A DNA stretch of 64,000 nucleotides, from NCBI GenBank assembly GCA_023548195.1, contig JAJHZJ010000419.1, positions 562,273 through 626,272 of the forward strand. Direction: 5' to 3'. A model generated the notes under the pieces. The model made no database searches. It was not told the origin of the DNA and was given only the letters and a program-made list of their open reading frames with translations. Shown piece after piece: positions 1 through 64,000 of the stretch (position 1 is the first letter of the stretch; the number at the start of each line of letters is the position of its first letter). A program made the position numbers and the translations under genes. This DNA comes from Bettongia penicillata ogilbyi (Eukaryota > Chordata > Mammalia > Diprotodontia > Potoroidae).

Positions 1-2060
1 TTTTGTTCATTTCAGTAATAGTTTCTGACCAATCTATAGGCATTAATGAACTAAATCTGTGGTTTGTTCATCCAATTATATATCCTACCCTATCCAACAA
101 CTGTTCTTCATCCAATTGGTTATATCTAAGTGTATAGTTACATCAGATTTCTTTCAGTGATTATTTAAGAGGTTTTACAATATCCTGTAACTTGATACAA
201 TCAGAACAATATCCCTCACTCTATGAACCATTTAGGGGAACATACATAAAGGGAATCCCTCTTCCATTTAGACTCTGGTCTGACCTCCTCCAACAATAAT
301 GGTAAACACCTTTGCCAAACATAGGTCTTCTTATTTCATGCCTTTTGTTTGTTTGTTAATCCACTATCTCTGTTCTATATTTCAAAGGATTTTGTATCAT
401 TTGTATGATATCTTCCATTTTCAAAGGAAAATTTTCTTGAAGCAGAGATGTTGAGATTGCACTTTCTCCTCTATAGAATAATTTTTTAATACTAAACAAA
501 TTAAGAAAATGGGATTTAGTATTTACTAAAACTTTCATTTGTAAGTCACTCAAAATGTATTTATTATTTGCTTACTATCAGTTAGGGACTGTATACATGA
601 TTAAGAATACAAATAGTGAAAGAAAAACAGCCACTTCCCTCACAAAATTTGAAATTTAATGGGGGAGGGGAGGAATTACTCAGGGACCCTTAGGGTTAGG
701 CTAGGTTAACCCTTATTTTTATTCAAAGTCCCTCAATTGCATCCAAGACTATTACTGACCTGGCTCCTGAACCCCCAACCTCCATTGTTCTAGCGCCCAA
801 CCCCCAGTGGGCAGTATTGCCCACTTTGGGAATCTATTTCTAGAAACTGTTGAACTCTCCCACTTCTTATCACATATTCATTATATTTCATACTACTTCC
901 CACTATGTACATGTTTATATTGAAATTAAAAATACATTGATTTAATTTGGAGGGTCACATTGAGTTCTACAGAATTTTGTAACTTCCTCATTCTCTGAAA
1001 TGTAAGACGGCACTGAAGAGGCAATAATTTCTAATTTAATCTTTTTTGCAAGTGCTTATAATGAACACTATAGTAGAGAAATGGCCAAGTGTTCTAGAAA
1101 TGTTCTTACCTTTAGTTTTTAGATGTGGAGAAAAACCAGATCCCCTAATTTCTTTGTCTCTGCAAGGAATATCTGTGAGTCACCCTTTCAGGTGGGTTCA
1201 AATTCCTTACATCTAATTTAACTCATGGCAAGAATGTCAAGATTTCTATGGTGCATGTCCTTTAATTTGTACAGATCCATGTACCAATTGCTGCAAAAGG
1301 AACACACTTTTTTGGAACACCAGGAACTAAGTCAATGTTTATATATAGCTCGAAAATCATGTCATTATGTGTATTCCCTTCCTCCTTTCCTCCCTGTTCT
1401 GCTACTATCTATTACTAGAGAAAATCAAAGTGGGATGTGCAGAACCTAGGGATATTTTGTATATTCCTTTATTTGATGGACATAGCTAGAGAGTTAATTA
1501 CCAAATTATTAATATATTGTTGATGAGGCATTCCATAGTTTGCTAGCCTAATCTTCGTATATTATCAGTGGAACTTTATCACCTTCTATCGATTATTCTT
1601 CCAAATTGCTTTGGCGGTCATGGTTTAAGTCACTAGAGGGTAACTTATTTTGAGTCCTATAGAAAATGTTGTAAGTAATTACCTCTAATTAACAGCCAGA
1701 CATTATATGTAATTAACTTTTAGCAAAGAAATTTATTTAAATGGAATAGTAAGAACAATTAGCACAACAGGTTACCTGTAAAAATCCTGAAACTTTTAGT
1801 ATACCCAAGTACACCTGATATCCACAGGAAAGACTGCATGTTCAGTGATGGTGAGCCCCAATATGCAGGATCCATTTAGCAAAGGTTTCTCACATCTCAT
1901 AAAACTGTATGACATGGAAGTCCTTTCTCACTGAAGAATCCTCACAATTATGTGTAGTCTCTGTTGCTGAGACTGACTCAGTCTGGCTGCTGGGGTCACT
2001 CCTTTATTCAATCTATAAGTTTCAGGAGTTTCTAGACTTAGAGCTTGACAGGACCTTAAA
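1..2060. other. Anonymous AT-rich sequence
   Basis: I recognise no gene, RNA or clear repeat here. Open frames are short (74 codons at most), AT-rich and lack family motifs. The stretch at about 640-960 is richer in C and G than its surroundings but matches nothing I know. It may contain repeats too old to see by eye. Confidence 0.5.
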
Positions 2061-2067
2061 AGTAATA

Positions 2068-2215
2068 CAGATGAATCCTCTTATTTTGCAGATGAGAAAA
2101 CAGACCAAAAAAAGATAAAGGAATTGGCTAAAGTCACACAAGAGGTGAGCAGTTGGTAGAACTGGGTTGCAAACCCAGTTAAACTCTCTTCCTCCAAATC
2201 CAGTACTTGTTCCAT
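2068..2215 (-). repeat. MIR-like SINE remnant
   Basis: The sequence has the usual reverse-complement MIR order: 'ttttgcagatgagaaaac', then 'aaagtcacacaagaggtgagcagttgg', then a hallmark 'gaactgggttgcaaaccca' segment. This is the tRNA-derived core of an old mammalian SINE. Diverged, edges approximate. Confidence 0.65.
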
Positions 2216-3174
2216 TTATGATGTTCTACCTCAAATAAACAACCTTGAGGTCTTAGCTGTAAGGAAAGAAGTCCTCGAGCTACCTTTTTGATTAATACTC
2301 TAAAGTGCTAACCCTATATATTTAATCCTACAATGGGATTTTTGCTACTCCAAAGATATTGAGTCTGTTTCATATTATGCAGTAAATGAATTATTTTATC
2401 TCAAAAAACTCCCCAAAGTTGTATAATAAATAGATATGATATTATCAGTATTTTAATGGGGCTCAAATGATTTAACTGGGTAAACCCAAATTGCCTTCCT
2501 ACAATAAGTACTGCAAGAGTCTTTAATTATCTTTAGTTAATAATGCAACCAACCTTCCAGTACCTCTAATGGATTAAGCTATTATACTCAGGGCTCCCAG
2601 CAGTGAAAAAAAGAACTTTACACTAGTCAATAAATTTCACAATTAATAGGTGGTGTTATAAAGGAGGTTCTAAGTCATAGCCTAAAACATTTATTGAATT
2701 TCCAAATTATATGACAACCAGTCACTAATGCCGAACTAAAAGCAACCAATACAGAAGCTGTGGGTGTGGTAATACAAACTTTCAGATAATTATTAACCTC
2801 AATGTCAAAGAGATATAAATTCCAATGTTTTTCAGTTTCTTTATTTTGAGAGCATTCAAGATGACAGAGTAGGTACACCTACTAGCAAATGTATTTAACT
2901 GCAACTTTCGATAGGGAAAGATAAGAAAATGTGGGCTTTATTTCCTGAGGCATAGATTCAGGTTCACAAATGGTTTAAAGCTATAAAATACCTTCTAAAG
3001 TTGTCTTAATATGGAAGTACCTCATGAGGTGTTCAGTACTTAATTTACAAAGAACATTTTGCAAAAGCAGTACTTCATGATGACTGTGCCTCTAAGTTAG
3101 TCTTTTTCACCTATTCTAATGAAAAAGACAGAGAGACACTAGGCCAAAAAAAAAAAAAGTGTATGAAACAGTAA

Positions 3175-5453
3175 CGCTTCTATCCCAAAAATGATTCTGA
3201 GGGAAATTATGGGTCTGGGTTGTAGAAGTGGAAGCCACTGGCCAGGCTGCTTCCCTGCCTCCCTGCCCGCCACTGCTACTATTTTAGTTTCTTCTCCACC
3301 TTCCCGGGGGTGCGGGAGGCCAGCCTGGCTGTGGATGCCTAGATAGCCCCGGCCGCCAGTCCCGGGTCCTACCAGCATTCAGCATGGACAGGGCAGTGGC
3401 AGCGGCAGTAAGAGAAGGAGAAGGAAGAGGAGGAGAAGGAGGAAGATGGCAGGATGACTGCTGGCCTGTATGTTACACTGTGACATCAGGTATACAATAC
3501 CTGGATATTCTGAAAATACAGAACCACAGTTTGTCATTCTCTCATGTATTACTATCAAGGAATCTGCACAAATAGGAGATCAGGCATAAAGCAGGGTGAT
3601 GAAAGGTGTTGATGATCTAGACTTTTTGTTGGGATGAAGCAATGGAAAAGCCAACTTACGCAACAAAGTGGTGAATCGGTCATGGTATAGTTGGAGATTG
3701 GGACTTGATGGCGAGATTTAGGGAACAAGTGATCTTTAAATACCTAAGTACAGAACCTGAAGATCATTATTTTCTTTTGACTGAACTTCTAAATACACCA
3801 GAAAACAGGGAATATATAGCTGAAATTATATTTGAATCCTTTAATGTTCCAGGCCTATGCATAGCTGTACAGGCTGTCTTTGCTTTAGCTGCAACTTGGA
3901 CATCAAGACAAATAGGAGAGCGGACACTGACTGGTACAGCTACAGACAATGGAGATGGTGCCACTCATGTCATTCCTGGAGCTAAAGGGTATATTTTTGG
4001 CAGCTGTATCAAGCACATTCCAATTGCTGGGAGAAATATAACATTTTATTCAGCAGTTATTGAGAGAATGAGAAGTAGGAATTCCTCCTGAACAATCCCT
4101 GGAAACAGCTAAGGCTGTTATAGCTATGTCTGCCCAGATTTAGTCAAAGAATTTAATAAGTATGTTACAGATGGGTCAAAGTGGATTAAACAGTATACTG
4201 AAATGAAGGCAATCCCAAAAAATGAATTTTTCATTGACATTGGTTATGAGCAGTTCCTGGGTCCAGAAAACTTCTTTCACCTAGAGTTTGCTAATCCAGA
4301 CTTCGCACAACCTATTTTAGAAGTAGTAGATGAGGTAACTCAGAATTGTCCCATCAATGTGAGATTTCCTCTCTACAAGAATATTGTCCTCTCTAGGGGT
4401 TCAACCATGTTCAGGGATTTTGGCCATAGACTACAATGGAATTTGAAAAGAACTGTTGATGCAAGGCTGAAAATAAGTGAAGAATTAAGTGGTGGTGACA
4501 GAAGCCCAAGCCTATTGATGTGCAAATCATTACACACCACATGCAGGGATATGCAGTATGGTTTGGGGGATCAGTGCTGGCTTCCACACCTAAGTTCTAC
4601 CAAGTATGCCACACCAAAAAGGCATATGAAGAAATTGGATGTGGTATTTGCCGCCACAACTCAATGTTCGGGGTGATGTCTTAATACTGACTTCATAGTT
4701 ATAACAGGGAGATGGGGAAGAGCTCATATTTCTGATTATCTGTTTTGTTAGGATGGCTGATATTATGATAGCAAACTGACTTGACATGGAAAAGGCCAAA
4801 TGTAATTCAACAGGAATATTTTAATATATGTATCAACATACGAATGTAGAAGAAAAGCAAAATGATTAAAAATGTTTTTCTGCAGATGATATTTGAATCT
4901 GTATGTAACAAAAAGAAGTGGGTTTTAGTTCTTTCTGAGACTGGATGTTTTGTATATTAGTGGATTATCCAAGATTTGATGGAATTTAATGGTATGTCAA
5001 TAGTTCTATTATGCTTGAATTGTACCCTTTAAAGTGTGTACAATGTGAGAGCTTGTTGTATTTCATACTTTTCTATACTTTGAGGAAAAGAATAACAAAA
5101 ACTTGTAGTTGTGGAAAAGAGAGATCACCTCTAAGGTAAATTTAAAACAAAAGCCTCATGACACTTGCTTACGTACTCATGTTATTCTAGTTATTAAATT
5201 TTCCATCATCCCAAAAAAAATATCTGGCTGTCTTTGCAAGTGTTTTTTGGAACTAAAACTAGTACCTTGGTGTTTTCTGAATACTCTCATTCTATTTCTT
5301 GCTTTAAAAGTAAAGATGAGATTGTTGGACCAGTAAAGAAAAAAAATAAAAGTTTTTTAAAAAAAAGGAAATTTTGGCAAAGAAATTGTGATCCTTTGAA
5401 TTTAAATATATACTACTATTTTTTTTCTCTATGATCATGTGTCTTTTGTTTTT

Positions 5454-5517
<64 letters not shown>

Positions 5518-5976
5518 GTATGTGTCTTTGTCTCTGTCTCTCTCACACACATATACACAAAGTAGCAATAGCAAGAAAGCAAATTTAGTCAGTGAGTATG
5601 ATGGCTATTTAACTGGTGGCTGTACTGTATAATTTTGGAAAAGTAAACTCTTGATAAGTGGAATATTAATGGTTTTTTTTTTATGTGCTTAATGTGGTTT
5701 TCAGAAGAGAAGGGGAAAAATGCTTTCAAGTAGAATGGAATCAATACACCCACTTGGGAACAGAATAGAATGCTACCATTGGTTGTAAAAGAGACAGTTT
5801 GCATTTAATAAGACTTGTCTACATTATTCCAACTTTATACAAGGTGTAGCATTTTTACAAAGATCACTTTAGTTTCTACACAGTCATTCACTTCCCAGTG
5901 AAACACAATAGTTTTATCCCTTCCTATTTGAAATGTAGAGACCTAATAAAACTAGAACAATGATAAAAAAAAAAAA
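3175..5976 (+). pseudogene. ACTR3: Processed pseudogene of ACTR3 (ARP3, Arp2/3 complex subunit)
   Basis: The coding part runs from ATG 3445 to the stop at 4682-4684 with no introns, as expected of an L1-made retrocopy. Recognisable ARP3 segments include [75 protein letters not shown] and the C-terminal [10 protein letters not shown]. They fall in several frames: codon 4 is TGA, there is a frameshift near 4045 and another after the SEELSGG segment near 4490. In the parent family the protein nucleates branched actin filaments as part of Arp2/3; this copy cannot make it. A 3' UTR-like stretch follows to AATAAA (5945-5950) and an A12 run ending at 5976. A possible 9-bp target duplication, aaacagtaa, lies at 3166-3174 and just after the A-run. 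Gene identity is secure; the outer boundaries are inference. The closely related ACTR3B is a less likely parent. Confidence 0.9.
5456..5517. repeat. (TC)n microsatellite
   Basis: Nearly pure CT dinucleotide run of about 60 bp, followed by a less regular TGTCTTTGTCTC and CACACA tail. It lies inside the inferred 3' UTR part of the ACTR3 retrocopy. Confidence 0.95.
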
Positions 5977-6668
5977 CAGTAATGTGAGGGAGAATGAAAT
6001 TGATCCAGGGTACTTGGTGATGGTATCATGCTGAGATTATTTATGCGGTGAACTTTTGAGTCAGCTCTACGGAGGAGATGAGCTTAAAAATCCTTGAGGA
6101 AAAGTAAGACACACAACAACTTGATCACTCTGGATTAGAAAGACTACACCAAGAAACAGACAGGCTATCAGAACTTTATTGTTTCAGGATATAAGCCTAT
6201 TATAGTCTGCAAATGAAGAAACTGACATTCTCAAGTACTGGTTGAAAAGATTAACGGTTCACAAAGCAAAGTCCCAACTGTGCCAAATTAAAGATCTTGA
6301 AATTCTGATGCCCAAAATTCTACATATCCCACATCCGAAATGTACATATATTATAGCTTAAAGGTCTCAGTGGCTCACTTAGTAATGCACTGTTAGGTCA
6401 ATTTTGCAGGTGCAATTTAAGTTTAGCCTATCTTGCATTAAAGCATGGCAAGGTATGTTTTTTTTGGTCACTAAAGGTGCTTCTAGTGCCACTATATATT
6501 AGGAAAAGTTTACTAATGCATTAGTTTTATAATTAAATGTGCCAACGGACATCTTAACACAATTAGAATACTAGAAAATTTCACTGGACCTGGGAGAATA
6601 TCAGTGTACAAAGTTGGGCAGAAATAAGCAAAATAATAATAAATTATTATTTAGATTTATCACCTGAC

Positions 6669-6955
6669 ATGATAAAGTACTGGCAGACTCTAAGGGTCTT
6701 TCTTAAGCTGAACTTGCAAGCAGTCAAACTCTACTGGAGAAATTGCAACTCCACTGGGCTGGTCATGTTGTTCTATTGCCAGAAGTACATTTATCTAAAA
6801 GACTATTTTCCAGAGAACTCACACAAGGCAAATGCTCACACGGACATAAGTGATACAAGTACACTTTCAAGATTGCTGAAAAACTTTAGAATCTTTTGGG
6901 AAACATTTGAAATGCTGACACAGGAGTACCCAGCATGGTGTGCCCAGCAGAAATA
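6669..6955 (+). mobile_element. RTE-type LINE, 3' end of ORF2 (remnant)
   Basis: The frame beginning at 6669 and its neighbour encode the post-RT tail typical of RTE-like LINEs: a tryptophan-glycine-histidine-valine (WAGHV-like) box, a KRLF-ELTQGK-SHGD stretch read across a frame change, and a final FEMLTQEYPAW segment resembling the family's 'AQDRSAWR' ending. The same segment occurs inverted at about 8230-8505. It is a 5'-truncated, frameshifted copy. Confidence 0.7.
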
Positions 6956-7086
6956 AGCAACATTTATCTAACAAATAGTTTATTTAATAATAATGTTAAA
7001 TCTAAAGGCTTATCTATATCTCTTCTGTTGATACATTTTGTTTTTACAATAAAATAATTTCCAGATTACTGACCCCTGCTCTGTGC

Positions 7087-7171
7087 AATATATACATATA
7101 TGTATTTATGTATGTATACATATATATGCAATATGTATATATACATATATATATATACATATATATATATG
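7087..7171. repeat. TA/CATA low-complexity repeat
   Basis: Alternating TATACATA and TATATATG units. Short palindromic AT tract directly upstream of a SINE. Confidence 0.9.
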
Positions 7172-7194
7172 CAAAACTATTGATACAATGATGG

Positions 7195-7425
7195 CACCTA
7201 ACACCTAGGTGGTGCAATAGATAGAATGCCTGGCCTGAAATCAGGAAAACTCATATTCTTAGGTTCAAATCTGGCCTCAGACACATGACCCTGGGAAAGT
7301 CATTTTAGCTGTGTTTGCCTTGGTTCTTCTTCTGTAAAATAAACTGGAAAAGGAAATGACAAACCACTCTAGTATCTGCCAACAAAACCCCAAATGAGAT
7401 CACAAAGTATGGGCACAATTAAACT
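7195..7425 (+). repeat. Marsupial-type tRNA-derived SINE
   Basis: Starts with 'cacctaggtggtgcaatagata', continues through the internal promoter-like 'ggttcaaatctggcctc' (B box) and 'gaccctgggaaagtca', and has the extended tail 'aaaggaaatgacaaaccactc...ccccaaatgagatcaca'. This is the long form of the abundant marsupial tRNA SINE. Confidence 0.85.
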
Positions 7426-7429
7426 ACAG

Positions 7430-7985
7430 CAACAACAATACAGTACATTCATCCAAAAATGCAAACAATACCCCACAGCTCTAGATCTCCTCACCTCTCT
7501 ATTTTCAAAGTACTTTAAAATTAACATATATGCAGAGAAGAAAAACAAATTCCCTCAACAGCTATATGTGTGTCTCATTCTACACCCTAAATCCATCATC
7601 ACCGCCTCTCTGTCAGTGGGTAGTGTATCTAATCCTTAGTTCTCCGGAAGGGACACATGAATGGTCATTGTCTGATCATATGCCATATAATTTTCAAATT
7701 TGTTTGTCTTCCTACTTTTTCTCTAGATTCTGCTTATTTCATTCTTCACTGATTTATGAAAGTCTTCCAGATTGTTCATTTTTACGTTATTGATCTTGTA
7801 TTTATTTTCCTGATTTTGCTTACTTTATTGTATAAATTCATATAAATCTTCCCATATCCTTGAAATCTTCTTCCTCTTTTCTTACAGCACAATAATGTTC
7901 TATCATATTGATATACCACAGCATATTCAGATTTTCCTCAACTAATGGGCATCTTTTACATGTTCTACTGTTTTGTCCCTATTAG
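7430..7985 (-). mobile_element. L1 3' end remnant (antisense)
   Basis: Read on the minus strand this matches the L1 3' region. The plus strand shows the hallmark 'cttacagcacaataatgttctatcatattgatataccacagc' order (shared in pattern with 46860-46900) and 'ctcaactaatgggcatc'. Old and diverged; no open frame remains. Confidence 0.6.
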
Positions 7986-8019
7986 TTATTGTCCTTAGTT
8001 CTTCAAGAGGACCAAAATG

Positions 8020-9010
8020 ATATCACTGTATTGGGGTCAAAGTACAATAAGGTACAAGAAACAAGGAACAACTGTGGCTGATCAGACCAATAAAAGATGG
8101 AAAAGCTCTATCACAGGTCAGACACAAATAATCCATAGGAACATTTGGAATGCAGAAGTCTCTAAATTTGAACACATCCCATTTCTTCTGAGCCACTGAA
8201 GTTCTGCTTTGCTCATAGGGCACAGAGGCTCACCATGCTGGGTACTCCTGTGTCAACATCTCAAAGTTTCACAAAAGATTCCAAAGTTCTTCAGAAATCT
8301 TGAAAGTGTGTTTGTATCACTTTTTATCTCCATGTGAGCACTTGCCTTGTGTGAGTTCTCTGAAAAATAGTCTTTTAGATAAATGTACTTCTGGCATTAC
8401 AACAACATGGCCAGCCCAGCAGAGTTGCAATCTCTCCAGTAGAGTTTGAGTGCTTGGAAGTTCAGCTTAAGAAAGACCCTTAGCATCTGCCCGTACTTTA
8501 TCAAGAGCAAAAGGAAAAAAAATAACTAAATCTGTTACTATTGATAATCACTCTAATCCAATCATTAAGTGGAGCTTGGATAGACACCTGTTGTTGTCCA
8601 ATAGGTCCCTTGAAAGCATGCTGCCAATGTAAGTGAATTTATTCACAGTATTCAAAATTTCTCCATTTGTTGTAACCGATGGTTCCATATTTGGGTATTG
8701 TATGAATATCTGGATACTCGCTGGTGGAGAAACTCTTTTTCCTTGCTGTTGATTGTTAGGCCAAAATCAGGAAAAGCAGCAGAGCATCAATCTATACCTT
8801 GTGGCTTCTCAGTTTCAGAGCCTGCATTTACTGTAGAGTCCTCTGGAAATAAAATGTCACACACCAGTTCTCCCTCCACTTAAGCCTTGGTTTGTGACCT
8901 TTTCAAGTTAATTCATTTACCATCAATGTAATAGTTGATCTTGATATCATTTGCATCCTTGTTGAAGGCATCTGACAACATCACAGAAAATGTCAAGATA
9001 AAAGCATAGC
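8020..9010 (-). mobile_element. RTE-type LINE ORF2 remnant (RT and C-terminal region)
   Basis: On the minus strand, in broken frames, I read the order expected from an RTE reverse transcriptase: a 'FSVMLSDAFNKD' block near 8980, a 'FGLTIN' block near 8760, a 'VNKFTYIGSMLSRD' block near 8620, and the 'WAGHVV' tail with 'KRLFFRELTQGKCSHGD' near 8400. The segment between the last two blocks is shortened. It ends in an RTE-like 3' tail at about 8020-8220. Stops and frameshifts make it non-functional. Related 3' tail lies inverted at 6669-6955. Confidence 0.75.
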
Positions 9011-9054
9011 AGCAAACATATTCCTACTTTTACCAACCTGTTAGCTGACTTTCC

Positions 9055-9600
9055 ATAATTTTCTGTCATTGTTCTCATTTCTTTTCCCAATTTTCCCTCT
9101 ATCACTCATATTTGGTTTTTAAATAATTTTTTTGTTCTTCCAGGAATTTTTTGTTGGGCTTATTTACAATTAACTTTTCTTTTTATTTGAGGCTTTACTT
9201 GTTGTTATTTTGATATCATTGCCTTTTGAATTTGTGTCTTGGTCTTCCTTGTCACCATAGAAGCTTTTTTATGGTCAGGCTTTGTTGCTGCTCTTTGATA
9301 TTGTTGTTGTCATGGCCAAATCCCACAAATAGCAATGTTGCTACAAAGACCCCAGGTCTGCCCACATCCCAGTGTCACATACTTCTCTTTCTGGCCTACC
9401 AAGTTGTCTTTGGTGGGAAAACTGTCTCACCCTGACATTCTGGTGGCTTTGTCACTCCTAAATTGAATTTGAGGAATTATTGTTAAATTGTTTGGAGGGG
9501 AATAGTGCAAGAGCTTAACTGTAGTACATTTTTCTACTTAGCTGTGTTGACTCTGTGCAGAACTTCTATTACTTTCCCTTACTCTATTAGTTTGCATTGA
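9055..9600 (-). mobile_element. L1 ORF1 N-terminal / 5' UTR remnant (antisense)
   Basis: The plus strand shows, in order, 'gtttgtgtcttggtcttccttgtcaccatagaagc'-type sequence, a 'ccaggtctgcccacatcccagtgt' segment and 'ggtgggaaaactgtctca', which I recognise as reverse complement of a marsupial L1 5' region. It stops before the usual 'gccatcttggctcc' start of the element. Subfamily not assigned. Confidence 0.55.
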
Positions 9601-9748
9601 CAATCTACTCATTGCACTGAAGTTTGTCTAGAACTTTTTTTTTTTATACTGTGTGTGTATGTGTGTGTCTGTGTACTTTTTGCAACAACCAGGCTGTCTA
9701 TCTGTCTCAATTTACTTGCCACACCTATTGAATGCTTTTGTTCCTGTA

Positions 9749-9827
9749 TATAGATAGATGGATAGATAGATAAATAGATGTAGATAGATAGATAGATAGA
9801 TAGATAGATGGATAAATAGATGTAGAG

Positions 9828-9871
<44 letters not shown>

Positions 9872-9880
9872 TGATAGACA
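9749..9880. repeat. (GATA)n microsatellite
   Basis: About 130 bp of TAGA/GATA tetranucleotides with occasional GATG and AATA variants. The minus-strand reading gives a spurious Tyr-Leu-Ser-Ile frame. Confidence 0.97.
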
Positions 9881-9889
9881 TATATATAC

Positions 9890-10585
9890 ATGAAATGCCA
9901 CATTTTATATAATTATTCAACATGTATTAATTTATTTTTCCCTAAGACAACCTTAAAAAGCAGGGATTCTCTTGAAAGATTTTGTAAAGCATATGTTAGG
10001 TACAGAATTAATAAATGCTTTTTATGAAGGTGAGGAGGAGGAGGAAGAAGATGCCTTTTATTCAAGAGAAATTTTTCAGTTCTCTCTACACTAAAGGCTT
10101 TGGATCCCCATGATCTTTCCTAGCCAGTCAAACCACCATGAGGCGTTGCCTTTGACAACTAGCAGCTCTTATTTCAAAAAAAGGCAGGGATAAATGAAAT
10201 CATTCCCAACCAAGGAAAGTGACTGATAAAAGCTCAAACCAAGTTATAATTTTTTTCTCCTTCAACTCAGTGGTTAAATATTGAAATGAATCTGTGATTT
10301 CACTGCTTTGCACTTTCTATGAAATAATGCAGATCATAAGCACTCCATCCTATTTGACTGTTCCATGTCCTCCCACACATTTAATACAGCCAATTGTCAA
10401 ATCAAACTTATTGAACATTTTTATGTAATAAATTCTTTATTGCTGCTGAATAAATTCTGGAAAACAGTCCATGAAAGAATTCTCAGACAAAGTCCCCATT
10501 ATTTAATGCACTTGAAATATACATCTATGGAGATTAGAAGCTTGTGGGAAGTAAAACTCCTCCTTATTTTTCATTTAAATTTCGA
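9890..10585. other. Unannotated AT-rich sequence
   Basis: Nothing recognisable. A faint L2-like tail, 'ttaggtacagaattaataaatgctt', lies near 9996-10020. The open frame at 10365-10661 has no family motif and runs into the next SINE, so I do not call it a gene. Confidence 0.45.
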
Positions 10586-10589
10586 GACA

Positions 10590-10805
10590 GCTACAATGAT
10601 GGATTTGAAATCAAGAAGACCTGAATTCAAATCTGTCTTCAGCAACTTACCAGTTGTGTGACCCTAGGCAAGCAACTTAACCTCTCTCAATCTCAGTTTT
10701 CTTCATTCATACAGTTGAGATAATAATAGCAACTATGTCATTAGGCTTTTGTAAGGGTCATATGTGTAACACATATGAAGTGATTTTCAAACCTCAGAAT
10801 GCTGT
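10590..10805 (+). repeat. MIR/tRNA-type SINE
   Basis: Contains 'gacctgaattcaaatctgtcttcagcaacttaccagttgtgtgaccctaggcaagcaactt' pattern followed by 'gagataataatagcaac' and the tail 'atgaagtgattttcaaacctcagaatgctgtat'. This order is that of the longer mammalian MIR-type SINE with the 'agcgctttgcaaac' tail. Confidence 0.8.
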
Positions 10806-10809
10806 ATAA

Positions 10810-11540
10810 CTGCTATTATTAAGACTAGTCAAATTAGCTTTAAAGCTGCTTCAGTAGTAAATGTAAAAGTAAAACCCTACATACTTCTTTGCCACTTACA
10901 ATTACATGAGTTTTCCTGCTTAAGAATACATTCATGTGATCCATTCCATGGGTTGGGAAAGGAACCAAGATAACAAGTAATAGATCAGAGTACATTCAAA
11001 TTGTCTTCCATAGCTGCTCCACAAATGGAAGTACACCAGATCAAATCCTGACTGACAAATCCAATAAAAATCCACAATCTGTCAATTCTCCAAGCCACAT
11101 TAACATAAGGAGACAGCAAAGACTATAGATGTTGGGACAGTTCTTGATAAGAAGTACTGTCAAGATCATTCCAAAGCAGAGATGGAAAGAAAGCAGATGC
11201 TCTGCACACAGGAGGGTGTAAAGAGTACTTATAGGTCCGCAAATGACCTTGTGTAGAGTTCAGGAAGAGGAATCCTTTGGCCAGTCTGATACTCACTACC
11301 TAGTTACTACTCTTGCAATCCAGGAAAGGCAGTGGAGAAAGTCTAGTCTTTCTCTGGGGGGTAGCATCCCAGGGTAAGAAGGGGTGAAGGGCTGGAGATT
11401 GAGAATGCTTCCTTTCCCCAAGACTCTGCTTTGACCCTGGGTTACAAACTTAACGTCTACATGCTATCTTCTGAGCTTCCCCTCACTCTTTATATATAGA
11501 TGATTCACATATATCAGAAGGAAAGTCTGATTAATCGTTG
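10810..11540. other. Unannotated sequence
   Basis: No coding or repeat signal that I can name. The 11160-11470 part is richer in G and contains purine blocks such as 'aaggggtgaagggctgg', perhaps an old LTR or LINE 5' end, but I found no termini. Confidence 0.4.
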
Positions 11541-11544
11541 GCTT

Positions 11545-11975
11545 TCATTGTTATTGTGTTCACCCTTCAATTTTGTGTCATCAGGGAAATGATGACATGA
11601 CTTGTATTTGACTTTGATTTGGGTGAGGGAGGTCTGTGCGAGGTCACCAGCCTCACTTTCTCCTCCTGAGCCATCTGGATCCAGTGACCAGATATTCATC
11701 AGGGTGCAATGGGAGACCTTGGCCTTTTTAGGTTAAGGTCTTTTCAGGCACTCACTTAGAGGAAGGTAATATCCATTCAGTGAATAGGCCTGTTTAAGAA
11801 GCAGTCAGGGAATGACCCCTTTAATGGGAAAAATTAAAAAAAATAACTATATAAAGCTGGGAGGGAAAGAGAAACAGTTACTATTGATAATCACTCTAAG
11901 CGAGGGGGGTCCAGAAAACAGTCATGAAGTGGAACTTGGGCAGGAACCTATTGTTGTCCAGTCTATGGGATTCAG
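11545..11975 (+). repeat. Marsupial RTE-tailed SINE
   Basis: Carries 'gaaatgatgacatgacttgtatttgactttg', 'gtcaccagcctcactttctcctcctgagccatctgg' and 'gaccagatattcatcagg' in order. The same blocks recur at 20430-20655 and partly at 58285-58385. The distal part ('ttactattgataatcactctaa ... cctattgttgtcca') is also found at 8531-8600, which links the family to RTE sequence. Named from pattern only. Confidence 0.75.
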
Positions 11976-11984
11976 AGTGTACTG

Positions 11985-12118
11985 GGAAGGAAAGAATGAA
12001 AGAGAGAAAGAAAGAGAGAGAGAGAAAAGAGAAGGAAGGAAGGAAGGAAGGAAGGAAGGAAGGAAGGAAGGAAGGAAGGAAGGAAGGAAGGAAGGAAGGA
12101 AGGAAGGAAGGAAAAATA
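11985..12118. repeat. Purine tract with (GAAG)n core
   Basis: The core at about 12031-12112 is a near-perfect GGAA tetranucleotide run of roughly 80 bp, preceded by GA and GAAA units. Strong strand asymmetry; could form triplex DNA. Confidence 0.97.
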
Positions 12119-12119
12119 A

Positions 12120-13880
12120 ATTACTTAAGGATTTGAATAGGTAGTATTCAGAGGCATAAGGCCAACTTGTTATCTAACAAGAAAATATTTCTCCAAATCA
12201 TTCATAACTAGAGAGATACAAATTAAAACAATTCTGAGGTTCTGTCTCACTTAAGCCAGATTTGAAAAGTTGAGAAGAATGTAAAATAAAAGATGAAGGA
12301 TATGGGGAGGAGGAATTAATACATTCATTGTTGAAAAAGTTGGGAAACAGTCAAGAAATTCTGGACAATTTGGAATTATGCATAAAAGTTACTAAATTGC
12401 ATAAGTTTTTACTTTTTGAAACTATTACTTGGCCTATAAGCCAAAAGATCAAAGAAAAAGGAAAAAAAATCCAGCTCTACAAAAAAAAAATATTAATACT
12501 AGAACATTTTATAGTGGCAAAGCATTGTAAACTGAAAGGTACCCAACCATTGGGCAAAAAAGTAATGTGTATAAATTAAGTTCTGAACAAATTATAATAT
12601 ATACATTCAATTGTGCTGTAGGAAATTATTAAGCAGATGGTTTCAGAGAAACCTAGGAAGATTTTTTTATGAATTCATGCTGGAAAGTGGAAATAAGTAA
12701 TTCAATTACAGAATAATAACTTTCTAAAGACAAATAGCTGTTAAAAACTTCAAAATTCATATCAAAGTGAAGTCCAACAAAGAATCTAGAGAACAGCATT
12801 CAACCTTCTTCCTACAGAGAGATGACATGTTTTTTTCTAATATGTGATGTGTGTTGGGACAATGTATATTTGTTATGAGTTGTCTTTAAAAAAAAATAAG
12901 ATTGAGTGAAGGTACACAGAAAAAAATGTTATTTGAAAAAATAAACTTTTTAAGAAAAAAATTTTCTTTAGTGGAATTTGAAATGTTTATGCTTTAACAC
13001 TTACTTTTAGAAGTATTGAACTTGCTGGTACTTTGACTATTGGAAAGAACAAATGTCTTACCTAAACTTCTTTCAGTCATAAATGATGACTGTTTTCATT
13101 TGAGAACATATTTTAAAGTGGAGTTTCTCAAATGTCTTAAGCTAACATACATAATATTTATCTTTGTCTAATATACAATCTCATTTTTCAAATGGATTTT
13201 TTGATTTTTAAAAAGGAAATTGTATTTTTTCTTGAATTTTTCATATTTTCTGCATTTTAACATTGGTTTGGAAGGATGGTGTATAAATCCTAATCATTTT
13301 TATTGTTTTCACTGAAATGATTAAAGTGAGTTTTGTCCTTGAGTGAAATATACCAGGTAACTGTATGCCTTTTATAGAGCTTTGTATGTTTGGGGTTTTG
13401 TTGTTGTTGTTTTGCCGTACCCAGCATAATGCCATGGAATCATAGACTGGGGGAAAATATAGCCAATGATGGCTGAGTATGATAAGTTTTATCACCTGGA
13501 ATTGGCTTTTACAATAGAGTAATAATAAAAGTGCAAAGTAAAATTATCCACATTAATGTGTAACTCACTGCTACCAGATTCGGTACATGCGGTGATGTTT
13601 TCTTCAGCAAATATGGAAATTTTTTGATTTACCCATATTCTGTGAATACTAGAAATCTTTCTTCTTAAAGAGGAATCATTCATGAAACAATTCCCTGGAT
13701 AATAAGAGCCTTTGAAGAGTCATAAATTTTGCAAAACATGAGTATGATATGTTTACAGTAGGCTATACATCAAGAGCTGAAAAGAACTTCCCTTATTCTG
13801 AGAGAATGTTTCTTTTAGAGAGAAAATTGAAGGTTTTGTAAAAGAGAAACTGAGTCCAGCTCACCAAATCTTAAACCATA
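12120..13880. other. Unannotated AT-rich sequence
   Basis: No gene. Part of 12160-12900 looks like worn L1 ORF2 or 3' UTR sequence ('cagatttgaaaagttgagaagaatg', 'tggaattatgcat'), but I cannot place it firmly. The rest is featureless; small open frames here have no motif. Confidence 0.4.
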
Positions 13881-13884
13881 TTGG

Positions 13885-14205
13885 ATTTGTCTTAATTATG
13901 CATTCTTTTCATGAAATCTTGCCTAACCATGCCCCACTCTGACTGTTTATGTCCTTTCTCCCTATCTACCTTGTATTTAGCTATTTTATACATATTTGGA
14001 TTAATTATGTACCTATGTGTGTGTGTATCATTTCACGCATATATTTATGCTGTATATATTTTCATGTATTCTTGTTTGGGGACCATTAGAACACAAATAC
14101 CTTATAAGTAAGGATTGTTTCATTTTTTTTTCATTTATATCCCCATTACCTAACACAAAGTTAAGCACATTGACACAAAGTCAAATACATTGATTCATTA
14201 ATTGA
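13885..14205 (+). mobile_element. L2 LINE 3' end
   Basis: Shows the L2 3' order: 'catgaaatcttgcctaaccatgccccact', a middle block, 'ggaccattagaacac...ggattgtttcatttt', 'tatatccccattacctaacacaaagttaagcac' and a 'gattcattaattgattg' tail. Corresponds to the 'agggcaggg...cagtgcctggcaca...aatgaatg' end of L2. Confidence 0.75.
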
Positions 14206-14209
14206 TTGT

Positions 14210-16340
14210 TCCCATATTTTATGTAAAGGGAAACAAGGTATTCTAGATTACCAAACTCAGCTAGACATCATTTGGGACTTTGTACTTGGTTAACATTGTA
14301 ATTTTTTTTTTTAATGGAGAATGAATTAAGGGGAAAAAATCTCCCATTTTAAGATTCTTCTTTGTGTTAAAACATTAGGTTTAACTTTTGGCTTTCTACA
14401 CCAAGTTCAGTGAACCTCCTCTTCACACTCACACACACAAACAGTAAATTGTTAACCATTATTTTTATTACAGGTATAATTTACACCTTGAGTTTTAGGA
14501 TTTTTCTTAATTTTCTTGCAGTTCACTGATTTCTTATCCCATCACCCAACAATAAGCTTCATAGGATAAAAAGATATAAAATGAAATATGATGCTTTGTG
14601 ACTTCCACTTTCCTATGTACTCAATGACTAGAAACAATATGCTAACATCATCCTCATTTGCTTTCCTTGGCATTTTGGAAATCTCTTAATGGACCCTATT
14701 GAAAATATGATCTAAAGAAATCTTCAAAAACCATAGAGAATTATTGGACAAAAATTGTGGGATGTCAGCATTTACTTCAAATGCATGAAAAAATTCTGAA
14801 AATGAAAAGTCTGCATAATCAAATGGTTTAATAGAAAAATGACAAGAAATAGAAGAAATTGACTTAAATATGCTCTCCAATTTTCCTTTAGGAGAGTAGA
14901 TTTTGATTTTCAGTTTTGTTCATCACTTTCTTGTCCACAACCTTCTAGCAGAATTTAGGATTAATGCTGTTTCTTGATGACCTTTTTATACCTTTATGAG
15001 TTGCTTTTCCCCACAGAGAATCACTGGTTGCTGCAATCACAGTTTCTCATTCTAGCCAGTGCAGCACCTACCTCCAAATATCTGTCTTTCAGATTAGCAG
15101 GATCAATATAAATAATACAAACTGTGCCATGCTTTGGCAAGATTGTTAACATACCTTTTCTTACTTTCTTTGTCCTGTTATCACTAGTTATCTAGGCTTC
15201 TTTACCAATATTATAAATTTGATGAATGAACAATTGCTAGCATTCCTCTTTGGAATGCTTTAAGGACTTCCTGTGTATTCCCCAGTTCATCATCCTTAAG
15301 CTTCAATCCAGCCCTGGAATCTACATGCTGGGCATGTTATCTGCCCCTCTGACTTTCAATTGGATGGAGTGAGTCCTCTCTTAACTTCCATCTAGGGAAA
15401 ATGTTGTTACAGTAAAGACCCCAACATGCATAATAGGGCCTGCTGTACAGGTTCTTAGATCTGCTTTTTGAAAAGGAAAGCGACTTTTGAACGGCCAACA
15501 ATCACTTTAATCAAGCACATATATCATTTACCAAAACATTTGGTTGTATGATTAAATACATTAATAAATTTGTTTCTGTTGGACTAGGGAATGGTACAAA
15601 CCACATTTATTTATCTATTTATTTACTTTTATAATACAGAGTAAAACAATGAATATAACATAATTTACCTTGGCCTCTTGGAGTCTTCATATACTCATAT
15701 AAAATAAGTTGGTTGGATGCTCTTCAAAGTATGTCTCAGATCTAAATCTATTATCTCTTGATGGCAGAATTATAGATGCAAATATTGTGGATGATGGTCA
15801 AGACAATAATGAGGACTGCCTATAATGGTACAGATTGCAGCACTTCTATAACTGTTTCTATTATATATTATTCTTTTCCTTGTTCTTCTGAAAATCATTT
15901 ATAAAGGATCATCCATGGTCAATACACTGGAGGACTTCCTTTATTTCCTTTAAATATTTCATTTCCAGTAAATGCAAATGTAACATTAATACAGTTCATA
16001 CATTTTCTCTCACTCTACATACCCATATTCTTTTCCAGGAATGAATATCTTTTGTAAATTTACTCCAGTTCTCTTACACATATCACCATGATAGTATGCT
16101 ATATATAGGTTGTGTAGAGCCACCCTTTAATTTTCCATTGACATGTAAGGCATATGAAAATTTGCTCTTTTTTTGACATCATCATGTTCCAGGATGTTTA
16201 ATTATATTACATCATGAGAACAATATTCTTTTAAAATTAGCTTTTGTCATTAGAAAGCAACTTTGAATTATATAAAAGGGTGCATTTTTCTCTAAATGAG
16301 ATCTAGTGATCACAACAGAAAACCTATGGAAGTGGGAAGA
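14210..16340. other. Unannotated AT-rich sequence
   Basis: I see no gene or clear repeat in this 2.1-kb stretch. Weak SINE-like fragments near 15690-15770 ('tcaaagtatgtctcagatctaaatctatt') are too short to call. Confidence 0.4.
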
Positions 16341-16344
16341 GCAC

Positions 16345-16515
16345 AGAGAGTTGGTACAGACTTTAAAGGTCACTTAGTCCAAGTCTTTATTTTAGAGATG
16401 AGGAAACTGAAAGCCCGAGGGCTTAAGAGACTTACTCAAATGTTCCTCAGGCAATAAATGGATGAAAAAAAAATTTAATTTAAGTCTTTCACCTCCAAAT
16501 TCGGAGCTTGTCATT
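16345..16515 (-). repeat. MIR-type SINE (antisense)
   Basis: Contains 'ttttagagatgaggaaactgaaagcccgagg' followed by 'agagacttactcaaatg', the reverse complement of the MIR 3' half. Confidence 0.7.
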
Positions 16516-16730
16516 TAGTGAATAAGAATCCTAACTAAACAGATTTCTTTTTAAATGAAATGTTGTTGAGTATAACAGAATGAAGACTAAACGTGAATAT
16601 TATTTTTTCTGGTAGCTTTCATGGCATGGTCTTCATTCTTCCCCTTCTAAGAATAGTAAAAAGATTGGAAAATTTTGACTATCTTATCTATCCCATAAAG
16701 ACAATGAGTGAAATGAAAAAAAATATCATT

Positions 16731-16810
16731 AAATATACATACATATGTATTATATAATATTTATATTATATAATATAGATGTATATATACATATATATAT
16801 ATATATTTAT
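16731..16810. repeat. AT-rich TATA repeat
   Basis: Runs of TATATAAT and TATACATATATAT. Low complexity, self-complementary. Confidence 0.9.
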
Positions 16811-17689
16811 GCAGACCTGCTCAGTAGGCACTTGGTAATACTTTATGACACTTTCAAAACAAATAGCTTTTATCTCAGTGGATTTTGAGACACATAAGAG
16901 TTATTCAAAAGCAACAGAATCCCCAGTCTTATGCAATAAAGATATAGGAAACTTTGAATCAATGAGAGCATTTAGTTTCCTTTCTCTCAAAGGTTCACAA
17001 GCAAATAACACATGTTGTTCACCCTTCACCCTTGGGTAAACATCATTAATCTAAAGGAATAAAAAGGATACGTGGGCTTTGATCTGTAATTTGAAACTAA
17101 TTGAGCTCTTTTTTCCTTTGGTGTCTCTCTCTTTACGTTCATTCAGTACAAAGCAGTATCTTTCAGGGAATCCCAAAGGAAATTGCTGATTTGTTCCAGG
17201 AGTGATGAAAATTCTGAGATCTTCCTAATGGTATCAGGACCCTTTAAAGGAAAACCTTTATGGTGCTATTAGACTTTGTCAGGAAATTGGGAAAATGTGG
17301 AATCACTTTCAAACACTCATATTTCATTGAGGAATATAATACGGATTTAGTAAAACCAAATCTCAGCTTTAAAGCCAATAATACTATACCAAAGTCTGGG
17401 AGGTACTGCTGAGCACAGCACTCATTCAACTGGGTAAAGCACTTCCTCCTCTCACTACCAAATTACTCTCCTGTCATTGCAAAGGACAATGTATTTCCCA
17501 TTACAAATGGCTTTTATTGATATTAATATGCAGTCATAAGAATGGAAGTCATTCTGAAGCTGTGATAGTGCATGTTTTTATAAAGGCATCACAAGTCAGT
17601 TGATATTTAAGACTGCATGCATGCTGTCAGGAGAAAAAATAAATACTATAGCATTTCTTGTTCTAAAAGAACCATATCATAGATTTAGG

Positions 17690-17830
17690 TTTGGGAAAGA
17701 TATCTGGAAGGCCACTGGGTACAACTCTTAATTTTACAGATGAGGAAACTGAAGCATAAAGAGATAAGGTGACTTGTCCAGGGTCATGCAGAGTGCAAAA
17801 AAAGATTTGAATTCCTCTTCCTACCTCCAG
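17690..17830 (-). repeat. MIR-type SINE (antisense)
   Basis: 'ttttacagatgaggaaactgaagcata' then 'gtgacttgtccagggtcatgcag' and 'gaattcctcttcctacctcc' give the standard antisense MIR order. Confidence 0.8.
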
Positions 17831-18113
17831 CTTGAACTAAAAGGTAAGATACACAGATAAAGGAGTATAGAATGCATTAACTAGTTCTACAAAACATCAG
17901 ACAATGCCCATTTTACAAATACGTAGAGAACTTGGTATTTGCCTTTGTATCTGCACTGACAGAGTTAAATCACAAATGATAATTCATCTTTGTTGAATTA
18001 AATTGAATTTTAATTCTCTTTATTAAGAGGGAGAGGAAGGGTGCTAAGGGTATTTGTTCATTCTAAAGCATTTATTATATTTCCTCTATGAGAAAACATT
18101 GCATTAGATATTG

Positions 18114-18170
18114 GGAGAAGAGAGAGAGAGAGAGAGAGACAGAGAGACAGAGAGACAGAGAGACAGAGAG
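18114..18170. repeat. (AG)n / (GACAGA)n microsatellite
   Basis: AG dinucleotides pass into four GACAGAGA units. Short purine-rich tract. Confidence 0.93.
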
Positions 18171-18445
18171 GTAGATGATAGATATATACACACAGAGAGA
18201 GATGTATGTGTATATGCATGTATGTTGCTCATTGAAATCAAAGAATAAAACACAAAAGAAGACGGACAAAGTGAACAATACTACAATTAATACATTAGAT
18301 GTTATTTTTTTTTTTAATTCTATGGAAATGAAGCCTTCATGGGTTCTTGACATTTTTCTAACTTCATTACCACTAAAGCAAATGTTAATTTAAATGTTAT
18401 TGTTAAAAAAAAATGACTATGTACTAACAAGTTTAGTACATCCAA

Positions 18446-18501
18446 ATATATACATATATATATGTATATATATATACATATATATATATACATACATATA
18501 C
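18446..18501. repeat. TATA/CATA low-complexity repeat
   Basis: Alternating TATATA and TACATA units. Confidence 0.9.
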
Positions 18502-18509
18502 TTTTCTTT

Positions 18510-19520
18510 GAACTTTACAAATATTAGAATGTTTCAAAACTATTTAAAATTTTCCTGAATGGAAAAATAAGATTCAAAAAAATAAAAAGCAGAATTAAAA
18601 AAAATTATTCTAAGTAAAATATTTTCCATAACATTGATTCAACCTCATTTTGATATTTAACCAGTCACTATCCACATCATGTTTAATCTCTATGCACATC
18701 TATCTGTTAATTTTTTCTTTTTATTGACAATTCTATTGCACTGGGATGTAATACTTTAAAATTTCTTTCTGATTTTAAACGTAATTTATTTGTGCCATAG
18801 AACATAATTTTAATGTTCCAAACTAAGTTGGTTTGCTGTTTCATATATACTCTTATTGATATACTCACGTTAATATTAATACTCTTAAATCTTAGATGAA
18901 TCTCTTTACAATAATAATTTCAATTATTTGAAGTTAAATTAATATACTGTTTTGTCAGATTTCACCATAGCAATTCAATTTTTTAGATTTATTTGAAGAA
19001 TATTAATGTTCAATATATCCTATGATCCTAAATCTACACATATCATTTGATGACACATTTCCTTATATGTATAATCTAAATGTAACGTCAAAGCTATTAT
19101 TAACTTCTCTAATACAATCATTTTTTCCCCTTTTCGTAGGGGAAGTCAATCCATTTTTGTTTGTAGCTATAACTGTTGAATTTGACAAATTTTTGAATTT
19201 GTTAAATAATTTTGTCAAAAAGGGATGAAATATTCTTAATGGCATTATAATTATTTCCTGAGACTAAACAACCATGCATGGATAGCACTAGAAATAATTA
19301 ATATATTTCTTTTATTTCCTCCATTGGTTTTGCTGGAAACATTTGTTAAAATTTAATAATTTCATTCAGTAAATGTATTCAGCAACTTCTAAGCAAAAAA
19401 CTCTGTGAAGGGTGAATAATAGGAATTTCTTTACTTTATGCATTTCTAAAACATTATTTCATCCTCACAATCCAGGCCTGAATAGCACATGCCTTGTGGG
19501 TCACTTACTGTTCACCAAAG
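18510..19520. other. Unannotated AT-rich sequence
   Basis: No recognisable feature. The two overlapping open frames near 19022-19245, on opposite strands, are AT-driven and have no motif. Confidence 0.4.
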
Positions 19521-19529
19521 CAATCTGCA

Positions 19530-20400
19530 CAAGATAGCTTCTCCAACATTTATCGTTGTCCTGTTTTATGAAGTCAGCCAATCTAATAGGTGTGATGTGG
19601 TACCTCAGTATTGTTTTAATTTGCATTTCTTTAATCAATAGTGATTTAGAGCATTTTTCACATGATTATAAATAGCTTTAATTTCTTCATCTAAAACTAC
19701 TTGCTCATATCCTTTGACCATTTATCAATTGGGAAATGATTTGTATTCTTATAAATTTGACTCAGCTATCTATACATTTGAGAAATGAGGCCTTTATCAG
19801 AGACACTGGCTATAAAAAATATTTCTCTGTTTTCTTCTTTCCTTCAAATCTTGGTTGCATTGATTTTGTGTCAAAAGTTACAATTTTATTTTAATCAAAA
19901 TTATGCATTTTGCATTTCATAAAGTTCTCTATGTCTTACTTGGTCATAAATTCTTCCCTTCTTCTTAGGTCTGATAAGTAAAGTATTCTTTAATCCTTAA
20001 TTGGCTTACAGTTTCACCTTTTATGTTTAAATCAAGTAAGCATTTTGATCTTATTTTGGTACACAGTGTAAGATGTTTCTGCCTAGTTTCTGCCATTCTG
20101 CTTTCCAGTTTTCCAACACATTTTTTTTTATCAAATAATGAATTCTTATCCCAGAAACTAGATTCTTTATATTTATTAAATAATAGATTACTATAGTCAC
20201 TGACCAATGTGTCTTGTATATTTAACCTATTTGACTGATCCATCACTCTATTTCTTAGTCAGTATCAAGTAGTTTTGATAATTTCTATTTTGTAATACAG
20301 TTTTAGGTATGCTATATGTAGGCCATATTCCCTTGAATTTCTTTCCATTCGTTCTTTTGATATTCTGAATGTTGTTTTCTTCTATGTGAATCTTAATATT
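19530..20400 (-). mobile_element. L1 ORF2 C-terminal / 3' region remnant (antisense)
   Basis: The plus strand follows the well-known antisense L1 pattern: 'gtgatgtggtacctcagtattgttttaatttgcatttct', then 'gagcatttttcacatgattat', 'ccatttatcaattggg', 'gaggcctttatcagaga', and later 'gttttccaacaca...ttattaaataat'. This marks the end of ORF2. Frames are broken throughout. Confidence 0.75.
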
Positions 20401-20429
20401 TTTTTCTAGTTCTTAAAAATACTTTTGGT

Positions 20430-20655
20430 AGTTTGATTGTTGCTGTTGTCTTTATCCTTCATTGCCAAAGAAAACCATGCCATCTGAGAAATGATGACAT
20501 GACTTGCACTTGACTTTTTTTTTTTGCATGAGGGAGGGCTGTGCAAGGTCACCAGCCTCACTTCTCCTCCAGAGCCATCTGAATCCAGTGACCAGATATT
20601 CATCAGGATGACTGGAGATGACCCAGGATGTACTGGGAGATCTTGGGCCCTTTAG
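20430..20655 (+). repeat. Marsupial RTE-tailed SINE
   Basis: Same family as 11545-11975: 'tccttcattgccaaagaaaaccatgcc', 'gaaatgatgacatgacttgcacttgactt', 'gtcaccagcctcacttctcctccagagccatc', 'gaccagatattcatcaggatgactggagatg'. It lies between two antisense L1 pieces. Confidence 0.85.
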
Positions 20656-21545
20656 TTATTTAAAGAACTATTTTCTTCTGTGAGCTTTCAAATCTCCTTT
20701 TCCATTTGGCTAATTCTACTTTTTAAAGAATTCTTCTCCTCATTGGCTTTTTGTTACTCTTTTGTCAAATGAAATAGTTTATTTTTAAAGATCCTGTTTA
20801 CATCAGCATTTTGGGGTCTCCTTTAGTAAACTGTGGACTTGCTTTTCATGGTTTTCTTGCATCGCTCTCATTTCTATTCCCAATTTTTCCTCCACTTCTC
20901 TTTACTTGATTTTCAAAATCCTTTTTGAGCTCTTCCATAACCTGAGACTACTGCATATTTATTTTGGAGGTTTTGGATGCAGTATCCTTGACTTTTGGGT
21001 CTTCTTCTGATGGTATGCATTATTCATCCTCATCCAAAAGGATGGAAGAAAGTATCTGTTCACCAAGAAAGTAGCCTTCTATAGTCTTATTTTTCCCCCA
21101 ATTTTGGGGCATTTTTACAGCCAGTTACTTGACTTTTAAATACTTTCTCAAGATGAGGGTATACTCTGAGGAACTGTAAGTGCTCAGTTCCTCCAAGCTT
21201 GTACAATCAAGGAAGAGGAGTTTACTTCTCTCCTGACGTGCATTCTGGTCTGGGAGCTACCAAAGCTTTTCTTCTCAGGTTATGCAAGTAGAATTCCCTT
21301 TCCAGAGAGCCACAAGCTCCACCATGATAGCATTCTTCCTCACCCCAGGGCCATTACTCAGGGCTGAGACTCAAATCACCAGTTCAATTCCTCCAGGCAC
21401 TTTAGGCCAAGGGCTCCAAAAATGGAAGCTGCTGCTGCCTGGGACCAGGGCTAGGGAAGGACCATGCTCCCTTCTCATCCAGGTGAAAAGTTTTCTCACT
21501 GATCTTTGAAGCACAGGACATAATTTGCTTCCTTATCTCTTTAAA
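20656..21545 (-). mobile_element. L1 ORF1 and 5' UTR remnant (antisense)
   Basis: On the plus strand I see the reverse complement of L1 ORF1 coiled-coil coding sequence ('ttttccatttggctaattct', 'ttcttctcctcattggctttttg', 'cttgcatcgctctcatttct'), the ORF1 start region ('aagaaagtagccttctatagtcttattt') and then 5' UTR sequence to about 21545. The same blocks occur in the younger copy at 60.4-63.3 kb. Compared with that copy it is clearly older, with many indels. Confidence 0.8.
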
Positions 21546-22129
21546 TAGATCCATTTTTGCTTTTCCTTTGCCTCAGATCAGGATTGGATCCCCACTTTTT
21601 TCTTTTTTTTTTACTTCAACTGAAGCAAAATATATTCTGCTCCAGCCTTTTGCTTTTATTCTGTGTGTATCTCTCTGCATTTTTGAAGAAAACAAATAAG
21701 AAACAAACAAAAGTTTCAGAGAAGAAACAAAAAGCTGAAAATTTTTTGCTATCCTCAATCTTTCCTTTCTATTTCACTGTGCTTTTTCACAATTGAAAAA
21801 GGATTTCATCTCACTGAGTGTCTTCAAGTCAAATCTGAATGGTCATTTATAAGGAATTTTGTATATAATTATCTTGTTTTGGCCATCAACTAGGCATTTC
21901 AAGCTGCTTTATCCCCAACACATATTAAACTCAGCATATACAAAATTAAAATCATAATTTATCCCCTGCCCCAAACTTTTCCTGTTTCTGTAAAATGAAT
22001 CTTTCTGGTCTACCAGTTTCCTGTTCGGTTATTTTTGAATCTTCATTCTCTCATTCTGCATATCCAATTATTTGCGCCATCTTTTTGTTTCTATCTTTTC
22101 AATAATTCTTACATCTAAATCCCTTACAA

Positions 22130-22880
22130 TTGCTACCTTGGTTAGGGTCTTCATTACGTCTTACTGAAAAATCCTTTCATGTGATTGACATGCTTCATTT
22201 TACTCTGTCATCTATATTGCTGCCATAGTTATTGTCCTTAATCATAAATCTGACCAAGTCACCCCCCATTATAATAAACTCTGATGGTTCTCTATTACCC
22301 TTAGGATAAAAGAGAAATTCCTCTTTTTAGGTTGTAAAGATCCTTACATTTAAACTCCAACCTTTCCTTTCAGAATCATTCAGCATTACTTCCCCTCCCA
22401 CTTTTTGTGATCCTGTCAAACTGACCTGCTCATCTCTTCATTTTACAACATGTCATCTCTAGTCTCCATTTGTTTGCCTTCCTTTCCTCCATGACTGGAT
22501 ATACTCTATTCTCATCTCTGACTCTGATTTTCAACTCCTCTTTTACTTTAAGACTCAGTTAAAGGTATCCCTTGCATATGTCTGTTTGCATGATCCACCA
22601 CTCCCTTCCAATGCTAATAATATCTTTCCTTCCAAGAAACTTTTATTTAACCACTTTGTGTCTGTGTGTGTATATGTATATGTGAGTGTGTGTATGTTCT
22701 TGTTGTCTTTCCCACTAACATGTAAGTCTTCTAAAAATAGGGTTTGTTTCATTCTTTCTATGCATATTCTCAGTATTTGACATATAGCATGAATATAATA
22801 AATAAGTTTTGATAGATTGATTGAAAAATATGTTGTAGTTTGGCCCCTGGATTTCCCTTCCAACTTTGAGTTTCTATGGT
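22130..22880 (+). mobile_element. L2 LINE 3' end
   Basis: Contains 'accaagtcaccccccattataataaactctgatggttctctattacccttaggataaaa' pattern, 'tccttacatttaaactccaacctttcc', and the terminal 'aaaaatagggtttgtttcattctttc' to 'aataaataagttttgatagattgattg' tail. It continues into 'gtttggcccctggatttcc', which is shared with the site where the provirus inserted. Confidence 0.75.
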
Positions 22881-23694
22881 TGTTTGAAATTTCAGCTCAG
22901 GGTTTCTCCTTTATTTCTCCCAAAAAACATATATTTGAGAGTGAGATTTTATTCTAGCTTTAAATTGGCTAGGAGAATCCCTCCAGAAAGCCCAGAAGTC
23001 CCATGATAACATAATAAAGCAAAGAATATGATCTGAAAGTGCGATTTAGGGAACAGACCACAAAACACCAAGATTTCATTTTTCCATATTAAAGTCTGGG
23101 TCAAATTCTCTACTGCACAAGGTATGCTGCCATTTAGATTGTTTTAGAATACTCATTCACTTAGTTTCCTTGCCTTAGATGATTCAACACATTTAGATTC
23201 CACACTTTATTTCCTTATGCAGTATGAGAATATCAGTGGCACTTAAGGACGTGAAGAATAAGTAATTGATTCTGACCAAATATAAATAAAATTAATCTGT
23301 TTTGGAGGCAGGATAATTTAAATGCAACATAGAATTTATTTTCAATAAATCTCAAAAGAAGGGAAATTTCAAAAGAAAGGAAAAGATAATGTATTTTGCT
23401 CTTATTAAATAAACAATAGGTCCCATGAGAAACTATCAATCACTAAGATAGCATTTTCTTCCATGTTGCATATTTTAACCATTAGAATTTTTCAAAAAAT
23501 AAAATATCTGACTCTTCTCAATAAAAATTGTCGCCACATAACCTTCCTATGATAAACACTGAGCAAAATTTCCCAATTTAGTTATTACAATACATGCTGT
23601 TTTCCATTTTCATAATTTATCATTTATTAATAAAAGAAAAGATTTATTTATCAACATAAATGATTTAAAGTCCATTTTTTCCATTGTATTTGAC

Positions 23695-23955
23695 TAAACA
23701 ATTGTTAATCTTTACCATCATTGTGATTTACTCTGTTGCAGTCTGGGAATATTGTTCCTTAGTTCTTTCTTTATTTTGTATAAGTTCATACATTTCTTTC
23801 CATGTTTCCCCAAATTATTCATTTTCATAATTCTTAATGTTATAATAATATTCCATTATATCTATGTACCAAAAATTACTTATATGTTTCATAGGAATTC
23901 CAGTTTTTACTGTTTCAAATAGTCCTGATATTCATATTTTCATGCATGAAAAATG
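23695..23955 (-). mobile_element. L1 3' end remnant (antisense)
   Basis: Shows 'cataattcttaatgttataataatattccattatatctatgtacc' and 'ataggaattccagttttt', similar in order to the antisense L1 3' ends at 7.8 kb and 46.8 kb. Very diverged. Confidence 0.5.
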
Positions 23956-24174
23956 TTCTTCCTCTATTGACCTACTTGAAGATATAATAACTTTTTCTCA
24001 TGTAATTTTGGATTTCATTTCAGAAACATAGAACAAATTTACAATTCTGTAAGTAGTGAATTAGTGTATTGATCTTCAGATCACCCTCTTCAACAATGAT
24101 TTTTCCTTATTTTGTCAATATGATATATGCATTGATACAAAACAAGCCTTTTAATTTGCATTTATTTGATGTAG

Positions 24175-24330
24175 GAGGGTAGTACAATGGAAAAAGTGCT
24201 TCATTTGGAATTAAAGAATATGTGTTTAAAACTATAATACCTGCATAAACTAGGGAAATTTACAACTTATATGATACGCAGTTGCTAATATGTAAAAAAA
24301 ATGAAATGTTTAAACACAGTACACTCTAAA
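24175..24330 (+). repeat. Diverged tRNA/MIR-type SINE
   Basis: 'gagggtagtacaatggaaaaagtgcttcatttggaatta' followed by a worn B-box-like 'gtgtttaaaactataatacctgc' suggests an old SINE. Weak evidence. Confidence 0.4.
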
Positions 24331-24534
24331 CTCTAAATCTATTTTAATGACTCTATTTGGTGGTCATCTACTGATTCACTTCATACCTTTTACACAGGGC
24401 ATGTGGACAACTACTATTCTCTGACTCAATTCATTTATTCTTGCCTGATCTCACGCTACTTTTATATTCCTAAAGAAGGCCAACACATCTTTATACTAAA
24501 AATTTCTCAGAATCTTAAGGGAAATACAATCTCC

Positions 24535-25115
24535 CTTCCTATTCAGTCATTTCTGATTTTTCATGACCATGAATCATAGCATGCCAGGCTCTTCTCTCCT
24601 CTACCATCTCTAGGAGTATGGCCAAATTCATGTTTGTTGTCCCTATCCACCTAAGTTCACCAACACCCAAGATGTTGATAATGTTGATCTTTCCATGTTT
24701 GACCACATTCAGCTTACCCTGGTCCATCAATCATATATTCCAGGTTCTTGCGCAATATTTTCCTTTTCAGCATCAGACTTTCCTTTTATCTCTTGATACT
24801 TTCACAATTGAGCTTCCTTTCAGCTTTGGCCTGGCTGCTTCATTAATGCTGGAATTCCCTGTAGTTGTACTCTAAGGTTTCCCAGTAGCATATTAGATGA
24901 CTTTAGATTTCAGAGACTCATCTTATCATGTCATCTCTTTTTATCATATTATTACTGTCCATGGAGTTTTCTTGGCAAGTGATTTGCCATTTCTTTCTCT
25001 AGAGGATCATTTTTGTCAGAACTCTCCACTACGATTCATTCATCTTGGGTAACCCTACATGGCATAGCTTGTAGTTTTGTTAAGCAAGGCCCTCCACCAT
25101 AATAAGGAAGTGATC
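24535..25115 (-). mobile_element. RTE/BovB-like LINE remnant (antisense)
   Basis: Minus-strand translation at 24539-24730 joins two RTE landmarks: an endonuclease-start-like block (GKLNVVKH...NIINILGVGELRW) and the family's C-terminal block (VEERRAWHAMIHGHEKSEMTE). The plus strand further on has 'cttgggtaaccctacatggcatagcttgtag' and 'caaggccctccaccataataaggaagtgatc', also BovB-like. The order is scrambled, so this is a rearranged or composite remnant. Confidence 0.65.
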
Positions 25116-25394
25116 AAGGAGAGGATATTCTCCCTATTCACCACTTTTTCTCTTGAATATCTCTGAGTGCTTTCTTTTATACAAACAATGATAACACTTA
25201 TATATCTTAAATCTCATCATCTACTTAACCATGAGGATAAGAATATCACCAATATTCATAATCCTGCAAAGGCAAGATTAATACTTTGCATTCCACAAAG
25301 ATACCAAGGCCACACTTTTTCACCAATGAATACCACATCTTCCTAATGCAAAGCGACATGAGCAGAATCAAGAGAATGAGTTATACCATAACAT

Positions 25395-25595
25395 ATGCCA
25401 ATGCTAATAATGTCCTTCCTTCCAAGCAATTTTTATTTAATCACCTTGTGTGCTTTTTCTCTTTCTCACTAACATGCAAACCTTTTAAGTGTAAGGTTTG
25501 TTTCATTCTTTCTATATTATCAATATTTGACATAAAACAGGAACATAATAAATACTTTGTGATAGATTAATTGATGAAGAATGTGCCATAATTTG
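25395..25595 (+). mobile_element. L2-type repeat interrupted by the provirus
   Basis: Aligns by eye with 22590-22840: 'ccaatgctaataatgtccttccttccaagcaa', 'ggtttgtttcattctttctat', 'aataaatactttgtgatagatta'. Its continuation 'gcccctgaattttcc' is found only after the 3' LTR, at 32609-32623, so the provirus split this copy. Confidence 0.7.
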
Positions 25596-25696
25596 TGTTA
25601 GGGGCCAAGCTCTGGACCGGCCTTGGGAGCTGGCTCCACCCTCAGGGAGCTGGCTCTGCCCTTAGGGAGGAACATGGGTGGGGCTCTGGCTGGGGA

Positions 25697-25702
25697 TATA
25701 AG
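25697..25702 (+). promoter_or_regulatory. LTR TATA box
   Basis: TATAAG in 'ggggatataaggagc', about 100 bp into the LTR and 63 bp before the AATAAA, the usual spacing for a retroviral U3/R promoter. The identical element is at 32239-32244. Confidence 0.75.
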
Positions 25703-25764
25703 GAGCTGTCGGGGAGGGATCGGGGGAGAGATGTAACCAAGAAAGAGATGTAGAGGACGCCATC

Positions 25765-25770
25765 AATAAA
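25765..25770 (+). terminator. LTR polyadenylation signal
   Basis: AATAAA in 'catcaataaagtgaag'. The copy in the 3' LTR (32307-32312) would be the functional one for genomic RNA 3' end formation. Confidence 0.75.
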
Positions 25771-26062
25771 GTGAAGAGCACTGACATCCTTGGGCGAGTG
25801 TGTAGTCATTGTTCCCTCCGTGGAGGAGGGGACAGCCCTGTCGCGCAAGCTAGGCCATACGGTCGCACGGCAGGGACCGGAGACGTCCGAAGACCTGGAG
25901 GAAAGGTTGCCCAAGCGAAGTCTGGGGTAAGGAAGTGGGCCCTGTGTTAGAGTGCCGCCTGGAATATTGGGCGAAGACCCCAGAGAGATTACCGCCTGGA
26001 ATATTGGGCGAGGCCACCTGGCTTAGTAGCCAAGTGAAGGCCGGGGATTAGCCCCGTGCAGC

Positions 26063-26080
26063 TGGCGCCCAACGTGGGGC
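26063..26080 (+). promoter_or_regulatory. Primer-binding site, tRNA-Lys type
   Basis: TGGCGCCCAACGTGGGGC begins 3 bp after the LTR. It is the 18-nt complement of the 3' end of tRNA-Lys(1,2), the primer used by MMTV-like and type D betaretroviruses. All 18 positions look intact. Confidence 0.95.
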
Positions 26081-26154
26081 AGCAAATTTGAGTACCGCTT
26101 GGAAGGACTACACAACCTCGCTGTTGAGCAGCGGGAAGCCGGAAAGGGATAATT

Positions 26155-26859
26155 ATGGGTCAGGGAAGTAGCATTCCGCTGATCCGGCCCGAGGATAAAG
26201 AAGTGCTGGCATGTCACCTGTATAAATTATGTAAAAAGGAGGCGATTCATCCTCATAGTAAGACATGCCGTAGCTTTGTTGAACACAATTGGGAGATAGT
26301 GAGCCAACAGATAGCCTCTTATGTGGATGCCACCCCTGGGTTGCTTGTTGAGACTGACTTTGTCACGTATGGGGTGGAAAAAGCAGCCCTTGTGGGCGCC
26401 CCGTGTCCAATTTGCTTGGCCACCGCTTGTGTGATACAAACGGGAGACTCCCTAGTGGAGATTTCTGACGAGGAGTCGAGACCCCCACCTACCGCTCTCC
26501 CTTTTTTATCTTTGGAGCATTGGCGGTCAGGGAGCTCAGGAGACAATCACGACCAGATAGGACAGAGAGGAAAGAGGGAGTTGGCGCAGACAGAAATTCA
26601 ACCAGGAAATACATCCAGAGTTGGCCCAGGGCCTGGATTTGTGGCGCAGCAAAAAATTTGCCCCAAGGCCTGGATTTGTGGCACAGCAAAAAATTTGCCC
26701 AGGATCTGTGGTGCAGTGACGAATTCAGTGGCCTGGATGTTCTTCCAGCCCTGGCACTCGACACATATCTATGGTGCAGTAAAAAGTTGCAAAAGTAAGT
26801 CTAAAAAAGGAATCTTGTACAGGAGAAAGTCTAGACAGGGAATCTTATACAAGGCTTAA
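26155..26859 (+). pseudogene. Truncated gag (matrix region)
   Basis: First ATG after the primer-binding site, opening a 234-codon frame. It begins MGQGSS, an N-myristoylation-type start expected of a retroviral matrix protein that targets the membrane. Residues 1-130 are plausible matrix. From about residue 155 the frame passes through short tandem repeats (26630-26720) with glycine/tryptophan-rich text and ends at a stop with no capsid major homology region and no CCHC zinc knuckle. A full betaretroviral Gag is normally several hundred residues longer, so this is a stump. Confidence 0.8.
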
Positions 26860-28408
26860 TTACACAGTGATAGAAAGTAAGCCAGAGTTATAATGTGTAC
26901 AGAGGATTTCTGACAATTTTTTCTCAGTTTTTGGATTCTTTTATTGTCTGTATATGTGTTCTGTCTTTACATGTTCTGTGTGCGTCTGTTTGTGAGTTAT
27001 TACAGTCAGCTCCATGGTAGCTGGACCTTGGAATGTTATCTCTTTTCCTCCCCCCTCTTCCCTTCTCTCTGATGGCTGCAGCATCAGGGAGAAGCATGGG
27101 AGAGAGAAAGAGAGGAACTACTCATATTATTTAGTTTATATGACTGCAAAAATGCAGTTTTGGATAAAAAATGCAAGGAATATATAAGTGCAGTTTTAAA
27201 GGGGCTTTAATCAAAGCCCATTAGAAAGACAACATGGATATGAAATTTAGGGAAAGCATAAAAGTTTTGGAAATTAATGGAAAGTTTTTGGTAAAACTCT
27301 CTCTCTCTCTTTCTTTACTTTCTAATCCTGGCCAGATTGTGAAAGTGGAGAGAAAGACAAGAGGAGATCAGAGGCAGGCTGATTAGCATTTTCATTATCT
27401 CATGCCTCATCTAAAAGAAAAGTTTTTGTATAATGAGAAATAACCAAAACATAGTTATTCTGGTCATAATTTAAGTGAAACATGTCACTCCTAATTGGAT
27501 GCCTAAAGCAGATCAGGATTTGTTATATCATTTGGCACTAAGGCAAATTGGAAAAATGCATATTAAAGAGACACCTCAACAGAGATAAAGCTTTTGAAAC
27601 TCTGCAGCAGAACGGAACAGACTTGGCGCCACTGGACAGTTGTCCAGAAGTCTACCCCCTTTGACTGATGAATTTCAAAAGTCCTCTTGTTCAAAGACCT
27701 TTTTAAGGAGTGGACACAGAAGTAAAATCTATTTGAGTAAATGTTAGAACCATTAAGATTTTTGCCCTGCAGTCCCAAATCATCATTCAGCTGGGTCTGC
27801 AGTGAATTGTATCTCTTATCATTCCAGATTAGATCTAGGGAAGAGAACTATCATTTTGAAGGTTTTCAACTAAAATTTTTATAAAAGTTTGGTGACTGTT
27901 AACAACAGAAAAAAATTTAAAACAGTTTTAAATTTTCCTTTTCAAAGTAATGTATCAATAAGTTAATATGTAACACTCTATAGAGCAGAAAAAAAAAATC
28001 TTGCTCTTCTAATCTCAACTTGTACTCATTCCCAGGCCCAATTGCAACTTTCCTACAAAGAACATCAGTATCTGCAGGAACATCAGGTTCCAGGGTCATA
28101 GTTCCTGAGTTCCCAGACCCAATTGCAACTTTTCTGCAGAGAATATCACTATCTGCAGGAACATCAGGTTATCATGTTCCTGAAGCTAGTTCCAAGCAAA
28201 AGTTAACTTTAGCATTTGAACTTATTAGCAACCTGATTTCTAAAGAATTTTTCTTCCAGAGTATAGGTAATCAGAATAGGAGAAACTAGCCTATGAAACA
28301 ATGATGTACATCTATTCAGTGGTAAGGTCTAAGTTTGAAACCCCCTATCTTAGATTCTACAAAGGTTGCAACTTTAAATGAGAAAAAGAAAGAATCACTG
28401 GAGTTTTT
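26860..28408 (+). other. Unassigned internal proviral sequence where capsid, protease and RT should be
   Basis: About 1.5 kb between the gag stump and RNase H. I find no CCHC knuckle, no DTG/DSG protease motif and no YxDD reverse transcriptase motif. A gag/pol-like but unproven fragment lies near 27490-27590. An 81-bp unit is tandemly duplicated in frame at 28031-28111 and 28112-28192. The 27010-27120 part is pyrimidine-rich then purine-rich. The normal content would need about 3.5 kb or more, so a large deletion or replacement occurred. Confidence 0.6.
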
Positions 28409-29112
28409 CATCAGAAACAAGGAATTATTGAGTGGGTACATTAAGCCCACATAAAGCACAGAGCCTGTGTGCCTTATCCTGTGCTAGTAGCCCAAGTAAT
28501 ACATGAGGCAGTGGAAAGAGTGAGGATGTTACTAAGACAGGAACCTCACACGATATATCCTATGTATACAGGTCAACAAATAGAGAACTGCATACAAGAC
28601 TTTGTGGAATGGCAGATATTGATCAATCACAATATTCAACATGGCCTCCCAATTCCTTTCGGCCAGCAATTTCCCACGTGGCCATGGTCTTGGGCTTAAA
28701 AAATGCTCTCCCTCACCAGTAAAGGAGTTGATGTTTTTACAGATGCAACCAAATTTTAGGGCACCTATGTATATTCCATCCACAAAGGAGATGCATAAAT
28801 TTAAAACAGCATTTAATTCTACACAGCAACATGAATTACATGCAATGTTGCAGGCATTATTGTATGTTAAGGAACCTTCCAATATCATCACAGATGGCAA
28901 ATGTACAGCACTATTGTTACCTAGATTACACTCAGCTTATATCCCTGATAGGGCAGAAAGTATTAAACAGATAACTATGGAAGTTCAATAGGCAATAAGG
29001 ACCAGAACAACAATATTTTATATTATACACATTCGGTCGCATTCTAATTTACCTGGACCACTGATCAAGGGTAATGAGAAGGCAGACAATGCACTTCAAA
29101 CATTTCATTCTA
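28409..29112 (+). pseudogene. Broken pol: RT connection and RNase H
   Basis: RNase H landmarks are visible in order but in different frames. A 'VDVFTDATKF' segment near 28727 holds the first catalytic Asp and is followed by a stop. 'QHELHAML' near 28830 holds the Glu, 'NIITDGK' near 28890 the next Asp, and 'HIRSHSNLPGPL...GNEKADN' near 29030-29090 the closing His/Asp. In a live virus this enzyme degrades the RNA strand of RNA-DNA hybrids. Frameshifts and stops rule out function. Confidence 0.85.
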
Positions 29113-30124
29113 CTGAATTGGCAAGACAAGCACACTCCAAATTACACTTGTCTGCATGGTCTTTAAGACATCTTTATGGTATTTCCAGACAAGAAGTTAG
29201 ACCTATAGTTAAGCAGTGTGTACAATGTGTTCCATTTTTACCCCCACCTTCTTGTTACCCTGTAAACCCTAAGGGTGATGGTCCAAATTCTATACGGCAA
29301 ATGGATGTTCCTCATTATCCATCATTTGGAAGAGCAAAATATATTGATGTTACTGTTGACACATTTTCAGGCTTTATAATGGCAACAGCCAAGTGCGGAG
29401 AAGCTGTTAGGGATGTGGGAGCACATCTCTTACATTGCTTGGCAAATCATGGAGTACCAAAAAGCATTAAACCAAAAAATCGTCCACCTTATATCAGTAA
29501 AGCCATTGAACGGTTCATGGTGGAATTTTCCATTTTGCGTGTCACTGGAATCCCCCATAATCCCACTGGTCAGGCTATAGTGGAACGAGCAACTCGCTCC
29601 CCGGACACCTACTTGCTTAAACAAAAAGGGGGAGTTGGACCAGGAGTTGATGATAAATTTACAATTGGCTGTTCAGCTGTTTATACTCTAAATTATTTAA
29701 AATTGTGTATATTCTAAATTGATGAAAAATTACAATTGGCTGTTTGGCTGTTTATACTCTGCATTATTTAAAATTCGATAATGATGGCTTATCGGCTGCT
29801 ATGAAATTCTTAACATTTCCTAATAAGGAGTCTGCAAAGAATGAATCAGCAATAACAAGTGCCCTGAAAGCAGCCAGTAAAGTAATGTGGCACGATGAGA
29901 ATAAAAACTGGTTTGGTCCTCATACAGTGTTAACGTGGGGAAAAGGGTATGTTTGTATTTTAACAGATGATAATGATAATAAAGAAGTTTGGGTTCCAGT
30001 GGAAAGGATAAGAGTGATAGAAGACAACCGCCAAGGTGGAGCGGTCACAGGGAGCAAGGAGGCGCTATCAGCGGCGAATGAAAAAACTTCTGGAGAAATT
30101 TACTCAACTAGGTCACGATGACTC
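29113..30124 (+). pseudogene. Broken pol: integrase
   Basis: The first frame (29118-29717) shows the zinc-binding H-H-C-C array ('AHSKLHLSAWSLRHLYG...KQCVQC'), then the core. The first Asp (IRQMDV) and the Glu (GQAIVERAT) are present, but the middle Asp is lost: the segment equivalent to TDNGP reads PKNRP near 29470. A stop follows a 71-bp duplication (29649-29790). The next frame (29744-30121) has the C-terminal DNA-binding part (VMWHDENKNWFGPHTVLTWGKGYV...VWVPVERIR). It would not catalyse integration. Confidence 0.88.
29617..29634 (+). other. Internal copy of the polypurine tract
   Basis: ttaaacaaaaagggggag inside integrase is identical over 18 bp to the sequence ending just before the 3' LTR (32119-32136). 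It encodes the LLKQKGG segment common to betaretroviral integrases. Central-tract function is speculation. Confidence 0.6.
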
Positions 30125-31624
30125 CTCTCATTCTTCTCGTACTTATCATGACACTCAACAACACTGCGTCCTTCAACCCAACACTAAAGGAACAACAGAT
30201 ATGGGCATTCCTCACAAATCCACCATGGTTAAGGGCCTGCTTACAATCTATTCACATGGAGGATACATGGGACAATAGTAGTTTGGTCAAACAAGGACTT
30301 TGTGGGACTTGCTCGTGGGATGCAATATAGACCATTTTGTAACTTACAAAAGATGAGAAATGTAACCCTTTGGCATCTGTATATAGGGTTTTTACCATTT
30401 GAGAATTGTCACACATGCACTTGACAGGAGACAGAATTGATTATGGGAAACCACACAGAAATGTTGTATTCATGTCACAATTTTGTATACTTGCCTGATG
30501 AAAAATATGCGCCAAATTTTCCTAGACAAATGTACATTAATTACAAGGGATATCCTGAAGTTAGAAGGCCTGTTCAGGAAATAGATAAAGTTATCTTAGT
30601 AATGGGAGGACAAACAGTGCAGGGAATGCCTGCTGTAGCATCACCAAGTAAATCTAACAACGTTACTTTAATGGGCAAAGTATGTCTAGGGAACAAATAT
30701 ATATATTTCTATGGGATAGAGACCAAAGATATAAATCAGAGGCATATCGGAACATGATGGGAATTTTCAATTTTACATGCCAGAATTGTTCTGCACAAGA
30801 ATGTATAAGACCAAAGACAGTAGGGAGAGTGTTTATTCTAACAAGACCTCGATATGCCATGACAGTAATTAAGGATAAAGGATGGTACGGAAATAAGTTC
30901 TACATATTTTGGACAAGCAATTAACCCCTATAACTACTAAAGTATGTGGATGTGTTTCTTGTGTTAGGAATCATGTTATTAGTAGAAGCTATTTTAGCAT
31001 CCACTGCATTAGCTGTATCTATCTCTAATACACACAACACAATAGTTCAAGCTTCTGAATTGCATTCCCTTATGAAAAATGTATTTGCAGGCTTTAAGCA
31101 ACAAGCAAAATAGTGAATTTTATGAAGCCATTCATACACTCCAAAAGGTAGCTGAATTCATTGGTGGAGAAGTGTTTATGTTACAGTTACAACACAAATT
31201 GCAATGTGATTATAGAATAATGCCTTTTGTTTGACTACGAAATTGTATAATGGGTCACAAGTCCAAAGGGAAGAAATTAGAGCTCAATTGAATGGGCTAA
31301 TTCCAGATCATGTCACTCTGGAAATCCAGAGATTAATTGAATTGGCAGAAGAATTAGATAAGGAAGCAGATGTTGATTTTGCCCCTGAACAAAAGGCTTC
31401 AAAAAATACCTCAATTCTTCGATAACTTAAGTTTATGAGGTGATGTAAAGACCTGTTTTTCAACTTTACTGATAGGTTTTGTAGTAGTATTGTTAGTACT
31501 GCTGCTTATGCCACTATGTATCAACCTTGCTTTGCGTAGTGTCCAGGACTCCCTAACATCCGGTAGGCAGAACATCACCGTCCTGAGGGAAAGATTGAGT
31601 CAAAACAACAAAGGGGGATTGTAA
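30020..31624 (+). pseudogene. Broken env (surface and transmembrane subunits)
   Basis: The start overlaps the end of pol in another frame, with a basic RRRYQRR stretch (near 30060) and then a hydrophobic leader-like MTPLILLVLIM from 30118. Surface-subunit fragments (30437-30757, 30682-30924) contain N-glycosylation sites and cysteines. The transmembrane part is spread over frames: a fusion-peptide-like hydrophobic run near 30970-31030, a helix region (VAEFIGGEVFMLQ near 31150), a membrane anchor (STLLIGFVVVLLVLLLMPLC, 31465-31530) and a short tail ending NNKGGL at 31624. I saw no CX6CC motif, so it is MMTV/HML-like and not of the gamma type. Many stops. Confidence 0.85.
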
Positions 31625-31640
31625 GGGAATGGCCAATCCC

Positions 31641-31850
31641 CAGCCTCTTGGACGGCATTCGCTGGTCACGGCTCAGGTAAACTGAGGGGAGACCAGTAGG
31701 GCATGAACAAGATGGCGCTGGGAGGAAGGATTCCCTTACAATGGAATTGCCAACCTCCAGCCTCTTGGACGGCATTCGCTGGTCACGGCTCAGGTAAACT
31801 GAGGGGAGACCGGTAGGGCATGAACAAGATGGTGCTGGGAGGAAGGATTC
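31641..31850 (+). repeat. 117-bp tandem duplication between env and the 3' LTR
   Basis: 'cagcctcttggacggcattc' starts at 31641 and again at 31758. The two units differ at only about 2 of the first 92 positions (ccagtagg/ccggtagg and ggcgctgg/ggtgctgg). Each includes a splice-donor-like CAGGTAAAC. Confidence 0.93.
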
Positions 31851-31951
31851 TGCCCCTGTTTTGCTCAAGGCTATTTTCCCGGGCTTTTCTGAGATCAAGG
31901 AAGCCAAAATATTTTTCTTTCTTGGGGCTACGTGTCTGCCCTGAGCAGTCC

Positions 31952-32122
31952 TGGTTTAAGGTAGAATTGCTGCCTTTTATTCTTCTTTGCCTCCTTCTCC
32001 CATGTTGCATTAGATGCTTTTGCGCTATGATAAGGCAGGCAATACTAGAAGCCAAAGCAGATTTGCGTACCCTCCTGTCCTCCCCCAAACTCCCTACCCC
32101 TTATGATACTACTCCTGTTTAA
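31952..32122 (+). pseudogene. Second env-tail-like segment
   Basis: The frame through this segment reads a hydrophobic anchor (LLPFILLCLLLPCCIRCFC) followed by a charged tail (MIRQAILEAKADLRTLLSS) and a stop inside the polypurine tract. The layout copies that of a retroviral TM anchor plus cytoplasmic tail, yet a TM anchor and stop already exist upstream at 31465-31624. I interpret it as the tail of a different env joined by recombination. It could also be chance hydrophobic coding. Confidence 0.5.
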
Positions 32123-32137
32123 ACAAAAAGGGGGAGA
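32119..32137 (+). promoter_or_regulatory. 3' polypurine tract
   Basis: aaacaaaaagggggaga directly abuts the TGTTAG of the 3' LTR. This is the plus-strand DNA primer site of retroviruses. Confidence 0.9.
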
Positions 32138-32602
32138 TGTTAGGGGCCAAGCTCTGGACCGGCCTTGGGAGCTGGCTCCACCCTCAGGGAGCTGGCTCTG
32201 CCCTTAGGGAGGAACATGGGTGGGGCTCTGGCTGGGGATATAAGGAGCTGTCGGGGAGGGATCGGGGGAGAGATGTAACCAAGAAAGAGATGTAGAGGAC
32301 GCCATCAATAAAGTGAAGAGCACTGACATCCTTGGGCGAGTGTGTAGTCATTGTTCCCTCCGTGGAGGAGGGGACAGCCCTGTCGCGCAAGCTAGGCCAT
32401 ACGGTCGCACGGCAGGGACCGGAGACGTCCGAAGACCTGGAGGAAAGGTTGCCCAAGCGAAGTCTGGGGTAAGGAAGTGGGCCCTGTGTTAGAGTGCCGC
32501 CTGGAATATTGGGCGAAGACCCCAGAGAGATTACCGCCTGGAATATTGGGCGAGGCCACCTGGCTTAGTAGCCAAGTGAAGGCCGGGGATTAGCCCCGTG
32601 CA
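32138..32602 (+). repeat. 3' LTR (465 bp)
   Basis: Same length as the 5' LTR and, reading base by base, I found no difference. TATA box at 32239-32244 and AATAAA at 32307-32312. Followed by the target duplication aatttg and then by the remainder of the interrupted repeat. Confidence 0.97.
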
Positions 32603-32833
32603 AATTTGGCCCCTGAATTTTCCATAATATCAACGTTGGAAAAATGAACAATTCTGAAAGTCTTAACTCTAATCAATAAAATGAGCAACCATGAATCTAG
32701 AGAACAGATGAAGAAGAATGCTGTCCACTTCTCAATGGCATGATGGACTAATAAAAAACATATTTTTGAATGCAGCCAACATGAAGATTGGTTTTGCTTG
32801 ACTATGCTTCTATGATTAAGGGATCTTTCTCAT

Positions 32834-32959
32834 TCCCTTCCTTCCTTTCTTCCTTCCTTCCTTCCTTCCTTCCTTCCTTCCTTCCTTCCTTCCTTCCTTC
32901 CTTCCTTCCTTCCTTCCTTCCTTCCTTCTTTCTTTCCTTCTTTCTTTCCTTCTATCCTT
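32834..32959. repeat. (CTTC)n microsatellite
   Basis: About 100 bp of near-perfect TTCC tetranucleotides followed by TTTC units, with further pyrimidine-rich sequence to about 33075. It starts some 225 bp after the provirus. Confidence 0.97.
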
Positions 32960-33260
32960 CCACCCCTCTGCCAATCTCTGCTTTATCCTTTCTCCTTATT
33001 TTTCTTTCTTTGTTTCTTCATTCCTTCTTGTCAATTTTTTTCTTTGTTTCTTTTTCTTTCTTTCTTTCTTTTATTCTTTATATTTCTTTCAGAGAAAATG
33101 AAAAAGAGAGAAATAAATGCTTAATAATTACAAAAATAAGTCCTTAAGAAAACACAAGGTCAAATACATACCATGATATGACACTGGAGTGTGATTTTGT
33201 GAAGCATAGAAACTCCTTATATATACTTGTATATTGAATATAAGTATAAAGGAATATTAA

Positions 33261-33292
<32 letters not shown>
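33261..33292. repeat. (AT)n microsatellite
   Basis: Pure AT dinucleotides of about 28 bp after an ATATAC lead. Confidence 0.93.
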
Positions 33293-33294
<2 letters not shown>

Positions 33295-33321
33295 CTTAAT
33301 AAAGAAAAAAAGTTTTCTAGG

Positions 33322-33515
33322 CCAGGGGTTTCAAATAGGTGGCCCTAACTCACAACATTTTTGACAGGACCTGAATCAGATTATAGTATAATTGGGAAAT
33401 ACTGAAGAAAGAAAAGAAAACATAACTAACATTGCATTTTAAAACTAAATCAATATGCAACCCACTGGTATTCTTATATTCAAATTAGGGGACACTTTCC
33501 TATTTGTGTTTGACA
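33322..33515. mobile_element. hAT-type DNA transposon remnant
   Basis: The left end 'caggggtttcaaatagg' and the right end, reverse complement 'gagtgtcaaacacaaat', both resemble the CAGGGGTGTCAAAC terminus of Tip100/Charlie-like non-autonomous hAT elements, with 'ggtggccctaactcacaac' just inside. I could not find a matching 8-bp target duplication. Confidence 0.5.
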
Positions 33516-33579
33516 CTCAGAGGTTAATGACTTTCCCAATGTCACATAGTTACATAGAAAGTGCTTAAGCCACATTTTT

Positions 33580-35150
33580 TAAAAAATTTCATTGCATCGC
33601 TTTTAAATCTCATAAGTGAAACTGGCAATAATATAATAGCCAGCTGCTTATATACATCTCATTTTCTAAGAATCAATGAATTACTACACATTAACCTATT
33701 AATTCCCTGCTGGTGATAACCAAACTTCCCATCTCTCTTACCTAAATACCTCTCTGTCAAAGCAATGAAATAGTCACTGAATATATTTTAAAATAAAATT
33801 ATCTTTGTATTTCATTCAACACTGTAGATTGCACAATAATCCTTTGCATTTAATTTGCTTGAACAGAAATTTAAGAACCAATATAGATAATGTCATGGTG
33901 AAGAGTGGAAGAAGAGGAAATAGTTGAATATGAAACATTGCCATGACAATAGAACAAAGGGACAACGGAGCAAGCTAAACTCATTCTCATTAAGCCCTAA
34001 CAAAATTGTTTCACTAAACAAAAGCTTTGTTAACAGCAAAAAAAATTAAAGCTTAAATTAGACAATAACCATATCACTAAAGTGACAGGGCTTAGAGTTT
34101 ATTTTAAAAATTTCAAATGAAATATTTATAAACACGCAAATTCTCATTAACGGTGAGCTGTTTCAAAATAAAGAACTCATAGCAAGACTTCTCAACTTGC
34201 ACCCTCCCCGTTGATTGGTAAATGCATCCATAAAGATCATAATTTTATTTTGGGAAGGTTGAGAGGGAAGGAGAGATTCTCATTAATAGCAAAGCTGCTA
34301 TAACTAATAAGGGTAAATGAGCCACATTTTTATAATCTACATGAATCCTACTATTGTTTCAGGTTTACTGGTCCCAGTCACAAATAAAACTTCCTCTGAT
34401 TTTTTTTTAAATACACTCTGTATCAGTAAGCATATGGTTTAAGAGATTGGTAATAGAATTTGATGTGGAATATGATCTTTTCCTTCCATAATGCCATTGA
34501 TTCAGCTGCAGCACATATGTCATGGTGAGCAAATATTGTTAACATGTAGCTGTTAAGTAATTATTGTGCAATGAATTGGTGATATCAGGGGAGTGAGAGC
34601 TAGAAAAGCAAGGGAATAAAAGATTTTTCTCAGTTCGTATTTGAAATCTATAATGATATATACAAGATGATATCAGTGTCACTAGGATAAAACCTCGATT
34701 CAACATTTCCTAAGTTTAATGCACAGCAAATACTTGGATCAATATATCAGTCAATTTTAATAGCCTCACAGCATATAAAATAGAGAAATAGGCAATACTT
34801 GATGATTGATTAAGGAGATAGGGTAGTCTAGACTGTATAAAAGAAAACTTAGTGAGGATGTCATCACTGTCTCCTAGTTTTTAGACATGTTTTCTTTAAA
34901 GTCATAGAAAGATGTAAAATAAGAAATTTAGGATTGATAACTCAGAAATTGACTTTAAAAAGAGAACAGTTTAATAGAGATAACAGCTAGAATTCATAGA
35001 GATTTAAAGTTTCAAACGACTTGATAGATATTTCACTTTTTTCATAATAATCTTGCATATTAGTCAATTGTTTTTCAATTACACCCAAATCTGTATGACT
35101 ATTTGGATTTCTGTTGGCAAATATGCTGGAATGATTTATCAATTCCTCTC
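33580..35150. other. Non-repetitive AT-rich stretch, possible conserved non-coding DNA
   Basis: No gene and no young repeat. The part at 33860-34760 has a non-degenerate look: repeated homeodomain-like ATTA/TAAT cores, and a near-palindromic aacaaaagctttgtt (SOX/TCF-like) near 34017-34031. Function is conjecture. Confidence 0.35.
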
Positions 35151-35157
35151 CAATTCA

Positions 35158-35300
35158 TTTTACAGATGAGGAGCTGAAGCAAAAAGGTTAAGTGACTTGA
35201 CCAAGGTCACGGAGATGGTAAATATCTGAGGCCAGATTTGAAGTGATTTTTCTGATTTCAGGTGCAGTATTCTATCCCCTAAGTCACCTAGCTGCCCCAA
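35158..35300 (-). repeat. Marsupial tRNA-type SINE (antisense)
   Basis: 'ttttacagatgaggagctgaagc' then 'gtgacttgaccaaggtcac' and the terminal 'cccctaagtcacctagctgcccc', the exact reverse complement of the family's 5' end (ggggcagctaggtgac). Confidence 0.85.
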
Positions 35301-35334
35301 CCATCCTTGGATATTAGGTATTGTTTTTATACTA

Positions 35335-35470
35335 TTTTAGGGATGAGGAAAATGAGACTGTAGGGATTAAGTGATTTGCCCATAGTCACATAGCTAGGAA
35401 GTGTCAGAGGCAGAATTTGAACTCAGGTCTTCCTCACTCCAGTCCTACCACTTTATATACCATAGTGCCT
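35335..35470 (-). repeat. MIR/tRNA-type SINE (antisense)
   Basis: 'agggatgaggaaaatgagac', 'aagtgatttgcccatagtcacatagctagg' and 'aatttgaactcaggtcttcctcactcc' in order. It lies 35 bp after the previous SINE in the same orientation. Confidence 0.85.
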
Positions 35471-35639
35471 GGAGTAAAAGTCTCTAGACATCTATGGTTT
35501 TGTTTTAAAGAGAAAACTGTATATCCACTTGCTAGAAATATTATAGGGGGAATTCTTATTCATATTTAAACTGGTCAGTTATTTCTAAAATACTTCTCAA
35601 CTTGGAAATTCCATTATAGCACAGTAGTGTTCTATGATG

Positions 35640-35805
35640 GAAAAAGGAGTTATGACCAAGGATTCAGGAAACCATCATTGTAGTCTTGGATCTGGTAACA
35701 TTAACCTCTTCATTCCTCATTTTCTTCATTTATAAAATTAGAGTCATACTCAAATTCTATCTTCCATCTCCAAATTTTAGTGATGCTATGACTATGAAAT
35801 GAGAT
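35640..35805 (+). repeat. MIR-type SINE (diverged)
   Basis: 'tgtagtcttggatctggtaacattaacctcttc' followed by 'ctcattttcttcatttataaaattagag' and 'atctccaaattttagtgatgctatga' match the sense-strand order of this SINE class. Confidence 0.6.
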
Positions 35806-36519
35806 TCTAAGTTTTCAGGAAAGCTGTTTTAGGCTACCGAGTCTAGGTCATCTCTTATGTTTTAAAGAATTCCATCATTATTTAGTGAATTTAGCTGAAC
35901 TAGACTGAATAGTACACTGTTACATGCCTTAGAACTAAATGATTGGCCACACCAATAAAATGAATGGGTGAGTGGGGGTGGAGATGGAAGGGGGAGGGCT
36001 TTTCTTTTGTGCAATCCCCCAGGGATCTATGTTTTAGTTAATTTTGCCTAAAATGTTCATAAAGGATTTGAATTAAACCATTGAGATAACATAACTTCCT
36101 AGATTGACAAATGAAGTAGATTAGAGGGCAGAGTCACACCGGATAACAAAACAGGAATCAAAAATGATTTTTCCAGCCTAAAGTTCATAATATTATTATA
36201 ATGTGAAGTCCTCTAATTAAGTTTGGCTTTACTTATTAGTATGCAAAGGGATGGATGAAAAAATAGTTGATTTTGAGGGGAAAAAGAACTAGTCATTTCA
36301 ATTGATTATGAACACAATAGAAGTAGTGTGAGATGACAGTCCCCCCAAACTCTGATGGCATCCTAGAATCCATTAATAGAGTAACCAGAAGAGGGAGGTG
36401 ATTAGATCCATCATATGACCTGCTGCACTTAACCATGCTGCCTCAAGGAACACTTACTCCTGCATGTAGCTCCGAGAACAATAATCAAATCAACACGAAG
36501 TTCCCAGAGAGAACATGTC

Positions 36520-36720
36520 AATCAGTTCCCCTATAGTTTCACTCACCGTCTTTGTGAATTCCTTGTCCAGAACATGCATCTCTTTCTAATGCTCTCCTTT
36601 ATGTTTTTCCTCCCTCTGCTACAATGGAAGCTTCTTCAGAGCAGAGACCATTTAAAATTAATTACATCTTCAGCATGCAACAATACCTGAAAAACAGTAA
36701 GAATTTAATAAGTGGTTTTT
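36520..36720 (+). mobile_element. L2 LINE 3' end
   Basis: 'ctacaatggaagcttcttcagagcagagaccattt' and 'acatcttcagcatgcaacaatacctg...aatttaataagtgg' correspond to the L2 terminal blocks. Confidence 0.65.
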
Positions 36721-36814
36721 CATCCATCCATCCATCTACTCAACTCATTATCCTCTGTTCTAAGCAGTCAATATAAGAATTCTAGGCATTACAATTTTTA
36801 AGAGATACTAAAAA

Positions 36815-37025
36815 ACTAGAGGCAACATGGTATAGTGGAAAGAGGAGCACTCTGAGGTCAGATGATAGGTTCAGAATATGTTTCTGAGACTTTCTACCTC
36901 TATAAACTTTGATGAACCATTTAGTCTACCCAGCCCTCAGTTTCCTCACCTTTAAAATGAGGAATTTAGACTAGGCAACCTCTGATGTCAATGAAATTCT
37001 ACATCTCTGATACTATGATCCAATG
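36815..37025 (+). repeat. Marsupial tRNA/MIR-type SINE
   Basis: Begins 'ggcaacatggtatagtggaaagaggagcac', then 'cagccctcagtttcctcacctttaaaatgagg' and ends 'gaaattctacatctctgatactatgatcc'. Full-length sense copy. Confidence 0.8.
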
Positions 37026-37029
37026 TTTG

Positions 37030-38280
37030 GAGAAGACTAATCATGATGATAATGAGATAGAGTGAGGATGCAATAAAAATAAAATATTTGGGAATTATAG
37101 GGTTATATAGCATTATGAGAATTAACAAAAACAAGTGACTAGGATTCATATTTCAGCACCAGAAAACAAAATCTTTTTCTAATAATTTCAGTTATTACAA
37201 TCAGGAGAAGACTACCTGAGTTTTCCATCATTATAGGTCTTGAAGTGAAGCCTTGATAACCATTTCTCAGAGAGATTGAGAAAAAGATTCATAATTGAAG
37301 CTCACACTAGCTAACTTTTGTGGTTGTTTTCAATTCTAAGATTCCATGACTTTATGAACTCAAAAACTATGTAGTTGGAACTTAGACAAAGCACTTCGAT
37401 TTCCTATGTCAAAATAACAGAGATTTCTAATCCCATATAATCTTGGATTGAAATTGGACTGATTTGGACATGCACAGTTTTCTCAAGAGTCCCGAACATG
37501 TATAGACTGTTTCAATCCACAAGTATGAGAGTCTGAAATCAAAGTTTCAAATTGGAACTTGAACCTGGATATGGTAAGAACAAAAAGAATAAAGGACTAG
37601 AGATCATTAAGAATCTTCTCTAGAAAATTCATAATATATACTTTAGAACCTGAAGTCACAGGTTGTAAATCTATTGTACTAGACAAATGACTGGGACATC
37701 ATACAAGCAGAATTTCTCTATAGAAAGTTTCCTACCAGTACTACCTCCAACCTTTTCAGACTCAATTTCTACATCTAAGTTAAATGTACTATGATGTGTA
37801 ATCTATATTAAATGCCCCCTTGGAAAGAACCACTATTTTCAGATGTTTTATTCTCCATTTAGGAATTTGGCTTCATTTAGATCATTTTAATATAGTCCTC
37901 TATGTGCTGATCTTGATAGGCAGTGTGAATATCTCTTGACTGATACTTTGTTTGTACCAAATCTTAACATTGATGAGCCAGTGATGTTCAGGATAAAAGT
38001 GGGATATATGTTTAGAAAGCTTTCACTCTATAGCTCTGATTACTCAGCATAGAATGTGATATATTTACTATTTCTTATTGTTAAAATGTTTTAAAGTTTT
38101 TTCTTTTTTTAATGGTTAAGGGCGTCCCAAACTGTCAACAATCTGTTAATTTTCCAGTTTAATTTTATATTAATCTCCCTTTTTATTACTTTTACTTGGC
38201 AAACAAACAAGGCTCCAGTTTGGAACAGTGTCCCAGACTCTGTAGTCCTTCTGAATTTATAAAAAGTAATTTATGGCACC
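37030..38280. other. Unannotated AT-rich sequence
   Basis: No gene or clear repeat. A short antisense-SINE-like piece may lie near 37320-37350 ('tcaattctaagattccatgac'). Confidence 0.4.
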
Positions 38281-38284
38281 AACA

Positions 38285-38530
38285 CACTGAAATCCTATCC
38301 ATCCTTCAAACTCCAATACATATCCTGTGTTTTCCAAAGACCAACTCTGATTCATTTCTGGGTAGTGGGAGCATATTACTTTTTCCACTCTTCTGCCTTT
38401 CACAGTACCTCTTTATACATTTACTCTTTATACATATACTCTTTTTGCATGCATATAATTTCTCTTGCTAGATCATAAGCACTTTGAAGATAAGAATCAT
38501 ATATCATTTATACTTACTCCTCCTTTAGCA
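38285..38530 (+). mobile_element. L2 LINE 3' end
   Basis: 'atccatccttcaaactccaatacat' (the 'cttcaaggcccagctcaaat' block), 'cacagtacctctttatac' and 'ctagatcataagcactttgaagataagaatcat' are in L2 order. The small open frame across it (38196-38471) is not a gene. Confidence 0.75.
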
Positions 38531-38534
38531 TAAT

Positions 38535-39675
38535 ACATGCCACATTCATGTACACATATATACACACAGACTTTTATAGCAGTGGGAGCTCCAAGAACAA
38601 ACTAATAAGGTCTAGTTAACAGAGGCACTCATCATATATGACTTGTTTTGGAATGTTTTAAGCGTTGTTTAAAACAATTTCTCACTTTAAATGTTTTAAA
38701 AATCTTATTAGATGTTAAGACTTTACTTGAGTTTATTAGGACTCTGATTTTTTACTCTTTGGATGCAAGTAGACAATATGCTATCTTAAAAAGTTTTATT
38801 GGTGCTCTTTTCTTTTTCTAATACTATCAATTCCAAATGAATTCTCCCACAATGCACCCCACAAGACCCTCCCTTGTAATAAGCAAAGTCATGCAAAACA
38901 AATCTACCCACTGGCCTTTCCTAAATATGTACAATTCATTCTCTACCTATTGGACTCCATCACATTGAATGTGCTGATTAAGTTACATTATTATTAGTGG
39001 TGATTCTAAAATCTAGGAATAATAGAAAGGAAAGAATGTTATTGTTTTTAAGTCTCTAGACCTGGTAGATCCTGAGCCACCCTGTGCTGAAAAAATTATG
39101 AAGTTTCATTGTTGTTGCTTTATCAAACATCTGTATTAATGAAGGAATTTTTAGCTGTTAATAATGTTGCTTTTTACCCGAGGGATTACAATGTATTGGT
39201 TTACAAAACTAGATCTTTTTTATATCCTTATAAGTATCTTTCATAGTTTATTTTAAACAACTGAGTTGAATGTAAAGACAAGTAAGTGGAAATTTTTGCA
39301 AGAACTGAAATCTTGTTCTTATAACAAATAGGTCATTGTGAGATTGTCACAAATGCACTCAGAGCATAGCAAAAAAAAATATGAAAATCTTTCCAATGGT
39401 AATTTCATGGCTTTTCTTGAACAAAGAAAATCTGATTGTTTGCAATCATTTGTAAAGCCAAGTCAGCGAGGAGTATAAAGAAATCCCACAAATATCACCT
39501 TTTCAGCTCCTCTCTGTCTCTCATCTTTGCTGAGCGAATTGGAATGTGGAGGGTTGCACTCTTCCCAGTTTACATAAAGCAGTTGTGAATTCAGATTTCT
39601 CACTTCATCTTTCATTTTGATGTGCTTTCTTTTGATCCCTGGAAAGAAATATATTTATAATTTCTAGAAAAACTG
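38535..39675. other. Unannotated sequence upstream of the inverted repeat
   Basis: No gene. 39400-39620 is non-repetitive and holds a few CpGs in AT-rich context; nothing more can be said. Confidence 0.35.
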
Positions 39676-39680
39676 CCTCT

Positions 39681-40776
39681 GAGGTAAGTGGTATCCAAAT
39701 ATTGTTCTGTAGAGATAAAAATATACTATGTCAGTGGTATTTGGCTGGGGATTGATGATGCATTGCACATGGATATAGAGACATCACTCCTATAAAACTT
39801 GTAACATTATGGTTTAGGGACTATTTAACCTTTAACACAAATCATTTTTATTTCCCCACTGGAATTCAAAGCACTTTATTCTTTTATATTACATTTCTTT
39901 CTCTATCTCTTTTTTTTCCATTTCCTGTACTGTGTTTGCTGCAATTTTTTCTGGCAAGCTGAAAAGGAAGAAAAGAATGTAGCATGTGATTGCAAGACAC
40001 AGCAAACTGGACAAAAAAGCCATGCAAAGAACATCACCTTGCTAAGATAATCAAAAGCTTAGTATAAATGAATGTTAGATTGGATCAAAAATGAATAGAA
40101 ATGCTAGCAGTACAAACCAGGTGAAAATCATTTCTGCAGTAAATCTCCAATGATCATTACCCTCTGGATTAAATCATTATTAAAAAGCAACATACAAAAT
40201 AAATTAAATAAAAGCAATACATTCTATTACAACATAGCAAATATGTTTTTAAATCTTTCCTGGAAAGTATTATTAAAATGTGCATGCAAGGGTATTATTT
40301 TCCAAGAGTTGGAAGGGGGGAAGATAACAGATGGTGAGGCATTCTACAAGATGATAAAGAAAGGGGGCAGAGGGTAAAGGAGAGATATTGCTTAAATTGT
40401 GCAACTTCAGTGATTTACAACATGATTCTTAATAATGCCCTGTTTGGAAGAGAGGTGTCTATTGTTCAAGCAGTTATTCAACTGAATTGCTTATGAGAAG
40501 AGTTTTAACATTTCTTGTCTTTTCATCCCATGGACAAAAATAAAATGCAGCTGGTATCACATAGCTAAAAAGATTCTGAAAGAAGAAAATATTTTGAGTT
40601 CTACTAAGACAATAAAAATGATTTGTATTAAAGGTTAAATAGTCCCTGAACTATAATGTTACAAGTTTTATGGGAATGATGTCTCTGTATCGTTGTGCAA
40701 TGCATCATCAATCCGTGGCCAAATACCATGACATTGTACATTTCTATCTCTGCAGTATCCAGATACCACTTACTTC
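39681..40776. repeat. Long inverted repeat (arms about 165-175 bp)
   Basis: The left arm (39681-39852) and right arm (40609-40776, reverse complement) match at about 91% over the best 118 bp, by eye 11 mismatches, and weaker similarity continues inward. The spacer is about 755 bp with no gene. Neither arm matches a SINE or LINE I know. It may be two copies of one unknown repeat in head-to-head orientation, or the termini of a DNA transposon; I found no target duplication. Confidence 0.85.
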
Positions 40777-41264
40777 TAAAGATATTCTTTGGGAATATGA
40801 GGGAAAAAATTCAAGTTTTCCCTGAGGATGCAATTCAGGATCATGTCCAAAAAGAATAGCATTACATACTATACAAATCTTACAAACAAATGTTAAGAGT
40901 GTGTATGCCTGTGTGCATGAAAACGTTTCTGTAAAAGTATTTCTATTAATTGTATACCTAGTCATGGCTATATCCAAGTTAAGTCAAGAAGCATTTATTC
41001 TAGAGGACAGGCACCATGCTTTCTTCATTACCCATCAGTTTCACAACATGCCTTCCCTCCCTCACATCCCCCCAGGAAAAGCTCATCACCACAGATGTTA
41101 TAATCAAAGAAATCATTTCATAGCTTTGGTACTCATACCACATCGCATTTCTCTGTTCCTATTGCCCTTTTGATTGGAGAGCTGGAGGGAAGAACAAAAA
41201 TCTTCTGCCCAAACCTCCAGATAGAGGACTCAGAAGCCCAATGAACCCCTCCACTGCACCACCA

Positions 41265-41440
41265 TCATGTTTCCCTTCCCCCCAAATTCCCTCCTCTTTC
41301 TTAGTTTCTTATCATGTAATGTCTTTCTCCATCAGATTGTAAACTCCCTAAGGGCAAGAAAAGTGACTTTTTTTATAACCTCAGTGCTTAGCATAGTACC
41401 AGATGCATAGTAGGGCTTGAAAAATGTTTGTCAAGTTATA
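41265..41440 (+). mobile_element. L2 LINE 3' end
   Basis: 'tcagattgtaaactccctaagggcaagaaaagtgac' and 'cctcagtgcttagcatagtaccagatgcatagtaggg' are diagnostic L2/MIR tail blocks. Confidence 0.8.
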
Positions 41441-41444
41441 TTGT

Positions 41445-42310
41445 ATTGTTATACTATTGTGCTGAACTCTGGAGTTACAAAGAAAAAAAAACTAATCCTT
41501 TCGCTAAAGGAACTCGTAATCTATCCACAAAAATAAAGACCTAATATAATGGAAATAAAATATTTAAATTTTGTCTTCTTAACTCATGCACTTTATCTTA
41601 TTCAAATCTTACATATTGAGCATGTTTTTGATATTTTCAAAATCTGTCTCAGAGTTTGGATGATTTGGTGAATTGTGTCCGAGGATGAAATAATCCAGGA
41701 CAATTATACTGGAATCCTAGGTGTATTGAAGTTATATCAGTACATAAATTCAGAATATAGTTAGCTGCTTACAGTTATTTGTTCCTATATAAATATTTAG
41801 AAATCATTTTCTCTAGTAAATCTTTTGATTTAAATGGAAAATAAAAAAAACATGGACTATATACCTACTTGTATATTGCTTTTTATGTGTGCCCTTAACA
41901 ACATCAACAACAATAACAGACATTTGTCTAGTGCTCTATGATTTAGAAAATACTTTATGTGCATTTTCTCATAAGAGTTATGTGCCCTTGTAAATAGCAG
42001 CTTAGAATTTTGATTACCTGTTTTAAGATAGAGTCTGCAAAGGTCATTGTAATTTGGATAAATTTCTTTCCTAGTATAATTTTAACTGAGCTTTTTAAAA
42101 AAATGTACTTGATGTACAGTTTTCAGATTACAATTTAAATGAATATTATAGGTTAAGATTAGATTTTTAAAAAACCAGTCATGAGACTGTTAAGCCCTGA
42201 AATCAGTTTCAGCCCAATTGGATTTGCTGGTTATCTTTTAAAAATGGGATCAACATGTATGTATCTGAAATTGTTTGAACATCTTTTCAACTCAAAAGCA
42301 AGGAAATGGC
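41445..42310. other. Unannotated AT-rich sequence
   Basis: No gene. 41900-42000 includes 'acatttgtctagtgctctatgatttagaaaatactttatgtgc', probably a worn MIR-type 3' tail. Confidence 0.4.
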
Positions 42311-42314
42311 TTAC

Positions 42315-42425
42315 ATAGACTCATAGAGTCCTGGAAACTTAGATGTAGTTATAGTTATTTAGCTGAAATCCAGAAAGATTAAGCGAGTTGTAAAAATGTC
42401 ACACATCTTGGTATTTTGAACTTTG
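42315..42425 (-). repeat. MIR-type SINE fragment (antisense)
   Basis: 'gagtcctggaaacttagatgtag' and 'tgaaatccagaaagattaagcgagttg' fit the antisense SINE order. Diverged. Confidence 0.5.
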
Positions 42426-42476
42426 ATGAACATCCTCCTCTTAAATGTCCATAGGAAAAACCTCAATATCTATAGC

Positions 42477-42560
42477 AGGAGTTATTGAACATTTTTGTTA
42501 TGGACTCCTTTGACAGTCTGATGAAATCCATGAATTACTCAGAATACTTGTGTCATAACT
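42477..42560. mobile_element. hAT-like DNA transposon fragment
   Basis: 'caggagttattgaacatttttgttatggactcctttgacagtctgatgaaatcc' has the layout of a common mammalian hAT-type repeat ('ttaacctttttgtgtcatggacccctttggcagtctg'). Only one end is visible. Confidence 0.4.
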
Positions 42561-42564
42561 GTTT

Positions 42565-43910
42565 TCATCTCAACAAAAATAGCAGAATCTTTCTGTGTTT
42601 CAGTTGGATGTATAACTGTGAAGATGTTGGTTGTTGTATGTATCTTCCAAAGCCCATCTATTGTCTTTGCTAATTTTCATATTTCTGCTTCCTTTCTTAT
42701 AGTTACTTCCTCTATAATCTCCTGGTAAATCAATTTGCTGGTTACCTTTACCAAAGACTATGTTCCGTAGGAAATTCCTCCCTGGGGTGTCACTCTCCTG
42801 ACTGAGGATTAAAACTGCTGGAACACTATTTCAGGAAAGTCACAACTATGCTTCACTTTTCTCCCTCTTCTCTTGTCACCTCATCCAAAACCTCCTTAAA
42901 ATTAGTAGTGTATATTTTCTTTCACCATAATTGGGTATTAGGGACTATACTAAAATCAAATCTGCCATTTTTCTTCAATGAACTATGTCAATCTACTACC
43001 TTATCATGCTACTCATTATTCATACAGTCCCCTGCTAAAATGATTAGCTCATTTTAATCCCAAAGGGAGATATAATAGCACCTCTGGTACACATGGTCTT
43101 CATTTTCATTTATAGAGTTGATATTAAAAGAAAAATTGAAAAATAATCACTATTGCTATGAACTCTAGTTAGGAAAATTCCTTACACTCAGGAAAAGGTT
43201 TCTCTAACTGCTTTAACCTATACTTTACATTTTCTCTAGCAAATCTGTGGACTATTTGTTGTTTTATTGCCATTTGAAGCAGCATCAAAAAACTTCTTCA
43301 TTCATTACTTTGGAATCTTCTCTTTTCAATATCATGAAAATCATTTTCTGATCGTCTTGAAAATTGCATCACTTTTGGCATGGATTTCTTTTTTGGTCTA
43401 TTTTTCAGGTATAGACACTTTCACTTAATCTTGTTGAATGTGATGCCATATTTTTATCTAATACAGAGTATTAATGCATTAAAGAAAACCTATGATGATT
43501 ACATTGTATATTAAGTTGTATGTGTGAATGACTGTTAAGTCAGCTTATCATATGAAGTCATACTAGAGCAAATACATATGATCTTTGACACTATGTTCAT
43601 AATGTGTAGAATCCATTTTTAAGAGTAAGACTAAGTGTTCAACCAAACTTTCAGAATCATACCTGCTAATTCCCAGTGATGTTGTTAGTATTATGGGGGG
43701 TGAGGTTAAGGAGTCGTGAACTTTCCTACTTGACTAAGTCATTTTCTAAAGAAGCTTCTTTTATTCACTTCATTATAAAATTTTCATAGTGGTGGGGATG
43801 ATTTCAAGTAGAAAGAAATGACTTTAATTGAATATACAGAAGTTTATATGTTCATATAGAGACATGCATATATGTCTGCATATGATTGAATGAAGACATT
43901 CATAAATGAA
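42565..43910. other. Unannotated AT-rich sequence
   Basis: No recognisable gene or element. 43240-43420 has a LINE-like antisense look but no diagnostic block. Confidence 0.35.
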
Positions 43911-43914
43911 ATAT

Positions 43915-44075
43915 TTTTTGGAAAGCAGCTTGGTAGTTCAGTAAATAGAGCACTGGACCAGGTGTCAGGAGGACCTGAGTTCACATCCGGTCTGAGACAC
44001 TTGACATTTACTAGTTGTATGACCTTGGGCAAGTCATTTAACTCCAATTGCCTTGCCTCCCCCGAAAAAGAAAAA
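43915..44075 (+). repeat. Marsupial tRNA-type SINE
   Basis: Well-preserved: 'cagcttggtagttcagtaaatagagcactggaccagg', 'cctgagttcacatccgg', 'gaccttgggcaagtcatttaactccaattgcc' and an A-rich end (44064-44077). Relatively young. Confidence 0.92.
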
Positions 44076-44669
44076 AAAAACGTGCTTTGTAAATTGTTTA
44101 CCACTCAGCAGGTACATCAAGGACCTTATATTCTGATAATATTGAAAAAGAGAGTGGTGGCCATGAAGAAGTGATTTGGTCTGGGAAGTCATTGGGATGA
44201 TGAGTGTAGCTATAGGACAACTGGTTGACATAACTTTTGCAAGGATAGTGTTGATTTAATTACTATTCCCAATGCTAAAAGTAGAGTAGGGAGGGAAGGT
44301 AGAGGAAAGATACAGGGGAAAAATCACATGAACATTTCCCTTGACAAAGAAAAGTTTTTTGGTCCTGGATTGTTATAGAGACTTCTCACCAACTAGTATC
44401 AAAGAAAGCTCCAGAGGAAGGACTAGAGTGTCAACTTAAAGGCAAGAGGCATATCATGCAGATGTTCAAATAGCACTTTCTTTTTTCATTATCCCTATAT
44501 TCTGAACATGCAAGGCCCTGTGTTCATCTATTCCATAGTAGATTTGAGGGTATATAGATAAGAAACCATTTAGTCAGACATTGGAAGATCATAGTGAGAA
44601 GACAGAAAATAAGTTTGCTTTAGACCCTAACTCATAGATTCTACATGATAAACTCAATCTCTTCTTTTT

Positions 44670-46374
44670 AAAAGAATATTTTTCAGGCCGAGCCAAGATA
44701 GTGGACTAGAAAGACACACATACAGAGACTACCCCCACACAGCCCATAAAACACCTGGAGAGAGGGACTCTCAACAAATTTTGGAGCAGCATAAGTGCAG
44801 AACAACAGAGTGGAGGAGATTTCCAGCCCAGGGTGACCTGAAAGACCCACAGGAAACATCAATTACATGAATGCAGAGCAGAGCTCAGAATGCAGGACCA
44901 GCCCAGCCTTGGCCACCCCTGCACAGCTCGTGAACAGCCCTCCAGGATGGAATCTCCAGTCTCAGAATCCCCAGTCCCAGCAGCAGAGGGTCAGCAGATC
45001 CCTCAACCCACAGGTGCCAAAGGTCAGTGACAGGGTTTATTCAAGTAGGTGGCAGGAGTTCTCAGGACAGCCCCTACAGCAGCCTGAGAACATAACTGGA
45101 TGATAAAAACTCCTGGGGGCACTGACAAGCTGAGACTTACCTCAGCCATGTGTAGACACCCTGAGGCATCTAAGTCTTTGTCTCGCACTAAATGGAGGCC
45201 CTGCCCCCAAAGTTTGACTGAATCCCACCCACCCAGTGCTAGCTTGGTGGAACTGGAGGTCAGGTGCCTGTGGAGAGGAAATGCTGCTAAGATGCTGGGC
45301 ACAAAAATCCTTTCCTGCACCCAGACCAGTACACACTTGATTGTGCAACCTTGGAGGAACTGATATCTTACAGGTCCCCAGAGTATACCCTACTCTTGGC
45401 AAAGGACCCAAAAGTCAAGTAATTGGTTGGGAAAATTTGAATAGGATGGGATCATATCTTAAAAAAAATTAAACAGTGAGAGAGAAATATAATAGGAGGA
45501 GAAAGGGAGAAATGGAATGGGGCAGTTTATCTCTCATAAAAAAGGCAAATAAAAGACTTTTCAGGGAAGGGAAAAAGAGGGCAGGTGAGAGAAAAACGTG
45601 AACTTACTCTCATCACATTTGACTAAAGGAAGGAATAAAATGAGCACCCATTTTGGTATGGAAACCTATCTTATAATACAAGAAAGTGGGGGAGAAGGGG
45701 ATCGACAGGGTGGTGGGAATGATGGAAGGGAGGGCAGTGGGAAGAGGGAGCAATTTGAAGTCAACACTCTTGGGGAGGGACAGGATCAAAAGAGAGAACA
45801 GAAGCAATGGGGGTCAGGAAACGATGGAGGCAATTATAGTTAGTCATGCACAACACAACTATTATGGAAGTCATTTACAAAACTACACACATAGGGCCTA
45901 TATTGAATTACCTGCCTTCCCAAAGGGAATGGGTGGGGAGGGAGGGATGGGGATAATTTGGAACTCAAAGTTTTAGAAACAATTGTTGAGTATCGTTCTT
46001 GCAACTAGGAAATAGAAATAGATAATGGGGTATAGAAAGTTATCTTGCCCTACAGGACAAAAGAGAAGATGGGGATGAGGCAAGGGAGGGATATTAGAAG
46101 AGAGGGCAAATTGGTGACAGGGGCAATTAGAATGCTCAGCGTTTTGAGGTGGGGGGAGGGGAGAAATGGGGAGAAAATTTGGAACCCAAAATTTTGTGGA
46201 AATGAATGTTTAAAATAAATTAATAACTAAATTAATTTAATAATAATTCAATAAATAACCACAACCACTAATTAATTAATTGAGCGTTATGGGTAATTAA
46301 ATAAATGAATGATGAAATAAAATTAAATTAAATTAAAATAATTTAAATAAATAAATTTTTAAAAAAGAATATTT
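44670..46374 (+). mobile_element. HAL1-type LINE derivative lacking both ORF1 and ORF2
   Basis: Starts with 'ggccgagccaagatagtggactagaaag', the same 5' end type as at 48298. Its 5' UTR runs to 45441, then joins directly to 'gaataggatgggatcatatctt', which in the copy at 48.3 kb lies downstream of ORF1 (about 50320). The junction 'gggaaaattt' falls at the position of the ORF1 start codon. The 3' UTR then matches the other copies ('gggtggggagggagggatgggg') and ends in AATTAA-type sequence. A 12-bp duplication, aaaagaatattt, is at 44670-44681 and 46363-46374. It codes for nothing; the small frames in it are chance. Confidence 0.82.
46195..46362. repeat. AATTAA/AAATTAAAT low-complexity tail
   Basis: Degenerate A-rich tail of the preceding LINE, expanded into AATT and AAATTAA units. 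Confidence 0.8.
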
Positions 46375-46379
46375 ATGTT

Positions 46380-47215
46380 TACTTTTCAACATTCACTTCC
46401 ATAAGATTTTAAGTTTCAAATTTTGTTCACCTTTTCTCACCTTCCCCCTTCTCCAAGACGATGTACAAACTGATATAGGCTGTGCTGATGCATCCATATT
46501 AAACACATTTTCCCATTAGTTTTGTTGCACAGAATTAGAACTAATGGGAGGAGTCAAGAGAAAGAAAAACAACAACAAAGAAGGCAAGTAAATCATATGC
46601 TTCCATCCTCATTCAGACTCTCAAGTTTGTTCTCTGTATGTTGATAGGGTTTTCCATTGCAAGTCTTTTGGAGTTGTCTAGGATCCTTGCATTTCTGAGA
46701 AGAGCTAAGTCTATCAAAGTTAGTTATTACACAATGTGGTTTTATTGTGTACAATGTTCTCCTGGTTCTACTCCTTTCACTCAGCATCAGTTCACATAAG
46801 TCTTTTCAGGTTTTTCTGAAGTCCTCTTTCTCATCATTTCTTATGGCACAATAGTATTCCATTTCATTCATATGATCACAAATTGTTCAATCATTCCCCA
46901 ATTGATGAGTATCCCCTTGATTTCCAATTCTTTGCCACCACAAAAACAGTGGCTATAAATATTTTTGTACATACTGGTCCTTTCTGCTGTTTTTAAGCTC
47001 TCTTTGGGATACAGAACTTAAGGTGGTATTGCTGACCCAAAGGGTATGCGAAGTCTTATAATCGCTTGGGCATAATTTCAAATTGCCCTCCAGAAAAACT
47101 GGATCAATTCACAACTCCACTAACAATGCTTTAGCATTTCAATTTTCCTACATCTTCTCCAGCATTTATCATTTTCTTGTTTTGTTTTGTTAGCCAATCT
47201 GATAGGCGAACTCTA
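46380..47215 (-). mobile_element. L1 3' end remnant (antisense)
   Basis: The plus strand reads 'cttatggcacaatagtattccatttcattcatatg', 'cattccccaattgatgagtatccccttgatttccaattctttgccacca', 'tgggatacagaacttaaggtggtattgctg' and 'catcttctccagcatttatcattttc': the standard antisense order of an L1 end. Separate from the HAL1-type element that precedes it. Confidence 0.8.
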
Positions 47216-47219
47216 ACTT

Positions 47220-48281
47220 CTAAATCAGACTTTAACATGTCCTTCTTTGTCTTATCCTATCCCTCTCTCAAGATTCACAAGGTATTGTAATATATACATA
47301 CATCCATATATATATATATATATGCACACACACATATATACATATATATGTGTGTATAAATGTATATGTATTGAAGAAACAGAATTATTTACATAACAAA
47401 AAACACATTTATACCAGAACACAGAGATAGCCAAAAAATGTTATGTAATTTCTGCTATTCAATGCTTTCTACAACCCTACCTCTGTCTCTCATATATATA
47501 ATATATAGACAGATAGATACATAGATACATCTGCATATATATGATATATACATATATATGCTCAAATGTCCATGCTTATCGTCAATAACAGATGAACTCT
47601 AAAAGCCTGAGCAAGAACACATTTCTTATATTTAATACCTGAGTAAGAATAGCCTTATTCTTAGCTCTGACCTTTCACCCTGTCTTTTCCAACTTTATAG
47701 AATCTGCCACACTCTTAGTTGGTATAGCATTTTGAATCCAGCAGTAATCTCCATGCTATGGTATGACTTCAGAATAGGATTGCTCTCCTCTCCATTTTTT
47801 TGATTTATCTTTTGGAAATTATATGTCATGGTCATACGTTTTAAAGCTAGGCTAAAATTATAATTGAGAAGAAATACATGCAAATTAAAATGATCTTTGC
47901 AGAATATATCTTAAAATAAAAACAAAGTCAAAAATGGCTTTAATAACATGACCAGAAAGCTTTCATGAACTACTTACTGTATATAAGGTCTTTTAGATAC
48001 TATCAAATACTATATAAATGTCACCTCCTATTCATAGTAATAGTAATGTGATAGCAATCACAGCTCCAGAGCAATAATAGTAATATTATTTGTAGTAATT
48101 GTTATATTATTAGTAGAAATATTCGAAAATAAAAACTTTTTGTGAAGCAGAGCTATACATAATTTCTCACTATCATATTTGAGCCAAATTATTTAGTACA
48201 TTTGACTACTAAGTATTTAGAGATAAATGAATATGTCCATGAACTTAACTTGAAGAAATTAACATCTAGATAAATGATTTT
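47220..48281. other. Unannotated sequence with TA/CA repeats
   Basis: Contains TATA/CACA low-complexity tracts at 47298-47360 and 47490-47560. Otherwise nothing recognisable. Confidence 0.5.
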
Positions 48282-48975
48282 AAGAATTACAAGATCAGGG
48301 AGGAGCCAAGATGGTGGGGTAGAAAGACTCACGTATGCTAGCTCCAAACCCACAGCCCATATATTTCCTGTCAAAAGAACTCCCCACAAATTCTGGAGCA
48401 GTACAAGCCACACAGAAACATAGCAGAAGAGATTTTCATTCCAGAGAGCCCTGGAAAGCCGTGCCCAGGGGTCCATCGCACTCTGGACGTGGAGCCCACC
48501 CTTGCACTGCCCCAGTTGCATGGCCCCAGAGGAACAGATTTGAGCAGGCTTCAGGGACGGAACCTCTGGCAGCTGCGAAAGTCCCTCCACCCACAGGCAC
48601 TCCAGGTTAGTGAGAGAGACTTCTGGGCTGCCTGAGAGGGGAGCAGGGTGTCTCCGTGACTCGGGCCCCCTCAGGAGGCAGCGGCAGAAGGAGCAGCAGA
48701 GGCAGCGGCGGCCCGGAACTCCCGGAGCAGCAGGAAGGACCTCAGGGCCATTAACGAAGGCCTCCACATAAAGCCCTGAGGGAGCTGAGCCTGGGAGGCA
48801 GCCCTGCCCCCACCTAAGCACCAGAACTGAAGTTCACATTGAATAGCAGCTCCTCCCGCCACTGAAAGCCCTGAGACTGGGGAGCAGCATTTGAATCTCA
48901 GATCCCAAGCACTAGCTGGGAAGATCTAGGAAGGGGTGGAGAGGAGTCTCAGAAGTCAAGTAACTGGCAGGGAAA

Positions 48976-50010
48976 ATGTCCAGAAAAGGGAAGAAAAATA
49001 AGACCATAGAAAGCTACTTTCTTGGGGAATAGATACTCCCATCTTTCATTTCTGATGACGAGGAACAATTCTTACCATCAGGGAAAGATGTGGAGGCCGG
49101 GGCCTCTCTATCCCAGACATCCAAGGTGGATGTCCGGTGGGCTCAGGCCATGGAAGAGCTCAAAAAGGATTTTGAAAATCAAATTAGACAAGTGGAGGAA
49201 AAACTGGGAAGAGAAATGAGAGAGATGCAAGAAAAGCATGAAAAACAGGTCAATATCTTGGTAAAGGAGACACAAAGGAGACAAAAAAATGCTGAAGAAA
49301 ATAACACCTTGAAAAATAGGCTCACTCAATTGGCAAAAGAGGTTCAAAAAACCAATGAGGAGAAGAATGCTTTCAAAACCAGAATTAGCCAAATGGAAAA
49401 AGAGATTCAAAAGCTCACTGAAGAAAATAGTTCTCTCAAAATTAGAATGGAACAGATGGAGGCTAATGACTTTCTGAGAAACCAAGAAATCACAAAACAA
49501 AACCAAAAGAATGAAAAAATGGAAGAGAATGTGAAATATCTCATTGGAAAAACAAGTGACCTGGAAAATAGATCCAGGAGAGACAATTTAAAAATTATGG
49601 GACTACCTGAAAGCCATGATCAAAAAAAGGGCCTAGACATCATCTTTCATAAAATTATCAAGGAAAACTGCCCTGAGATTCTAGAACCAAAGGGCAAAAT
49701 AAGTATTGAAGGAATCCATCGATCACCACCTGAAAGAGATCCAAAAAGAGAAACTCCTAGCAATATTGTGGCCAAATTCCAGAATTCCCAGGTCAAGGAG
49801 AAAATCTTGCAAGCAGCTAGAAAGAAACAATTCCAGTATTGTGGAAATGCAATCAAGATAACACAAGATCTAGCAGCTTCTACATTAAGAGATCAAAGGG
49901 TGAGAAATAGGATATTCCAGAAGTCAAAGGAACTAGGACTCAAACCAAGAATCACCTACCCAGAAAAACTGAGTATAATACTTCAGGGAAAAAAAATGAT
50001 CTTTCAATGA
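48976..50010 (+). pseudogene. L1-type ORF1 (RNA-binding chaperone), disrupted
   Basis: Starts ATG at 48976 (MSRKGKKNKTIESYFLGE) and meets TAG at codon 19, where the sister copy at 62.5 kb has CAG. The frame then stays open to 50010. Residues about 50-170 are a heptad-rich coiled coil used for trimerisation (EELKKDFENQIRQVEEKLG and onward). An RRM-type segment follows (SRRDNLKIMGLPES...SNIVAKFQNSQVKEKIL) and then the C-terminal domain (ITQDLAASTLRD...ITYPEKLS). A one-base insertion in the run near 49990 shifts the last part and gives an early stop (GKKMIFQ), losing about 30 residues relative to the sister copy. ORF1p coats LINE RNA; this copy is dead unless the first stop is read through. Confidence 0.92.
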
Positions 50011-50219
50011 AACAGAGGACTTTCAAGCATTCTTGATGAAAAGACCAGAGCTGAAAAGAAAATTTGACTTTCAAACACAAGAATAAGAACAAGCATGAAA
50101 AAGTAAACAGCAAAGAGAAGTCAGAAGGGACTTACCAAAGGTGAACTGTTTACATTCCTACATGGAAAGACAATATTTGTAACTCTTAAAACCTTTCAGT
50201 ATCTGGGCAGTTGGTGGGA

Positions 50220-50299
50220 CCACACACACACAGACATACATGCACACGCACATGTGCACATGTGCATGTGCACACACATACACACATGCATACGCATAC
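50220..50299. repeat. (CA)n-rich tract inside the LINE 3' region
   Basis: CACACA with GCACATG interruptions. The corresponding position of the antisense copy (61240-61325) is a TG-rich tract, so the tract was present in the source element. Confidence 0.88.
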
Positions 50300-51155
50300 A
50301 GAGACAGAGAGCACAGAGTGAATTGAATAGGATGGGACCATATCTTAAAAGAAATTAAGGTAAACGATGAGAGAGAAATGTAGTGGAAGGAGAGAGGGTG
50401 AAATGGAATGGGGTAAATGATCTCTCATTCAAGAGGCAAGCTGGAGACTTTTTCGTGGAGGGAAAAAGAGGAGAGCTGAGAAAAAAACATGAAGTTTACC
50501 CTCATCACATTCCACTAAAGGAAGGAGTAAAATGCACACTCATTTTGGCATGAAAACCTATCTTACAATACAGGAAAGTGGGGGAGAAGGAGATAAGTAG
50601 GGTAGTGGGGATGATGGAAGGGAGGGCAATGGGAGGAGGGAGCAATTTGAATTCAACACTCAGGGAGGGACAGGATCAAAAGAAAGACTAGAAACAATGG
50701 GGGGGCAGGACAGGATGGAGGGAAATACAGTTAGTCTTACCCAACATGACTGTTATAGAAGTCATTTGCAAAACTACACAGATATGGCCTATATTGAATT
50801 GCCTGCCTTTCCAAAGGGAATGGGTGGGGAGGGAGGGATGGGGAGAATTTGGAACTCAAAGTTTTAGGAACAACTGTTTAGTATTGTTGTTGCTACTAGG
50901 AAATGAGAAATACAGTTAATGGGGAATAGAAAGTCATCTGGCCTTACAGGACAAAAGAGAAGATGGGGACAAGAGAATGGAGGGATGATAGAAGAGAGGG
51001 CAGATTGGTGATAGGGAAAATTAGAATGCTTGGTGCATTGGGGTGGGGGGAGGGGGGACAAAAGGTGAGAAAATTTGGAACCCAAAATTTTGTGGAAATG
51101 AATGTAAAAAATTTAAAAAATAAATTTATATTAAAAAAAAAGAATTACAAGATCA

Positions 51156-52880
51156 TAAAGTTAAAAGCAACAATCAATGGTTCAATTATTTCGAAGGAGA
51201 TATTTTAACTGAAGAGTCTAGTACTTGGTATCAGAAGATTCTCTCTAAAGCCCTTTCCAATTCTGAAATTCATTATATTTATTATATATCATATTATTAG
51301 ATGTTATGACACAGTATACAATATATTATTATATAATGTGTTATTATATTATTATATTTCCATAGGAAAAATCTTCTGAAGTGTATGAGTGATTAGGCAC
51401 TAAAATACTTTAGTAATGAATTTGAAAGAATGGAAATTGCACCAAAATCGCACTGACAACCATCTGTCTTGGATAGTTTATGCTGTGCCCTGCCTTGAAG
51501 GCTTAGCCTAGATGACCTCTGGATTGGATTTCTGTGGTAGAACCCTCAATTCACTTTAAGCCAAGTATATACTTCAACAAAATGAATAAGAGGATACTCT
51601 ATCATCCAGTGAATTGAAATGAATATAACAGCCAAGTCAAGCCAACAAATTTGCATGACTTAATTGTCCTAACTGATTGTTTGGACAGCTCAGATACACA
51701 CAATACTTCTTCAATCCATCCACTTCATTTTCACTCCACAGTTACACCCTCTGGCAGTAAAATAGAAGGCCAAAAAAATCTCATTAAAAATGGAACAGAT
51801 TTGGTCTCTATCCATTATATTCAGTGCCATTTTGGGAACATATTCCTATTGATTTTGCCAAAATATTCAACAGACTTTGCAAGTATGTATGGGGAGTATA
51901 TGAAATGTTTTCTCTGTTTCTCAAGTGATATTTCTTCAAATGCTATATTTCTTTTTCCAGCTAAGGAAAAAGAGAAATGTACTTTGACATCAATATTTTT
52001 CGGATCACATTTAAGACGATGAAAAACTACTGACTCTTTTAGCTTAATTGATTTAAGAGTTTTAAATATTAAATCCAAAACTTATAGTACTTCAATAATA
52101 CTTTTTTCTTCCAAATATAAAATAAGATTAAAATGTTCTCTCTAAATAAGATTAAGCTCTGATGTTAAGAGAACGCTTTTAAAACTGGTTTCTATTACTA
52201 ATTAGCTCTCAATAAACTCTTCTTCCTCTCAAAAAATCTGGCCTCTGGGGAAATTTTACAGTAGAGCAATGTTCCTTGGGCCTATACTGTCAGCAATGAC
52301 TTGGAATTTTATTTAGCATTAAAGTGACTCCTACTAGGGAAGAACCAAGTTTTCATTTTTCTGCCACCCTAATTATCCATTCCTTTGGAATAGTTCCATT
52401 CACAGTCATGTATTGATATACACATTATTAAACCACATGGGAAAAGGGGATTATTGTCATTTATAATTTTAAAAATTTATTTCTGGTTTTAGTACATATG
52501 TCTTTGCATACATTGGGTGCACCATGGATATATCTATTCTCAACATTACCAACATTTCAAGCAGGTAATGTAATCATAATTGCAGAGTTAATTCATAAGA
52601 AGCTGGGCAGTCTTCCTGCCTTTCACCTTCTATCAAACACTTTGCTGTTCTATTTCATATTTCATAGATCCTGTCAACTCCCAGACTAATATCAAACACC
52701 AGCCTAGTTGAAACCACTTTCTGAGCCATCTTTCCTCTTCCCATACACTGCTTGCTCCCAAACCAATTTGCCTTCTCTTAGAAGAAGGGAGAACACAAGA
52801 CAGGGATAGTAGTAAATAGAAATAGTGAAACAAACTAGCTTTATTATAAAGAACATCTGATAATGTCAAAAGGAAAGTGA
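51156..52880. other. Unannotated sequence
   Basis: Includes an AT-rich low-complexity patch (51270-51362). The open frames at 51651-52022 and on the opposite strand overlap and have no motif. No gene supported. Confidence 0.45.
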
Positions 52881-52899
52881 AAAAAAGATTTTCTATGCA

Positions 52900-53460
52900 T
52901 CATTTTTCATAAACATAACACTGCAAAATATGATAGTCCTCTCCTCCCACCAAAAAAAAAAGATCTAGACCAATGAAAAATAAGATTATTCTACATTAGC
53001 ATTCCAATAATGCACCATTTCTATTGAACTGTAGGTCAGTTTCGTGTAACACATACTTAATGACTGTTTACTTGCACGTTTAAAGAACTGCAATAGAAGC
53101 TCGATTTGTACATCTGGTAATTGCTTTATGCAGAAAACCATTGCATGTAATGACTTAGGGTAACTGCATAAACATAAAATCAGGAGGAATTTTTATGAAG
53201 TGAGACTTTTGTGGCGTATCATAATATGTGTGTTTTCTTTTAAGTGTGAATGATTGTGTATGTAACGATGTCTCACATTCTTAGTGGGTGTGAAATAATT
53301 TAACTGGAATGCAAGCCATTTTCACCTTCACATATTAGAATCCCTAGTTTCTACAACAGTTCAAGTAGTCCAGCTGACTTCAATATGAGACTTACTGATT
53401 CGCCTAGCAGCTATTTCTTTCCCACAAATTAACTTTGATTTATGTATTCTAAATGTACTT
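52900..53460. other. Non-repetitive block with retained CpGs, possible conserved non-coding DNA
   Basis: AT-rich but with scattered CpGs (for example 'cagtttcgtgtaac', 'ttgcacgttta', 'gaagctcgatttg', 'tgtggcgtatc', 'gtaacgatgtc', 'gattcgcctag') and no repeat signature. Retained CpGs in such context hint at constraint. No coding frame. Confidence 0.35.
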
Positions 53461-53479
53461 AAATGTTAATATATTGTAT

Positions 53480-53610
53480 AGGCTATCTCCTCCTATAGTA
53501 TGTTATCTCCTTCAGGGTAGGGGCGGTTTCATTTTTGTCTTTATATCTTTAGCATCTAGCACCCTGGAACATAATAAGAAATTAATTAATTCTTGATGGA
53601 GTCACTAACT
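53480..53610 (+). mobile_element. L2 LINE 3' end
   Basis: 'ttatctccttcagggtaggggcggtttcatttttgtctttatatctttagcatctagcaccctggaacataataag' pattern is the L2 terminal region. Confidence 0.8.
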
Positions 53611-53794
53611 GACCGATAGACAACGCATTCAAGCCTAACATCACTTTTTTTTAAAAGAAAACAAATGAATTATTGTTATGTAAACCAAAGGGAAAGTAAG
53701 GTACTATATTCTAATATTCTTTTATTTGAGTTATTTCTTGCCTGAATTTAGCCTAAATTGTATTGAAATGATTTAAACCTATTATATTTTTCCA

Positions 53795-53890
53795 ATTATG
53801 AATGACTGGCACTAGCTGTGTGACCATAGGCAAAGCAATAACCCTCTCTGATCCTCAGGCTATTCCCTTATAAAACAAGATGTAGAATGT
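53795..53890 (+). repeat. MIR-type SINE fragment
   Basis: 'gactggcactagctgtgtgaccataggcaaagcaataaccctctctgatcctcagg' is the MIR core. Confidence 0.8.
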
Positions 53891-54254
53891 GGGATTTTCC
53901 ACATGGAAAAAAGTGACAAATTCTTGAGATAATGTATTTACAATGTATAACACAAGTTATGCACTTCTCTCTATATCCAAAGTATTCTATTTTAAAATAA
54001 AACCTGTGATCCTAAAGAGTTGTAAAGAAATGAGAGTCACTAAACTACATAAGGAAGCCTGAAGGCTACAAATTGATATAGAAAATCACATATTAACAGG
54101 ATGTATTTTTCATATTGTGTATTTATTTTATTAACTATTTCCTGATTACATTTTAATCTAGAATGAGACACAATCCAGAGTGATGTGGCTGTATGTAGTC
54201 TACATACTGCATGATTGACACGTCTAGTGTAGACAATCTAGACTAGAGCATTCA

Positions 54255-54375
54255 GGTGGTCAATGACCTAGCCAAGATAACACAGACAAGTTTCAGAACC
54301 AAGATTTTGGCTTGGACAGGCAAGACTTCGATCTTCCCAACTCCTTAGTTGATGCTTAATCCATTACATCATGCA
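54255..54375 (-). repeat. MIR-type SINE fragment (antisense)
   Basis: 'caatgacctagccaagataacacagacaag', 'aagacttcgatcttcccaactcc' and 'gcttaatccattacatcatgc' fit the antisense SINE order. Confidence 0.65.
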
Positions 54376-54390
54376 GAAAATGATAAAATA

Positions 54391-54540
54391 AAACATAATA
54401 AATAATTATAATATAACAATTATGTTATATACAACATATATTATATATCATTGTTATATATTGTATGTCTTTAATATATTATATATAATAAATATATTAT
54501 ATGATATAATCATAATATAATAAAAAATAAAAAAAATTTT
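54391..54540. repeat. AT-rich TATAATA tract
   Basis: About 150 bp almost entirely A/T, with ATATAATA and TATTATATA palindromic units. Can fold on itself. Confidence 0.9.
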
Positions 54541-54709
54541 CAGCAGAAAATGATAAAAATGCATCTTATATTTAGAGTAGGAATGACAAGAGACTAAAGA
54601 TCATTGAGAATTGGAAGTAAAGTGGGAGAGTAGATTGCTAAAGTACATGGGAATAAAAATTTAAAAAGAAAGAGACTTAGAAATATTGCTAAAGGTCATA
54701 TAGTTAAGA

Positions 54710-54925
54710 GTTCTCACCATTCCATCATTCAACAGTAAATTATTCTATCAACCTTCTAATTGACAGTTTCGTGAAGATACTTTTTTTCCTGGGGTTCCGA
54801 TGATGTCTGAAGCCCTCTTTGTTATTCAATCGGAAAAAAATCATCTAGAGTGAAATTATCCTCATCTGCACTATAAAACTGGGCAGAGGAAAATGATTTA
54901 TCATTTGGATAATGTAGGTGGAATT
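54710..54925 (+). repeat. Diverged direct repeat, copy A
   Basis: Matches copy B (57475-57690) in order: 'aacagtaaattattctatcaaccttctaattg', 'gatgatgtctgaagccc', 'ctctagagtgaaattatcctcatct', 'aaactggcagagga'-like end. Similarity is roughly three quarters by eye. Neither copy resembles a family known to me. Confidence 0.75.
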
Positions 54926-55234
54926 CCCCAGAGGACAGGACCAAGTCAAAACAAAATGGAGGCTGAAAAATATCTCTCTTGAATGAAAAAACTGTGTAGA
55001 CTGTGAATTAAATTTGAAGATAGAGACATTAGCCAAAATAAAACTACCTCCCCAGAATTAAGAAAAAAACTTACTTATGAGAATATTTGTATAATACTTA
55101 CATTTATTTTTCCATTTCTCCTTACAAATCCCTTTCGTCTGGAGTAGTTGTCTACATGACCAAGATACTGCAGATGATTTCATTTTCACATACAGTAACA
55201 TTTATATGTGTTTGTTGATACACATACATGCACC

Positions 55235-55385
55235 TAGGTGGCTCAAGGGGCAGCTGGCTGATACAGTGGACACGCTGACAGGCCTGAAGTCAGGAAGCCC
55301 TTAGTTAAAATCCAGCCTCAGATACTACTCATTGTGTGACTCTGGGCAAGTCACTTAAGCTTGTTTGCCTCAGTTTCCTTATCTG
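55235..55385 (+). repeat. Marsupial tRNA-type SINE
   Basis: 'ggggcagctggctgatacagtggacac', 'cctgaagtcaggaagcccttagtt', 'gtgtgactctgggcaagtcacttaagcttgtttgcctcagtttcc' in order. Confidence 0.88.
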
Positions 55386-55414
55386 AATCTACTACAGGCT
55401 ATCAGAACCCTAAC

Positions 55415-56060
55415 CAAGCAATAGATACAGAAAATAATTTCCTGATTTCACCATGGCCTAAAATCTTGCAGTTTCTCAAATAAGTTCTATAATCATTTAA
55501 AATAATTTAGTTTAACTATGCAAATGAAGAGATGAAATGATTACTATAGAAATTCTGTAGTCTAAATCCTGATATGTAGATTGAATGGACATCGTATAGA
55601 GCTCATGTACCACAATATGTATGTATGTGTGTATGTACACACAATATGTATGTATGTGTGTATCTACCTCTCTCTCTCTCTTTCCTCTCTCTTTCTCTCT
55701 CTCTTTAGATTGAGATGTAGATAAATATACACACATATGTATGCATATTATACATATGTTGAATTATACAGATTGAATGAATAATTTATAAAGCTTAGTC
55801 ACTCTAGTGTATGTATATATGCATATATGTGTGTATGTACATGTATGTGTATAAGCATTAAAGTGGATAAGCTCTATATGTTGATCATTCAACCTGCATA
55901 TCATTATTTAAACTACAGCAATTCTGTAGTAATTTTTTTACTTCTTTTTTAGACATTTAAACTAAATTATTTTGAATGATTATGAATCTCATTTAAGAGA
56001 CTAGAATATTTTGAGACTTGATGAAATCAAGGCAATATTATCTAGAAACAGATGCAATAT
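55415..56060. repeat. Long inverted repeat (arms about 200 bp) with microsatellite loop
   Basis: The left arm (55415-55620) is matched by the reverse complement of 55850-56060, for example 'ataatcatttaaaataatttagttta' against the complement of 55961-55985 and 'gaattctgtag'-type blocks nearer the loop. The 230-bp loop contains (TG)n, GTAT and (TC)n tracts. A third partial copy of the inner segment lies at 56120-56165 ('tgtccatccaacctgcatatca'). No gene. Confidence 0.78.
55611..55740. repeat. GTAT and (TC)n microsatellite in the hairpin loop
   Basis: GTATGTATGTGTGTATGT tract repeated twice, then TCTCTCTC with TTTC interruptions. Confidence 0.9.
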
Positions 56061-56169
56061 TGTATGCATGTGTATACACACATACATACATACACACATA
56101 TAGTATATGCAATATACTATGGTAGGTAAATTCTATCAGTTGTCCATCCAACCTGCATATCAAAAATAA

Positions 56170-56995
56170 TATTGTATAGTTAGATAGTGATCCCTTTCAT
56201 ATCATGGACTTAGGGGTGGGGTGCCCTCACTATCTGGAAAATTCACACAAAAATTTTGGTCCTCCCTTCATACCAAGAGAACTCTGAATATTATCTTTTT
56301 TTCTTTGTTGCCTTCTGGACTTCACGTATCATCTGTGGAATTCCAAAATTCCCATTTATATTTTTTATTCTGACCTGCAATAAACTATAATGGGAAAATT
56401 TGCAATGTGGAAGAGATAACTGTAGATAGATATGGATATGAATATATATATATATATTCACATATATCATAAATACACATAATATAGTTTTATAGCATAT
56501 ATGTATGATCCCATTTTTCTTACCAAAGCAATGGCTCATCTTCTTAATAACGGTGTTGTTCAATCAGGTTGTTTGAGTACAAGTCGTAGACACTGCTGTG
56601 GTCTCTGACAAACTGAGGTTGATAATCCTCCACAAAGGACAACACAAGAGGTGGAAACAAAACTAGTAAACAAAGTAATGAAATAGATGTCATCAAAAAT
56701 GCATGAAAAAGATTGATTGATCATGGGGAACAAGGTGGGGATCCCCTCGAACCGTCCATCTGATCCATAATTATCCTTGTGATGCCAGTGGAATGCAAGG
56801 TCTTTTGTGATTTGAGTAGAAGCCTAAAGTCAATGTATGAGAGGACATAGACCAGAGATGCACAGTATGGGCAGGACCAGATGAGTTGTATTCACTATCC
56901 TTGGAGGTAGTACCCACACTGATGATACCTTAGATCAGGAAACAAAGCATTTTAAAAGAACAACTGTATTAGGATTCCAGAAACATGAATTGTAG
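56170..56995. other. Unannotated sequence
   Basis: Short AT microsatellite near 56437-56458. The rest is unassigned; no coding frame with a motif. Confidence 0.4.
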
Positions 56996-56999
56996 TACT

Positions 57000-57180
57000 A
57001 GATCCATAGCTCTAGTGCTGACTGTCCTATCTCTCTGTGGATAATTAATTTCATCTGTCTGGGTCTCAGTTGAATTCTATGAAACATAGGCATATAATAG
57101 CTCCTTCTGTAGATAGAAACTGAGTACATGTAGTACTTCTACTATTTGAAAAACATTACAAAAAATTTCCAGATTCTTCT
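57000..57180 (+). repeat. MIR-type SINE (diverged)
   Basis: 'gtgctgactgtcctatctctctgtggataattaatttcatctgtctgggtctcagtt' and 'gaaacataggcatataatagctcc' follow the sense MIR order. Confidence 0.55.
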
Positions 57181-57474
57181 GCTGTAAATATTGAATACCT
57201 CATATTTGCGTTTGCTTTTCTATTATTTCAGCTTTCTTCTTCCATGATGCAAAGAATTCCTTTTTCATTCTATTTTATGACTACATACAGCACTATAGAA
57301 CATGGGAAGGGGAAACACAAAATGAGAATACAAGGAAAGACCAGCTTCTGCATCATTAAATTCCAATTTAGTTGCCATACAAGAAAGTAGGAAACCAGTG
57401 AAGCTCTCAAACTATCTATCTTTGTTTCTTCCTAATAAAACATTTATTTTTCACTTGCTACACACATTTAGGGG

Positions 57475-57690
57475 TGCTCACAATTCATTCCACCACTTAA
57501 CAGTAAATTATCCTATCAGCCTTCTAATTGGCCTAGTTTAGAGAAGATGCTTTTTCCTAAGAAAGATGATGATGTCTGAAGGCCTGTCTATTAGCCAAGT
57601 GGAAGGAATCCTCTAGAGTGAAATTATTCTCATCTCTTCAATGAAACTGGCAGAAAGAAAGTGATGCTCAGTTCAATAATGCAGTTGAAG
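57475..57690 (+). repeat. Diverged direct repeat, copy B
   Basis: Partner of 54710-54925, about 2.76 kb away in the same orientation. Shared blocks: 'aacagtaaattatcctatcagccttctaattgg', 'gatgatgtctgaaggcc', 'cctctagagtgaaattattctcatct', 'aaactggcagaaag'. Confidence 0.75.
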
Positions 57691-57699
57691 TCTCTAGAG

Positions 57700-58280
57700 A
57701 ATATGGGAAGGTCTATACAACCAGAATGAAGCAAAGAACTGAGCAGAATTTTTTTTTTTTAATTAAGGGACTGTAAACTGGTGCATAAATGTACAGAATA
57801 GTGTATAAATGTGTACATAGACACAAACAACCTTTTCTCATCACATCCACTGGGAAAAAAGTTCCTACCTTTGAATATATTTAAATAAAATTGGCATTTG
57901 TTATACAACTCTTCCTATGAAAAGGAACTATCTTTAAATCTTAATTAGCTGTTTATATAATTCAGTTCTGTAGACAATTATAATTTGTTTAATAAAGAAT
58001 AACTTTCAACTTTACAGACTAGACACTTTTTTGACAATCTCATTTTTAAAAAATGGTGTAAACGTAGCTTTTTGAGATTCATACTATAAACAAAACTAGA
58101 AGCTATAAAGAAATTATGTCTTGGGGGAAGTACAGCAGTAAACCCAGGTCAATTTGGCAACTTGGTCATCCAAATTTACCTTCATTTGCAGAGGAGAAGG
58201 AAAGGGAAAGAGAGGCAGACAGGAGAGGAGGAAGTGAGGTACCAAGTTAGCATTCAGTAAGTTGCATCTACTCACTGCAT
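57700..58280. other. Unannotated AT-rich sequence
   Basis: A poly(T) run (57750-57761) followed by AT-rich sequence with no gene. Nothing recognised. Confidence 0.4.
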
Positions 58281-58284
58281 CATG

Positions 58285-58385
58285 TTCATCCTTCATTGCC
58301 AAAGAAGATCATGCCATCAGAGAAATGATGACATGACTTGCACTTGACTTTGTTTTGAGTGAAGGAGGGCTGTTCAGGTCACCAG
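58285..58385 (+). repeat. Marsupial RTE-tailed SINE (5' half)
   Basis: 'tccttcattgccaaagaagatcatgccatcagagaaatgatgacatgacttgcacttgacttt' pattern and 'gaaggagggctgttcaggtcaccag' match the copies at 11.5 and 20.4 kb. Truncated at its 3' side. Confidence 0.85.
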
Positions 58386-58429
58386 AAGTACAGAAGATGA
58401 TTACAAGAAAAGACTATTTCCTAGCATAT

Positions 58430-58700
58430 TTGGTTATCTTGTCTTTCATTTGGTTATCTTGTCTTTCGTTGTTTGTCATGAGCATCAAACAAAGGACTAT
58501 TAGTAAGGTAATTATAGTGCTATAATGGCAAGTAAAGTAAGATATTTTGCTGCTTTTGCTTTAGTATAATCAAGAAGTATAATGCCTCTATCTGTTCCAG
58601 GATCCATGACCATTTGGATTGTAAGGCCAAGGATCCTGGAAAGGTAAGATGGCAAACAAAATAGGATCTTTTGCAGCTTTTGTTTTAGCATAATCAAGTG
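58430..58700. repeat. Local tandem duplications
   Basis: A 20-bp unit 'tttggttatcttgtctttc' is repeated in tandem near 58438-58478. A longer unit containing 'gcttttgctttagtataatcaag' (58549-58572) recurs as 'gcttttgttttagcataatcaag' (58675-58697), with matching upstream sequence. Origin unknown. Confidence 0.75.
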
Positions 58701-58704
58701 CCTC

Positions 58705-59515
58705 TGATTGAATCTTGCCTTTATCAACCAAGAGTCTTTACTAGGAGTAAAGTACAGAAACAAAAGTTTCTTTAGCTAGAAACAGTGTATGTATTTGCAT
58801 TGTTAATTATTTTAATGTGTTTAAAGATCTTCCCCTCCCATTAATGGGCCTGCCCATTGAGGGAAGTTTGATTAGGGAAGATCTGTAGGAAGGCTCACAC
58901 CTTTTGTTAAGTTTTCAATGAGGTACAGTACTCAAACGTTTTGAGACCCTCTGATTCTAAACAAGGTTCAAATACTCTGAGAGTGACATTTTACTTTGGG
59001 GCTTACTGACTAGAAGTGTTACTTTGGCCAGGTTAAATTCTGGGAAGCTGCTAAGGAGCCCCTCAGCTTTGAAATCCCAGATGCCAGTGTTTCCCTATCT
59101 GGTAACTATGGTCAGAGAGTTGAACCACAAATCTGTTGATTTGTGATGTACGTATTTGTTATGATCAGACAGTAGGAAGCTATGTCTGTTGATCTCTATT
59201 TCTCTGTATTTTTTCTCTGATGTTCAGAGTGCTGACTTTTTCCCCTGAACTAGGCAAATGATATATGTGCTTGATTAAAGGAGATTGTTAAACCTTCAAA
59301 AGTTGCCTTTCCTCTTATAAAGGCAAATCTAAGAACCTGTGATAACAGCCCCACTGTGTATGTTGGGGTGCTTACTGTTACAAGTATATGCATGACTATG
59401 TGCTATAGAGTAAGAGGTGGGGAAATTCTATGAAGAGCTAAAAAAGATCCTTCCAAGTCAATATGTATCTTAAGATTCAATGACTTCAATACAAAAATTA
59501 TCACTGGACTGAACT
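58705..59515. other. Unannotated sequence
   Basis: Moderately G/C-balanced for this window, e.g. 58830-59100. It may be an old LTR or unique sequence; no termini or coding frame found. Confidence 0.35.
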
Positions 59516-59519
59516 CATA

Positions 59520-59570
59520 CAGAGAGAGGAGGGAAAAAAGGAGGAGAGAAAGAGAGAGGGAGAAAGAAGG

Positions 59571-59641
<71 letters not shown>

Positions 59642-59650
59642 GAGAGAGAG
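59520..59650. repeat. (AG)n microsatellite
   Basis: Purine-only tract; an uninterrupted AG run of more than 60 bp (59572-59637) flanked by GGAGAAAG units. Confidence 0.97.
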
Positions 59651-59984
59651 CACTCAATTTTAAGAAACAGAAGAGGCCAAGAGGTTATAGACTACTCCAA
59701 AGTTTTATAATATCATACCTGAAAAAATCATCCAAAAAGTCTCACATGGTTCTGGATATAGCAAAGACCAAATAATATGACATACACATACAATTAAATT
59801 GACTATACCCTAACAAAATGACAGTTACTAGTGATTATGGAGAGTCATGAGTGAATCAGCTGACAAACCAAGATTATCTAGATATATGAGCAAAAATCAA
59901 AACCAACCCCCCATACGAGTTACAGCTGAAAAAAATATAATGTGGAGAGCTAAGGATACTCACAAATGATTTTTCACCCAAATC

Positions 59985-60150
59985 AGCTAGGTGATGCCAT
60001 GGATAAAGCACTAGACCTGGAGTTGGGAAGAGGTGAGTTCAAATATGGCCTCAGACATTTATTAGATGTGTGATCCTGGGCAAGTCACTTCTCCATTGGC
60101 TTCCTCAGTTGCAATATTTATAAAATGGGGATAACAACATCTACTTTTCT
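59985..60150 (+). repeat. Marsupial tRNA-type SINE
   Basis: 'cagctaggtgatgccatggataaagcactagacctggag', 'gtgagttcaaatatggcctcagac', 'gtgtgatcctgggcaagtcacttc' and 'ataaaatggggataacaac'. Confidence 0.92.
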
Positions 60151-60410
60151 TTTTTTTTAAATTTATTCCAAATCAAGATCTTTATTAAAGTATCCTTTTA
60201 ATGTCTTTTACCAAGTCATGAAAGCAATCCTGAGTTTTTAGTTATATTAGTGAAACACAATTTCTGGCAGTAAAAGGTTCAAATATGCACCTGGAAACAG
60301 ATTATATCACTGTCCTATAGAAAGCTAGCTTAGTTCAGTTTGGAGAAGATCATGATCAGTATAGCTAAATGGTGTTTAATTCTTCAAACAGAGCAACTCT
60401 GTAAAACCAT
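60150..60410 (-). other. Possible 3' end of an antisense retrocopy
   Basis: Starts with a T-run (60150-60159) followed by 'tctttattaaagt', which on the minus strand is AATAAA a short way before a poly(A). That is the layout of a reverse-transcribed mRNA 3' end. I cannot identify a source gene, and the signal is weak. Confidence 0.25.
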
Positions 60411-61239
60411 CTCTTTTTTTAAATAGAAATTTATTTAACCTTTTACATTCATTTTCACAAAATTTTGGGTTCCAAATTTTCTCCCCATTTATCCCCTCCC
60501 CCCACCCCAATAACCCGAGCATTCTAATTTTCCCTATCACCAATCTGCCCTCTCTTCTATCATCCCTCCCTTCTCTTGTCCCCATCTTCTCTTTTGTCCT
60601 TTAGGGCCAGATGACTTTCTATTCCCTATTAACTGTATTTCTTGTTTCCTAGTAGCAAGAACAATACTCAACAGTTGCTCCTAAAACTTTGAGTTCCAAA
60701 TTCTCCCTATCCCTCCCTCCCTACCTGTTCCCTTTGGAAAGGCAGGCAATTCAATATAGGCCAAATCTGTGTAGTTTTGCAAATGACTTCTATAACAGTC
60801 ATGCTATGTAAGACTAATTGTATTTCCCTCCATCCTATTCTTCCCCCCCCCATTGTTTCTATTCTGTCTTTTGATCCTGTCCCTCCTTGAGTGCTGACTT
60901 CAAATTGCTCCCTTCTCCCATTGCCCTCCCTTTCATCATCCCTCCCTCCCTCCTTATCTCCTTCTCCCCCATTTTCCTGTACTGTAAGATAGGTTTTCAT
61001 ACCAAAATGAGTGTGCATTTTACTCCTTCCTTTAGTGGACTGTGATGAAGGTAAACTTCATGTTTTTTTCTCAGCTCTCCTCTTTTTCCCTCCACTAAAA
61101 AGTCTGCTGCTTGCCTCTTGAATGAGAGATAATTTACCCCATTCCATTTCACCTTCTCTCCTCCCACTACATTTCTCTCTCATCGTTTACCTTAATTTCT
61201 TTTAAGATATGGTCACATCCTATTCAATTCACTCTGTGC

Positions 61240-61325
61240 TCTCTGTCTCTGTGTGGGCGTGCATGTGTGTATGTGTGTGTGCGTGCACATGTGTACATGT
61301 GTGTATGTGTGTATGTGTGTGTGTA
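61240..61325. repeat. (TG)n-rich tract inside the LINE
   Basis: GTGTGT with GTATGT and GCAT interruptions, counterpart of the CA tract at 50220-50299. Confidence 0.88.
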
Positions 61326-61459
61326 GTCCCATCAACTACCCAGATACTGAAAAGTTTTAAGAGTTACACATATTGTCTTTCCATATAGGAATGTAAACAG
61401 TTCACCTTTGTTAAGTCCCTTCTGACTTCTCTTTGCTGTTTACTTTTTCATGCTTGTTC

Positions 61460-62563
61460 TCATTCTTGTGTTTGAAAGTCAAATTTTTTTTTCAGCTCTG
61501 GTCTTTTCATCAAGAATGCTTGAAAGTCCTCTGTTTCATTGAAAGACCATATTTTCCCCTGAAGTATTATACTCAGTTTTGCTGGGTAGGTGATTCTTGG
61601 TTTGAGTCCTAGTTCCTTTGACTTCTGGAATATTCTATTCCATGCCCTTCAATCCCTTAATGTAGAAGCTGCTAGATCTTGTGTTATCCTGATTGTATTT
61701 CCACAACACTGAAATTGTTTCTTTCTAGCTGCTTGCAATATTTTCTCCTTGACCTGGGAATTCTGGAATTTGGCCACAATATTGCTAGGAGTTTCTCTTT
61801 TTGGATCTCTTTCAGGCAGTGATAGATAGATTCCTTGAATACTTATTTTGCCCTCTGGTTCTAGAATCTCAGGGCAGTTTTCCTTGATAATTTTATGAAA
61901 GATGATGCCTAGGCTCTTTTTTTGATCATGGCTTTCAGGTAGTCCCATAATTTTTAAATTGTCTCTCCTGGATCTATTTTCCAGGTCAGTTGTTTTTCCC
62001 ATGAGATATTTCACATTCTCTTCCATTTTTTCATTCTTTTGGTTTTGTTTTATGATTTCTTGGTTTCTCAGAAAGTCATTAGACTCCATCTGTTCCATTC
62101 TAATTTTGAGAGAACTATTTTCTTCAGTGAGCTTTTGAACCTCTTTTTCCATTTGGCTAATTCTGCTTTTGAAAGCATTCTTCTCCTCATTGGCTTTTTG
62201 AACCTCTTTTGCCAATTGTGTGAGCCTATTTTTCAAGGTGTTATTTTCTTCAGCAATTTTTTGGGTCTCCTTTAGCAAGGTATTGACCCGTTTTTCATGC
62301 TTTTCTTGCATCTCTCTCATTTCTCTTCCCAGTTTTTCCTCCACCTGTCTAACTTGTTTTTCAAAATCCTTTTTGAGCTCTTCCATGGCCTGAGCCCACC
62401 GGACATCCACCTCGGATGTCTGGGATAGAGAGGCCCCGACCTCCACGTCCCTCACTGATGGCAAGCATTTTACTTCCTCATCAGAAATGAAGGGAGGAAG
62501 GAACATCTGTTCCCCAAGAAAGTAGCTCTCTATGGTCTTATTTTGCTTCCTTTTTCTGGGCAT
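61460..62563 (-). pseudogene. L1-type ORF1 with one internal stop
   Basis: From ATG at 62563 the frame reaches a TGA at codon 305 (61649-61651) and then stays in phase to the natural stop at 61460-61462, 368 codons in all. No frameshift is needed. N-terminus MPRKRKQNKTIESYFLGEQ, a long heptad-rich coiled coil (about residues 55-175), an RRM-like block (RRDNLKIMGLPES) and a C-terminal domain. In the other copy the residue at the internal stop is Gln (CAA). Truncation at 304 residues removes most of the C-terminal domain, needed for nucleic-acid binding in the L1 family. It is the better preserved of the two ORF1 copies. Confidence 0.92.
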
Positions 62564-63484
62564 TTTCCCGGCCAGTTACTTGACTTCTGAGATTCCTGTC
62601 CACCCCTGCCTAGATCTGCCCAGCTAGTGCTTGGTGTCTGAGATTCAAATGCTGCTTCTCAGTCTCAGGGCTTTCAGCAGTGGGCGGTGCTGCTATTCAA
62701 TGTGAGCTTAAGTTCTGGTGCTCAGGTGGAGGCAGGGCTGCCTCGCAGGCTCAGTTCCCTCAGGGGCTTTATGCAGAGACCTTCAGTAATGGAGAGGGTG
62801 GGGGCAGGGCCATCTCCCAGGCTCAGTTCCCTCGGGGGGGTTTATGCAGAGACCTTTAGTAATGGCCCTGAGCTCCTGTTTGCTGCTCTGGGAGTCTCAG
62901 GCCACTGCCGCTGCCTCTGCCACTGCCTTTGCTACTCCCTCTGCCGCTGCCTCTCGAGGGGGCACGAGTCAGGGAGACACCCCGCTCCCCTCTCGGCCAG
63001 TCCAGAAGTCTCTCTCACTGACCTGTAGCGCCTGTGGGTGGAGGGACCTTCCCGGGCGCCAGAGTTTCCGTCCCTGAAACCTGCTTGGATCTGCTCCTCT
63101 GGGGCCGTGAGGCCAGGGCTGGACCAGGGTGGGCTCTGCTGTTCGGAGCGCCATGGACCCCTGGGGATGGCTTTCCAGGGCTCTCTGGAATGGAAATCTC
63201 CTCCAGTGCATTGGTGCGCAGCTTGCTCTGCTCCAGAATTTGTGGGGAGTTCTTTTTACAGGAAATTTCTGGGCTGTGGATTCGGAGCTAGCATACGTGA
63301 GTCTTTCTACTCTGCCATCTTCAACATGTACTTTTCAAGAATAAAATTTGAAAAATGTAATAATAAAATGAGGTAATGTTGTAAAGGACTGTACAAACTT
63401 TAAAGAGTCATCTAAGTGCTTACAATTATCATTACATCTCAAAGAAAGGAATACTATATGTACTTTGGTTTCCATGTTAGATAT

Positions 63485-63605
63485 GAAGGAAATCAGTCTC
63501 AGAAATATTCAATGATTTGCCCATGCTCAGTTAGCGCCTAGGAAGCATCACTCATGATTAAAATCCAAGTCTTTATAACCCCAATTCAAGCACTTTGTTC
63601 ATTGC
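63485..63605 (-). repeat. MIR-type SINE fragment (antisense)
   Basis: 'aatgatttgcccatgctcagttagcgcctagg', 'aaaatccaagtctttataaccccaattc' and 'cactttgttcattgctccacac' fit the antisense SINE order. Confidence 0.7.
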
Positions 63606-63609
63606 TCCA

Positions 63610-64000
63610 CACTGAAATCAAAGCAACATTAATACAACTTTTTCAAACATTATGTTGTCACCTTAAAAAAATAAAGAAAGTAAAATGAGGGTTGAAAAGC
63701 TTTGAGTGCATTTGAAGTAATCAGTGTTTCTTACAGAAATTTAGCCCAAGTAAAGCAATCACCAAAATGTAGAAGCCAAAAGAGGCTAGAAACCAACTAA
63801 GTCATCAAACACTTTGTATCTTTGCCAAAAAGAAAGACAGGACAGTTATGGGTAAGATTAATTTAGAATATAAACTAATTTGAAAGATGTTACAGAGGAA
63901 GATGGCTGTGTTGCCTCATAAAATATTGAAAATGTGTAGAGGGAAATATGAGTTTGCATGGTTTTTCATGGAGTCCAATTAAGTCAGATCTTCTCAAAAG
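63610..64000. other. Unannotated AT-rich sequence
   Basis: No recognisable gene or repeat to the window end. Confidence 0.4.

What the first reader, a model, noticed from the sequence alone, without database searches (positions are those of the whole stretch)
25590..32608. Provirus with apparently identical LTRs but a ruined interior
Seen: the two 465-bp LTRs look base-for-base the same, and the 6-bp target duplication is perfect. Yet RNase H, integrase and env each carry several stops and frameshifts and much of gag-pol is missing. LTRs are identical at insertion and diverge with age, so most interior damage must predate insertion. Inference: an already defective genome was copied by a helper retrovirus in trans, making this one member of a non-autonomous family. 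Alternatives: LTR gene conversion, or an assembly artefact.
Basis: partly seen in the sequence, partly recalled or inferred. Interest (0 to 1): 0.8.

Follow-up and report, generated by a model that had tools for sequence, protein, structure and literature searches.

The report
Defective retrovirus copied by intact relatives
This marsupial provirus is one recent copy of a large family of gene-dead retroviral elements that were probably spread by coding relatives in the same genome, a known kind of genomic parasite found here in a critically endangered animal.

Summary
The LTRs (25596-26060, 32138-32602) are identical at 465 of 465 positions, and the 6-bp target duplications match. The interior is ruined. 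By size and contig number the host assembly is the woylie, Bettongia penicillata ogilbyi.

Twelve further copies carry the same replacement of gag capsid to RT by an unrelated 1.6-kb segment. The 40 scored genome matches to that segment, the window included, are 93-100% identical, and the 40 scored leader-gag matches all carry it. Copies differ from each other by 1.9% in the LTR, but by 0.2-0.3% between their own two LTRs, and are segmental mosaics.

The genome also holds class II elements with open pol frames. In one such group (908-923 aa), 10 of 10 correctly placed 5' pieces share R-U5, leader or 5' gag with the window. This is the MusD/ETn or bovine ERVK C-type/D-type arrangement in a potoroid marsupial. 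Mobilisation in trans is inferred, not shown.

The parts
25590..25595 (.). 5' target site duplication AATTTG
25596..26060 (+). 5' LTR, 465 bp; TATA-like TATAAG at 25697, AATAAA at 25765
26063..26080 (+). primer binding site, fits tRNA-Lys1,2 (name recalled, not from a call)
   Evidence: same 18-mer exact in L063
26155..26859 (+). truncated Gag ORF, 234 aa, matrix-like by position; still open in 10 of 13 copies
   Evidence: gag homology to a pol-open relative runs to about 26663; no Pfam gag match
26664..28440 (+). replacement segment (analysed as 26860-28440; left edge inferred): no protein domain, G+C 0.36, CpG obs/exp 0.06; in all copies examined
28445..28988 (+). pol remnant: RT connection (by eye only) and RNase H, two frames, stop at 28989
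28992..30118 (+). integrase remnant in two pieces with internal imperfect repeat 29647-29775
30112..31624 (+). env remnant in short pieces; 31216-31422 resembles ERV-K TM, the rest placed by position
31623..31850 (+). 117-bp tandem repeat (94.6% alike); about one unit in L034 and three in L035
32125..32137 (+). polypurine tract AAAAAGGGGGAGA
32138..32602 (+). 3' LTR, identical to the 5' LTR
32603..32608 (.). 3' target site duplication AATTTG

Best explanation
The provirus is one recent insertion of a non-autonomous class II (betaretrovirus-like) element family of the woylie. Shown: it keeps the parts that act in cis (LTRs, primer site, leader, 5' gag, polypurine tract), while gag capsid, protease and most RT are replaced by a 1.6-kb segment and its pol and env are dead. 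The same defective genome occurs at many sites with young LTR pairs. Inferred: its RNA is packaged and reverse transcribed by Gag-Pol of coding relatives that share R-U5, leader and 5' gag, and it recombines with them and with its siblings by template switching. The LTRs are identical because they were regenerated at this last transposition; the interior was already broken in the RNA that was copied.
For: (1) The replacement segment is in 12 of 12 fetched copies; the 40 scored matches to it, window included, are 93-100% identical; the 40 scored leader-gag matches, window included, carry it. (2) Nine LTR pairs with a perfect 6-bp TSD have 8 substitutions in 4199 aligned bases, gaps set aside, against a between-copy mean of 1.9% (55 pairs of 11 5' LTRs). 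(3) The two LTRs of one copy are sisters in the LTR tree in 9 of 11; the two exceptions lack a TSD. (4) Divergence from the window is uneven along the element for all 12 copies (chi-square p 2e-4 to 9e-19), and the closest sibling changes by segment, as expected from recombination of co-packaged RNAs. (5) 50 of 59 scored class II pol matches in this genome have no stop (3781 candidates). Ten of 10 correctly placed 5' pieces of one group match the window over R-U5, leader and/or 5' gag; one has the leader 94/94 and R-U5 97.8% identical. Two 3' pieces match the stretch before the 3' LTR at 75%.
Against: No copy was seen to move and no helper protein was tested. For the pol-open relatives only pol was checked for stops; their gag, pro and env were not. 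One of 14 stop triplets is shared by only 4 of 11 copies, and four env indels differ from all 12 fetched copies. The copies were picked for LTR similarity to the window, so they are not a random sample. None of the 40 scored leader-gag matches is a coding element.
Confidence: 0.9

Rival explanations
1. An old provirus whose LTRs were made identical by gene conversion between its own two LTRs.
For: Conversion between LTRs is a known caution for LTR dating (PMC12789523, passages). In L033 and L039 the two LTRs are not sisters in the tree.
Against: Young LTR pairs are the rule in the sample: 0-3 differences in nine of nine TSD-bearing copies, so conversion would have to strike nearly every copy while leaving 2% between copies. 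Interior defects are shared between separate insertions, which in-place decay cannot explain.
Confidence: 0.05
2. Assembly or polishing artefact that copied one LTR over the other.
For: The assembly was polished with short reads and its authors warn of possible scaffolding error (PMC9650285, passages); one locus is held twice in conflicting form (L033/L035).
Against: HiFi libraries of 15-20 kb can span a 7-kb element with flanks; other copies keep 1-6 LTR differences; the window's 5' LTR differs from the nearest of ten other 5' LTRs by 7 of 465.
Confidence: 0.04
3. The family is helped not by the LTR-sharing group but by another class II element or by an exogenous virus now gone.
For: None of the 40 scored leader-gag matches is a coding element; other open pol groups exist, and one sampled piece of another group shares gag start at 71% and LTR patches (L062).
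Against: One open-pol group shares R-U5, leader and 5' gag, up to an identical leader. The five other groups, one piece each, share less.
Confidence: 0.25

Closest known systems
Bovine ERVK[2-1-LTR] C-type / D-type pair (PMC10924933, passages read)
   Same: Class II, Lys primer, about 6.8-7 kb defective form with a swapped central segment beside a coding-competent form; shared 5' gag; mosaic copies; defective form abundant
   Different: Different host. There de novo germline insertions were measured; here only the genome record is available. Sequences were not compared
Mouse MusD / ETn (PMC6466679, passages)
   Same: Non-coding element with traces of class II homology beside a coding progenitor; helper role of MusD shown in the mouse
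   Different: The woylie family keeps long dead pol and env remnants; sequences were not compared
Koala KoRV / recKoRV with PhER (PMC5696478, passages)
   Same: Marsupial, defective genome multiplied beside a competent virus; PhER is about 8 kb with 478-bp repeats and no coding capacity
Kangaroo endogenous retrovirus KERV-1/MERVK1 (PMC5711953, PMC2736999, passages)
   Same: Related to HERV-K and MMTV, macropodiform host, 5-6 bp target duplications
   Different: Published KERV LTR primer sites (PMC3576234, passages) are absent from this LTR: best match 10 of 24 and 11 of 25 mismatches

Membership tests
Class II (betaretrovirus-like) ERV | pol of class II type | tested here: met
   Integrase best PDB hit 5cz2_A, E 5e-41 (that this is MMTV integrase is recalled); homologues include proteins named as ERV-K pol; no pol tree was built
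Class II (betaretrovirus-like) ERV | tRNA-Lys primer site and 6-bp target duplication | tested here: met
   tRNA name recalled
Non-autonomous ERV family mobilised in trans (ETn-like, D-type-like) | many insertions sharing one defective interior | tested here: met
Non-autonomous ERV family mobilised in trans (ETn-like, D-type-like) | young LTR pairs despite dead genes | tested here: met
Non-autonomous ERV family mobilised in trans (ETn-like, D-type-like) | relative in the same genome that shares cis sequences and has an open pol | tested here: met
Non-autonomous ERV family mobilised in trans (ETn-like, D-type-like) | that relative is fully coding-competent (gag, pro, pol) | not tested
   only pol was checked for stops
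Non-autonomous ERV family mobilised in trans (ETn-like, D-type-like) | movement depends on helper proteins | not testable with these tools
   needs observed de novo insertions or a laboratory assay
KERV-1 | KERV LTR sequence | tested here: not met
   primer sites absent
PhER | PhER LTR and interior sequence | not tested
   no PhER sequence at hand

The most novel reading that the evidence does not exclude
The replacement segment is captured host DNA rather than old retroelement (G+C 0.36 like the host, CpG obs/exp 0.06, no domain in six frames), and the truncated Gag ORF, open in 10 of 13 copies although its DNA is among the most divergent parts, is kept because its product or RNA acts in cis to win packaging, as reported for mouse IAP 1-delta-1 (PMC6466679, passages).
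Probability: 0.2. Interest if true: 0.65.

Novelty: new member of a known kind. Interest (0 to 1): 0.5.

Why it matters
It adds a marsupial case to the pattern that PMC10924933 calls striking (passages): three ERV pairs in cattle, mouse and koala each with the outer ends of a competent element and a foreign centre. A fourth pair lets one ask which outer parts are always kept, a test of what copying in trans requires. The woylie genome holds many open class II pol frames and a young parasite that shares its ends with one such group, so competition between the two could be followed in a living, threatened species. My library searches showed no description of this family, judged from titles and abstract starts; in PMC11334065, which surveyed the woylie, the words 'non-autonomous' and 'in trans' do not occur in the main text.

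Tried and rejected
IMG/VR scans with an LTR word and with the integrase gave no relative. The gag piece found no homologous protein. Rfam and tRNA scans were empty. Koala was my first guess for the host; assembly size and contig number point to the woylie instead. Selection on the gag ORF: dN/dS 0.75 in the matrix part, within the range of the two wrong frames (0.63, 0.99), so not shown. Of the 30 LTR loci with flanking DNA (two of them the window's own), 23 match the window's interior and 7 (L009, L012, L013, L018, L024, L026, L030) match none and look like solo LTRs; ten further scored LTRs were not examined there. A host source for the replacement segment could not be sought further, because family copies fill the scored list. 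The integrase repeat is of variable length among copies, so I do not use it as a shared lesion. Low CpG is not proof of host origin: the RNase H remnant is also low (0.14).
Full report
WHAT IS THERE. The window carries a 7.0-kb provirus at 25590-32608. Its two LTRs agree at all 465 positions, and the flanking 6-bp duplications are both AATTTG. The LTRs begin TG and end CA. A primer site fitting tRNA-Lys1,2 (recalled) lies at 26063-26080 and a polypurine tract at 32125-32137, right before the 3' LTR. So the parts that act in cis look sound.

The interior is not sound. A Gag ORF starts at 26155 and runs 234 codons; it has no Pfam gag match but shares DNA homology with gag of a pol-open relative up to about 26663. 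What follows, to about 28440, has no Pfam match in any of six frames. Its composition is host-like: G+C 0.36 and CpG observed/expected 0.06, against 0.16 for the whole window and 0.54 for the LTR; the RNase H remnant is low too, 0.14. Then come dead pieces of RNase H and integrase, the integrase with best PDB hit 5cz2_A (MMTV, recalled), and env pieces, one of which resembles ERV-K TM weakly (E 0.006). No protease and no RT domain was found in the pieces searched.

HOST. The window lies in a genome of 3,393,482,086 bases in 1116 contigs. The published woylie assembly is 3.39 Gbp in 1116 scaffolds, made from PacBio HiFi libraries of 15-20 kb and polished with linked reads (PMC9650285, passages; also a table in PMC11334065, passage). 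I take the host to be the woylie; the tool does not name it.

OTHER COPIES. The LTR search gave 953 first-look candidates; 40 full or nearly full matches were scored, all at 96% or more, two of them the window's own. Twelve stretches with two LTRs were fetched; one of them (L042) cuts off part of its 5' LTR. All 12 interiors align to the window at 96.2-97.4% and carry the same replacement segment. L033 and L035 share a left flank and are probably one locus held twice, so the 12 stand for 11 loci; a check of the flanks of the 11 paired copies found no further pair alike. A search with the replacement segment gave 1972 candidates; the 40 scored, window included, are 93-100% identical. A search with leader plus 5' gag gave 702 candidates, 40 scored, at 92-100%. 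Of these 40, 23 (window included) were already known to carry the segment, and I probed the DNA downstream of the other 17: 17 of 17 carry it. The candidate numbers are not copy counts. Two length forms exist; the long one has roughly 220-240 bp more near window 28380.

AGE. In nine copies with a perfect TSD, the window included, the two LTRs differ at 0-3 sites, 8 of 4199 in all with gaps set aside. With the koala pedigree rate of 1.6e-9 (PMC12789523, passages) that is about 0.6 My on average; with 4.5e-9 it is 0.2 My. For the window copy alone, zero differences give a 95% upper bound of 2.0 or 0.7 My. L033 (1 difference) and L039 (6) lack a matching TSD and were left out of the nine; over all 11 pairs the mean is 0.27%. 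L035 and L042 were not paired. Between copies the 5' LTRs differ by 1.9% on average (55 pairs of 11 copies). The shared damage is therefore older than the insertions.

HOW MUCH OF THE DAMAGE IS SHARED. Of 14 stop triplets that end the window's reading pieces, 10 occur in every comparable copy, 3 in all but one, and one in 4 of 11. Some of these stops are out of the true frame and would be shared anyway, so the shared replacement is the better evidence. Against a simple reading, four env indels (three frame-changing) differ from all 12 copies. A 13th copy (L044) shares two of them, a 14th (L043) none. Three further indels elsewhere differ from 10 or more of the 12. These changes belong to this copy's own lineage. 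Also, at 37 of 6055 comparable sites all other copies agree on a base that the window lacks.

MOSAICS. The difference between the window and each other copy is uneven along the element: for L031, 2 of 466 in RNase H but 37 of 539 in leader plus gag (chi-square p 7e-17; range over 12 copies 2e-4 to 9e-19). The nearest sibling changes from segment to segment. This is what template switching between co-packaged RNAs would produce.

A CODING RELATIVE. A class II pol protein gave 3781 candidates and 59 scored matches in this genome; 50 of the 59 have no stop inside. I took 2-kb pieces upstream of one member from each of six groups of that list. One matches the window closely: R-U5 at 97.8%, the leader at 94 of 94 bases, the primer site exact and the first 140 bases of gag at 92%. 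The five others share less; one of them has LTR patches and gag start at 71%. Ten more 5' pieces of the first group were fetched; one was misplaced by my error, and the other nine all match over R-U5, leader and/or 5' gag at 74-98% depending on segment. So 10 of 10 correctly placed pieces match; 11 of the 12 rows of that group were sampled, and 11 of the 12 have no stop in pol. Two 3' pieces match the stretch before the LTR at 75%, and one has R-U5 at 97.5%. In the two pieces tested, pol and env DNA of this group matches the family's remnant only over a patch of integrase, so I infer that the family's centre, pol and env come from another or older lineage. Partial LTR pairs of two members differ at 2 of 409 and 5 of 402 sites, so that group is fairly young as well. 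I did not check whether any member is intact throughout, and I single out none.

READING. The outer parts match a pol-open lineage and the centre is foreign and dead: the arrangement described for bovine ERVK[2-1-LTR] C and D types, mouse MusD and ETn, and KoRV and recKoRV (PMC10924933, passages; PMC6466679, passages). The best explanation is copying in trans. The genome record shows the family, its youth, the shared defect, the mosaics and a plausible helper group. It does not show the act of mobilisation.

GAG ORF. The frame is open in the window and 9 of 12 other copies (234 codons, 250 in one; three are broken early), while random substitutions at the observed numbers would give a stop in 62-86% of cases. 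The copies are related, so this is not a clean test, and dN/dS gives no support. Selection on it remains an open idea.

Noticed in passing
L035 (G000:C685:4682150-4689950) and L033 (G000:C1071:832350-840100): Same left flank, so probably one locus held twice; L035 ends in an inverted 3' LTR yet has a perfect TSD (ATGGAG), L033 ends in a normal LTR with an unrelated right flank and no TSD. Aberrant integration, rearrangement or misassembly.
   Followed up: partly
L033, L035, L039, L041, L042: A 69-70 bp tandem repeat of the U5 end makes some LTRs 533-678 bp long, and the two LTRs of L039 and of L041 differ in unit number.
   Followed up: partly
G000:C369:1637302-1644557: Two leader-gag copies 6.7 kb apart on one strand: possibly a tandem provirus sharing an LTR.
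   Followed up: no
whole genome G000: 50 of 59 scored class II pol matches (of 3781 candidates) have no stop codon: many open betaretrovirus-like pol frames in one genome; no other genome was compared.
   Followed up: partly
window 3675-4676: Two reading pieces with actin domain, the second best matched to actin-related protein 3: probably a broken retrocopy.
   Followed up: no
window 49033-50010 and 61649-62575: Two L1 ORF1-like frames in opposite orientation, within repeats about 92% identical over 2.4 kb.
   Followed up: no
window 29600-29640 and 32112-32137: In a pol-open relative the integrase region carries a run resembling the terminal polypurine tract (92% over 25 bases), perhaps a central polypurine tract; the window's own integrase region aligns there.
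   Followed up: no
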